DNA from: Lachnospiraceae bacterium
GTDB taxonomy: Bacteria; Bacillota; Clostridia; Lachnospirales; Lachnospiraceae
Assembly: GCA_017397645.1 (NCBI GenBank)
Contig: JAFQIE010000045.1
Location: forward strand, 1-47,097
DNA: 47,097 bases
Reading direction: 5' to 3'
The notes below the pieces were generated by a model. The model was not told the DNA's origin. It searched no databases and saw only the letters and a program-made list of their open reading frames with translations. Below, piece by piece: positions 1-47,097 of this stretch. Position 1 is the stretch's first letter. Every line of letters begins with the position of its first letter. Both the position numbers and the translations under genes were made by a program.

Positions 1-2
1 AT

Positions 3-149
3 GGTTATGGTTATGGTTATGGCTATGGTAGCTATGCAAGACGCTATGGCAAAAAGTACAGTTATGGTAATAAATATATGTATGGCGATCAATATGCATA
101 TGGTCCTTATGGTAATCCCTATGCGGCAAATGGTGACAGAGAAGGATAA
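3..149 (+). CDS. C-terminal tail of a probable BY-type tyrosine kinase (partial)
   Basis: Only the last 48 codons are in the window; the 5' part lies to the left. The reading frame that ends in TAA at 147-149 is extremely Tyr/Gly rich: alternating Gly-Tyr pairs at the start, then Tyr every three to six residues, with Arg, Lys and Asn between. A C-terminal cluster of tyrosines is the hallmark of bacterial tyrosine autokinases of the CpsD/Wzc class, where it is the autophosphorylation site. The next gene carries an LCP domain, which fits the end of an exopolysaccharide or capsule locus. The kinase domain itself is not visible, so the assignment is inference. A Gly/Tyr-rich spore-coat or surface protein would be the main alternative. 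Confidence 0.5.
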   Translation, partial: GYGYGYGYGSYARRYGKKYSYGNKYMYGDQYAYGPYGNPYAANGDREG

Positions 150-172
150 CCTTTTATTGATGAGGTGTAGTT

Positions 173-1831
173 TTGGGAAGTCTTTATAAATTAGTCAAAG
201 GAATAAATACCATTTCGGTGGCCCTAGAAAATATACCGGAGTACTTCTATGCAATCATTTTAGCCTTTGCGGTGATGATACTTTTGATGTACTATGTAGT
301 GCTTCCTAATTGTAGTCTTTCTGAATGCTCTAAGGTAAAATATCGCTCCTATATCGGCTGGCTACTGCTGGTCTTATGTTTGGGAATCGTTCTATTGATT
401 ACTGTGGTTACCAGAGAGCCCAGTGGTTCCTATGAAGTGCAGTTAAAGCCTTTAAGTGGCATTTTAAATTTTTCTCATATTAATAGTGAAATTGTCAGGG
501 ATGTATTGAATTTATTGTTATTTGCACCGGTAGGTATGATTCTTTATCACCGACTGAAAGGAAGGCATGCGGTCCTTCGTGCTGTGATAATGTCCTTCTT
601 GTATAGTCTCGTGATTGAAGTGGTGCAGCTGGTATTTCAATTAGGACTGTTTGATGTGGATGATTTGATTTTCAACACATTAGGCGGATATTTTGGATTC
701 CTATCTATCGGACTTTGGATGAAACTTATGTCCAAAGAAGGATGGAAGAAGACCACGCTCAAGGTACTTGCGTCTATTTCTTGTGTGGTATTAGGCTGTT
801 GCCTTTGTTTATTCGGAGTCTATCATTTCCTGCGTGTCAAAGGTATGGAAACCAGCCAAATCAATATCAGTAACATAGAGAGTTTCCTGCCGCAAAAAGA
901 AGATGTGGATGAGTCTAAAAGAGAAAAACTGGTGGAGGAGTTACGCAACGATCCGTCCATCATATGGTATGGTGGGAAACCGTACCGATATAATGAGAAT
1001 CTGACCACCATTCTCGCAATGGGTATTGACCAAAGAAGTAAGCATATTGAACAAAAATACGGCGTTTCCGGTGAAAGCGGACAGGCAGACACCATCTTTC
1101 TGATTGTCATGGACACGAAGAAAGACAAGATGAAGATGATTAGTATCTCCCGGGATACCATGTGCCCTGTCAAAACTTTTGATTATAAGGGGAATTACAT
1201 AGGTGATTCTAAGAATCATCTTGGTCTTGCCTATGCTTTTGGAGATGGCAAACACCAAAGCTGCCAATATATGGTGGATACGGTGTCCAACCTGTTTTAT
1301 GGTATTCCTATCCATTCCTATCTGGCGTTGAATATGGAAGCCATTATCAAAATTAACGACGCCATCGGCGGTGTTACCGTTACGGTACCGGAAGATCTGA
1401 CGGCTGTGGACAAGACATTTGAAAAAGGGGCAACTGTGAATTTAAAAGGACGCCCCGCACTGTTGTTTATCAAATGGCGGAATACTTGGATAAATCACAG
1501 TAATGAGCAACGTATGGAACGTCAGCGCATCTATATCAAAAGTTTCATGAAACAGGCTTTGGATGCGATAAAGAAGGATTTGAGGTTGCCTGTTCAGATT
1601 TATAATAGTTTAGAGGACGAAATGGTCACCAGCATCACCTTGGAACAGGTGACCCATTATGCCACCAAGGTATTGTCCATGCAGGTGGAAAAGGCAAATA
1701 TCGTCAGCCTGAAAGGGCAGGCAAAGGTCGGCACCGTCTACGATGAGTTCTACGTGGACGAAGACGCGCTATATGAATTAATCATCAATACTTTCTATGT
1801 GGAAGTGCCGTTAGGAGAAGAAAACGAATGA
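173..1831 (+). CDS. VanZ-like membrane domain fused to LCP (LytR-CpsA-Psr) domain
   Basis: A 552-residue membrane protein. Residues about 22-220 hold several hydrophobic helices with a VanZ-like core (the DVLNLLLFAPVG segment near residue 110 and the VDDLIFNTLGG segment near 163). The last helix is near 198-220. The remainder is extracellular and contains an LCP domain at about 280-500: MGID at 283, SISRDT at 324-329 with the conserved Arg327-Asp328, the AIGGV segment near 398, and the Arg-rich RMERQR motif at 447-452. LCP enzymes transfer undecaprenyl-linked glycopolymers to peptidoglycan; VanZ-like domains are membrane proteins of poorly defined role. The start is TTG with GAGGTG five bases upstream; no in-frame ATG is better placed. 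It overlaps the next gene by four bases (ATGA). LCP assignment is strong, VanZ good. Confidence 0.85.
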   Translation: MGSLYKLVKGINTISVALENIPEYFYAIILAFAVMILLMYYVVLPNCSLSECSKVKYRSYIGWLLLVLCLGIVLLITVVTREPSGSYEVQLKPLSGILNFSHINSEIVRDVLNLLLFAPVGMILYHRLKGRHAVLRAVIMSFLYSLVIEVVQLVFQLGLFDVDDLIFNTLGGYFGFLSIGLWMKLMSKEGWKKTTLKVLASISCVVLGCCLCLFGVYHFLRVKGMETSQINISNIESFLPQKEDVDESKREKLVEELRNDPSIIWYGGKPYRYNENLTTILAMGIDQRSKHIEQKYGVSGESGQADTIFLIVMDTKKDKMKMISISRDTMCPVKTFDYKGNYIGDSKNHLGLAYAFGDGKHQSCQYMVDTVSNLFYGIPIHSYLALNMEAIIKINDAIGGVTVTVPEDLTAVDKTFEKGATVNLKGRPALLFIKWRNTWINHSNEQRMERQRIYIKSFMKQALDAIKKDLRLPVQIYNSLEDEMVTSITLEQVTHYATKVLSMQVEKANIVSLKGQAKVGTVYDEFYVDEDALYELIINTFYVEVPLGEENE

Positions 1832-2550
1832 AAAAAGTCGTAATTCTTTTGATTATTGCGATTCTGTTGGGTGGAGTCGGTGTGCTTTGGTGGATGCTGC
1901 AAGGTACTGCGGAGCCCAAGGAACTGACCAGAGAAGCGTACACGTTGCAAGAGGAAGGTGCTTTAGAGGGGCAGTTGGATTTTGCGGCATTGCAGGAAGT
2001 GAATCCTGATATTTATGCCTGGATTCACATTCCCGGTACAGGTATTGATGCGCCCGTCGTACAGCATCCGGAGGACAATGGGTATTATCTTACCCATGGC
2101 CCGAGGAGGGAAGAGAATTCCTATGATGCTATTTTTACCGAGAACTATAATGATAAAAAATTCGAGGATTACATCACTGGGATTTACGGCAATAGTTCCG
2201 AAGAGGGCGTAGCATTCTATGACCTATATAGGTACACAGACAAAAAGTTTATGGAAGAAAACCCGTATCTTTATATTTATCTGCCGGATTGTGTGTTGGA
2301 ATACAGGATTTTCGCGGCATATGTAGGCGACAATTCCCATGTGGTCTTAAATTATGAAAAGGGCGCAGACGAAATGGCGCGGGAAGTGTATTTAGACAGT
2401 ATTATGGAACCCAGATCTATGGATGCAATTATTGACAGAAATACATCCGTGGATTACAATAGTAAAGTGCTTACACTAACAACGAATCATAAATTAGGAA
2501 ATAATTTTCGATTTTTAGTGCAAGCATATCTTGAACAAATTAAAAAATAG
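1828..2550 (+). CDS. Class B sortase homologue with catalytic His and Cys replaced (pseudo-sortase)
   Basis: A 240-residue protein with an N-terminal membrane anchor (about 4-25) followed by a sortase B fold: NPDIYAWIHIPGTGIDAPVVQ near 63-83, then SYDAIF, the YG motif and the terminal beta strands. In active SrtB the motif is YGHN with catalytic His and TLxTC with catalytic Cys. Here they read YGNS (Asn122) and LTLTTN (Asn220), while the downstream Arg is kept (Arg228 in NNFRFLVQA). Transpeptidation through a Cys thioester is therefore not expected. The frame is intact with an otherwise conserved fold, so it may act as a binding or structural protein. It is translationally coupled to the VanZ-LCP gene. 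A promoter for the next gene lies over its 3' end. Confidence 0.85.
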   Translation: MKKVVILLIIAILLGGVGVLWWMLQGTAEPKELTREAYTLQEEGALEGQLDFAALQEVNPDIYAWIHIPGTGIDAPVVQHPEDNGYYLTHGPRREENSYDAIFTENYNDKKFEDYITGIYGNSSEEGVAFYDLYRYTDKKFMEENPYLYIYLPDCVLEYRIFAAYVGDNSHVVLNYEKGADEMAREVYLDSIMEPRSMDAIIDRNTSVDYNSKVLTLTTNHKLGNNFRFLVQAYLEQIKK

Positions 2551-2559
2551 GTGTATAAT
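2531..2559 (+). promoter_or_regulatory. SigA-type promoter of the secreted Ser/Glu-repeat protein gene
   Basis: The -35 TTGAAC (2531-2536) and -10 TATAAT (2554-2559) are separated by 17 bases. The -35 lies inside the last codons of the pseudo-sortase gene. The start point would be near 2566, giving a leader of about 49 bases with AGGAGG at 2599-2604. Confidence 0.6.
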
Positions 2560-2614
2560 AATATAAATTGACTTATAATTAAGCACCAAAGTTTTCCAGG
2601 AGGAATGAAAAGTA

Positions 2615-3538
2615 ATGAAAAAATCAATCGTAACGACACTGATAACTACAGTACTTGTGTTGGCTATGACCATTACCACTTATGCGGCCGGTTCCATCGT
2701 TGGTTCCATGGATATGCCGAATGCCAGCGTAGAAGGTACCGGTGTGAGCATTTTTTTGGTAGATGCCACCACCGTAACATATCCTACAGAGATACAGGAT
2801 ACTGTGAATGCAATTAATGCAGCGACACCTGAGCAGAGCCTGCATGATGTATTGGATGCCATTGTGCCCGAAGAAATCGAGCAGTTCGATAACAATCAGA
2901 TGATTAGCGCCGGAGTGAACCTGGCAGGTTGGAAGTTCCTGTCTCCCGTAATGGATTTGCAGATTACAGGTACTACTCCTTCCTTTGACAATCCGGTTAG
3001 AGTAACCTTTGTAGCAAACAACGTTACCAAGCAGATTAACGTAGACGTACTTCACTACTGCTCAGAGCATGGTTGGGAGATTATCACCGGTGAGAAGGTA
3101 AGCGATAATCAGATCGCAGCTTATTTCCATTCTGCATCTCCTGTAGTTCTTCTTTACAGAGAAGCTAAGAAGCCTTCCTATAACGGCGGTTGGAATTCAC
3201 CTGTATTTTATCCCACAGCAACTCCTGTAGCAACAGCACTTCCTACAGCAGCTCCTGTTGTAGCACCTGTTGAAAAGGATGATGTAGAAGAATCTGATGT
3301 ATATGAGGAGTCTGTAGTAGAGTCCAGTGAAGAGTCCATCGTTGAGTCTTCCGAAGAATCTGTAGTAGAGTCCAGCGAAGAATCCGTTGTTGATTCCAGT
3401 GAAGAATCAGGCGTACCTGCAGGTGCAGAGGCAGAAGGAAGTGGTTCCGTATTGCCCATCGTACTTATCGCGGCTGTATTGGTAGCAATCGGTATCTTCT
3501 TGATTATCTTCTTGAAGAAAAAGAAGGATGAGGAATAA
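2615..3538 (+). CDS. Secreted, membrane-anchored protein with Ser/Glu octapeptide repeats
   Basis: A 307-residue exported protein of unknown function. It has a Sec signal peptide (residues 1-24, cut after TYA), a globular region at about 25-190, a Pro/Thr/Ala linker around 195-222, and an acidic Ser/Glu repeat of four octapeptides at 234-265. A C-terminal transmembrane helix (about 275-300) is followed by KKKKDEE. This is a type I topology with a stalk that lifts the globular part off the membrane. There is no LPXTG motif before the helix, so it is probably retained by the membrane rather than by sortase. The start is fixed by AGGAGG ten bases upstream. It follows the pseudo-sortase gene but has its own promoter and terminator. 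Confidence 0.8.
   Translation: MKKSIVTTLITTVLVLAMTITTYAAGSIVGSMDMPNASVEGTGVSIFLVDATTVTYPTEIQDTVNAINAATPEQSLHDVLDAIVPEEIEQFDNNQMISAGVNLAGWKFLSPVMDLQITGTTPSFDNPVRVTFVANNVTKQINVDVLHYCSEHGWEIITGEKVSDNQIAAYFHSASPVVLLYREAKKPSYNGGWNSPVFYPTATPVATALPTAAPVVAPVEKDDVEESDVYEESVVESSEESIVESSEESVVESSEESVVDSSEESGVPAGAEAEGSGSVLPIVLIAAVLVAIGIFLIIFLKKKKDEE
3314..3409 (+). repeat. Four 24-bp tandem repeats encoding (V/I)V(E/D)SSEES
   Basis: Four consecutive in-frame 24-base units encode near-identical octapeptides. Synonymous differences between units show that the amino-acid pattern has been kept rather than only recently copied. Confidence 0.9.
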
Positions 3539-3585
3539 TATTCGAATCTGATATAGAAATCAGATGATATTAACCCATTGATATT

Positions 3586-3629
3586 AAGGCGTTATTTGAT
3601 GCACGAGGTGTGTCGGATGACGCCTTTTT
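3586..3629 (+). terminator. Intrinsic terminator after the Ser/Glu-repeat protein gene
   Basis: AAGGCGTTA at 3586-3594 pairs with TGACGCCTT at 3618-3626 (one G-T pair) across a 23-base loop, followed by a run of T at 3625-3629. Confidence 0.65.
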
Positions 3630-3696
3630 CATAAATAAATGCAAATGAAATTTATATAAAATATAAGGTTGCTTTATTTACTTCTCATCCTGTGAA

Positions 3697-3705
3697 TGGT
3701 AAAAT
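3697..3705 (+). promoter_or_regulatory. Extended -10 promoter candidate for the rhomboid-like gene
   Basis: TGG followed by TAAAAT forms a TGN-extended -10. No convincing -35 is visible (TTACTT lies 16 bases upstream). The start point would be about 40 bases before the ATG. Confidence 0.4.
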
Positions 3706-3746
3706 AGTACCAATATGAAACGATAATAGAGAGGTGAAATGCTCTG

Positions 3747-4610
3747 ATGAGTAAATTTGAAAAAAGATTTGGGAAATATGCGATACAAAACCTATCACTG
3801 ATGCTGATTATGTGTTATGTGGCAGGGTATATTATACAGTTTTTTAACGGCAGTTTCTTGTCCTATCTGACGTTGAACCCATATGCGATACTTCATGGTC
3901 AGGTGTGGCGATTATTCACTTGGGTTGTGGTTCCTCCGGATTCCCTCGGAATATTTACAATTATTTCATTGATGTTTTATTACAGTATTGGAACCACACT
4001 GGAGCGTACTTGGGGAACATACCGGTATAATGTCTATATTTTTTCGGGACTTTTGTTCACTGTATTAGGCGGCTTCCTATGGATGGGATTGGAGTTTTGG
4101 TTAAACTCTAATCAAATAGCATTGATGGGAGCAGGGAATCTATTTGCATATGGGGGATATTTTTTTAGTACTTATTATGTGAATATGTCCATTTTCCTGG
4201 CATTTGCAGCTACATTCCCGAACATGCAGGTGCTGTTGATGTTCTTTATCCCTTTGAGAGTGAAATGGTTGGGGATATTATATGGTGTGTTGCTTGGAAT
4301 CGAATTTCTGGACTGCGTCAAATCAGGCAATTTGATGGTGGGTATGGCAATCGCATCCTCGTTGCTCAATTTTGTGATTTTCTATCTTAACAGTAGGAAG
4401 CATTTGAGAATGAGTCCCAAGCAGATGAAGCGCCATGTACAGTTTAAACAGGAAGTGCGTAAGAGTACTCCTACGACCAGGCACAAATGTGCTATTTGCG
4501 GAAGGACGGAAAAGGATGATCCCAATTTAGAATTTCGTTTCTGCTCCAAATGCCATGGTAATTACGAGTATTGTTCAGAGCATTTATTTACACACACGCA
4601 TGTGCAATAG
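3747..4610 (+). CDS. Rhomboid-like membrane protein lacking protease residues, with C-terminal zinc ribbon
   Basis: A 287-residue polytopic membrane protein. The early part resembles rhomboids: a LNPYAILHGQVWRLFTWVV segment at 43-61 and a helix-loop reading SIGTTLERTWGTYRYN at 80-95, like the GxxxExxxGxxR part of the family. The catalytic GxSG serine motif and the partner His are absent; the equivalent region reads YVNMSIFLAFAATFP. After the last helix (about 200-214) comes a cytosolic tail with Cys248, Cys251, Cys266, Cys269, Cys276, His279, His283 and His285, spaced like a zinc-binding ribbon. It is therefore likely a non-proteolytic rhomboid relative that binds client proteins or nucleic acid. 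GAGGTG lies ten bases before the ATG. Confidence 0.7.
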   Translation: MSKFEKRFGKYAIQNLSLMLIMCYVAGYIIQFFNGSFLSYLTLNPYAILHGQVWRLFTWVVVPPDSLGIFTIISLMFYYSIGTTLERTWGTYRYNVYIFSGLLFTVLGGFLWMGLEFWLNSNQIALMGAGNLFAYGGYFFSTYYVNMSIFLAFAATFPNMQVLLMFFIPLRVKWLGILYGVLLGIEFLDCVKSGNLMVGMAIASSLLNFVIFYLNSRKHLRMSPKQMKRHVQFKQEVRKSTPTTRHKCAICGRTEKDDPNLEFRFCSKCHGNYEYCSEHLFTHTHVQ

Positions 4611-4651
4611 TGCGAAATTGGCGACAAATTGTTTTAAAGGTTGGGAGTTAT

Positions 4652-5416
4652 ATGAACAAGGAATTATTGTTTGCGCAAACATTAGAAAAGGTGCGGGCAC
4701 TGGCAAAAGAGCAGGGCAACTGTGTCAGTGAAGAACAAGTGCAGGAAGCATTTTCTGCGCTGGAATTAAATAATGAACAATTACAGATGGTCTATGACTA
4801 TCTGGTGAAGCATAAAGTGGGTATCGGTACCCCTGTGAATCCGGATGACTATTTGAGCACGGAGGAACGGGATTATCTGCAGGATTATCTCAATGAATTG
4901 GCGGAATTGCCCACTTATAGCGATGGGCAGATAGAGGCTTTTTCCATCGCGGCTATGGCCGGTGAGGCAGATGCACAGCAAAGATTATTGGAAGTATATT
5001 TGAAGGATGTTGTGGATGTGGCGAAGCTTTATGCCGGGCAGGGTGTATTCTTGGAGGACCTGATTGGTGAAGGGAATGTGGCGCTTACCATTGGCGTGTC
5101 TATGGTGGGTAGTTTAGAGAAACCCTCCGAAGTGGGAGGCATGTTGATGCAAATGGTGATGAATGCCATGGAGGATTGTATTCAGGAATATAACGATACA
5201 AAGTCCCAGGACGAAAAGGTGGCGGACAAGGTGAATCAGGTGGCGTTGAAGGCGAAGGAATTGGCGCAAAGTCTGCACCGTAAGGTGACCGTACAGGAAC
5301 TGCATGAAGAGACCGGCATGTCTGAAAAGCGTATTTTAGATGCGATACGAATGAGTGGTTTTCGGATGGAAGACATAGAGTTAGGGGAGACCAAAGATGG
5401 TGAAGACAACGTATGA
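4652..5416 (+). CDS. Sigma-70-derived protein lacking region 4
   Basis: A 254-residue protein that follows the sigma-70 plan in part. Residues 9-57 resemble region 1.1. Residues 66-112 resemble region 1.2 (YLNELAELPTYSDGQIEAF in place of the usual YLREIGRVPLLTAEEE). Residues 112-145 resemble regions 2.1-2.2 (VVDVAKLYAGQGVFLEDLIGEGNVAL cut short here: DLIGEGN at 136-142). Residues 190-236 resemble region 3 (LHRKVTVQELHEETGMSEKR). The aromatic and basic residues of regions 2.3-2.4, which read and melt the -10 element, are replaced by a Met/Glu-rich stretch (161-180), and region 4 is absent. It may bind core RNA polymerase without recognising promoters. The start is ATG with GGGAG upstream; it overlaps the next gene by 20 bases. 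Confidence 0.65.
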   Translation: MNKELLFAQTLEKVRALAKEQGNCVSEEQVQEAFSALELNNEQLQMVYDYLVKHKVGIGTPVNPDDYLSTEERDYLQDYLNELAELPTYSDGQIEAFSIAAMAGEADAQQRLLEVYLKDVVDVAKLYAGQGVFLEDLIGEGNVALTIGVSMVGSLEKPSEVGGMLMQMVMNAMEDCIQEYNDTKSQDEKVADKVNQVALKAKELAQSLHRKVTVQELHEETGMSEKRILDAIRMSGFRMEDIELGETKDGEDNV

Positions 5417-5849
5417 GGAATATAAATATGTCCTTCAGGATGTAAGCCGTATATATTTGGGTTGCAAGTATTCCTTTCAAGAATTGTTGAGTAACGATGA
5501 AATAAGTTTTAAGTTCCGTATGATTATAGAGAAATACATCTTGCAGGAAGTATTGGCAAATAACGATATTTCCAGAGAAGCATACTTGACGGAAGTGTCT
5601 TTGGAAAAGCATTTATGCGACTTGCAGGCAGAGGATTTTTTGGTACAGATATATAAGCAAATGAAGGCACGCATTAAAGTGAACGTGTTGGAAGAAAAAA
5701 AGAATCTGTTTGGAAGGATAAAAAAGCAGTATGTCACCAAAACTTTTACTATAGAGGACCTGGTGGGTCTTTCGGCGGAAGAAAAGGCCGTATGTGGGCT
5801 GGTGATACAGGAATTGTCTGTAAGTAAGTTGGCGTTAATGTCTTTATAG
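5397..5849 (+). CDS. Hypothetical protein coupled to the sigma-derived gene
   Basis: A 150-residue, probably cytosolic and mainly helical protein that I do not recognise. It is rich in Glu, Lys, Leu and Ile and has no signal peptide or membrane segment. The start lies 20 bases inside the preceding gene, after GGGGAGA, which implies translational coupling and a joint function. The C-terminal third (near 125-150) has a short helix-rich segment but no clear HTH or sigma region 4 signature, so it does not obviously supply the missing domain of its partner. Confidence 0.65.
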   Translation: MVKTTYEEYKYVLQDVSRIYLGCKYSFQELLSNDEISFKFRMIIEKYILQEVLANNDISREAYLTEVSLEKHLCDLQAEDFLVQIYKQMKARIKVNVLEEKKNLFGRIKKQYVTKTFTIEDLVGLSAEEKAVCGLVIQELSVSKLALMSL

Positions 5850-5879
5850 AATCATATTATTTGAAAGGTTCCGTATTTG

Positions 5880-8804
5880 ATGGGGATAGAAGATTTAAAA
5901 GCATACGAATTGATAGAGAAAAAGGTGTTGAAGGATATGGATGCGGAAGGGTACTTGTTAAAGCACCGTAAATCCGGAGCAAGAGTAGCGCTGATATCCA
6001 ACGACGATGAGAATAAAGTGTTTTACATCGGATTCCGCACGACACCAAAGGATTCTACAGGTGTGGCACATATTTTGGAACATTCTGTTTTGTGCGGTTC
6101 TGAAAAGTTTCCGGTGAAGGATCCATTCATCGAGTTGGTGAAGGGGTCACTGAATACTTTTTTGAATGCTATTACTTATCCGGACAAGACGTTATATCCC
6201 GTGGCAAGTTGCAATGATAAAGATTTCCAGAATCTGATGAATGTGTATTTGGATGCAGTGTTTTATCCAAAAATTTATGAGAATGAGGCTATTTTCCGTC
6301 AGGAAGGTTGGCATTATGAGTTGGATGAAAATGAGAATCTTATCTATAATGGCGTAGTCTACAATGAGATGAAGGGTGCATTTTCCGATCCGGACGGTGT
6401 GCTCGAGAGGGAGTTGGTATCGGCATTATATCCGGACACCACTTATGCCTGCGAATCCGGAGGAGACCCCGAGCGGATTCCGGATTTGACTTACGAGGAT
6501 TTTTTGGATTTTCATAAGCACTATTATCATCCTTCTAATTCATATATTTATTTGTATGGCAACATGGATATGGCAGAAAAACTTGCATTTTTGGATGAGG
6601 AGTATCTGTCTGGGTTTGATGCCATTGAAGTCGCTTCTGAAATACAAACACAGGTGCCTTTTGAAAAAGAGGTCCGTCATGTGAAGCCTTATTCCATCGC
6701 AGAGGGAGAGAACCCTGAGGGGAAGGCGTATTTTGCGTATACCCATACTTTCGGTGAGAATACATTGGATAGAGAACTTTATCTTGCTATCCAGATATTA
6801 GAATATGTGCTTTGTAGTGTACCGGGTGCACCTGTGAAGCAGGCACTTACCGATGCAGGTATTGGGGAAGAAATTGACAGCTATTGCGAAAACAATATAA
6901 AACAGCCCTCCATTACCATTGTGGCTAAAAATGCGTCCTTGCAACATGAGGAGGAATTCAAGAAGATTATCAACAATGTGCTAAGAGGTATTGTAGAGCA
7001 GGGATTCGACAAGGATTCTCTTCGTGCTGCGGTAAATCGTTTTGAATTCAGTTACCGCGAGGCGGATACCGGTAGAACGCCAAAGGGATTGATTTATGGT
7101 ATACAGGCACTGGATAGTTGGTTGTATGACGACAACACGCCTTTTCTGCATTTGGATGCGGGCGATACATTTAACGTTTTAAGAGATAAAATCGAAACCG
7201 GTTATTTTGAAGCTTTGGTGGAGAAGTATTGGCTGAATAATCCTCATGGTGCCTTGGTTGTTTTGGAACCTGTTCCGGGACTTTCCACAAAGGTAGAAGA
7301 GGCCGCTGCAGAAAGGCTGGCAGAAACCAAAGCGCGGATGGATGAGGGGCAGTTGCAGGCTGTTAGGGACATGATGGAAGCACTGGATGCTTTTCGTGAG
7401 AGGGAGGATAGTGCTGAGGATTTGGCGAAGATTCCTTTGCTCGCACGGGAGGATTTGAAGCGGGAAGCCAACGGATTTGTGAATGAGTTAAAAACGGTGG
7501 GGGGAGTTTTAACCTTGCACCATGATGTGTTTTCCAATGGTATCGGATATCTGCGCCTGATGTTTATGACGGACCGGATTCCGGGAGAGTATATCCCTTA
7601 TTTGGGGATTCTTTCGGATATATATTTGCAAATGGATACAGAAAAATTTTCCTATGGGCAGCTGGCGGGCGCCATCAATATGGAAACCGGCGGGATTCAT
7701 GTAACCAATTCTGTATATTCCACCCTGGATGACGATAACAATTATCGTATTTCTTTTGATATATATGGCAAAGCGTTTGATGACAAATTAAGTAAATTAT
7801 TGGAATTGATGCAGGAAATTATTCTGCATACTGACTTTTCAAGTACCAAGCGTTTAAAGGAACTATTGGTAGAAAGCAGGGTGAGATGCGAACAGTCTCT
7901 ATTGCAGGCCGGTCATAGTGTTGCGCTTCATCGTGCAATTTCTTATGGGTCCGTGAAAGGTGCCATCGGCGAGCAAATGAACGGATTGGATTATATGAGA
8001 TTCATCAATCATCTTTGCGATACTTTTGAAGAGTGCAAGGATGAGATTGTTGAGAAATTGTATACGCTCACGAAGATGGTGTTCAGACCCGAAAATTTGT
8101 TTGTAGATTTCACGGGTTCAAGTGAGGCTCTAAAAGACCTGGAAAAGGATATCCGTCGGCTGAAGGAAAAACTATACACAGCAGACGTTGATACCTCTGT
8201 ATATATGCCTGCTCTATCTGCTAAGAATGAGGGTATTATGACGCCCGGACAGGTGCAGTATGTGTGCCGTGCTGGCAATTATCGTAAAAATGGCTTGCAG
8301 TATCATGGAGCACTGAATGTGCTGAAGGTTATGCTGGGATATGAGTACCTGTGGACCAATGTCCGTGTGAAAGGTGGCGCCTACGGTTGTATGTGTGGCT
8401 TCACCAGGAACGGTGATTCGTACTTTGTTTCTTATCGTGATCCAAAGTTGAAAGAAACCATAAAGGTGTTTGAAGGCGCAGCCGATTTTGTCCGTAACTA
8501 TCAGGCCAATGAGCGGACTATGTTGCAGTATATCATTGGTGCCATCAGTGAACTGGATACACCTTTAAGTGCTAAGGGTAAAGGAGACCGCTCCAGAGTG
8601 GCATTTCTGACAGGAATAACGGATGAGATGATTAAGAGAGAAAGAGAACAGATTCTGGACGCCACACCGGAGGACATTCAATCCATGGATGCATATATCC
8701 AGGCGTTTATGGAAGACAATTGTCTATGTGTGGTGGGCAGTGAACAGAAGATTAAGAAGGAGTCCAATCTATTTTTAAAGATAGAAAACCAAAAAGGGAG
8801 GTAG
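5880..8804 (+). CDS. M16C family zinc metalloprotease (presequence-protease type)
   Basis: A protein of about 974 residues, the full length of M16C enzymes, with two M16 halves joined by a helical hairpin linker. The inverted zinc motif HxxEH is His64-Ile-Leu-Glu67-His68, and the third ligand is the Glu in YNEMKGAF (Glu163). Glu67 is the catalytic base. The C-terminal half keeps the Arg/Tyr pair region near VKGGAYGCMCGF. No signal peptide is present, so it is cytosolic and probably degrades oligopeptides. A TTG three bases earlier is an alternative start; GAAAGG at 5863-5868 serves either. It is followed after four bases by a lipoprotein gene whose ribosome binding site overlaps the stop. Confidence 0.92.
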   Translation: MGIEDLKAYELIEKKVLKDMDAEGYLLKHRKSGARVALISNDDENKVFYIGFRTTPKDSTGVAHILEHSVLCGSEKFPVKDPFIELVKGSLNTFLNAITYPDKTLYPVASCNDKDFQNLMNVYLDAVFYPKIYENEAIFRQEGWHYELDENENLIYNGVVYNEMKGAFSDPDGVLERELVSALYPDTTYACESGGDPERIPDLTYEDFLDFHKHYYHPSNSYIYLYGNMDMAEKLAFLDEEYLSGFDAIEVASEIQTQVPFEKEVRHVKPYSIAEGENPEGKAYFAYTHTFGENTLDRELYLAIQILEYVLCSVPGAPVKQALTDAGIGEEIDSYCENNIKQPSITIVAKNASLQHEEEFKKIINNVLRGIVEQGFDKDSLRAAVNRFEFSYREADTGRTPKGLIYGIQALDSWLYDDNTPFLHLDAGDTFNVLRDKIETGYFEALVEKYWLNNPHGALVVLEPVPGLSTKVEEAAAERLAETKARMDEGQLQAVRDMMEALDAFREREDSAEDLAKIPLLAREDLKREANGFVNELKTVGGVLTLHHDVFSNGIGYLRLMFMTDRIPGEYIPYLGILSDIYLQMDTEKFSYGQLAGAINMETGGIHVTNSVYSTLDDDNNYRISFDIYGKAFDDKLSKLLELMQEIILHTDFSSTKRLKELLVESRVRCEQSLLQAGHSVALHRAISYGSVKGAIGEQMNGLDYMRFINHLCDTFEECKDEIVEKLYTLTKMVFRPENLFVDFTGSSEALKDLEKDIRRLKEKLYTADVDTSVYMPALSAKNEGIMTPGQVQYVCRAGNYRKNGLQYHGALNVLKVMLGYEYLWTNVRVKGGAYGCMCGFTRNGDSYFVSYRDPKLKETIKVFEGAADFVRNYQANERTMLQYIIGAISELDTPLSAKGKGDRSRVAFLTGITDEMIKREREQILDATPEDIQSMDAYIQAFMEDNCLCVVGSEQKIKKESNLFLKIENQKGR

Positions 8805-8808
8805 ACAA

Positions 8809-9774
8809 ATGAAAAAGATGTTACAGAGAATTTTTGTAATCGTTTTGTCCTTGGTATTGGTGGTTTTGGGGACCGTGGGCTGTGGTGCTTCCGCAAAAGG
8901 GGTTGCGGAGGATGCTGCAGAGTATGAAATGATGACGGATTCCACCGCCGACGCCATCGTAGGCGGAATGAATTATTCTGCCAACCGGGGTGACGGAGCA
9001 CTGAAAATGGAGGCGGCTGAAGTAGAAGAGGGCGCTCCTACCTCTACTTTGGGTCAGCCAATAGACCGTAAACTGATCCGCAATGTGCGGGTGGAGATGG
9101 AAACCAAAACCTTTGACCTGATGATGTCCCAGATTGAGGAGAATGTAAAGGCAAGGGATGGTTACATAGAGAACATGGATACCTACAATGGTAGCGCATA
9201 TTACGGACATCAAAACTCCAGATATGCGAATCTGACCATCCGTATTCCTGCAGATAAATTGGATGCATTTTTACAGGAAGTATCTACGATTGGCAATGTA
9301 ATTTCCCGCAGTGAAGATGTGGAAGATGTGACCCTTTCCTATGTGGACACCCAGAGCCGTAGGGATATGCTCCGTATCGAACAGGAAAGATTGATGTCTA
9401 TATTGGAGAAATCCGACAAGGTGGAGGATATTATCGCCGTGGAAGAACGTCTTTCTGAGGTCCGTTATCAGTTGGAAAGCATGGAATCTCAATTGAGGAC
9501 ATTGGACAATCAGGTGGATTATGCGACGGTGCGTCTCTCTATCTCTGAGGTAAGAGAATTTGCGCCTGTGGCAGAGCAAACCGTAGGAGAGAGAATCAAG
9601 GAAGGTTTTGCAGGTACTCTGCATGACATTGCTGATGATGTGGAAGATTTGTATATTTGGTTTGTAGTAAACATTCCTTATTTCGTGATGTGGGCAATCG
9701 GCATTGGCATTGTGATTTCATTGATTGTGGCAAGGAAGAAGCGTAAGGCAAAAAAGAACAAGCAGGTTGAATAA
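8809..9774 (+). CDS. DUF4349 lipoprotein
   Basis: A 321-residue lipoprotein. The signal peptide ends in LGTVGC (lipidated Cys25). The DUF4349 domain covers about 85-275: a beta strand (KLIRNVRVEMETKTFD), the IRIPADKLDAFL segment near 145, then a long coiled-coil helical hairpin (about 190-240). A transmembrane helix at about 285-308 precedes a Lys/Arg-rich tail, so the protein is held at the membrane at both ends. The family's function is not established. GGGAGG overlaps the stop of the protease gene, indicating cotranscription, and era starts two bases after the stop. Confidence 0.88.
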   Translation: MKKMLQRIFVIVLSLVLVVLGTVGCGASAKGVAEDAAEYEMMTDSTADAIVGGMNYSANRGDGALKMEAAEVEEGAPTSTLGQPIDRKLIRNVRVEMETKTFDLMMSQIEENVKARDGYIENMDTYNGSAYYGHQNSRYANLTIRIPADKLDAFLQEVSTIGNVISRSEDVEDVTLSYVDTQSRRDMLRIEQERLMSILEKSDKVEDIIAVEERLSEVRYQLESMESQLRTLDNQVDYATVRLSISEVREFAPVAEQTVGERIKEGFAGTLHDIADDVEDLYIWFVVNIPYFVMWAIGIGIVISLIVARKKRKAKKNKQVE

Positions 9775-9776
9775 GT

Positions 9777-10685
9777 ATGAATATGAATCAAAAATCCGGC
9801 TTTGTAGCATTGATCGGACGCCCCAATGTGGGAAAATCCACCTTGATGAACAGGCTCATTGGTCAAAAGATTGCAATTACATCAAATAAACCGCAGACCA
9901 CCAGAAATCGGATTCAAACGGTTTTAACCACGGATCAGGGACAGATAGTGTTCTTAGACACGCCCGGTATCCACAAGGCAAAGAATAAACTAGGCGATTA
10001 CATGGTGAATGTGGCGCAACGAACCCTTTCTGAGGTGGATGTGATATTGTGGCTGGTGGAGCCTTCCAACTTCATTGGTGCCGGCGAACGCCATATTATT
10101 GAACAACTGAAGAAGGTGAATACACCCATCATACTGGTCATCAACAAGACGGATACCGTAAAAAAAGAAGAGGTTTTTGGTTTTATCGATACCTACAGGA
10201 AGGAACTGGATTTTCAGGAAATCGTTCCGGTATCCGCTTTGCGGGGGAATAATACCGATGAGTTGATTGGTTGTATTTTCAAATATCTGCCCTATGGACC
10301 GGCATTCTATGATGAGGACACTATCACGGACCAGCCTATGCGTCAGATTGTGGCGGAACTGATTCGTGAAAAGGCCCTTCGTCTTTTGGAAGAGGAAATT
10401 CCCCATGGTATCGCGGTCAGTATCGATAGTATGAAAGATACAGGCAGAATTTGCCATATTGATGCCACCATCGTCTGTGAACGGGATTCCCACAAGGGAA
10501 TTATTATTGGCAAACAGGGGCAAATGTTAAAAAAAATCGGTTCCCAGGCACGTCCTGAAATAGAGGATATGCTGGAAAAACAGGTTAATCTTAAACTTTG
10601 GGTGAAGGTGAAAAAGGACTGGCGTGACAGCGATTTTTTGATGAAGAATTTCGGTTACAATCCAAAAGATATTGGAAATATTTGA
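9777..10685 (+). CDS. era: GTPase Era
   Basis: A 302-residue GTPase that binds 16S rRNA and assists 30S subunit maturation. All GTPase motifs are present: G1 GRPNVGKS near 13-20, the effector loop region TTRNR, G3 DTPGIHK near 61-67 and G4 NKTD near 123. A C-terminal KH domain holds the GKQGQMLKKIG loop near 243-253 and ends in the family motif WVKVKKDWR...LMKNFGY. A second in-frame ATG two codons later is possible. It lies immediately downstream of the DUF4349 gene and upstream of the yqzL-like gene and recO. Confidence 0.97.
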   Translation: MNMNQKSGFVALIGRPNVGKSTLMNRLIGQKIAITSNKPQTTRNRIQTVLTTDQGQIVFLDTPGIHKAKNKLGDYMVNVAQRTLSEVDVILWLVEPSNFIGAGERHIIEQLKKVNTPIILVINKTDTVKKEEVFGFIDTYRKELDFQEIVPVSALRGNNTDELIGCIFKYLPYGPAFYDEDTITDQPMRQIVAELIREKALRLLEEEIPHGIAVSIDSMKDTGRICHIDATIVCERDSHKGIIIGKQGQMLKKIGSQARPEIEDMLEKQVNLKLWVKVKKDWRDSDFLMKNFGYNPKDIGNI

Positions 10686-10749
10686 TAGAATATTTTGCCC
10701 TTGAATGCAGACCATAGAAGTAAACGATTTTACTTCGGGGGATGCATGT

Positions 10750-10956
10750 ATGAGCGAGAAATACTGGGAACAGTTTATGCTAAGCGGCAAGATAGAGGAT
10801 TATCTTAATTTTGCAAAAATGCGGCAGTTAGAGACGCAACAAGGAGACAAAAGGGAACATGCAGGAGCACATCTTTTTGACGGGAATGATATTGAAGCAG
10901 CTCCCTATCGGGGAGTACGACAAGCATATCACCCTTTTGACCAGGGAAAGGGGTAA
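10750..10956 (+). CDS. YqzL-like small protein between era and recO
   Basis: A 68-residue protein starting at an ATG with GGGGGA seven bases upstream. Its first 26 residues (YWEQFMLSGKIEDYLNFAKM) match the pattern of Bacillus YqzL, a short protein encoded between era and recO, in which WxxFxxTGxIxxYL is typical. The rest has no recognisable motif. The frame runs 98 bases into recO in a different register, so the C-terminal 32 residues share DNA with the recO start. The N-terminal match and synteny support a real gene; the length of the tail may simply reflect a missing stop. Confidence 0.6.
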   Translation: MSEKYWEQFMLSGKIEDYLNFAKMRQLETQQGDKREHAGAHLFDGNDIEAAPYRGVRQAYHPFDQGKG

Positions 10957-11509
10957 GATTACTGCTTTTGCGAAGGGAGCCAGGAGGCCGGTCAGCAAAT
11001 TGGCGGCTGCCACCAATCCTTTTGTTTTTGGTAAATTCAAGATATATCAGGGTAAAACTTCCTATACGGTTTCTGATGTGGAAGTGGTTAATTATTTCGA
11101 AGATTTGCGTATGGACTATATCGGAGTCTGTTACGGAATGTATTTTGCTGAAGTCTGTGATTATTACACCAGAGAGAATAACGACGAAAGTGAAGTGCTG
11201 AAACTGCTGTATCAATCATTGCGGGCGTTGGTGTCGGATAGTATCCCCAATCCCTTGGTACGTGCAGTGTTTGAATGCAAAGTCATTGCCGTTAATGGTG
11301 AGTTTCCCGGTATTCCCTCAGATATGGAGCTGAATCCATCCACGCGTTATGCACTGGAATACATAGTGGGAAGTAGTATAGAAAAATTATTTACCTTTGC
11401 CGTGACCGAAGAAGTGCTTTTGCAACTTCAGGAGGTGGCGGCAAGGTATATGAAACGTATCGTGGGCAGAGACTTCAAGAGCCTTGAGGTGTTAAAAAGT
11501 CTGCAGTGA
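10859..11509 (+). CDS. recO: DNA repair protein RecO
   Basis: A 216-residue recombination mediator that loads RecA in the RecF pathway. The N-terminal OB-fold opens with TGMILKQLPIGEYDKHITLLTRERGKITAFAKGARR split over residues 8-43; the helical domain follows from about 85. RecO proteins are usually around 240-260 residues and many have a four-Cys zinc ribbon in the second domain. Here no CxxC pair is present and that region is shortened (VNGEFPGIPSDMELNPSTRYAL). AAGGAG lies 12 bases before the ATG. The gene overlaps the yqzL-like frame and follows era. Confidence 0.93.
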   Translation: MQEHIFLTGMILKQLPIGEYDKHITLLTRERGKITAFAKGARRPVSKLAAATNPFVFGKFKIYQGKTSYTVSDVEVVNYFEDLRMDYIGVCYGMYFAEVCDYYTRENNDESEVLKLLYQSLRALVSDSIPNPLVRAVFECKVIAVNGEFPGIPSDMELNPSTRYALEYIVGSSIEKLFTFAVTEEVLLQLQEVAARYMKRIVGRDFKSLEVLKSLQ

Positions 11510-11533
11510 TTGAGTAAATATGTAAAGTCTTAG

Positions 11534-11562
11534 TTGAAAAAAAGTAGTATGTTTGGTACACT
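11534..11562 (+). promoter_or_regulatory. Promoter placing the transcript start at the ATG of the lipoprotein gene
   Basis: The -35 TTGAAA (11534-11539) is followed after 17 bases by -10 TACACT (11557-11562), preceded by TGG (extended -10). The usual 6-8 base distance puts the start point at 11568-11570, on the start codon at 11569. Confidence 0.55.
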
Positions 11563-11568
11563 AGGTGA

Positions 11569-12168
11569 ATGAAAAATAAATTTCAAACTATATTTAATTT
11601 CAGATGGCTATGTTTTCTTCTCGTATTTATCCTTTTTATCGGTGGTTGCGGAACAACTGATAATACACAGGAAACCACCATAACCATTCGTAAAAATGGA
11701 CAGGTAACCCACCAAATGGTAGACTATCTTGATGAGGATTATTACGATTACAATGAATTGTTAGAGATGGTGCAACAGGAAGTTGAATCCTTTGAACCGG
11801 GGGGCGTTTCCTTGAAGGATTCCCACTGGTCCGCAGATGGGACAAATCGTGTTTCGGTAAAACTTTCTTTTGCTGACTGTGATGTTTTTTCTGCTTTCTC
11901 GCGGGAACTTCTTTTTTATGGCACGGTAGCGGAAGCACTGGACAGAAAAATCATTGGAAATGTATTGCTTTCTCATGTGGAGGATGGATCTGCTCTTTCC
12001 GAGACTGATTTGCTTCAAATGGGGAATCACAAAATTTTGATTACCGATGTTAAGGCATTGATAGAGTGTCCCGGAAATCCGACTTATTATAGTCCGGGCA
12101 TTGTAGTTAGAGAAGATGGGATCGTAGATACCCGTAATTCCGAAGGAAGGATGTATGCGGTTTATTAA
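11569..12168 (+). CDS. Lipoprotein of unknown function
   Basis: A 199-residue lipoprotein with signal anchor and lipobox FIGGC (lipidated Cys27). The mature part begins with a Thr-rich strand (ETTITIRKNGQVTHQMV), then an acidic Tyr-rich helix, and a beta-rich C-terminal half. I recognise no family. There is no other Met before the lipobox, so ATG 11569 must be the start, yet no ribosome binding site is properly spaced. A promoter predicted just upstream would start the mRNA at this ATG, suggesting leaderless translation. It precedes glyS by 33 bases and may be cotranscribed with it. Confidence 0.75.
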   Translation: MKNKFQTIFNFRWLCFLLVFILFIGGCGTTDNTQETTITIRKNGQVTHQMVDYLDEDYYDYNELLEMVQQEVESFEPGGVSLKDSHWSADGTNRVSVKLSFADCDVFSAFSRELLFYGTVAEALDRKIIGNVLLSHVEDGSALSETDLLQMGNHKILITDVKALIECPGNPTYYSPGIVVREDGIVDTRNSEGRMYAVY

Positions 12169-12201
12169 ACCGATGAATATAAAACATACAAGAAAGAGGT
12201 T

Positions 12202-13596
12202 ATGAAAATGGAAAAGACAATGGACAAAATTGTTGCTTTGGCAAAGGCCAGAGGTTTTGTTTATCCCGGCTCCGAGATTTACGGAGGTTTGGCAAATACT
12301 TGGGATTACGGTAACCTTGGTGTAGAACTGAAGAACAATGTAAAGCGCGCTTGGTGGCAGAAGTTTGTGCAGGAGAATCCCTACAATGTTGGTGTGGATT
12401 GTGCGATTCTGATGAATCCCCAGACTTGGGTGGCAAGTGGTCACTTGGGTGGCTTCTCCGATCCTTTGATGGATTGCAAGGAGTGTAAAGAGCGTTTCCG
12501 TGCAGATAAATTGATTGAGGATTTCTGTGCTGAAAATGGCATCGAATTAAATGAAAGTGTAGACGGCTGGAGCCAGGAGCAGATGAAGGATTTTGTGGAA
12601 GAGAAGAATATCCCCTGTCCTTCCTGTGGCAAGCACAACTTTACCGATATCCGCCAGTTCAACCTGATGTTTAAGACTTTCCAGGGTGTTACTGAGGATG
12701 CAAAGAACACTGTGTATCTGCGCCCCGAAACTGCACAGGGTATCTTTGTAAACTTTAAGAACGTACAGAGAACCTCCCGTAAGAAAATTCCTTTCGGTAT
12801 TGCACAGATTGGTAAGTCTTTCCGTAACGAGATTACCCCCGGTAACTTCACCTTCCGTACCAGAGAGTTCGAGCAGATGGAATTGGAGTTCTTCTGTGAG
12901 CCCGGTACCGATATGGACTGGTTCCATTATTGGAGAGCATTCTGCCGTGATTGGTTGATTTCCTTAGGAATGAAGGAAGAAGAGATGAGACTCCGTGACC
13001 ATAGTCCGGAAGAATTGTCCTTCTACAGCAAAGGCACTACCGATATCGAGTTCCTTTTCCCCTTCGGTTGGGGCGAACTTTGGGGTATTGCTGACAGAAC
13101 CGATTACGACTTGACACAGCATCAGAACGTATCCAAAGAAGATATGAGTTATTATGATGATGAAAAGAAGGAAAAAGACGTTCCGTTAGTAGTAGAGCCT
13201 TCTTTGGGTGCAGACCGTGTTGTTTTAGCGTTCCTGTGTGCTGCTTATGATGAAGAGGAATTGGAAGGCGGCGATGTACGTACCGTCCTTCGTTTCCATC
13301 CCGCATTGGCACCTGTAAAGATCGGTGTATTGCCTTTGTCTAAGAAATTGAACGAAGGTGCTGAGAAGATTTATATGGAGCTTTCCAAGAAGTATAACTG
13401 CGAATTTGATGACCGTGGTAACATCGGTAAGAGATATCGTCGTCAGGACGAAATCGGTACACCGTTCTGTATCACTTACGACTTCGAATCCGAGACAGAT
13501 GGTTGTGTAACGGTACGTTTCCGCGATTCCATGGAGCAGGAGAGAGTGGCTATCGCAGATTTGGATGCATATTTTGCAGATAAATTTACATTCTAA
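12202..13596 (+). CDS. glyS: Glycine--tRNA ligase, single-chain dimeric class II type
   Basis: A 464-residue enzyme that charges tRNA-Gly, of the alpha2 type found in eukaryotes, archaea and some Firmicutes rather than the bacterial alpha2beta2 type. Motif 1 and the glycine-specific start read [17 protein letters not shown]. Two Cys pairs (CKEC near 93 and CPSC near 137) suggest an insertion that binds zinc. Motif 2 lies at [14 protein letters not shown], motif 3 near SLGADR. The C-terminal anticodon-binding domain is about 370-464. GAAAGAGG stands before the ATG. No T-box leader fits in the 33-base gap upstream. Confidence 0.96.
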
Positions 13597-13629
13597 TATT
13601 TGGAAATTCATCTAAATAGTGCAAATATT
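13595..13629 (+). terminator. Weak terminator-like hairpin after glyS
   Basis: AATATTTG at 13595-13602 pairs with CAAATATT at 13622-13629, starting on the stop codon. The stem is AT-rich and the T-run short, so termination is uncertain. Confidence 0.3.
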
Positions 13630-13654
13630 TCTCGTAGAAAATAGAAAATACATC

Positions 13655-13683
13655 TTGAAATCTATGGAAATATTTTGTAAAAT
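13655..13683 (+). promoter_or_regulatory. SigA-type promoter of gap-pgk-tpiA
   Basis: -35 TTGAAA (13655-13660) and -10 TAAAAT (13678-13683) with an optimal 17-base spacer. The leader would be about 90 bases. A second perfect -35-like TTGACA at 13702 has no partner -10. Confidence 0.65.
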
Positions 13684-13779
13684 AGGAATGCTGATAAAAT
13701 TTTGACAATCTGATTGCTTGTGAGGAGAAAATTCAGTTTGGCAAAACAATATAAAATTTTATTTATGGAGGAATCTAAA

Positions 13780-14793
13780 ATGGCAGTAAGAGTAGCGATT
13801 AATGGTTTTGGCCGTATTGGTCGTCTTGCATTCAGACAGATGTTTGATGCAGAAGGTTATGAGGTAGTAGCAATCAACGATTTGACCAGCCCCAGTATGT
13901 TGGCACATCTGTTGAAGTATGACTCTTCTCAGGGTAAGTACAAATATGCAAGCACAGTAGAAGCTGGCGAGGACAGCATTACTGTAAACGGCAAGACCAT
14001 CACAATTTATAAAGAGGCAGACGCATCCAAGCTTCCTTGGGGCGAGTTGAAGGTAGACGTTGTACTTGAGTGTACCGGTTTCTACACCTCTAAGGAGAAG
14101 GCAAGTGCTCATATCACCGCAGGTGCTCGTAAGGTAGTTATTTCCGCACCCGCAGGTAATGACCTTCCTACCATCGTTTATAATGTAAACCACACTACAT
14201 TGAAGCCCGAAGATACTGTTATCTCTGCAGCTTCTTGTACCACCAACTGCTTGGCTCCTATGGCTAAGGCTTTGAATGACTTTGCACCTATCCAGGCTGG
14301 TATCATGACAACCGTTCATGCATACACCGGTGACCAGATGATCCTTGACGGTCCTCAGAGAAAAGGTGACCTTAGAAGAAGCCGCGCAGGCGCTTGCAAC
14401 ATCGTTCCTAACTCTACAGGTGCTGCAAAGGCAATCGGCCTTGTTATCCCTGAGTTGAACGGTAAGTTGATCGGTTCCGCACAGCGTGTTCCTACCCCTA
14501 CAGGTTCTACCACTATCTTGGTTGCAACTGTTAAGGGTGAGGTTACCAAGGAAGGTATCAATGCTGCAATGAAGGCTGCTGCAACAGAGTCCTTCGAGTA
14601 CAACACTGACGAAATCGTTTCTTCCGATATCATCGGTAGCACCGCTGGTTCCATCTTCGATGCAACTCAGACCATGGTTACCAAGATGGAAGATGGCAAC
14701 TCTTTGGTACAGGTTGTTTCTTGGTATGACAACGAGAACAGTTACACCTCTCAGATGGTTCGTACTATCAAGTACTTCAGTGAGTTGGCATAA
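13780..14793 (+). CDS. gap: Glyceraldehyde-3-phosphate dehydrogenase
   Basis: A 337-residue NAD-dependent glycolytic enzyme that converts glyceraldehyde 3-phosphate to 1,3-bisphosphoglycerate. The Rossmann motif is INGFGRIGR at 6-14, followed by IND near 31-33 (Asp, consistent with NAD preference). The catalytic Cys is in SCTTNC near 152-157. The C-terminal WYDNENSY motif is intact. The start is ATG with ATGGAGGAAT upstream; upstream in-frame codons lack a binding site. It leads the gap-pgk-tpiA cluster. Codon use is strongly biased (GGT, GTT, CGT, AAG), as expected for a highly expressed gene. Confidence 0.97.
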
Positions 14794-14824
14794 TTGATAG
14801 AATAATTAAATGATGCAGACCTTT

Positions 14825-14851
14825 GGGGTCCGGTCTTATGGGCCGGACCCT
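14825..14851 (+). terminator. GC-rich hairpin between gap and pgk
   Basis: GGGTCCGG (14826-14833) pairs with CCGGACCC (14843-14850). Only three T follow, so this is more likely an attenuating or 3'-end-stabilising hairpin that raises gap over pgk than a full terminator. Confidence 0.5.
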
Positions 14852-14878
14852 TTAGACTATATCTAAAGGAGAAAGAAA

Positions 14879-16102
14879 ATGGGCTTGAATAAGAAATCAG
14901 TTGATGATATCAACGCAAAGGGAAAAAGAGTTCTTGTAAGATGTGACTTTAATGTTCCTCTTAAGAATGGTGAGATTACAGATGAGACCAGAATCGTGGC
15001 TGCACTGCCTACCATCAAGAAATTGATTGCAGACGGTGGCAAAGTGATTCTTTGTTCTCACCTTGGCAAAGTAAAAGAAGGTCCTAACGAGGGCGAATCT
15101 TTGGCTGCAGTTGCAGTGAGACTTTCTGAGAAACTTGGTCAGGAAGTGGTATTTGTATCCGATTACAATGTAACCGGTGAAGCTGCTACCAAGGCAGTGG
15201 CTGAGATGAAGGAAGGAGATGTGGTACTGCTTCAGAATACCCGTTTCCGTGGCAAAGAAGAGACCAAGAACGGCGAAGAATTCAGCAAGGAATTGGCTGA
15301 TTTGGCAGATATGTACGTATGTGATGCATTTGGTTCTTCCCACAGAGCACATGCTTCCGTAGAAGGTGTAACTAAGTTCATCAGCGCGAAGGGCGGCGAG
15401 AATGTGGTTGGATATCTGATGCAGAAGGAAATTGATTTCCTTGGCAATGCTGTAGAGAATCCTGTAAGACCTTTTGTTGCAATCCTTGGTGGTGCTAAGG
15501 TTGCAGATAAATTGAATGTAATTTCCAACCTGCTTGAGAAATGTGATACCCTTATCATTGGTGGTGGTATGGCGTATACCTTCCTCAAAGCACAGGGATA
15601 CGAAATCGGTACCTCTTTGGTAGATATGGAAAAGATTGATTACTGTAAGGAAATGCTGGACAAGGCGCAGAAGCTTGGCAAGAAGTTGTTGCTTCCCGTT
15701 GATGCGGCAACCATCGCAGAGTTCCCTAATCCCATCGATGCTCCCGTAGAGGTTGTTGTAAAGGGCTCTGATGAACTTCCCGCAGACAGAATGGGTTGCG
15801 ATATCGGACCTAAGACTGCAGAATTGTTCGCTGAAGCAGTGAAGAGTGCAAAGACCGTTGTTTGGAACGGACCTATGGGCGTGTTCGAGAATCCCATCCT
15901 TGCTAAGGGTACCATTGCAGTAGCTAAGGCACTGTCTGAGACTGAGGCAACTACAATTATCGGTGGTGGCGACTCTGCAGCTGCTGTGAACCAGCTTGGT
16001 TTCGCAGATAAGATGAGTCACATTTCTACCGGTGGCGGTGCTTCCCTGGAGTTCCTTGAGGGTAAGGTGCTTCCCGGCGTAGCTGCAGCAGATGACAAAT
16101 AA
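14879..16102 (+). CDS. pgk: Phosphoglycerate kinase
   Basis: A 407-residue glycolytic kinase that transfers phosphate from 1,3-bisphosphoglycerate to ADP. The N-terminal signature [12 protein letters not shown] is at about 17-28, the substrate-binding histidine in CSHLGK near 60-65, and the nucleotide-binding tail [13 protein letters not shown] near 363-375 followed by [13 protein letters not shown]. Length is near the family norm. AAAGGAG precedes the ATG. It is second in the glycolytic cluster, separated from gap by a hairpin. Confidence 0.97.
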
Positions 16103-16150
16103 TTCTGCGAATAGACGGACCAAACTTTTTTAAGAAAAGAGTAGATAAAA

Positions 16151-16900
16151 ATGGCAAGAAAGAAAATCATTGCCGGTAACTGGAAGATGAATATGACTCC
16201 CAGTCAGGCGGTAGAATTGGTTAATACATTAAAGCCCCTTGTAGTAAATGACGAAGTAGACGTAGTATTCTGCGTACCTGCCATCGACATCATCCCTGCT
16301 ATGGAAGCAGCAAAGGGGTCCAATATCAATATTGGTGCAGAGAATATGTATTTTGAGGAGAAGGGTGCTTACACCGGTGAAATTTCTCCTGAAATGCTTG
16401 TAGATGCAGGCGTGAAGTATGTCATCATCGGTCACTCTGAGAGACGTGAGTACTTTGCAGAGACAGATGAGACTGTAAATAAGAAAGTGCTGAAGGCTAT
16501 CGAGCACGGTATTACCCCCATCATCTGCTGTGGAGAGACTTTGACTCAGAGAGAGCAGGGCGTAACCATTGACTTTATCCGTCAACAGATTAAGATTGCA
16601 TTCCTGAATGTAGCCGCATCAGACGCTGCAAAGACTGTTATCGCATACGAACCTATCTGGGCAATCGGTACTGGTAAAGTAGCTACCACAGAGCAGGCAC
16701 AGGAAGTATGTAAGGCAATCCGTGATTGTATCGCAGAAATCTACGATGATGCTACTGCAGCAGCAATCCGTATCCAGTACGGCGGCTCTGTTTCTGCATC
16801 CAGTGCTCCTGAATTGTTTGCGCAGGCAGACATCGACGGTGGTCTGGTAGGTGGCGCGTCCCTGAAGCCTGATTTTGGACAGATCGTAAACTATAAGTAA
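16151..16900 (+). CDS. tpiA: Triosephosphate isomerase
   Basis: A 249-residue TIM barrel that interconverts dihydroxyacetone phosphate and glyceraldehyde 3-phosphate. NWKMN near 11-15 carries the active-site Asn and Lys, IIGHSERR near 93-100 the catalytic His, [11 protein letters not shown] near 165-175 the catalytic Glu and flexible loop, and GGSVSASS near 212 the phosphate-binding loop. It closes the glycolytic cluster, 48 bases after pgk, and is followed by a strong terminator. Confidence 0.97.
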
Positions 16901-16925
16901 TAAATATTTATGATGAATATCAGAT

Positions 16926-16958
16926 AAAAAAAGCAAGGCGTTGAAGCCTTGCTTTTTT
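16926..16958. terminator. Bidirectional terminator between tpiA and the AraC-type gene
   Basis: AAAAAAGCAAGGC (16927-16939) and GCCTTGCTTTTTT (16946-16958) form a near-perfect stem with a six-base loop, flanked by A and T runs that serve both strands. The stop codon of the minus-strand gene (16957-16959) lies in the T-run. Confidence 0.9.
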
Positions 16959-17766
16959 AGTGTACATTGTTTCTGTATGCAAATGGTGTCAGACCTGTGA
17001 TTTTCTTAAAAAGCCTGCAAAAATATGTGTAGTTATGTAGTCCTACAGAAGAAGCGATGTTGTAAATGGGCGCATCAGATTCCAGAAGCAGCTTCTTCGC
17101 CTTCATAATTCTCTGCTGATTGATATAATCGTTTACGGTACAGCCTCTGTTTTCTCTAAATCTCTTATACAGATAGTTTTTTGAAACATGCAAAGCGGCA
17201 CATAGATTTACAATGCTTAAATCTGAGTCCAGGTTGTTCTTTATATATGTGGTTGCAAAAGAAATAAAGTCGTTATAATCGATTTCAATGGCATTCTCAA
17301 ATAAAATATGAGACAGAAGATTACTTAAACTGTTGATTTGGTCATCGGAAAAAGCGGGGAGTTCCTGGTATAAATCAACCATGTTTAAGGTTTCGTCTTT
17401 CATCCATGAAAGTTTTCTTTTGATTTCATCTACAGGAACAGATCCTCTGATTTGACCCATTACAATATAGCCAACTATAATTTCATTCTTTATGATAGGA
17501 GCAGCGGCATCTTTTAGTCCGGCATGACAAATGTGGGATTGGAAGGAGCGGCTCTTTTTGCATTCCTCTAATAAGTTTGTGTCAGAACAAAGGCATTTAT
17601 TTGCACCCAATGATGTGCCCTGTATGGTATCGCAGAAGGGGGCACTTGACATGCAACGGTATAGAAGATGGAAATTGGTGTCCAATATATCAAAATTGAT
17701 TTTGGTAACAGATGACAAGTCGTCAATAATGCGTTTCAGTTTTTCCATATTATAGTTAACTAACAT
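16957..17766 (-). CDS. AraC-family regulator with PocR sensory domain
   Basis: A 269-residue regulator. Residues 8-110 form a PocR-type ligand-binding domain with the conserved Cys pattern (Cys45, Cys58, Cys60, Cys69, and Cys80-His-Ala-Gly-Leu) and the API...VGYIVMGQ segment. Residues 172-266 hold the two HTH motifs of AraC: LCAALHVSKNYLYKRFRE near 188-205, then IYNIASSVGLHNYTYFCRLFKK near 234-255. The start is fixed by AAAGGAGG six bases upstream; further upstream codons lack a binding site. It is divergent from the sugar cluster and probably controls it. The effector is unknown; the PocR prototype responds to 1,2-propanediol. Confidence 0.9.
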   Translation of the reverse strand: MLVNYNMEKLKRIIDDLSSVTKINFDILDTNFHLLYRCMSSAPFCDTIQGTSLGANKCLCSDTNLLEECKKSRSFQSHICHAGLKDAAAPIIKNEIIVGYIVMGQIRGSVPVDEIKRKLSWMKDETLNMVDLYQELPAFSDDQINSLSNLLSHILFENAIEIDYNDFISFATTYIKNNLDSDLSIVNLCAALHVSKNYLYKRFRENRGCTVNDYINQQRIMKAKKLLLESDAPIYNIASSVGLHNYTYFCRLFKKITGLTPFAYRNNVH

Positions 17767-17793
17767 ATTGTGCCTCCTTTCTGTTCTTATTCT

Positions 17794-17823
17794 ATAATGC
17801 CAAGATGTTTCCACACATGTCAA
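17794..17823 (-). promoter_or_regulatory. Promoter of the AraC-type regulator gene
   Basis: Read on the minus strand, a perfect -35 TTGACA (17823-17818) is followed after 18 bases by CATTAT (17799-17794). The start point would be about 20 bases before the ATG. Confidence 0.5.
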
Positions 17824-17828
17824 GAACT

Positions 17829-17871
17829 TATCTTCCTCTTTGGGAAAATATTGCAATTTTCAGGGAAGATA
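17829..17871. promoter_or_regulatory. Inverted repeats in the divergent region, candidate regulator sites
   Basis: TATCTTCC (17829-17836) is repeated inverted as GGAAGATA (17864-17871). Between them GAAAAT (17844-17849) is repeated inverted as ATTTTC (17856-17861). The block lies just upstream of the weak -35 of the sugar cluster, where an AraC-type activator would bind. Confidence 0.35.
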
Positions 17872-17876
17872 GTTTC

Positions 17877-17905
17877 TTTATCGAAAAAGGTCAAATGGGT
17901 ATAAT
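17877..17905 (+). promoter_or_regulatory. Promoter of the sugar cluster
   Basis: A perfect -10 TATAAT (17900-17905) lies 17 bases after a poor -35 (TTTATC, 17877-17882). A weak -35 fits dependence on an activator. Confidence 0.5.
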
Positions 17906-17942
17906 AAAATTATAAAATTCTAAACAATAGGAGGATAAAATT

Positions 17943-19745
17943 ATGCCGTTGTATGAAGACAAACATAATGCGGAAAACGTCATTAAAGTAAGTCAGGCTA
18001 CAAAAGATGCAGCTGTATTCGGAAAAGACAATGTAGTTGCATTTATTGCGAATCAGGCTAAGAAAGCCAAGGCTGTAGCACTTGACGGATGGTATGGTGT
18101 GGAATACGCAACCATAGCCGGTTTCATTGCTGATGAAATGAAGAAGGGTGGAGTGGAATGTGAGTTGGTAAATGCAAGCACACTTTACATATCCAAAGAA
18201 GCGCTTGCTGAATACAAACAGCCCTATATCACAGATGACCCCGGTTTTGGTTATGTGAATGGGGAAGGCGTGATTTCAGATATTCAGGACCAGGATGCCG
18301 TGAAAGCATTGAAGGAAAAACTTGCTAAGACCGAGAAGACCGTATTTGTATATGGTGCGGGTGCTGCAACTCCTGAACTTCGTGACGCATATGACTTGGT
18401 ATTCTATTTTGATACCACTATGCAGCGTCTGGAATTAAAGATGTGGGAGAGCGAATTGGTTCCTTTTGGTTATACAGAGGCACCTGAATGGTATAACTGG
18501 AAAGAATATCATTACAACGATTTCTATTTATTGTGGCGTCATAAAAAGTATATGTTCAACCAGATGGATTTCTATTTGGAAGCATATGATTTGGACGATT
18601 TGAAGTTGGTTACCAAAGCAGCTTACGACGAGATCGTTGAGACAGCTGTAAAATATCCTATCAAGCAGGTTCAGATTTTCCAGCCCGGTCCTTGGGGTGC
18701 TTATCGCCATAAAGATCTTTGGAATATTGAAGGACTTGAGATTTCCGCATGGAATAAGATGTCCGGACCTGAAATGTCCGTTGTCATCGACTTTGGTGCA
18801 GAGAAGATGCTGAACTTCCCGTTGATTAACTTATTAAAGCACAACAAGGAAGTAACCGGTGATTATATGGCTCAGACATATCCTGACCTTTGGCCTCTTG
18901 ATATTTGGTTGGATGATGGATATTTCCCTGACAAGCAGCCTGCAGAGCGTATTTCCATGCCGATTCATAATCATCCCAGCAGCCGTTATGTAAAGACTCA
19001 CTTCAATGAGCCTTTGGGAAGATATGAGACCTATTACATCGCAGAAGCTTACGAAGGAGCAAATACCTGGATGGGCTTCAAGGAAGATTGTGACTTGGAA
19101 GCATTTGAGAATAAGTGCTATGAATCCAACAACCTGCTTCCCATCGAAGATTGGAAAGAGTACATCTGCAACTGGAAGTCCAACGTGGGTGATCTTTACC
19201 TGATTCCCCCCGGAACCACACATGGACACGGCGGAAACCAGATGGTATTGGAAATGGATACCAGCCCTTCTATCGCAGGTACCGAGTATTCCTTCTTCCA
19301 GTATGACTTTGCACGTAACTCTTGGGATGATAACAAGAAGACCATGACCGGTAAGCCTCTGAAGATGCATCTTGACCATGCATTTGACAATGAGCATTAT
19401 CGCCGTGAGAATTATGTAAGAGATCATCTTCGTGCTCGTGCGGAAGTAACCACTTGGAACAAGGAGTTCTGGATGGATAAGTTCTCCAGCTTGCCTGAGA
19501 TGCCTTTCGATATCGAAAGAATTTACTTCGACAAGCGTGGTGAATACACCACAGGCGGAGAACATCTTCAGATTGTGACACTGACTGTCGGACATAATGT
19601 TACTATCCGCAGCAAATCCAATCCTGAGTTGTCTACCAGCATTGAACGTCTGCAGTGTGTAGCTATTCCTGCATACTTTGGAGATTATGAGATTATTTCT
19701 GAAGACGGAAGTTTCTGTACTTGTGTCATCTTCTATATGAAATAA
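17943..19745 (+). CDS. Phosphomannose-isomerase-like cupin protein, large form
   Basis: A 600-residue cytosolic protein. The C-terminal half resembles class I mannose-6-phosphate isomerases: a HNHP motif at 342-345, RYETYYIAEA near 361, and GDLYLIPPGTTHGHG at 416-430, equivalent to the metal-binding cupin motif (Gx6PxGTxH). The N-terminal 150 residues, with VVAFIANQAKKAKAVALDGWYG near 32-53, look like a separate alpha/beta domain, possibly a degenerate P-loop kinase or sugar-binding unit, which I cannot assign. Typical isomerases have 300-400 residues, so this is an extended variant. AATAGGAGG precedes the ATG. It is the first gene of a three-gene cluster facing a PocR/AraC regulator. The substrate is unknown. 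Confidence 0.7.
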   Translation: MPLYEDKHNAENVIKVSQATKDAAVFGKDNVVAFIANQAKKAKAVALDGWYGVEYATIAGFIADEMKKGGVECELVNASTLYISKEALAEYKQPYITDDPGFGYVNGEGVISDIQDQDAVKALKEKLAKTEKTVFVYGAGAATPELRDAYDLVFYFDTTMQRLELKMWESELVPFGYTEAPEWYNWKEYHYNDFYLLWRHKKYMFNQMDFYLEAYDLDDLKLVTKAAYDEIVETAVKYPIKQVQIFQPGPWGAYRHKDLWNIEGLEISAWNKMSGPEMSVVIDFGAEKMLNFPLINLLKHNKEVTGDYMAQTYPDLWPLDIWLDDGYFPDKQPAERISMPIHNHPSSRYVKTHFNEPLGRYETYYIAEAYEGANTWMGFKEDCDLEAFENKCYESNNLLPIEDWKEYICNWKSNVGDLYLIPPGTTHGHGGNQMVLEMDTSPSIAGTEYSFFQYDFARNSWDDNKKTMTGKPLKMHLDHAFDNEHYRRENYVRDHLRARAEVTTWNKEFWMDKFSSLPEMPFDIERIYFDKRGEYTTGGEHLQIVTLTVGHNVTIRSKSNPELSTSIERLQCVAIPAYFGDYEIISEDGSFCTCVIFYMK

Positions 19746-19755
19746 TAAATTTTTA

Positions 19756-19782
19756 GGGGCACGGTTTACTGTGCCCCATTTT
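19756..19782 (+). terminator. Hairpin between the cupin and deacetylase genes
   Basis: GGGGCAC (19756-19762) pairs with GTGCCCC (19771-19777), followed by ATTTT. The T-run is short, so partial read-through into the next gene is likely. Confidence 0.5.
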
Positions 19783-19818
19783 CCCATATTATTGTTAACA
19801 TTCGAAAGGAAAACAGGT

Positions 19819-20535
19819 ATGAATATATTAGCGATTGGTGCACATCCCGATGATATTGAGCATAATTGCGGAGGAACACTTGCAAAATATGCAAAGCTTG
19901 GTCATAAAGTTTTTACTGCTACGGCGACCAACGGTAATATTGGTTCAGCCACACTCCCTATGGAGGAGATTGCTGCAATTCGAAAAGAAGAAGCAAGAAG
20001 AGCAGCAGCACTTATCGGTGCTGAGTACATTTGTCTGGATTATGATGATGAGATGTTTTTTGAAGATAAAGCTGCCAGATATGCGTTCATTGATTTGGTA
20101 AGATACTGCAAGGCGGATGTTATTTTGACACATTCTCCGGAGGATTATAATCCTGACCATGAACTCACCAGCAAGATTATTAGTGATATTCCCGTTATGA
20201 TACCCATTGAAAAGATTAAGACCAAAAATCCGGCATATGATAAGATTCCGGTAATCGTTTATTTTGAACCTGCACACGGGTTGGGATTCATTCCGACGGA
20301 GTATGTGGATATCACCGACACCATTGAAACCAAAATTGCAATGTTAAGCGAGCATAAGAGCCAGGCTCTTTGGATGCAGGATAATTATAAGGGTACCTAC
20401 GACGATGGGGACTTCTTTGAGGAAGCACGAGCAATTTCCAGATATAGAGGCATTCAGTGTGGGGTAAAGTATGCGGAAGGCTTCCGCATGGCGAATGACG
20501 CATTTAGGGTGGTACCTTATCGTGTACTTCCGTAG
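19819..20535 (+). CDS. PIG-L/LmbE family deacetylase
   Basis: A 238-residue zinc-dependent deacetylase of the LmbE/PIG-L family, whose members remove N-acetyl groups from GlcNAc-type sugars and related conjugates. The metal-binding AHPDD motif is at 8-12 (His9, Asp12) and the third ligand is His114 in NPDHE. No signal peptide is present, so it is cytosolic. The start is ATG with GAAAGGA nine bases upstream; an earlier in-frame start would run through the preceding hairpin. It is flanked by two sugar-isomerase-like genes, which suggests an N-acetylated sugar or sugar conjugate as substrate. Confidence 0.9.
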   Translation: MNILAIGAHPDDIEHNCGGTLAKYAKLGHKVFTATATNGNIGSATLPMEEIAAIRKEEARRAAALIGAEYICLDYDDEMFFEDKAARYAFIDLVRYCKADVILTHSPEDYNPDHELTSKIISDIPVMIPIEKIKTKNPAYDKIPVIVYFEPAHGLGFIPTEYVDITDTIETKIAMLSEHKSQALWMQDNYKGTYDDGDFFEEARAISRYRGIQCGVKYAEGFRMANDAFRVVPYRVLP

Positions 20536-20581
20536 GTAAACCCCTACAATATGAATTCATACACAATGTGGAGGAAATAGA

Positions 20582-21886
20582 ATGAAAGCGAAGATTGTAG
20601 CGGTGGGGTTAGCCCATCCCTTCGAAGTGGGATATGACCAGGCGGAAAAACTGTTGAATCAGACGGTAAATACGTTGGTTGACATGGGTGTGGAGTGTAG
20701 CAATGCAAATGTGGTGATGCATGATTTGGATACTGTGCAGAAAGCCGCTGAGGCAGTAAAGCGGATTGATGCAGACGTGCTGTTGATTTGTATCGCTACT
20801 TGGAGCGAGGACCATCACCTTCTGGATTTGTTATCCTACGTGGATAAACCGGTTATCTTAAGGGCATATCCTGCATTTGACACGGGATCTTTGTGCTGTG
20901 CTCACCAGATTGGTGCGGTATTTACAGATATCGGCAAAAAGTACGAATTTGTATACGGCGATGCTGATAATCATAAGTGTGCCGAGAAAACAAAGCAAAT
21001 TGCGACAGCTTACACGCTTGCCAACTGTATGGGCAAAGTGCGTATCGGTGCCATCGGTGGACGCGTAAAAGGTATGACCGAAATTGCCTACGATGAATTC
21101 TCCATCAAGCAAAAATTAGGTGCCAGGGTTGTGAATCTGGACGAGAAGGAAATGTTGAATCTGGTGGAGCAGATGTCTGATGAAGAAGCGGAGAAACTTC
21201 TGGAAGAGAAGAAAGATATGCTCAAATGCTGCAAGGTTCTTTCTAAAAAAGAGCACCTGTTGGAGTCTATGAAATATTACGGGGCAATGCGTGCTCTTGC
21301 AGATGAGTATGATTTAGAGGCTCTTTCCGTGAAATGCTATACGACTTACATGGGCAAGGTATGCCTCGGATACTCTATTCTTGCTGAAGAGGGCGTAGTT
21401 GCTTCCTGCGAAGGTGATGTCACCAATGCGTTGACCATGAAACTGTTGTACGAGTTAAGTGAAAAGCCTGTAAACAATACAGATTTGCTATATCTTGACG
21501 AAAAGGCAAATACCATTTTGTTTGCGCACTGTGGTTCTTCCGGATTCTCTATTGCGGAAGGCGATATTGAATTGGCACCCGTGCGTTTGGCGGAAACCGG
21601 TGTATGTAGCCGTTTCCTGATGAAGTCCGGCACTGTAACTGCAGTGAATATATGTGGACACGGTGATAATTTCCGCATGGCGATTATGAAGGGTGAGGCG
21701 ATTCCCTGCGGTATGGAATTCCCAGGTAATCCTGTGAAGATTCATTTCGAAAAGAGTGTGGAAGATATCAATCAGGAAATTATGGACAACGGCATCGGAC
21801 ATCACTGGATGGTCGGCTATGGTGATTATGTGGAAGAATTAGTACGATTCTGCAAAATTAAAGATATGAAGTGCTTTGTAATATAA
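20582..21886 (+). CDS. L-fucose/L-arabinose isomerase-like protein
   Basis: A 434-residue protein of the FucI/AraA-like superfamily. The N-terminal half is an alpha/beta domain (DADVLLICIATWSEDHHLLDLL near 61-83, KPVILRAYPAFDTGSLC near 88-104), and the C-terminal half has the fucose isomerase C-like fold (LGYSILAEEGVVASCEGDVTNALTM near 258-282; NICGHGDNFRMAI near 357-369; GHHWMVGYGD near 405-414). Glu and His residues in these segments would bind a divalent metal and the open-chain sugar. True FucI proteins are longer (about 590 residues), so this belongs to the shorter uncharacterised group. It ends the cluster. Confidence 0.8.
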   Translation: MKAKIVAVGLAHPFEVGYDQAEKLLNQTVNTLVDMGVECSNANVVMHDLDTVQKAAEAVKRIDADVLLICIATWSEDHHLLDLLSYVDKPVILRAYPAFDTGSLCCAHQIGAVFTDIGKKYEFVYGDADNHKCAEKTKQIATAYTLANCMGKVRIGAIGGRVKGMTEIAYDEFSIKQKLGARVVNLDEKEMLNLVEQMSDEEAEKLLEEKKDMLKCCKVLSKKEHLLESMKYYGAMRALADEYDLEALSVKCYTTYMGKVCLGYSILAEEGVVASCEGDVTNALTMKLLYELSEKPVNNTDLLYLDEKANTILFAHCGSSGFSIAEGDIELAPVRLAETGVCSRFLMKSGTVTAVNICGHGDNFRMAIMKGEAIPCGMEFPGNPVKIHFEKSVEDINQEIMDNGIGHHWMVGYGDYVEELVRFCKIKDMKCFVI

Positions 21887-21929
21887 AATGATTTGCTTCG
21901 TTTGCAAATCCTAATGTTTTAAGCAAGGG

Positions 21930-21964
21930 AGGTTGCACTGTAGATATGCGGTGCAACCTTTTGT
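21930..21964 (+). terminator. Terminator of the sugar cluster
   Basis: AGGTTGCAC (21930-21938) pairs perfectly with GTGCAACCT (21951-21959), followed by TTTTGT. A second hairpin without T-run, GATTTGC/GCAAATC, lies just upstream at 21890-21910. Confidence 0.8.
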
Positions 21965-22024
21965 GATTTACATAGAATTCTTTGCCGGTTTCTATATCTT
22001 TTGGCTATACAAATCGTAAATTCG

Positions 22025-22033
22025 TGGTATAAT
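22025..22033 (+). promoter_or_regulatory. Extended -10 promoter of alaS
   Basis: TGG plus a perfect TATAAT (22028-22033), with no clear -35. The predicted start leaves about 24 bases of leader, too short for a T-box. Confidence 0.6.
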
Positions 22034-22063
22034 AAGGTGTTAATAGACATACGGAGGAAAATC

Positions 22064-24718
22064 ATGAAACCTTACGGCGTAAACGAACTTAGAAAAATGT
22101 ATCTCGATTTCTTCGAGAGTAAAGACCATTTAAAACTAAAGAGTTTTTCGTTGGTACCTCACAACGATAACAGCTTGTTGATTATCAATTCCGGTATGGC
22201 ACCTATGAAACCTTACTTCACAGGTCAGGAGATACCGCCCAGAAAGCGTGTTACCACCTGTCAGAAATGTGTCAGAACCGGTGATATTGAGAATGTTGGA
22301 AAGACAGCTCGTCACCTTACCTTCTTTGAAATGCTGGGAAACTTCTCCTTTGGGGATTATTTTAAACGTGAAGCCATCGCTTGGAGCTGGGAGTTTTTAA
22401 CCCAAGTGGTTGGAATGGATCCCGATAGATTGTATCCTTCCATCTACTGTGAGGACGAAGAAGCATTTGAGATTTGGACCAAAGAAATCGGTGTTCCTGC
22501 AGAGAAGATTACCCGTTTCTACAGAGATGAGAACGGCGCCTGCGACAACTTCTGGGAGCATGGTGCAGGTCCTTGCGGTCCTTGTTCCGAAATATACTAT
22601 GACCGTGGTGAAAAGTATGGTTGTGGCAGCCCTGACTGTAAAGTGGGTTGTGAGTGTGACCGCTTCATGGAAGTGTGGAACAATGTATTCACCCAGTTTG
22701 AGAGCGACGGCAAAGGCAATTATACCGAACTGGAACAGAAGAACATTGATACCGGTATGGGACTGGAGCGTCTGGCTGTTGTAGTACAGGACGTGACCAG
22801 TGTATTTGATGTGGATACCATGAAAGCCATTCGTGATAAGATTTGCGAAATCGCCGGTGTGGAGTATCAGAAAGAGGATGCTACCGATGTATCCATCCGT
22901 TTGATTACCGACCATATCCGTTCTACCACATTTATGATCAGCGACGGTATTATGCCTTCCAACGAAGGCCGCGGTTATGTGCTTCGTCGTTTGATTCGTC
23001 GTGCTGCAAGACATGGCAGACTTCTTGGCATTGATGGCAAGTTTATGGCGAAATTAAGTAAAACCGTGATTGCAGAATGTAAGGACGGATATCCTGAGTT
23101 GGATGCTAAGAAGGAGTTTATCTTGAATGTGCTGACACAGGAAGAAGATAAATTTGACAAGACCATTGACCAGGGGCTTTCCATTCTGGCGCAGATGGAA
23201 GAGGAGATGAAGGCTGCCGGTGTGAAGGAACTTTCCGGCGAAAATGCATTCAAACTCTATGATACCTATGGATTCCCGGTGGACTTGACAGAAGAGATTT
23301 TGGCGGAAAAGGGATTCGGCATCGACCATGCAGGTTTTGGTGTTTGCATGCAACAGCAGAAAGAAATGGCTCGTAAAGCACGCAAGGTAACTAATTACAT
23401 GGGTGCTGATGTGACTGTATACGAATCCATTGACCCTTCCATTACTTCAGCATTCGTCGGATATGACAGATTGGAGCATACCTCTAAGATCACGGTGCTT
23501 ACTACCGAGAGTGAGTTGGCGGAAGCGCTGACAGACGGTCAGGTGGGTACTGTTATTGTAGAAGAAACTCCTTTCTATGCTACCATGGGCGGCCAGAATG
23601 CTGACTATGGTACCATTGCCACTGAAGGTGGTTTGTTTGAGGTGAAAGATACCATCAAATTGATGGGCGGTAAAGTAGGACATGTGGGACAGGTTGTCAG
23701 CGGTATGTTGAAAGTCGGTGATACTGCTACCTTGAAGGTAGATGCAACCAACCGTTCCAATACCTGTAAGAATCACAGTGCAACCCATTTGCTGCAGAAA
23801 GCATTGCGTGAGGTGTTAGGTGGACATGTGGAACAGTCCGGTTCCTTCGTGGATGGGGATAGACTCCGTTTCGACTTCAGCCATTTCTCCGCTATGACCA
23901 AAGAAGAAATCCAAAAGGTGGAAGATTTGGTCAACGAAAAGATTGCAGAAAACCTTTCTGTTGTGACACAGGAAATGAGCATTGAGGATGCGAAGAAGAC
24001 CGGTGCTATGGCACTGTTCGGAGAAAAATACGGCGAGACCGTTCGCGTGGTTAAGATGGGAGATTTCTCTGTAGAACTTTGCGGTGGTACCCATGTGGAG
24101 AATACCGGAAGCATTTCTGCTTTTAAGATTCTCTCAGAAAATGGTGTGGCTGCTGGCGTTCGAAGAATTGAGGCACTCACCGGCAACGGCGTATTCGCAT
24201 ATTATAAGGGATTAGAGAAAACAATAGAAGCAGCAAGTCAGATTGTTAAGGCAACACCTACTACCTTGGTGGAAAAATGCGAACATTTGATGGCTGATAT
24301 GAAGGCTCTTGCATCAGAGTTGGAATCCATGAAGAGCAAGGCAGCTAAGGAAGCCCTTGGCGATGTGATGGATCAGGTGGTAGATGTGAAGGGTGTGAAA
24401 CTCTTGGCTACCAGCGTGGACGGAGTAGATATGAATGGACTCCGCGATTTGGGCGACCAACTGAAGGAAAAGTTGGGAGAGGGCGTGATTGTTCTATTAT
24501 CCAATCAGGATGGCAAGGTAAACATTGTGGCTATGGCTACGGATGGAGCTATGGCAAGCGGTGCACACGCTGGCAACCTTATCAAAGGCATTGCTGCATT
24601 GGTTGGCGGTGGCGGCGGTGGTCGCCCCAATATGGCTCAGGCGGGTGGTAAAAACCCTGCCGGAATTCAGGATGCGATTGCAGAGGCTAAGACTGTACTG
24701 GAGGGTCAAATCAACTAA
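22064..24718 (+). CDS. alaS: Alanine--tRNA ligase
   Basis: An 884-residue, full-length AlaRS. It has the class II catalytic domain (KPYFTGQE, RKRVTTCQKCVRTGDIENVG near 60-80, TFFEMLGNFSFGDYFK near 88-103), a tRNA-recognition domain, the editing domain with zinc motif HSATH near 569-573 and CGGTH near 671-675, and the C-terminal DHHA1 domain with a glycine-rich loop near 849. ACGGAGGAAA precedes the ATG at 22064; starts further upstream would include promoter sequence. It is monocistronic as far as the sequence shows. Confidence 0.97.
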   Translation: MKPYGVNELRKMYLDFFESKDHLKLKSFSLVPHNDNSLLIINSGMAPMKPYFTGQEIPPRKRVTTCQKCVRTGDIENVGKTARHLTFFEMLGNFSFGDYFKREAIAWSWEFLTQVVGMDPDRLYPSIYCEDEEAFEIWTKEIGVPAEKITRFYRDENGACDNFWEHGAGPCGPCSEIYYDRGEKYGCGSPDCKVGCECDRFMEVWNNVFTQFESDGKGNYTELEQKNIDTGMGLERLAVVVQDVTSVFDVDTMKAIRDKICEIAGVEYQKEDATDVSIRLITDHIRSTTFMISDGIMPSNEGRGYVLRRLIRRAARHGRLLGIDGKFMAKLSKTVIAECKDGYPELDAKKEFILNVLTQEEDKFDKTIDQGLSILAQMEEEMKAAGVKELSGENAFKLYDTYGFPVDLTEEILAEKGFGIDHAGFGVCMQQQKEMARKARKVTNYMGADVTVYESIDPSITSAFVGYDRLEHTSKITVLTTESELAEALTDGQVGTVIVEETPFYATMGGQNADYGTIATEGGLFEVKDTIKLMGGKVGHVGQVVSGMLKVGDTATLKVDATNRSNTCKNHSATHLLQKALREVLGGHVEQSGSFVDGDRLRFDFSHFSAMTKEEIQKVEDLVNEKIAENLSVVTQEMSIEDAKKTGAMALFGEKYGETVRVVKMGDFSVELCGGTHVENTGSISAFKILSENGVAAGVRRIEALTGNGVFAYYKGLEKTIEAASQIVKATPTTLVEKCEHLMADMKALASELESMKSKAAKEALGDVMDQVVDVKGVKLLATSVDGVDMNGLRDLGDQLKEKLGEGVIVLLSNQDGKVNIVAMATDGAMASGAHAGNLIKGIAALVGGGGGGRPNMAQAGGKNPAGIQDAIAEAKTVLEGQIN

Positions 24719-24765
24719 TTTCGTTTGTTCTTTTCTCAAAATTGGTTTGAATTATGAAAAAATAG

Positions 24766-24793
24766 TTGACGAACGAAAACTTTGTGCTATAAT
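24766..24793 (+). promoter_or_regulatory. Strong extended promoter of rpsU
   Basis: -35 TTGACG (24766-24771), 16-base spacer, TGC extension and perfect -10 TATAAT (24788-24793). The start point would be near 24800, giving a leader of about 74 bases. Confidence 0.75.
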
Positions 24794-24803
24794 AACTCTT
24801 GTG

Positions 24804-24863
24804 TATGCGTAAGCATAAATAAATAACCCAATCAGTCATGTTACTTGAGGGACTGAAGGGAGG
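24804..24863 (+). promoter_or_regulatory. Structured rpsU leader
   Basis: Two short hairpins: TATGC-GTAA-GCATA (24804-24817, a GNRA tetraloop) and TCAGTC/GACTGA (24832-24837 with 24851-24856). The second abuts the AGGGAGG ribosome binding site and could affect translation. Confidence 0.35.
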
Positions 24864-24873
24864 TCGGGAAGAT

Positions 24874-25050
24874 ATGTCAAACGTAATCGTAAAAGAAAAC
24901 GAAACACTGGACAGCGCACTTCGTCGTTTTAAGAGAAGTTGTGCTAAGGCTGGTATCCAGCAGGAGATTCGTAAGCGTGAGCATTACGAGAAGCCTAGCG
25001 TAAGACGTAAGAAAAAGTCTGAAGCAGCTAGAAAGCGTAAATACAACTAA
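24874..25050 (+). CDS. rpsU: Small ribosomal subunit protein bS21
   Basis: A 58-residue basic ribosomal protein. The sequence has the family layout: a short acidic N-terminus ([18 protein letters not shown] at 4-21), a central helix with KREHYEKPS, and a Lys/Arg-rich tail ending in [13 protein letters not shown]. It binds near the 3' end of 16S rRNA and helps initiation. The start is ATG 24874 after AGGGAGG; an upstream in-frame start is unsupported by the family length. It has its own strong promoter, a structured leader and two terminators in tandem. Confidence 0.96.
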
Positions 25051-25056
25051 TTAATG

Positions 25057-25087
25057 AACCCCGGTATTTTGCCGGGGTTTATTTTTT
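25057..25087 (+). terminator. First terminator of rpsU
   Basis: AACCCCGG (25057-25064) pairs with CCGGGGTT (25072-25079), followed by TTTATTTTTT. Confidence 0.93.
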
Positions 25088-25098
25088 GTAAAAAGGAT

Positions 25099-25124
25099 AA
25101 GAATCCTGCCTTGGATTCTTTTTT
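25099..25124 (+). terminator. Second, tandem terminator of rpsU
   Basis: AAGAATCC (25099-25106) pairs with GGATTCTT (25113-25120) around a TGCCTT loop, followed by six T. Confidence 0.85.
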
Positions 25125-25180
25125 CATATTTGCTTGTTCTTTTTCATATGCTTTTGTAAGAAAATAGGATGTGTTTTACT

Positions 25181-26344
25181 ATGAAAAAATATCTAAGACA
25201 TACTTTTGCATTTTTTCTTTTGATGCTTTTTGTGATTGGCAGTTCACTAACAGCAAATGCGGAAGTGACAATTTCTTCGCCCTCTGTGATTTTGTTGGAG
25301 AGTTCCACCGGAAAGGTGATTTACGAGTTGAATTCTACTGAAAGAAAGAGCCCTGCCAGTATTACGAAGATTATGACTCTTTTACTGACATTTGAAGCAA
25401 TTGGCTCGGGGAGAGCGGATTTGACGGATGATGTCATCACCAGCGAATATGCCAGTTCTATGGGAGGTTCCCAGGTGTTTCTTGCCCAGGGGGAAGTGCA
25501 GTCACTGGATACGATGATCAAATGTATTGCGGTAGCCTCAGGGAATGATGCTTCTGTGGCAGTGGCGGAGCATATCGCCGGAAGTGAAGAGGCTTTTGTG
25601 GCCAAAATGAATGACAAGGCAAAAGAACTCGGTATGATGGATACCCATTTTGAAGATTGTTGCGGTCTAAGTAATTCGGATGACCATTATACCACAGCAA
25701 AAGACGTGGCAATTATGTCGAGAGAGTTGATTACGAAATATCCTGAAGTCACTCGTTACACCACTATATGGATGGAGCCAATTACTCATGTGACGCCCCA
25801 GGGTAGCTCGGAATTTATGTTGAGCAGTACGAATCGTTTATTAAAACAATATCAATGGACCACGGGACTTAAAACCGGTTCTACAGACAAAGCCAAATAC
25901 TGCTTGGCTGCAACAGCGTCCAAGGATGGCATGGATATGATCGCCGTGGTTATGGGAGCTCCTGATCCTAAAACAAGATTTTCTGACGCCCAGACGCTGT
26001 TGACTCATGGGTATAATGTGAGTCGATTATTTGTGGAAGAAGAGAATCCAAATCTTCCTATTCTGTCCGTAGAAAAGGGGGTTGCTGAACAATGTGCGTT
26101 GAAGATTTTATCTCCTTTTCGATATGTGGACACAGAGGGAAACGATTTGAACTTGATAGAACGCAAGTTAGAACTTCCTGAAAAATTGGTTGCGCCTATT
26201 ACCCTGCATCAGCCTGTGGGTAGCATGAAGTATTACCTCAACGGTAAGTATTTAGGGGAGGCTCAGGTGGTATCTGCAACAGAGATAGAACAGGCAAAGT
26301 ATTTTGATTATCTGAATAAAATATTTCATGAATTGCTTTTATAA
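25181..26344 (+). CDS. D-alanyl-D-alanine carboxypeptidase, DacF type (PBP5 family)
   Basis: A 387-residue secreted serine peptidase that trims the terminal D-Ala from peptidoglycan stem peptides. The signal peptide ends at TANA (residue 27). The three penicillin-binding motifs are present: SITK (Ser60, Lys63), SGN (120-122) and KTG (231-233). A C-terminal beta-rich domain (about 285-387) is typical of the PBP5 C-domain. An upstream in-frame ATG at 25169 overlaps the only AGGA, so ATG 25181 is preferred. The protein may be attached to the membrane weakly, since no clear amphipathic tail helix is seen. It follows the tandem rpsU terminators. Confidence 0.93.
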   Translation: MKKYLRHTFAFFLLMLFVIGSSLTANAEVTISSPSVILLESSTGKVIYELNSTERKSPASITKIMTLLLTFEAIGSGRADLTDDVITSEYASSMGGSQVFLAQGEVQSLDTMIKCIAVASGNDASVAVAEHIAGSEEAFVAKMNDKAKELGMMDTHFEDCCGLSNSDDHYTTAKDVAIMSRELITKYPEVTRYTTIWMEPITHVTPQGSSEFMLSSTNRLLKQYQWTTGLKTGSTDKAKYCLAATASKDGMDMIAVVMGAPDPKTRFSDAQTLLTHGYNVSRLFVEEENPNLPILSVEKGVAEQCALKILSPFRYVDTEGNDLNLIERKLELPEKLVAPITLHQPVGSMKYYLNGKYLGEAQVVSATEIEQAKYFDYLNKIFHELLL

Positions 26345-26356
26345 ATACAAACCATG

Positions 26357-26365
26357 TGGTATAAT
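26357..26365 (+). promoter_or_regulatory. Extended -10 promoter of the metallophosphoesterase gene
   Basis: TGG plus perfect TATAAT (26360-26365) without a clear -35. The 12 bases GTGGTATAATAA are identical to those at the alaS promoter. Confidence 0.6.
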
Positions 26366-26411
26366 AATACAACATGCTTTAGACTTGGTTTGATTTGTAG
26401 GAGTATGCGTT

Positions 26412-27272
26412 ATGTTGGATATTCTCTTTACCATATTTGCTATCTTTACGGTTGTTATTTTTTGGGTGGTTTTGTTCGATACCAACCGGTTTGTGGTGCG
26501 GCATCATCGGGTTCACAGCCCCAAGATTACCAAACCCTGCAGAGCAGTTGTGTTGTCTGATTTACATAACAAAAAGTATGGTAAAGATAATGAACACTTA
26601 ATCACGGCAATAAAGGAATTAAATCCCGACTTTGTGCTCGTTGCGGGTGATATGGTGACCTCCAGAAAAAAGGCACCTATCCGGGAAGCGGTGAAGTTAT
26701 TGCAGCAACTACAAGAGATGTATCCCATCTATTATGGTGTCGGAAATCATGAACACCGCCTGTTTCATATTGCGAAGAAATACGGTACGGTTGGTCAGGA
26801 GTATTTATCCGTCTTGACAGAAAATGGAATTGCACCAATCAGCAACGATTCTAAAGTAATAGCGGATAGCAATATCCGGGTTTACGGCCTTGATATTTCC
26901 GGGGACTATTATGAGAGATTCCAAAAGAAAGCAATGGATGAGGCATATATCCAAAGTCTGCTTGGAGAGCCGGATGGCAACTGTTTTAATATATTATTGG
27001 CACATAATCCGGAATATTTTCCTGCTTATGCCCAATGGGGGGCGGATTTGACGGTTTCCGGGCATGTGCACGGCGGTATCATCAAGGTGCCGTTGATAAA
27101 CAGGGGATTTATTTCTCCTGCATTTACGCTATTCCCTAAGTATGATGGTGGAGTGTTTGCAGAAGAAGGCGCAGAAATGGTCTTGAGCAGAGGGTTAGGT
27201 ACGCATAGTATACCCGTGCGACTATTTAATCCGGGAGAACTGTGGTGTGTAGAGTTTGCACCGGAGGAATAG
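26412..27272 (+). CDS. Membrane-anchored metallophosphoesterase (YkoQ/YaeI type)
   Basis: A 286-residue protein with an N-terminal transmembrane helix (about 3-22) and a calcineurin-type phosphoesterase domain. The metal-binding motifs are in order: SDLH near 49-52, AGDMV near 76-80, GNHEH near 110-114, LAHNPE near 196-201 and SGHVHGG near 217-223. Relatives act on phosphoesters of lipids or nucleotides at the membrane; the substrate here is unknown. TAGGAG lies nine bases before the ATG. scpA follows after 40 bases. Confidence 0.93.
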   Translation: MLDILFTIFAIFTVVIFWVVLFDTNRFVVRHHRVHSPKITKPCRAVVLSDLHNKKYGKDNEHLITAIKELNPDFVLVAGDMVTSRKKAPIREAVKLLQQLQEMYPIYYGVGNHEHRLFHIAKKYGTVGQEYLSVLTENGIAPISNDSKVIADSNIRVYGLDISGDYYERFQKKAMDEAYIQSLLGEPDGNCFNILLAHNPEYFPAYAQWGADLTVSGHVHGGIIKVPLINRGFISPAFTLFPKYDGGVFAEEGAEMVLSRGLGTHSIPVRLFNPGELWCVEFAPEE

Positions 27273-27312
27273 TCCTTACGCGTGAGATAGAAAGAAGAGA
27301 AAGGTACATAAG

Positions 27313-28053
27313 ATGGCAATACCTGTAAAGTTGGAAGTGTTTGAAGGTCCGTTGGACCTGTTGCTTCATCTGATAGATAAAAATAAAGTAGATATATATG
27401 ATATTCCCATTGTGGAGATTACAGAGCAATATCTTGCCTATATCAAGGAAATGCAGACCCAGGACATGAATATTATGAGTGAGTTCTTGGTGATGGCGGC
27501 TACCTTGATTGATATCAAATGCAGGATGCTTCTTCCCATTGACGAAGAGGAAGAGGGGGAAGAGGATCCCAGGGCAGAACTTGTTCAGAAATTGTTGGAA
27601 TATAAAATGTATAAATATATGTCCACAGAACTACGGGACCGTCAGGTGGATGCTGCTAAGAATCTGTACCGGGAACAGAATATACCACCGGAGGTGGCTG
27701 CGTATAAAAGACCACTGGATTATGAAGAATTGATCGGGGACATGACCCTTGGTAAGTTGCATGAGGTGTTTAAGTCCATCGTCCGAAAACAGGAAGATAA
27801 AATTGATCCTATCAGAAGTCAGTACGGCACCATTCAAAAGGAAGAGATTGACATGGAGGCCAAAGCTTTGTTTGTGGAGGCTTACGCCAGAGAGCATAAG
27901 GAGTTCAGTTTCCGTAAACTACTGGAAAAACAAAAAAGCAGAATGGAACTTATCGTTACATTTCTCATTATATTGGAATTGATGAAAAACGGTAAGATTT
28001 CCATCAGCCAAAAAGAAATCTTTGATGATATTATCATCACATCGAATGTATAG
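27313..28053 (+). CDS. scpA: Segregation and condensation protein A
   Basis: A 246-residue kleisin that bridges the heads of the SMC dimer in the bacterial condensin. The N-terminal SMC-neck-binding part shows the signature LEVFEGPLDLLLHLIDKNKVDIYDIPI at residues 5-31 in two stretches. The centre is acidic and binds ScpB. The C-terminal winged helix ends with KNGKISISQKEIFDDI. GAAAGG precedes the ATG. It lies 35 bases before scpB, the usual pairing. Confidence 0.96.
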   Translation: MAIPVKLEVFEGPLDLLLHLIDKNKVDIYDIPIVEITEQYLAYIKEMQTQDMNIMSEFLVMAATLIDIKCRMLLPIDEEEEGEEDPRAELVQKLLEYKMYKYMSTELRDRQVDAAKNLYREQNIPPEVAAYKRPLDYEELIGDMTLGKLHEVFKSIVRKQEDKIDPIRSQYGTIQKEEIDMEAKALFVEAYAREHKEFSFRKLLEKQKSRMELIVTFLIILELMKNGKISISQKEIFDDIIITSNV

Positions 28054-28088
28054 TTATATTTGAATTACATAGATAGAAGGAAATACAA

Positions 28089-28658
28089 ATGGAAAAGACA
28101 AAAGCAAAAGCAGTTATAGAGGCAATCCTTTTTACCATGGGGGAATCCGTGGAAATCAGTCGTTTGGCAGAAGTCATTGAAGAGGATGTCAGAACAACAA
28201 AAACGATCCTAAAGGAGCTTCAGGAAAAATATGAGCAGGAAGATTCAGGTATTGCTCTGACACAGTTTGAATCTGCAGTGCAGTTATGCACTAAATCGGA
28301 AATGTATGAGTATCTGATTAAGATTGCAAAACAACCAAGGAAAATTACATTGACAGATACCGTGCTGGAAACGCTATCCATCATTGCGTATAAGCAACCC
28401 GTGACAAGAGCGGAGATAGAGAGAGTCCGCGGGGTGAGTTGTGACCACGCGGTCAATAAATTGTTAGAATATGATTTGATTACAGAACTTGGCAGATTAG
28501 ATGCACCCGGCCGTCCGTTGCTGTTTGGGACAACGGAGCAGTTTTTGCGCAGTTTCGGAGTGAAGAGTTTGGAAGAATTGCCTGAGATGAATCCTGTCCA
28601 GGTAGAAGAATTTAAACAACAGGCAGAGGCTGAAGTACAGCTACAGTTGGATATTTAA
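28089..28658 (+). CDS. scpB: Segregation and condensation protein B
   Basis: A 189-residue protein with two winged-helix domains that dimerises and binds ScpA in the SMC complex. The N-terminal domain opens with KAVIEAILFTMGE near 8-20; the second domain has the family motif LETLSIIAYKQPVTRAEIE near 95-113 and ITELGRLDAPGRPLLFGTT near 138-156. AGAAGGAAA precedes the ATG. The last codons form one arm of the terminator, with the stop at the loop. Confidence 0.96.
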   Translation: MEKTKAKAVIEAILFTMGESVEISRLAEVIEEDVRTTKTILKELQEKYEQEDSGIALTQFESAVQLCTKSEMYEYLIKIAKQPRKITLTDTVLETLSIIAYKQPVTRAEIERVRGVSCDHAVNKLLEYDLITELGRLDAPGRPLLFGTTEQFLRSFGVKSLEELPEMNPVQVEEFKQQAEAEVQLQLDI

Positions 28659-28680
28659 TCCAATTGTAGCTGTTTTGTTA
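28638..28680 (+). terminator. Terminator of scpA-scpB, overlapping the scpB 3' end
   Basis: A 16-bp stem (one G-T pair) formed by 28638-28653 and 28659-28674 with loop ATTTA, followed by TTTTGTT. The TAA stop of scpB spans loop and stem. Confidence 0.88.
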
Positions 28681-28710
28681 CAATTTTTTGCCATAATTTG
28701 CGCGTTTATG

Positions 28711-28748
28711 TGTTTTTTAGCAGAAATATGCTAAAAAACAGCAGAAAT
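28711..28748. repeat. 12-bp perfect inverted repeat and a 9-bp direct repeat upstream of the giant lipoprotein gene
   Basis: TGTTTTTTAGCA (28711-28722) is repeated inverted as TGCTAAAAAACA (28729-28740) around GAAATA. AGCAGAAAT occurs at 28719-28727 and again at 28740-28748. It is not a canonical terminator on either strand and sits about 30 bases upstream of the likely -10, so an operator is possible. Confidence 0.6.
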
Positions 28749-28776
28749 GTATATGGAATGATATTTGTTTATACAG

Positions 28777-28782
28777 TAAAAT
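28777..28782 (+). promoter_or_regulatory. Candidate -10 of the giant lipoprotein gene
   Basis: TAAAAT with a poor -35 (TGGAAT, 17 bases upstream). A TATAAT at 28827 is too close to the start codon to leave the AGAGGAG site intact. Confidence 0.35.
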
Positions 28783-28849
28783 AATCATAGATAGTTTTGT
28801 GTAAATTTATGTTATTTTTGTGTAATTATAATTGTAAGAGAGGAGAAGC

Positions 28850-31800
28850 ATGATGAAGAAAACAAAAAGGGTTACAAGTATTATCTCTTTGCTTCTGGTA
28901 CTGGCTATGGTTTTGACCGGATGTCAGGTGCCGGAGGGAGTCGAAATTCCATCCGGAGTTTCCATTCCTTCAGATTTAACAGAGGAGGAGATTGCAGAAT
29001 TATTGCCCTCTTTGGAGCAGGAGTTAGAAGAAGGCGAAATTGATGCAACAGACAGCGAGGCATCTGGCGATGACAGTACTGTATCAGAAGAAATCCTTGA
29101 AGGATTGGAAGCAGAAGAAGATATGCATGACCCTGAGATCGTGGCTGATGATAAGACCGTAGAAAATGCCACTGTTCAATTGGCTCCCGGTCGTGAGTGG
29201 GTGCATAAAATCCTGAACGTAGAGGAGTATGTCAAAGCATATCCCGATCTTCAGGCTGCTTACGGTGAAAACTGGGATGGATATGTGGATCATTATTTGA
29301 CCACCGGTTTATATGAGGGCAGAGAAGAGGGTAAATTATTTGACCCTTGGGAATACGCAGAGGCCTATCCCGATGTAAAGGCAGCATATGGGGATGATGC
29401 CAATGCGATTATTCAGCATTATGTAAATCATGGATATTACGAAGGTAAGACTGCCGGTACCGCAGCAGGTTATGTGGATATGGCGGATAAGACCTCCAGA
29501 GAATACATGATGAGTCATGATGTGATTGTGCGCGGACCCAGTACCAGAATGGATGCGCTTCTTTCCCATGCGGATATGGCGTTGAAATATGGTCGCAACA
29601 TAGAAGGGGCCCGTTATCCGAAGCTGTTTGCTGATGGATTGAATGTATATACATTGGAACCTTCCACCTGGAGTAAGGGCTCTACCAATGAGTTTGTTGT
29701 GACTAACTTCTTGGGACAGGCTAATTTCCTGAAAATGTTGGACGGCTTGACCATGATGACCGGAGAAGAAAAGTACCGCGAGGCTGCATATGAACAGTTC
29801 ACAGCCCGTTACGAAGACCCTACTCTCCATGACAAACATGGTTTGATTTATGGAACAGTACATAACTTAATTGACCTGATGAGTGAGAAAAAATCACTGG
29901 CTTATCACGAGACTAAGGATGGTCAGATTCCTTTGGAATTTATGTGGGAAGCAGACCCGGAAGCTTGTAAAAAATTCATCGAAGGATATTGGATTTCTCA
30001 CATCTACGACTGGAGCTCATTGACTATGAACCGTCATGGACTTTGGGATAAGGATGTTGATGGCGCAACTATTTGGGATACACCGTACACCAACCCTGAC
30101 CCTTATGTGAAAGAGTCAGAAGTTTCGTTTTTATGTACCGGTAACGATATGATGGAAATGATGTACTTCCTGACAGAGAAAACCGGTGACCCCAAGTACC
30201 AGGCATGGGGAGAGAGAATGCTGGATAAGTACATTGGTGTTATGAATTTGGAAACAGGTCTGATTGGTCCGCAGTACGGACTCCATTCCAGCGAAACATA
30301 TCCGGACGAAAGATTTTTGGTTAGTTTTATTGGTGCGGATTTTGTGATGAACAATGGTTTTGATTTCAAAACAGCTACTTTGGATGATTATAAGATCGCA
30401 GGTTCCAATGCATTTGTCCGCAGAGATACCACCAAGAGTTCCATGGGATACGGTCCCCAAGATTATGTGGAGATGTATCGTTGGAGTGGTGATGAAAAGG
30501 TATACGACTTTATAAAGGCAAATATGAAGGGCTTCGTCGATTATGTATATAATCAAGAGAAGCATATTTATAATACCCCTATGATGAATGATGGTACCGA
30601 CGTCAACGAAGGTGAAGGCGGTAAGGTACTGGTTGCTACCAGAGGTGGGTATTATATCAACGAAGGTAAGAGCTTTGCAGAGCACGAATCTGTATGGGTT
30701 GGTGTTATGCTTGGCGCTATCGAAAGCTATAATATTTTAAAACCGGAAGATGCAGATCTAAAAGCGAGATTATGGGAAGCAATCCGTACTTTCTGCAGAT
30801 TTGAAGATTTGGGTGACATTGGTACTGCTCTTGGAGAGAATGTCAATGTGAACTTGTATTCTACAAACACCACTGCAGAAATGACCTTAGCCGCCATCAT
30901 GCTCTATAAGTATTCCGGAAATGAACAGTACTACAACCTGGCATTGAGACTGGGGGATAATCTTGTAAAGAAGTTTTATAATCCCCAGACAGGTTTATTC
31001 TTCTCCAGCTCCAATGCTCCCTACATCAAATTTGATACAACATATATGTATGCAGTATTCTGTGTAGAGGCAATGTCAAGAGGTTTCGTAAATGAAATCA
31101 ATCTTGACTTAAGCCACAATGGTATTGACTGGATTGTGGTAGGTCAGGGTCAAACTCCTGAAAGCACCCATTTATATGGCCGTGCAAAAGTTAAGGTAAA
31201 GAAAGCAGGCTTTGCTTCTGATAGTGAAACTGTAGTTGTTGATATAGATCCTAAGGTGAACTTTAGTGATTTGGCAGGAGTAGAAGAGGCGAACGCCATC
31301 CGCCAGATGGCCTCCATCGGGGTGGTAACAGGAGAGCCTGACGGTGCTTATGAGCCCGACGCACATGTAACCCGTGCACAGTTTGCGGATATGGTAGCTA
31401 AGCTCTTTGGATATGCGTATGACGCAAGCGTAGTTTTACCATATACAGATGTTACATCTACCAATGAATATTACGAGGCTATTTGCACGCTGTACGGCTT
31501 GGGAATCATTGATGCAAATTTGGGCACTACTACATTTGAGCCTAATAAGATTATCACCAGAGAAGAAGCTGCATCCATGGTAGTTCTTGCACTGGAAGCA
31601 GTGAATCCCAACGAAGATAATTATTACATTGTGGATGCTTTATATCGAATCACCGACAAAGACCAGATTTCCGGTTGGGCTGTTCCTTATGCGGATGTAT
31701 GTACCAACTATCGTCTGATGGTTGACATTGATGATGAAACCTTTGAACCTAAACTTGATGTCACCAAGGCAATGGCTGCCGAGATTCTAGCGGAAGTTGC

Positions 31801-32803
31801 GCGATATGTAGATTTGAAGGTATCCAAGCTGACATTGGAGTTTACTCCTTTTGATGCAGATGCCCAGGTGATTACATGGGAATCTTCCGATACTTCAGTA
31901 GTAGAGATTGACACTAAGGGCAGATTGTATCCTGTAGGTGTCGGAACAGCTAGAATCGTAGCAATAATTGATGGTATCTATTCCTACATTGATGTAACCG
32001 TAGCAGAGAAATCTGAATGGATGATTAAAGACATTGCAATTAATGGGGAGAATCTTGATACCTTTAATTCCAGCGTATTGGAATATGAAATCAATTTGGA
32101 TAAAGGAGTAACACAGGTACCTACCATTACAGCAAATAGCTATAGTGGGGCTCCGGTACAGGTAACATTGCCTGCTGCACTTCCGGGAGAAGCAACTCTT
32201 AAGGTGGAAGGAAGCGAAGTAGAGTATTCTATTCAAATTGATAACGACTATATCGAGTATATTGTTAATGATAATTTTAACCACAAAAATAATACGTCAC
32301 TGAGCAAATTAGGCGATGAGAAATTTTCATGGTTTATCAATGGTACCTCTGTTGCCTATGATAAGGATTGGGCAGTCATTCCCAGAAACTGGGTAAATCC
32401 TAACGAAGAAGGATATGGCTGTATACGTTTCCCTTATAGGCATGAGTATTATTTGAAAGCTAATGCATACCTGTATCTCACAGATGAGACCAAGATTCTT
32501 GCCGGAGATGCCGCGGACGACAAGATTGCCATTGTGGAAATGGAATTGGCAGTGAAAAATATGAAGGAGAAGGACAACGGTTATGAGATTGTTCTGACCA
32601 GATTGCCTGCTAATGATTTATATCACAATGTTGCAAACTTCTTGATTACACCGGATAATACGATTATCCGAAAAATGGATTCTTCCAATAAGAATGTAGC
32701 AACCAGACGCAAAATGCCGGATGGGGAGTTTATCCATTTCGCATTGGCAATGGATATGAAGAATAAAAACTTAAATTACTATATTAAAGGAGAGTTACTG
32801 TAG
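28850..32803 (+). CDS. Giant surface lipoprotein, N-terminal part up to the amber codon
   Basis: A 1,317-residue reading frame ending at TAG. Layout: lipoprotein signal with lipobox LTGC (Cys25); acidic Glu/Ser-rich linker (30-115); two repeats around AYPDLQAAYG and AYPDVKAAYG (120-203), each with HY...G.YEG; a large helix-rich region (215-800) resembling an (alpha/alpha) toroid glycan lyase or hydrolase, family not assigned; three SLH repeats (804-985), which bind cell-wall polymers; a BIG-2-like domain (993-1055); a cadherin-like beta domain (1058-1135); and a jelly-roll module that is cut by the stop. ATG 28853 is an equally good start (AGAGGAG spacing). The same frame continues past the stop. 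Confidence 0.8.
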   Translation: MMKKTKRVTSIISLLLVLAMVLTGCQVPEGVEIPSGVSIPSDLTEEEIAELLPSLEQELEEGEIDATDSEASGDDSTVSEEILEGLEAEEDMHDPEIVADDKTVENATVQLAPGREWVHKILNVEEYVKAYPDLQAAYGENWDGYVDHYLTTGLYEGREEGKLFDPWEYAEAYPDVKAAYGDDANAIIQHYVNHGYYEGKTAGTAAGYVDMADKTSREYMMSHDVIVRGPSTRMDALLSHADMALKYGRNIEGARYPKLFADGLNVYTLEPSTWSKGSTNEFVVTNFLGQANFLKMLDGLTMMTGEEKYREAAYEQFTARYEDPTLHDKHGLIYGTVHNLIDLMSEKKSLAYHETKDGQIPLEFMWEADPEACKKFIEGYWISHIYDWSSLTMNRHGLWDKDVDGATIWDTPYTNPDPYVKESEVSFLCTGNDMMEMMYFLTEKTGDPKYQAWGERMLDKYIGVMNLETGLIGPQYGLHSSETYPDERFLVSFIGADFVMNNGFDFKTATLDDYKIAGSNAFVRRDTTKSSMGYGPQDYVEMYRWSGDEKVYDFIKANMKGFVDYVYNQEKHIYNTPMMNDGTDVNEGEGGKVLVATRGGYYINEGKSFAEHESVWVGVMLGAIESYNILKPEDADLKARLWEAIRTFCRFEDLGDIGTALGENVNVNLYSTNTTAEMTLAAIMLYKYSGNEQYYNLALRLGDNLVKKFYNPQTGLFFSSSNAPYIKFDTTYMYAVFCVEAMSRGFVNEINLDLSHNGIDWIVVGQGQTPESTHLYGRAKVKVKKAGFASDSETVVVDIDPKVNFSDLAGVEEANAIRQMASIGVVTGEPDGAYEPDAHVTRAQFADMVAKLFGYAYDASVVLPYTDVTSTNEYYEAICTLYGLGIIDANLGTTTFEPNKIITREEAASMVVLALEAVNPNEDNYYIVDALYRITDKDQISGWAVPYADVCTNYRLMVDIDDETFEPKLDVTKAMAAEILAEVARYVDLKVSKLTLEFTPFDADAQVITWESSDTSVVEIDTKGRLYPVGVGTARIVAIIDGIYSYIDVTVAEKSEWMIKDIAINGENLDTFNSSVLEYEINLDKGVTQVPTITANSYSGAPVQVTLPAALPGEATLKVEGSEVEYSIQIDNDYIEYIVNDNFNHKNNTSLSKLGDEKFSWFINGTSVAYDKDWAVIPRNWVNPNEEGYGCIRFPYRHEYYLKANAYLYLTDETKILAGDAADDKIAIVEMELAVKNMKEKDNGYEIVLTRLPANDLYHNVANFLITPDNTIIRKMDSSNKNVATRRKMPDGEFIHFALAMDMKNKNLNYYIKGELL
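32801..32803 (+). other. In-frame amber codon splitting the giant lipoprotein gene
   Basis: The frame stays open after this TAG (codon 1318) for another 1,105 codons. The codons between the TAG and the next ATG complete the jelly-roll module: GELL(stop)KDVPFY aligns with GVMIEKACAPVY of module 2 and GELVES of module 4. The stop replaces a Glu position, so one change from GAG explains it. At least eight other genes in the window end in TAG, so TAG is a normal stop here. Confidence 0.9.
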
Positions 32804-32893
32804 AAGGATGTTCCTTTCTATCATAATAATTCGCCTGACTTTGGTTGTATCCGTTATACCACCACAAGAGAAGAGCATGAATCCAACGCCGAA

Positions 32894-35800
32894 ATGTTCA
32901 TGGATAACTTGAAAGTTTATAAGTTGACCCACGAAGCTTTTGAAGAAATGTTCAGTCAGGAAGTTGTGCCTGCCGCTACACCCGAACCGGAATGGATCAG
33001 CAATCCTATTGATGAGAACTTTGACAAGTATCCCGACGGTACTACACATTCTGCTATGGTAACGGATTACTATGGCTCGGTAGTAAATAGTTATATGTGG
33101 GAATATCAGAAGGTGGTACCCAAGACCGAGGTTGACCCTACGGCTGCTGCTACGGATAAGGTGTTCATGGTTCAGACCAATCCTGAATGTCCCATGGATG
33201 GTAACTTAAGATTTACGTTAGATACTTCCGTAGCTCATGTGCTTGGTGAAGATGCGATAGATGAAAATCTTGTTATGGAATTTGATTTCCTGGTTTCCGG
33301 TACAAGTTCTAATTATAAGGGATTTGTGCTTGCAATGGCACAGCATTATCCTACCGGTACCAAATCAGTAAATAAGTTTGTTATCAATGATAAGGAAGTT
33401 TACAGATATCTTGATTCCACCCATACTTCGGATGGCACACTTCGTACATCTGTTACGAAGGATGAATTTAACCATATGAAGATCGTTGTGAACAAGAAGA
33501 CCAAAACTACAAGCTATTACATCAATGGCGTGATGATAGAAAAGGCTTGTGCACCTGTATATTCCAATGTACCTGACTTTGGTACGGTTTTAATTGGCCC
33601 CATGCAGGATAATACACGAAACCTTGACGCGAAGATTTACCTTGATAATCTGAAGGTTTATACAGCACCTGTTACAGAGGAGCCTACACCCAGACCTACC
33701 AATGTGCCGGTTCCTACGCAAACACCTGCGCCTACGGCAACACCTCATCCTTATCCCATCGACCAGACCTTTGACACATGGCCTGAAAATGGATTATTCC
33801 GTAACAGATTCGGTGATCATTACTCTACTTCCGGTTCCGGATATAGTAAGATTGTGAAGAGAAGTGTTGTGGAAGCCGGTGCTCCTGCTACAGACTTTGT
33901 GGTTGAGTTTACACCCCAGACAGACAAGGACACGGCATATCGTTTCAACTTAAATGCAGATAAGGCCTTTGCACTTGGAGATAAGGCGTTTGGTAGCAGA
34001 TATGTAGCAGTTGAAATGGAAGTTGCGATTGTTGGTGAAGACGAAAGAACACAAGGGTATGTCATCCAATTGGCAAGACTTCTTTCCGGTGGTTATCATT
34101 CTGTGGCAACACTGCATATCACAGATACCCAGATTGCCGCAAGAATTGATTCCAGTCGTAATGACAACAGAACCATTCGTCCTTATACCAAGGGTGAATT
34201 CGGTAAAGTGAAAGTGATTGTGGATAAGCAGACCAAGAACTTTAACTTCTATTGGAATGATGAGTTAGTCATTGCCGATAAGACACCGTTGTTTGCCACC
34301 ACACCGGAATTGGGCGCGGTGACCTTTAGCGTAGTGAAGGGAGATGCCGGTGTCGATTCCAAACTTTATGTGGATAATGTAAAAATGTATGAACTGGATG
34401 CAATCCCTGACGCGCCCACCAGTGCACCTGCCGTGCCTACCGTAGCGCCTACGCAGGCACCTGTATCCACAGCTGTACCTACAACGGCACCGGAACCTAC
34501 TATGGCACCCGGTGAACCCACTATACCTCCTTCTGTACAACCTACGGCTGCACCTACACAGGCACCTGTGTATACGCCTGTAATCGTTGATGAAAACTTT
34601 GATTCCTACGAGTTAAATACTCAGGCCGGAAGTATGTCCGGAGAATACTGGGTAGGAAGTTGGGGCATTTCCTATAATTACGACAAGGGTAAAGTGGTTG
34701 CGAAGAAAGATACTTTAGAAGCGACGGCAGCAGGTACAGACAGGTTGTATGAAGTAAGACCTGCAAGCACTTTGGATGAAAAGCAGTACAATTCTACCAT
34801 GCGTATTACCTTAACCGAGGAGAAATGGTATCCTCTTGGTGAAACAGTAACCGACGAAAGGTATATGGTCCTGGAAGCAGACATTGCCTTAAACGGTGGC
34901 GGCACACAGACCAATTCTGCCGGATACTTGTTCCGTATCGGTGGCGATGGCAACTACGCTCTGACAAACTTCAGATTGTATGCAGACTACCTTGGAAGAA
35001 ATATAAGCTCTTCGGTTGTGACCGATCTTCGTGCTGACAATAAGAACGCTTACACCAAGGGACAAATCGGTCATCTGAAATGGGTGTTGGATAGAGAGAC
35101 CAAGGAGTACTCCTATTTCTGGAATGGCGAGTTGGTAGAAAGCGAAGTTTTGGCTCAGTTTAGTGGAGCGCATCAGACGCCTGCAGTGAAGTATCTGATG
35201 ATTCAGGCACCTACCGTTACCCTGGAAAGTGGTGTTACAAGTTTTGATGAAGCGTTCTATATCGACAATGTGAAGTTATATGTAACAAATGATGATCAAA
35301 TGGCTACTCCGGCGCCCACAACGGCACCGGAGGCCACTGCAGCACCTACTGAAGCGCCTGTGGCAACGGAAGCACCTACCGCTGCGCCTACTGCAGCGCC
35401 TACCGAGGCTCCTATAGCGAACTTGTATGCTATCAATACATCTTTTGATGAGTTTGCCGTAGATACTTTAGCTCATACCTTGACCGGTGACTTCTGGACC
35501 TGTGAATGGGGACTGAGCTACCACCATAATAGAGGAAAGGTAGTAGCAAAGAACTCTGTTTTTGCCGGTGCAGCCGCAAATGACAACTGTGTAGAAATAG
35601 GTGTTTCTACCTCTGTAGATGAGAAATTCTATAATCTGCCCTACTACATCAAAATCAATGCAGATCAACAGCTTCCCCTTGGAAGTGCTGTAGACAACCA
35701 AAAATATGTGGTTGTTGAGTTTGATATGGCAATCGTAGGTAACGATGAGAAAACAGAAGGATATGAGATTCGTTTCGGCGGAGAAGGCAACTTTAGCGTT

Positions 35801-36121
35801 GCGCAGTTTAGATTATACGATAATAGACTGGAGCGTAGCATTGACTCGTCGACAAGAGTAGAAAAAGCATCTTATACCAAAGGTCAATTTGCACATATGA
35901 AGTTGGTCATTGACAGAGCCACCAAAAAATACATCTATTACTGGAATGGCCAGTTGGTGGAAAGCGATGTAACAGCAATGTTTCCCGGAGAAGCACATAC
36001 TCCTGCACTGAAGAATCTTCGTTTTACTGCGCTGAAGGAAACATTGGCGGATGGTGTGGATAATCTGGATTCGAAATTCTATCTTGACAATGTCAAAATA
36101 TATACGGCTGAAGGATTATAA
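32894..36121 (+). CDS. Giant surface lipoprotein, C-terminal part with four more jelly-roll modules
   Basis: 1,075 residues from the first ATG after the amber codon; the frame itself is open from 32804. It begins with the end of jelly-roll module 1 (MDNLKVYKL) and then contains four related modules of about 200-240 residues (starting near 33003, 33756, 34579 and 35422), each opening with an (E/Q/S)NFD or FD motif and closing with (L/V/I)DN(L/V)K(V/M/L/I)Y. Pro/Thr/Ala linkers separate them. The modules look like concanavalin-type carbohydrate-binding domains. No credible ribosome binding site, signal peptide or anchor exists here, so independent translation would give a mislocalised fragment. 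It is best read as the rest of the upstream gene. Confidence 0.7.
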   Translation: MFMDNLKVYKLTHEAFEEMFSQEVVPAATPEPEWISNPIDENFDKYPDGTTHSAMVTDYYGSVVNSYMWEYQKVVPKTEVDPTAAATDKVFMVQTNPECPMDGNLRFTLDTSVAHVLGEDAIDENLVMEFDFLVSGTSSNYKGFVLAMAQHYPTGTKSVNKFVINDKEVYRYLDSTHTSDGTLRTSVTKDEFNHMKIVVNKKTKTTSYYINGVMIEKACAPVYSNVPDFGTVLIGPMQDNTRNLDAKIYLDNLKVYTAPVTEEPTPRPTNVPVPTQTPAPTATPHPYPIDQTFDTWPENGLFRNRFGDHYSTSGSGYSKIVKRSVVEAGAPATDFVVEFTPQTDKDTAYRFNLNADKAFALGDKAFGSRYVAVEMEVAIVGEDERTQGYVIQLARLLSGGYHSVATLHITDTQIAARIDSSRNDNRTIRPYTKGEFGKVKVIVDKQTKNFNFYWNDELVIADKTPLFATTPELGAVTFSVVKGDAGVDSKLYVDNVKMYELDAIPDAPTSAPAVPTVAPTQAPVSTAVPTTAPEPTMAPGEPTIPPSVQPTAAPTQAPVYTPVIVDENFDSYELNTQAGSMSGEYWVGSWGISYNYDKGKVVAKKDTLEATAAGTDRLYEVRPASTLDEKQYNSTMRITLTEEKWYPLGETVTDERYMVLEADIALNGGGTQTNSAGYLFRIGGDGNYALTNFRLYADYLGRNISSSVVTDLRADNKNAYTKGQIGHLKWVLDRETKEYSYFWNGELVESEVLAQFSGAHQTPAVKYLMIQAPTVTLESGVTSFDEAFYIDNVKLYVTNDDQMATPAPTTAPEATAAPTEAPVATEAPTAAPTAAPTEAPIANLYAINTSFDEFAVDTLAHTLTGDFWTCEWGLSYHHNRGKVVAKNSVFAGAAANDNCVEIGVSTSVDEKFYNLPYYIKINADQQLPLGSAVDNQKYVVVEFDMAIVGNDEKTEGYEIRFGGEGNFSVAQFRLYDNRLERSIDSSTRVEKASYTKGQFAHMKLVIDRATKKYIYYWNGQLVESDVTAMFPGEAHTPALKNLRFTALKETLADGVDNLDSKFYLDNVKIYTAEGL
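34400..34572 (+). repeat. Pro/Thr/Ala-rich linker between jelly-roll modules 3 and 4
   Basis: Low-complexity coding DNA built from (A/T)P(T/V) steps. A similar linker lies at 35305-35420 and a shorter one at 33670-33755. Such linkers are flexible and often O-glycosylated on surface proteins. Confidence 0.7.
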
Positions 36122-36152
36122 CTGTATACAAGTATTAAATGGAAAAACTTTC

Positions 36153-36190
36153 AAAAAAAGGCAATTCGCTATTTGCGGATTGCTTTTTTT
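36153..36190 (+). terminator. Terminator of the giant lipoprotein gene
   Basis: AAAAAAAGGCAAT with CGC (36153-36169) pairs with GCGGATTGCTTTTTTT (36175-36190), a stem of about 12 bp plus A-T pairs and a seven-T tail. Confidence 0.85.
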
Positions 36191-36200
36191 GTGTTATACT
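36173..36200 (+). promoter_or_regulatory. Promoter of the Na+ decarboxylase operon, embedded in the upstream terminator
   Basis: Extended -10 TGT-TATACT (36192-36200), with -35 TTGCGG at 36173-36178 inside the terminator hairpin. The leader would be about 90 bases. Confidence 0.5.
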
Positions 36201-36297
36201 ATGTAAGAATTTAATGATGGGGGCATTTGTGTTTTTTTCAAAATTCCCCATATCTTTAAATATTCGTATTATCTACAAAAATGGAGGACGAGAAAGC

Positions 36298-37728
36298 ATG
36301 AGTATTACATCAAAAGCGAGTCAAAGAATTCAGTCTTTGCTCGATGCAAACAGCTTTGTTGAAATCGGCGGCATGATTACTGCAAGAGCCACAGATTTCA
36401 ATATGAACCCCAGCGAAACACCCTCTGACGGATGTGTGACCGGTTATGGTGTGATCGAAGGAAAAGCCGTGTATGTGTACAGCCAGGATGCTTCTGTAAT
36501 GAACGGAACCGTTGGCGAAATGCACGCGAAGAAAATTGCGAATCTCTATGATTTGGCAATGAAGACAGGCGCACCTGTGATTGGCCTGATTGATTCTGCA
36601 GGTTTGAGACTGCAGGAATCCACCGATGCATTGAATGCATTCGGTACTATTTACGCAAAGCAGGCGATGGCCAGCGGCGTGATTCCCCAGATTACCGCAG
36701 TTATGGGTAACTGTGGTGGTGGACTTGCCCTGTTCCCCACCCTAACTGATTTTACTTTTATGGAAGAAAAGAGCGGTAAATTATTCGTTAATGCACCTAA
36801 TGCATTGGATGGCAACACCACAGAAAAATGTGATACTGCTTCTGCTGCATTTCAGTCTGAAGAGAGTGGTATTGTAGATGTGGTTGGCGATGAGGCTACC
36901 ATTCTCGCAGAAATCAGAAGATTGGTTGCATTCCTTCCCTGCAACAATGGTGAGGGAAGTGATATTGTAGATTGCACGGATGATTTGAACCGTGTAAATC
37001 CTGAAATTGCCGGATGCAAGGGCGACACTGCTGTGGCGCTTGCGATTATGGCAGATAATAATAACTTCTTTGAATTGAAGGCTAATTACGGCAAAGATAT
37101 GGTGGTTGGTTTCTTGAAGCTGGATGGTGTGACTGTTGGTGCAGTGGCTAACCGTTCCGAGATTTTGGGGGCTGACGGTACTGTTGCCGAAAAGATGGAC
37201 GCAGTATTGTCCAAGCAGGGCTGCGAGAAAGCAGCAGATTTTGTAAACTTCTGTGATGCTTACGATATCCCTGTTTTGACCCTGACTAATGTAAAGGGCT
37301 ATAAGGCTACTATGTGTTCTGAGAAGGGCATTGCAAAAGCTGCTGCGAAACTGACCTATGCATTTGCGAATGCTACTGTTCCCAAGGTGAATGTGATTGT
37401 GGACAAGGCTTTCGGAACCGCAGCCATCGCAATGAACTCTAAGGCCGTAGGCGCAGACATTACTATCTGCTGGCCCGATGCCCAGATTGGCACCATGGAC
37501 AGTAAACTGGCTGCTAAGATTATGTACGACGGCGAAAACGCAGAAGTATTGAAGGAAAAAGCAGCTGAATATGAAGCATTGCAGCTTTCTGCAACAAGTG
37601 CTGCAAGGAGAGGATATGTGGACCAGATTGTGGATGCTGCTAACACCAGAAAATACGTGGTTGGTGCATTCGAGATGCTCTTCACCAAGAGTGAGGACCG
37701 TCCCTTCAAAAAACACGGAACAGTATAA
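36298..37728 (+). CDS. Biotin-dependent acyl-CoA carboxyltransferase (12S / MmdA-like)
   Basis: A 476-residue carboxyltransferase with two crotonase-fold halves, the type that moves CO2 between an acyl-CoA (methylmalonyl-CoA or malonyl-CoA) and biotin. GCVTGYGVIEGKAVYVYSQD near 43-62 and DSAGLRLQES near 99-108 belong to the N-terminal half, with an oxyanion-type GNCGGGLA near 139-146; the C-terminal half has TNVKGYKATMCSEKGI near 328 and the KAFGTAAIAMNSK motif near 369. It is slightly shorter than typical MmdA (about 510). GGAGGA precedes ATG 36298. The four following genes encode the other parts of a Na+-pumping decarboxylase or transcarboxylase. Confidence 0.9.
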   Translation: MSITSKASQRIQSLLDANSFVEIGGMITARATDFNMNPSETPSDGCVTGYGVIEGKAVYVYSQDASVMNGTVGEMHAKKIANLYDLAMKTGAPVIGLIDSAGLRLQESTDALNAFGTIYAKQAMASGVIPQITAVMGNCGGGLALFPTLTDFTFMEEKSGKLFVNAPNALDGNTTEKCDTASAAFQSEESGIVDVVGDEATILAEIRRLVAFLPCNNGEGSDIVDCTDDLNRVNPEIAGCKGDTAVALAIMADNNNFFELKANYGKDMVVGFLKLDGVTVGAVANRSEILGADGTVAEKMDAVLSKQGCEKAADFVNFCDAYDIPVLTLTNVKGYKATMCSEKGIAKAAAKLTYAFANATVPKVNVIVDKAFGTAAIAMNSKAVGADITICWPDAQIGTMDSKLAAKIMYDGENAEVLKEKAAEYEALQLSATSAARRGYVDQIVDAANTRKYVVGAFEMLFTKSEDRPFKKHGTV

Positions 37729-37745
37729 GAAAGGGTGATTGTAAC

Positions 37746-38528
37746 ATGAAGAAATTAACATCGTATGTTTGTATGATTGCCTTGGTGTTAGGACTGGCCG
37801 GATGTAGCGAGAAAAATGATACCTTAACTCAATACGAGCAGAAGAAACTTGATACTGCACAGCAAATTGCAGTAAACCAATATGTGCCCTATCTGGCAAG
37901 CGTAATTGGTACGCAAGAAGCTTTGGATATTGCTGAGTATACACCCGAAGAAATTGAATATAGTATGTCTCAGCAAAAACGTATGAATATGGACGGGTAT
38001 GGATTAAAATCAGCTATAATTTCTTTCGAATCCGGGCTGAAGGCAATTGGAAAAATATATGCATTTGGCGAAACAAGCGCAACAATAGATGGAAAAGATA
38101 TCATTGTTAAAGTCGCAATTGATGGCGAGTTGAAAGATGCCGAAGCTGAAATTATTATTTCAAATGATTCGTTTTATATAATGAGATCAGCAGCGCTGAA
38201 CCCCATCGATACTTTTGAAGAATCTATGGCAAAAGCAGGTATGAATACCTTGATTGGTATGGGCTCCGTATTTGCTGTGTTGATTTTGATTAGTTTGATT
38301 ATTTCCTGTTTGGGATTGCTTTCCGGAAACGGGAAAAAGGCAAAACCTGCGCCCGCTGCAAAACCTGCAGCACCCGCACCTGTGGCAGCACCTGTAGTTG
38401 CACCGCAGCCTAATTTAGTATCAGATTTAGAATTGGTAGCCGTTATCGCAGCAGCCATTGCAGCCAGCGAGGGAGCTACTTCTACCGATGGATTTGTAGT
38501 ACGTTCTATCAGAAGAAGAACATTTTAG
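37746..38528 (+). CDS. OadG-like small subunit with extended lipoprotein N-terminus
   Basis: A 260-residue protein. It starts with a lipoprotein signal (lipobox LAGC, Cys20), then an extracellular region of about 140 residues similar in style to DUF3887 sensor-like domains. A transmembrane helix (about 178-198) is followed by an Ala/Pro linker and the OadG-type C-terminus DLELVAVIAAAIAASEG...FVVRSIRRR. OadG holds the decarboxylase complex together and binds the carboxyltransferase through its C-terminal tail. Classical OadG has only about 80-100 residues, so the extracellular domain is an addition. It is the second gene of the operon, 17 bases after the first. Confidence 0.85.
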   Translation: MKKLTSYVCMIALVLGLAGCSEKNDTLTQYEQKKLDTAQQIAVNQYVPYLASVIGTQEALDIAEYTPEEIEYSMSQQKRMNMDGYGLKSAIISFESGLKAIGKIYAFGETSATIDGKDIIVKVAIDGELKDAEAEIIISNDSFYIMRSAALNPIDTFEESMAKAGMNTLIGMGSVFAVLILISLIISCLGLLSGNGKKAKPAPAAKPAAPAPVAAPVVAPQPNLVSDLELVAVIAAAIAASEGATSTDGFVVRSIRRRTF

Positions 38529-38546
38529 AAAGTGGAGGATAATGAA

Positions 38547-38951
38547 ATGAAGAATTATACTATTACCGTAAATGGCAACGTATATGATGTTGTAGTAGAA
38601 GAGGGCGCCGGTGTTGCAGCAGCACCTGCAGCAAGACCTGTGGCTCCTGTAGCACCCGTAGCAGCACCTGCACCTGTAGCAGCACCCGCACCTGCGGCAG
38701 CACCCGCACCTGCAGCAGCACCTGCCGGAGCAGCCGGTAGCATCAATGTAGAAGCCGGTGCAGCAGGCAAGATTTTCAAGATTGAGAAAAACGTAGGGGC
38801 AGCTGTAAAGAAGGGCGACGCTGTGATTATTTTGGAAGCTATGAAGATGGAGATCCCTGTGGTTGCTCCCGAAGATGGTACTGTTGCAAGCGTGAATGTA
38901 ACAGTTGGTGAAATGGTAGAAGCAGGTGCAGTACTTGCTACCTTGAACTAA
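38547..38951 (+). CDS. Biotin carboxyl carrier protein of the Na+ decarboxylase (1.3S-like)
   Basis: A 134-residue carrier. Residues 1-20 are a conserved strand pair (MKNYTITVNGNVYDVVVEEG), 22-64 an Ala/Pro-rich flexible arm, and 65-134 the biotinyl domain. The biotin attachment site is EAMKMEI with Lys100. The arm lets biotin swing between carboxyltransferase active sites and the membrane pump. ATG 38547 is chosen because GGAGG lies eight bases upstream; the upstream GTG would overlap that site. Known relatives are MmdC/OadA biotin domains and the 1.3S subunit of transcarboxylase. Confidence 0.95.
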   Translation: MKNYTITVNGNVYDVVVEEGAGVAAAPAARPVAPVAPVAAPAPVAAPAPAAAPAPAAAPAGAAGSINVEAGAAGKIFKIEKNVGAAVKKGDAVIILEAMKMEIPVVAPEDGTVASVNVTVGEMVEAGAVLATLN

Positions 38952-39002
38952 TTTACATTCATCTATACTATCATTTAAGAGAAAACAACAGGAGGTCAAA
39001 AA

Positions 39003-40154
39003 ATGGAGTATATTAGTACGACGTTAGACAATCTGATTCATCAGACTGCGTTCTTCAATTTGACTTGGGGAAACTATCTGATGATTGCAGTGGCGTGCTT
39101 TTTCCTTTATCTGGCTATCCGTCATGAGTTTGAACCATTGCTATTGCTTCCCATTGCATTCGGTATGTTGTTGGTAAACATTTATCCAGACATTATGATG
39201 CATCCGGAAGACGCAGCCAATGGGGCGGGCGGATTGCTGTATTATTTTTATTTGTTAGATGAGTTGGCAATTATGCCTTCCCTGATATTCATGGGCGTAG
39301 GTGCCATGACGGACTTCGGTCCCTTGATTGCAAATCCCAAGAGTTTTCTTTTGGGTGCTGCAGCACAGTTTGGTATTTTTGCTGCATATTTTGGAGCGAT
39401 TGCGCTTGGATTTAACGATATGGCGGCAGCTGCCATTTCCATCATCGGTGGTGCGGATGGACCTACCTCCATCTTCCTTGCCGGTAAATTGGGACAGACT
39501 GCACTGATGGGCCCCATTGCCGTGGCGGCATATTCCTATATGTCCCTGGTACCCATCATTCAGCCCCCTATTATGAAACTGTTGACTACAGAAAAAGAGC
39601 GTAAGATTAAAATGGGTCAGCTTCGTCCTGTATCGAAACTGGAGAAGATTCTGTTCCCCATCATTGTTACCATTGTGGTAAGCTTGATTTTGCCCACTAC
39701 AGCTCCCTTGGTTGGTATGTTGATGTTGGGTAACCTGTTCAAGGAATCCGGTGTGGTAAGACAGTTGACAGAAACTGCGTCCAACGCATTGATGTACATC
39801 GTAGTTATTTTGCTCGGTACCTCTGTAGGTGCTACTACAAGTGCAGAAGCATTTTTGAATATGGATACCTTGAAAATCGTTGCTCTCGGTTTGGTTGCAT
39901 TTGCCTTTGGTACGGCGGCCGGCGTGCTGTTTGGTAAGCTGATGTGTATTACAAGTGGTGGCAAGATAAATCCTTTGATTGGATCAGCCGGTGTATCTGC
40001 GGTGCCCATGGCGGCACGTGTATCCCAGAAGGTAGGTGCGGAAGCAGATCCCACCAACTTCCTGCTGATGCATGCGATGGGTCCTAATGTGGCAGGTGTT
40101 ATCGGTACAGCTGTTGCGGCAGGTGGATTTATGGCAATCTTTGGCGTGTTCTAA
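39003..40154 (+). CDS. oadB: Na+-translocating decarboxylase beta subunit
   Basis: A 383-residue integral membrane protein of the OadB/MmdB/GcdB family, which decarboxylates carboxybiotin and uses the energy to export Na+. The family signature [14 protein letters not shown] is intact with the essential Asp at 152. The second conserved segment [23 protein letters not shown] near 320 and the ending [20 protein letters not shown] are also typical. About nine to eleven hydrophobic segments are seen. AGGAGGT precedes the ATG. The gene symbol reflects the family; the in vivo donor may be either carboxyltransferase of the operon. Confidence 0.95.
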
Positions 40155-40212
40155 ATTGCCGGAATGCCGGATAGAACACAATTGAAAATATTATTATGGA
40201 GGAAATTCGTAA

Positions 40213-41640
40213 ATGTCAGAATTAGTGAAAAAACCCGTGAAAATTACGGAAACCGTTCTGCGTGACTCTCATCAGTCTTTGATTGCCACCAGAATGCCCA
40301 CCGAATATATGCTTCCTATTATTGAGAAGATGGACCAGGTAGGATACAATTCCGTAGAGTGCTGGGGTGGTGCAACTTTCGATGCATCCCTTCGTTTCCT
40401 GAAGGAAGATCCCTGGGACAGACTTAGAAAATTGCGTGACGGATTCAAGAATACCAAACTGCAGATGTTGTTCCGTGGACAGAACATTTTGGGTTACAGA
40501 CCTTACGCAGACGATGTTGTAGAAACATTTGTACAGAAATCTGTAGCAAATGGTATTGATATCATCCGTATCTTTGACTGCTTGAACGACTTGCGTAACT
40601 TGCAGGCAACTGTAAACGCAACCAACAAAATCAAAGCTACAGAAGGAAGAGGCCATGCACAAATCGCACTTTCCTATACCTTGGGTGATGCTTACACCTT
40701 AGAGTACTGGACTGATATGGCTAAGAAGATTGAGGAGATGGGTGCAGATTCTATCTGTATCAAGGATATGGCAGGTCTTTTGGTTCCTTATAAGGCTGCA
40801 GAATTGATTTCTGCTATGAAGGAATCCACCAAACTTCCCATCCAGTTGCATACGCACTACACCTCCGGTGTGGCAAGTATGACTTATTTGAAGGCTGTGG
40901 AAGCAGGTGTTGATGTCATCGATACTGCTATCAGTCCTTTCGCACTTGGTACCTCTCAGCCTGCAACAGAAGTTATGGTTGAGACTTTCCGCGGCACAGA
41001 ATATGATACTGGTTTGGATCAGAACCTGTTGGCTGAAATCGCTGATTATTTCCGCCCTTACAGAGATGAGTGCCTGGAAAATGGCTTGCTCAATCCTAAG
41101 GTAATGGGTGTTGATATTAAGACCTTGTTGTATCAGGTACCCGGCGGTATGCTTTCTAACATGGTGAGCCAGTTGAAGGAGCAGAATGCAGAAGATAAGT
41201 ATTACGATGTTTTGAAGGAGATTCCTGAAGTTCGTAAAGATCTGGGTGAGCCTCCTTTGGTAACACCTTCTTCCCAGATTGTTGGTACCCAGGCTGTATT
41301 TAATGTTCTTATGGGCGAGAGATATAAGATGGCTACCAAGGAGACGAAGGCAGTACTTCGCGGTGAGTATGGTCAGACCGTAAAGCCTATGAGCCAGGAA
41401 GTTATCGACAAAGTTATTCCCGGCGAGGAAAGAATTACCTGCCGTTATGCAGATTTGCTTGAGAACGAAATGGAAAAATTGGAGTCTGAGATGGCACAGT
41501 GGAAACAGCAGGACGAAGACGTACTGTCCTATGCTTTGTTCCCTCAGGTTGCTGTTGACTTCTTCAAGTATCGTCAGGCACAGCAGGAAAAAGTGGATAT
41601 GACAAAGGCTGATACAGCAAATGGAGCGTATCCTGTATAA
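40213..41640 (+). CDS. Oxaloacetate decarboxylase alpha / transcarboxylase 5S-like carboxyltransferase
   Basis: A 475-residue carboxyltransferase that exchanges CO2 between oxaloacetate/pyruvate and biotin. The TIM barrel begins with ITETVLRDSHQSLIATRM (metal-binding Asp), contains the carbamylated-lysine motif CIKDMAGLL (Lys184) and the metal ligands in LHTHYTSG near 215-222. The C-terminal helical PYC/OadA domain follows. It has no biotin domain of its own, unlike many OadA proteins, so it must use the separate carrier encoded two genes upstream. GGAGGA precedes the ATG. A strong terminator follows. Confidence 0.93.
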   Translation: MSELVKKPVKITETVLRDSHQSLIATRMPTEYMLPIIEKMDQVGYNSVECWGGATFDASLRFLKEDPWDRLRKLRDGFKNTKLQMLFRGQNILGYRPYADDVVETFVQKSVANGIDIIRIFDCLNDLRNLQATVNATNKIKATEGRGHAQIALSYTLGDAYTLEYWTDMAKKIEEMGADSICIKDMAGLLVPYKAAELISAMKESTKLPIQLHTHYTSGVASMTYLKAVEAGVDVIDTAISPFALGTSQPATEVMVETFRGTEYDTGLDQNLLAEIADYFRPYRDECLENGLLNPKVMGVDIKTLLYQVPGGMLSNMVSQLKEQNAEDKYYDVLKEIPEVRKDLGEPPLVTPSSQIVGTQAVFNVLMGERYKMATKETKAVLRGEYGQTVKPMSQEVIDKVIPGEERITCRYADLLENEMEKLESEMAQWKQQDEDVLSYALFPQVAVDFFKYRQAQQEKVDMTKADTANGAYPV

Positions 41641-41658
41641 ATAATATTGAAGAATCAT

Positions 41659-41693
41659 AAAAGAGTGATATCTACGGGTATCACTCTTTTTCT
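41659..41693 (+). terminator. Terminator of the Na+ decarboxylase operon
   Basis: AAAAGAGTGATA (41659-41670) pairs perfectly with TATCACTCTTTT (41679-41690), an eight-base loop and a T-rich tail. Confidence 0.92.
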
Positions 41694-41709
41694 TGTCATT
41701 ACATTTTGA

Positions 41710-41738
41710 TTGAAAAATACTTTAATACAGAGTAAAAT
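41710..41738 (+). promoter_or_regulatory. SigA-type promoter of the RpiR-type regulator gene
   Basis: TTGAAA, 17 bases, TAAAAT: the same hexamers and spacing as the gap promoter. The leader would be about 38 bases. Confidence 0.65.
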
Positions 41739-41782
41739 AGAAGAAAGTAAAATCTGGAAAGTAAGTTAAAGGAGATGACCGG

Positions 41783-42679
41783 ATGGAGCAAATGAATTTG
41801 CTTGACAGAATCTTTGAAAAATATCCTAAAATGAGCAAAGGTCACAAGTCAATTGCTGATTTTGTGGTAGACCATATGGATGAAGCCACTTTTCTTACCG
41901 CCGCGAAAATTGGCCAAAAATTAGGCGTCAGCGAATCCACTGTGGTGCGTTTTGCCACAGCGATAGGATATGATGGATTTCCTGCATTTCAAAGTGCTAT
42001 GGCAGACAGTTTTCGGAGCCGTATTGGACAGGCACAGAACGAAACTTTTAAATCTGAAAGAATTAATCAATCCAATGTTTTAAATTCTGTTTTAAAACTG
42101 GACATTGCTAATATAGAAAACACCTTGGGACTATTGGACGCTACCACCTTTGACGCGGCTGTAAAAATGATTTCTGATGCAGAACATGTTTATGTTTGCG
42201 GTCTAAGAAGCAACGCACCTTTGGCAGCTTTTCTACACTATTATTTGAATATGGTAAAGGGGAATGCTATTTTGCTTAATACCACAAGTGTCAGTGAGAC
42301 CTTTGAACAGATGATGCACATAAGTAAAAAAGATGTTTTTATCGGCATCAGCTTTCCCAGATACTCTATGAGAACTTTGAAAGCTATGGAATTGGCAAGT
42401 GACAGGAATGCCAAAGTGATAGCCTTGACAGATAATGTCAACTCACCTATGTGCTTGTATTCTTCCTGTAATTTGCTGGCACAAACGGATTCTCTTTCCA
42501 TTATTGATTCGTTGGTTGCTCCTATGAGTGTGATTCAGGCACTGGTTGTGGCACTTTGCTTAAAAAACAAAGAGACGGTAAAGAACAATCTGAAGTTATT
42601 GCAAGATACATGGAATAACTATCAGGTATATATAAATGATGAAATTGATTTTATGGGAGAAGACAAAACCCTCAACTAG
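41783..42679 (+). CDS. MurR/RpiR family transcriptional regulator
   Basis: A 298-residue regulator. Residues 1-80 form the RpiR-type HTH (AAKIGQKLGVSESTVVRFATAIGYDGFPAFQ near 39-69). Residues about 115-260 form a SIS domain that binds phosphosugars (HVYVCGLRSNAPLAAFLHYYL near 133-153; VFIGISFPRYSMRTLKAMELA near 190-210). Such proteins control sugar or amino-sugar use according to a sugar-phosphate ligand. No sugar gene lies next to it, so the target is not obvious. AAAGGAG precedes the ATG. The flavoprotein gene follows after 28 bases. Confidence 0.93.
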   Translation: MEQMNLLDRIFEKYPKMSKGHKSIADFVVDHMDEATFLTAAKIGQKLGVSESTVVRFATAIGYDGFPAFQSAMADSFRSRIGQAQNETFKSERINQSNVLNSVLKLDIANIENTLGLLDATTFDAAVKMISDAEHVYVCGLRSNAPLAAFLHYYLNMVKGNAILLNTTSVSETFEQMMHISKKDVFIGISFPRYSMRTLKAMELASDRNAKVIALTDNVNSPMCLYSSCNLLAQTDSLSIIDSLVAPMSVIQALVVALCLKNKETVKNNLKLLQDTWNNYQVYINDEIDFMGEDKTLN

Positions 42680-42707
42680 ATTCTGAGAAATGAGGAATTT
42701 TGAATAG

Positions 42708-43955
42708 ATGAAAACGATAGTTATCGGTGGGGGACCTGCGGGAATGATGGCGGCAATTGCTGCCGCAGATCAAGGAAATCAGGTAACTCTGATAGAAAAG
42801 AATGAGAAACTTGGGAAAAAGCTTTTCATCACCGGTAAGGGACGATGCAATGTCACCAACGCCTCGGATATGGAAGTGTTGTTTTCCAATGTGTGTACCA
42901 ATAAAAAATTCTTATACAGTGCATTTTATACATTTGATAATTATGCCTTGATGAGTTTTATAGAGCAGGCCGGCTGTCCGTTAAAGACGGAACGGGGCGA
43001 GCGTGTATTTCCTGTTTCGGACCATTCTTCAGATATTATTACAGCGTTTACGCGTGAGTTAAAGAAACGCAATGTGGAAATCTTGTTGCAAACAAAAGTT
43101 AGCCGAATAATTGTTGCAGAATCAGATGGTTCCAATGGAAAGAAAAGAATCCAAGGCGTGAAATTAAGTGGTGGTAACGAACTTTTTGCAGACCGTGTGA
43201 TTGTCTGCACCGGTGGTGTGTCTTATCCATCCACGGGGTCTACAGGTGATGGGTACGAATTTGCCAAAGAGAACGGACACAGTATCATAGAACCGGTTCC
43301 GGGATTGGTGCCCCTTAACATCAAAGAATCCTGGTGTGCTGAGTTGATGGGACTTTCTTTAAAAAACGTTTCCCTTGTAATGGAACAAAGCGGTAGAAAA
43401 GTGTATGAAGGTTTTGGTGAGATGCTATTCACCCATTTCGGTGTTAGTGGTCCGTTGGTGTTGTCTGCCAGTAGTTTTTACAAAGCGGCATCAGGTGGAC
43501 AGACGATGCTTTATTTGGATTTGAAACCGGCTATGACGGCAGAGCAGTTGGACAAGCGCCTTCTTCGTGATTTTGAAGAGAATAAGAACAAACAATTCCG
43601 CAACGCTTTAGGCGGATTGTTTCCCTCAAAACTGATTCCCGTAATGGTCGGACTGTCGGGGATACCTGCCGATAAGAAGGTGAATGAAATTACCCGTGAA
43701 GAACGACAAAAGTTTGCATCGCTGATGAAGCGCTTGACATTGACAGTGGATTGCCCGAGAGGATTTGCTGAGGCGATTATTACCAGGGGTGGTATTTCTG
43801 TGAAGGAAGTTGACCCCTCAACCATGGAGTCAAAACTTGTATCCGGTCTGTATTTTGCAGGAGAGGTGTTAGATTTAGATGCATTGACCGGAGGATTTAA
43901 TCTTCAGATTGCATGGTCCACCGGCTATTTGGCAGGTATTAGTTCTAAGGGTTAG
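42708..43955 (+). CDS. BaiN/HI0933-type NAD(P)/FAD-dependent oxidoreductase
   Basis: A 415-residue flavoprotein. The FAD-binding motif GGGPAGMMAA is at 7-16, followed by KLGKKLFITGKGRCNVTN near 37-54, the hallmark of this family. RVIVCTGGVSYPSTGSTGDGYEFA near 163-186 and the C-terminal GEVLDLDALTGGFNLQIAWSTG near 385-406 complete the flavin site. The family includes BaiN, implicated in bile-acid dehydroxylation, but most members have no known substrate and are widespread, so no such role is claimed here. GAGGAAT lies ten bases before the ATG. cmk follows after 34 bases. Confidence 0.9.
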   Translation: MKTIVIGGGPAGMMAAIAAADQGNQVTLIEKNEKLGKKLFITGKGRCNVTNASDMEVLFSNVCTNKKFLYSAFYTFDNYALMSFIEQAGCPLKTERGERVFPVSDHSSDIITAFTRELKKRNVEILLQTKVSRIIVAESDGSNGKKRIQGVKLSGGNELFADRVIVCTGGVSYPSTGSTGDGYEFAKENGHSIIEPVPGLVPLNIKESWCAELMGLSLKNVSLVMEQSGRKVYEGFGEMLFTHFGVSGPLVLSASSFYKAASGGQTMLYLDLKPAMTAEQLDKRLLRDFEENKNKQFRNALGGLFPSKLIPVMVGLSGIPADKKVNEITREERQKFASLMKRLTLTVDCPRGFAEAIITRGGISVKEVDPSTMESKLVSGLYFAGEVLDLDALTGGFNLQIAWSTGYLAGISSKG

Positions 43956-43989
43956 TGAACTTTCGTTTAGTGGAAAGGAGTTAGTAGAT

Positions 43990-44649
43990 ATGGCTTTTAA
44001 TATTGCAGTGGACGGTCCCGCAGGAGCAGGAAAAAGTACCATCGCCAAGGCGGTGGCTAAGAAGATGAATTTGGTTTACGTAGATACAGGTGCTATGTAT
44101 CGCGCCATGGCCTTATTTATGATTCGGGAAGGTATTTCCGTGTCAGATACTGCAAAAGTGATTGAAAAATGTGAACTTGCGGATATTACCATCCGTTATG
44201 AAGATGGTGTACAGGTGGTTTTGCTCAATGGGGAGAATGTAAATGCTTATTTGCGGACAGAGGAAGTGGGAAATGCCGCTTCAGCCGTCAGCGTTATTCC
44301 GGAAGTAAGGAAGAAACTGGTAGAGTTACAGAAAGCATTGGCTGCAAATACGGACTGTATTATGGATGGCAGAGATATTGGTACTTGTGTTTTGCCCAAT
44401 GCCCAAGTAAAGATTTATTTGACGGCAGACAGTTATGTCCGTGCCCAGAGAAGATATGATGAACTTGTGGCAAAAGGCATTGCGTGTGACATAGAGGAAA
44501 TCCATAAGGATATTCAGGAAAGAGACTACCGCGATATGCATCGTGCCGCATCTCCTTTGAGGCAGGCGGAGGATGCGGTTCTATTAGATACATCCAATCT
44601 TTCCATAGATGAAGTGATTGAAAAAATGATTGCGCTCTGTGAACATTAA
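43990..44649 (+). CDS. cmk: Cytidylate kinase
   Basis: A 219-residue kinase that phosphorylates CMP and dCMP. The P-loop GPAGAGKST is near 9-17, followed by YVDTGAMYRAMAL near 30-42 (substrate-binding Tyr/Asp), DGRDIGT near 125-131 and the lid-region Arg residues (RAQRR, RDYRDMHRAASPLRQA). AAAGGAG lies nine bases upstream of ATG 43990; earlier in-frame codons fall inside the flavoprotein gene. It leads the cmk-ispH-rpsA order typical of Clostridia. Confidence 0.96.
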   Translation: MAFNIAVDGPAGAGKSTIAKAVAKKMNLVYVDTGAMYRAMALFMIREGISVSDTAKVIEKCELADITIRYEDGVQVVLLNGENVNAYLRTEEVGNAASAVSVIPEVRKKLVELQKALAANTDCIMDGRDIGTCVLPNAQVKIYLTADSYVRAQRRYDELVAKGIACDIEEIHKDIQERDYRDMHRAASPLRQAEDAVLLDTSNLSIDEVIEKMIALCEH

Positions 44650-44672
44650 GTTTTGATGGTTGGAGGAAATGT

Positions 44673-45521
44673 ATGGAAGTCAGACTTGCTGATTGCGCGG
44701 GTTTTTGTTTTGGAGTGAAACGGGCTGTGGATACCGTGTATGAACAGATAAAGTTGGGGAAGACTATTTATACTTATGGTCCCATTGTCCATAATGATGA
44801 GGTGGTTAGAGATCTGATTGAAAAAGGAGTCCGGGTTGTTGAATCCAAAGAAGAATTGAAACTTCTGCAGGAAGGCAGTGTCATTATCCGCGCCCATGGA
44901 GTATCCAAGGAGATTTACCGTATTTTGGAAGAACAAACTCTTGAGGTGATTGATGCCACATGTCCCTTTGTAAAACGTATTCATAAAATTGTAGAAAAAG
45001 CAAGTGAAGAAGGGGATCATATTATTATCATTGGCAATGCCGGACATCCCGAAGTAGAGGGGATTATGGGCTGGTGTAAAGCTCCTGTATATGTGCTGGA
45101 CAGTGTTGAACAGGCCAAAAGTATAACATTAGATGAGGGTGTTCGATATTGCGTAGTTGCGCAAACGACATTTAATTACAATAAATTTCATTCTATGGTT
45201 GAAATTTTCAAAAAAAGAATGTACAATATTAGTGTTGTGAATACTATTTGTAACGCAACAGAAGATCGTCAACGCGCCGCAAAAGCTTTAGCAACTGTTG
45301 CGGATGCGATGATTGTAATAGGTGGGCGACATAGTTCCAATACGCAGAAGTTATATGAAATCTGCAAGGAAGAATGTGATAATACCTATTTTATACAGAC
45401 ACTGGAGGACTTGCATTTAGAACTACCTAAAGCTGCTCGACTGGTGGGTGTTACAGCGGGGGCTTCCACCCCAAACAAATTAATTGAGGAGGTTCAAAAT
45501 TATGTCAGAATTAACTTTTGA
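44673..45521 (+). CDS. ispH: 4-hydroxy-3-methylbut-2-enyl diphosphate reductase
   Basis: A 282-residue iron-sulfur enzyme that makes IPP and DMAPP in the last step of the MEP isoprenoid pathway. The three cluster ligands are Cys12 (GFCFGVKRAV), Cys97 (DATCPFVK) and Cys193 (NTICNATEDRQ). The substrate-binding segment TAGASTPNKLIEEV near 260-273 and the HSSNTQKL motif are present. GGAGGAAA precedes the ATG. In some Clostridia IspH is fused to an S1-domain protein; here the two genes are separate but overlap by 20 bases. Confidence 0.96.
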   Translation: MEVRLADCAGFCFGVKRAVDTVYEQIKLGKTIYTYGPIVHNDEVVRDLIEKGVRVVESKEELKLLQEGSVIIRAHGVSKEIYRILEEQTLEVIDATCPFVKRIHKIVEKASEEGDHIIIIGNAGHPEVEGIMGWCKAPVYVLDSVEQAKSITLDEGVRYCVVAQTTFNYNKFHSMVEIFKKRMYNISVVNTICNATEDRQRAAKALATVADAMIVIGGRHSSNTQKLYEICKEECDNTYFIQTLEDLHLELPKAARLVGVTAGASTPNKLIEEVQNYVRINF

Positions 45522-46722
45522 ACAAATGTTGGAAGATTCTATTAAGACAATACATGCAGGAGAGGTAGTCGAAGGTACAGTTATCGATGTGAAAGCGGAC
45601 GAAATCGTTCTCAACATCGGTTATAAGGCAGATGGTATTTTGCCTAAGAGCGAGTATTCCAATGATACTAGTATTGACTTGAAATCCGTGGTAAAGGTTG
45701 GAGACACCATGGAAGTAAAAATCTTGAAAGTAAACGACGGCGAAGGTCAGGTGGCATTGACCTATAAACGCCTCGCTGCTGACCGTGGCAACAAGCGCAT
45801 CGAGGAAGCATTCGAGAACAAGGAAGTATTGAAGGCGGAAGTATCCCAGGTACTTGACGGTGGTTTGTGTGTGATTGTGGAAGAAGTGAAGATTTTCATT
45901 CCTGCAAGTCTGGTTTCTGATTCTTATGAAAGAGACCTTTCGAAGTATGCAGGACAGGAAATTGAATTCGTTGTTACCGAATATAATCCTAAAAAGAGAA
46001 GATATATCGGTGACCGCAAGCAGCTTATCGTAGCTGAAAAAGAAGTTCTATTGAAAGAATTGTTTGAAAGAATCCACGAAGGTGATGTGGTTGACGGCGT
46101 GGTTAAAAACGTTACCGACTTTGGCGCATTTATCGATTTGGGCGGAGCGGATGGTCTGCTTCACATTTCCGAGATGTCCTGGGGACGCGTGGAACATCCC
46201 AAGAAAGTATTTAAAGTTGGCGATGAATTGAAGGTTTTGATTAAAGAAATCAACAATAATAAGATCGCACTTTCTTTGAAATTTGATGATGCAAATCCTT
46301 GGAAGGATGCTAATGAAAAATTTGCAGTTGGCAAGGAAGTGACCGGTAAGGTGGCAAGGATGACCGACTTTGGTGCATTTATTGAATTAGAGCCCGGTGT
46401 AGACGCACTGCTTCATGTATCTCAAATTTCCAAAGAGCATGTTGAGAAGCCTGCAGACGTACTTGCAGTTGGTCAGGAAGTTACCGCTAAGATTGTGGAC
46501 TTTAATGAAGCTGACAAGAAAATCTCTCTTAGTATCAAAGCTATGTTTGCTCCTGAAGTAGTAGAAAAAGAAGTAGAAGAGGATGCAGATGAAGTAGCAG
46601 TAGATATTGAAGCTGTGATTGCAGCGCAGGTTGAAGAGGAAGCTGCAGAAGAAGTGGCACCTGTGGAAGAGGTGGTTGAAGAAACTGCTGATGAAGCACC
46701 TGTTGAGGAAAGTGCAGAATAG
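45502..46722 (+). CDS. rpsA: S1-domain RNA-binding protein (ribosomal protein S1 homologue)
   Basis: A 406-residue protein with four S1 OB-fold domains at about 14-86, 102-176, 190-263 and 276-350. Domains 3 and 4 show the classic DFGAF(I)DL...GLLHISEMS pattern. The tail (355-406) is rich in Glu, Val and Ala. It has fewer domains than the six of Gram-negative S1, as in other Firmicutes homologues, and probably binds mRNA at the ribosome. ATG 45502 is chosen because GAGGAGG (45486-45492) lies nine bases upstream, inside ispH. Confidence 0.92.
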   Translation: MSELTFEQMLEDSIKTIHAGEVVEGTVIDVKADEIVLNIGYKADGILPKSEYSNDTSIDLKSVVKVGDTMEVKILKVNDGEGQVALTYKRLAADRGNKRIEEAFENKEVLKAEVSQVLDGGLCVIVEEVKIFIPASLVSDSYERDLSKYAGQEIEFVVTEYNPKKRRYIGDRKQLIVAEKEVLLKELFERIHEGDVVDGVVKNVTDFGAFIDLGGADGLLHISEMSWGRVEHPKKVFKVGDELKVLIKEINNNKIALSLKFDDANPWKDANEKFAVGKEVTGKVARMTDFGAFIELEPGVDALLHVSQISKEHVEKPADVLAVGQEVTAKIVDFNEADKKISLSIKAMFAPEVVEKEVEEDADEVAVDIEAVIAAQVEEEAAEEVAPVEEVVEETADEAPVEESAE

Positions 46723-46744
46723 TCAGATAGAATTATTTATGAAA

Positions 46745-46781
46745 ATGGCGATGTGGGTAACCCTACATCGCCATATTTTTT
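46745..46781. terminator. Terminator after rpsA, shared with the convergent gene
   Basis: A 13-bp stem (46745-46757 with 46762-46774, one G-T pair) and loop TAAC, followed by a T-run on the + strand. The stop codon of the minus-strand gene (46763-46765) lies in the stem. Confidence 0.9.
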
Positions 46782-47097
46782 AGGATTTGTGTAGCATATT
46801 CATATATTGCGTTTTTGTCGATGGTTGTTTCTTTTGTTAGTTCAAAGTACGATAGTGTATCTTTATACTCTTTTTTGAAAGATGGTTCAAACAACGGGCT
46901 CCACTGTGGTAAATAATTGCCGGTCTTGCGGGTGTAACAATTGTTTGCGGTTGCCTGCTTCCGAAATGCTTTATCCATGTATCCGGCTACGGATTTGTGT
47001 AACGCTTTGTCTTCCAGCGGTAAATAATAATAATCTTTGTAGTTGGGATAAAAGTATTTTAATTCCCCACTATAGATAGGGATTTTAATCTGGCAAC
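46763..47097 (-). CDS. C-terminus of a hypothetical protein (partial, runs off the right edge)
   Basis: The minus-strand frame is open from the right edge to TAG at 46763, giving the last 110 or so residues of a longer protein; an internal Met at 46978 is not the real start. The sequence is Tyr/Lys rich (GELKYFYPNYKDYYYLPLED near the edge, then HKSVAGYMDKAFRKQA and CYTRKTGNYLPQW), with no membrane segment. The pattern suggests a cytosolic enzyme, perhaps a nuclease, but I cannot assign a family. Its convergent orientation and shared terminator separate it from rpsA. Confidence 0.7.
   Translation of the reverse strand, partial: CQIKIPIYSGELKYFYPNYKDYYYLPLEDKALHKSVAGYMDKAFRKQATANNCYTRKTGNYLPQWSPLFEPSFKKEYKDTLSYFELTKETTIDKNAIYEYATQILKNMAM

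Follow-up and report, generated by a model that had tools for sequence, protein, structure and literature searches.

The open frame analysed here runs along the plus strand from an ATG at 28850 to a TAA at 36119-36121, within a window of 47,097 nucleotides (the whole stretch of DNA that was analysed). It is interrupted by an in-frame TAG at 32801-32803, which leaves 1317 codons before the stop and 1105 after it. A preliminary description of this DNA had recognized the open frame correctly but gave its length as 2,420 codons; we counted 2,423, including the TAG. These contain one stop and no frameshift, and no second stop was present. The features of the locus are as follows.

28637..28673, plus strand: terminator-like hairpin 3' of scpB, the upstream unit boundary (16 pairs, T tail)
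28841..28845, plus strand: AGGAG ribosome-binding site preceding the ATG at 28850, read from the sequence
28850..32803, plus strand: upstream part of the frame, 1317 codons plus the TAG
28850..28924, plus strand: signal peptide ending in a lipobox-like LTGC, with Cys25 invariant in three aligned paralogues
29621..31114, plus strand: PL2-type pectate lyase domain, PF06917 (Pfam E 5.2e-72)
31439..31573, plus strand: SLH, the best-scoring of two passing stretches (E 3.1e-20 for the whole protein)
31826..31966, plus strand: Big_2 Ig-like domain (23.6 bits, cut-off 22.8; E 4.9e-5)
32258..32920, plus strand: repeated module 1, with the TAG inside (199.3 bits)
32804..36121, plus strand: downstream part of the frame, 1105 open codons up to the TAA
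33002..33661, plus strand: module 2, its second half a Laminin_G_3 match (E 6.9e-11)
33752..34390, plus strand: module 3 (module profile)
34580..35281, plus strand: module 4 (module profile)
35426..36103, plus strand: module 5 (module profile)
36154..36190, plus strand: strong terminator-like hairpin past the final stop, with a T run in the 3' arm (folding)

From these features, 28850-36121 is predicted to encode a giant surface protein made up of a lipobox-like signal, a PL2-type pectate lyase, SLH, Big_2 and five repeated modules. The Pfam and PDB matches thus sharpen what had been described simply as a surface protein. The LTGC at the end of the signal is presumably a lipobox. The PF06917 match was near full-length (profile positions 2-483 of 491) and scored 243.5 bits against a cut-off of 26.6, which places the domain in that family; the NCBIfam PelW profile (pectate disaccharide-lyase) gave 107.8 bits and did not reach its cut-off of 1000. 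In a search of PDB sequences, residues 233-745 aligned with 6ojk_A (E 4e-46), and the lyase part also matched 6ojl and 2v8i-k, which like 6ojk are periplasmic pectate lyases, and the exopolygalacturonate lyase 5a29. His, His-Glu and Arg-His positions, which we take to have a catalytic or metal role, are common to the window lyase and 6ojk_A in the alignment. While the domain aligns with the PL2-type lyases 6ojk, 2v8i-k and 5a29 and passes the Pfam cut-off, it differs from them in sitting within a giant SLH and multi-module surface protein. The SLH region matched the S-layer protein Sap among PDB sequences. The five modules are 213-234 residues long, each with a DN[LV]KxY motif at its end, and a profile built from them had no match to PDB sequences up to E 0.1. 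Module mapping agrees with the earlier placement of the stop inside the first module with four more modules downstream. The TAG does not coincide with a domain boundary; about 40 codons of module 1 lie beyond it.

Three paralogues from the same assembly (2387, 2926 and 2115 aa) are open through the identical domain order and align without a gap at the TAG, which argues that the open frame across the stop is not due to chance. Third-position GC was 0.41 on both sides. The claims that an otherwise intact gene carries an in-frame TAG at 32801, and that frame, codon use and module alignment continue across it, are therefore borne out. The idea that two separate genes lie here was rejected: the first in-frame ATG, GTG or TTG past the stop is the ATG at 32894, which falls within module 1, and a protein started there would lack a signal peptide; each paralogue, moreover, is one gene. 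The hairpins flanking 28850-36121 on both sides support one transcription unit with one gene spanning the TAG. The downstream hairpin (-20.3 kcal/mol, z -7.0, 0/200 shuffles as good) was found by folding and is absent from the output of the scan that gave the upstream one at 28637-28673, a scan that returned 5 sites in total compared to 5.5 expected from shuffles. For annotation, the locus is one interrupted PL2 gene and not two genes.

The gene content would fit an organism of the Lachnospiraceae or a similar gut group. The source assembly (1.81 Mb in 46 contigs, 74% complete) has nine PL2 (PF06917) places, and none of the nine has a stop inside the lyase match, which points to redundancy. 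Seven of the places lie in genes that are complete and open, 2115-2926 aa in length (two on contig C35 and one each on C23, C31, C25, C18 and C39), the window gene lies on C44, and the ninth place, on C41, runs off the contig end. The three paralogues used for the site alignment were the top scorers, namely both C35 genes and the C23 gene; the other four complete genes were left out. Of the 58 places in the assembly that match the module, only module 1 of the window gene contained a stop, the other 57 being stop-free. In another scan, which gave 51 places, three were listed with internal stops (two TAA and one TGA). Those on C35 and C31 run past the gene's own end, and for the one at the start of contig C2 the module-place scan showed no stop inside its module.

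At the position of the TAG, the equivalent module 1 has a sense codon in all three paralogues: Gln in the first C35 gene and in the C23 gene, and Glu in the second C35 gene. These Gln and Glu codons are one base away from TAG. The same column in the 20 intact modules of the four aligned proteins (the interrupted module was left out) held Glu in 12, Gln in 3, Ala in 2, and Ile, Gly and Lys in one each. The position had been described as a Glu position. This holds for the modules at large, where Glu is the commonest residue, but not for the equivalent module, in which two of three paralogues have Gln.

To estimate the age of the stop, the window copy was scored at conserved columns, defined as those where the three paralogues agree. 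Agreement was 73/106 over an upstream span of 235 alignment columns (module 1 and the residues immediately preceding it) and 208/297 over a downstream span of 800 columns (what remains of module 1, plus modules 2-4; Fisher p = 0.81). When a longer upstream stretch beginning in the SLH region was used, agreement was 144/208 (p = 0.84 compared to downstream). Because the paralogues are about 50% identical, both comparisons are poorly suited to revealing a young change. The earlier statement that four modules follow without decay was upheld for modules 2-4, module 5 lying outside the compared columns. By calculation, a downstream part free of constraint would be expected to have acquired another stop, with 95% chance, after 2-3% substitutions per site; with assumed indel rates, 0.7-1.7% would suffice. 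A downstream part as well kept as the upstream part implies that the stop is young, that it is read through or that it is a consensus error. If the stop inactivates the downstream half, it would have to be young, yet the absence of decay fits a sequence error or read-through equally well.

A sequence or consensus error, or a strain mixture collapsed into one contig, would mean that few cells, if any, carry the TAG. We regard this as possible though rather unlikely. A change of one base is enough to produce the TAG, the surroundings are all intact, and an assembly of 46 contigs that is 74% complete looks like a metagenome bin. On the other hand, the places sampled gave no further sign of poor base quality: the other 57 module places were free of stops, as were all 39 ABC-transporter places (35 of them over the cut-off).

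That the organism reads TAG as an amino acid is hardly credible. The stops of 33 hand-picked plus-strand genes in the window were TAA in 17, TAG in 11 and TGA in 5, and in 7 of the 11 genes ending in TAG a further in-frame stop follows within 14 codons. RF1 is present (520 bits, cut-off 423). This agrees with the earlier argument that TAG serves many window genes as a normal stop, which speaks against general recoding, as does the fact that none of the remaining 57 module places has a TAG. The preliminary description had also proposed a search of the genome for an amber suppressor tRNA or pylTS. No CUA anticodon occurred among the 33 tRNA genes found in the 74%-complete assembly, and the best PylS score was 25.8 bits against a cut-off of 178.15, an absence that is not final in an assembly of this completeness. 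tRNAs for Ala, Ile, Asp and Phe were missing from the 33, so the tRNA list is incomplete and a suppressor tRNA could be missing too. This leaves room for an undetected suppressor and is not positive evidence for one. The list includes two tRNA-Gln(CTG) genes separated by some 2 kb (C35:59501-59572 and C35:61544-61615).

Leaky termination, in which a low background of UAG misreading, by a glutamine tRNA for instance, yields a little full-length protein and maintains selection on the downstream part, would explain why that part shows no visible decay. The base after the TAG (+4) is A; a U there reduces read-through in E. coli and yeast according to the consulted part of PMC5289835. The same part reports misreading of UAG by tRNA-Gln(CUG) in yeast, and the assembly has its two tRNA-Gln(CTG) genes. 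Many bacterial in-frame stops have also been argued to be read through (PMC7918605, in the sections consulted). Nevertheless, we consider leaky termination quite improbable. A +4 A also follows 4 of the 11 ordinary TAG-ended genes in the window, and the youth of the stop accounts for the lack of decay. The RNA after the TAG showed nothing unusual that might stimulate read-through (z -0.67 over 131 nt, with 48/200 shuffles folding as well). Moreover, the stop is conserved in none of the three paralogues, which is not the pattern of programmed read-through. It is more speculative still, and in our view very doubtful, that the TAG acts as a dimmer, with misreading by glutamine tRNA giving a major short and a minor long, five-module form of the lyase while the population switches back and forth between sense and stop alleles. 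Of the four options originally offered for this stop, a recent change and a sequence error still stand. A strain-level switch and programmed read-through gained no positive support, given the lack of unusual RNA structure, the 57 stop-free module places and the sense codon in every aligned paralogue.

The TAG is probably a recent, unsuppressed single-base nonsense mutation in one of nine PL2 genes, tolerated through redundancy. The gene has the marks of a nonsense allele, with a single lesion, the rest intact and a sense codon in its relatives. A one-base change, for example from a Gln or Glu codon, would have produced the TAG at 32801, which we take to be real in the cell. Ordinary termination by RF1, with no read-through of importance, would then give a protein of 1317 residues. 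This truncated protein would retain its signal, lyase domain, SLH region and Ig-like domain, and may well be active. It would lack modules 2-5 entirely, along with the last part of module 1; this lost region probably serves in carbohydrate binding or as a spacer. Intact paralogues would supply the function of the gene, so that the loss would be tolerated, and there would have been too little time yet for the downstream half to decay.

A related possibility is that the truncation is adaptive, one copy having shed modules 1-5 and so become a short lyase, anchored to the cell, that is of use to it. The stop indeed spares the lyase, SLH and Ig-like regions, and the His, His-Glu and Arg-His positions shared with 6ojk_A are kept. 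However, the cut misses the domain boundary, taking about the last 40 codons off module 1, and no evidence of selection was found, making this very improbable.

Young internal stops in bacterial genes are already known. According to the sections consulted of Belinky et al. (2021; PMC7918605), in-frame stops are widespread in bacterial genes and short-lived, mostly on the time scale of polymorphism, and alternation between TAG and CAG serves there as a worked example. In the same sections, carbohydrate transport and metabolism is the second most abundant category by count, with no major category trend except for mobile elements; the authors warn of artefacts and read many in-frame stops as read-through. 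The stop described here resembles the cases in those sections in being a single in-frame TAG where relatives have a sense codon, here Gln in two of the three paralogues, with the frame kept on both sides. It differs in that their cases were filtered to stops common to at least two species (PMC7918605, as consulted), whereas ours comes from one assembly, where an artefact is possible. As a nonsense allele, the TAG has little importance beyond annotation. Because several intact paralogues are present in the same genome, it nonetheless offers a clean case for following a young internal stop in populations.

Relatives of the gene were scarce outside the source assembly. Two genome-contig scans for orthologues, which relied on exact matching of short patterns and may not include the organism's own genome or near ones, returned no relative, and viral contigs had no match to a 26-base pattern. 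None of 137 other genomes of the genus matched the query protein at E<=1e-80 (at most the best four candidates per genome were scored), and none of 60 sampled congeners matched the DNA around the TAG (at most the best five). Among 397 genomes of the family, one other matched at E<=1e-40, in the lyase domain only (at most the best two candidates per genome); with such candidate limits, weaker relatives in the genus and the family may be missed. PF06917, found at nine places in the source assembly, occurred in 0/137 other genomes of the genus; of the 138 genomes in the genus sample, 66 reach a completeness of 90% or more with contamination of 5% or less. The pattern suggests that giant PL2/SLH surface lyases were acquired and expanded in one lineage, which is more unusual than the stop codon itself.

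The paralogues also share a block of 60 residues before the lyase (residues 158-217, about 29321-29500), with 93-100% protein identity and 83-92% nucleotide identity in four paralogue pairs, while their lyase regions match the window copy at 52-57% identity. The block may reflect gene conversion or strong constraint. Downstream of the lyase gene, the mechanical ORF of a carboxyltransferase gene starts at 36139, just upstream of the hairpin at 36154-36190, so its true start is probably further downstream. Within 37746-38951, a biotin-carrier gene lies in frame with an OAD-gamma gene, 140 open codons following the TAG of the latter. This second candidate for an in-frame TAG, after the OAD-gamma gene (37746-38528), is an ordinary stop; the biotin-carrier gene has its own GGAGG and an ATG at 38548.
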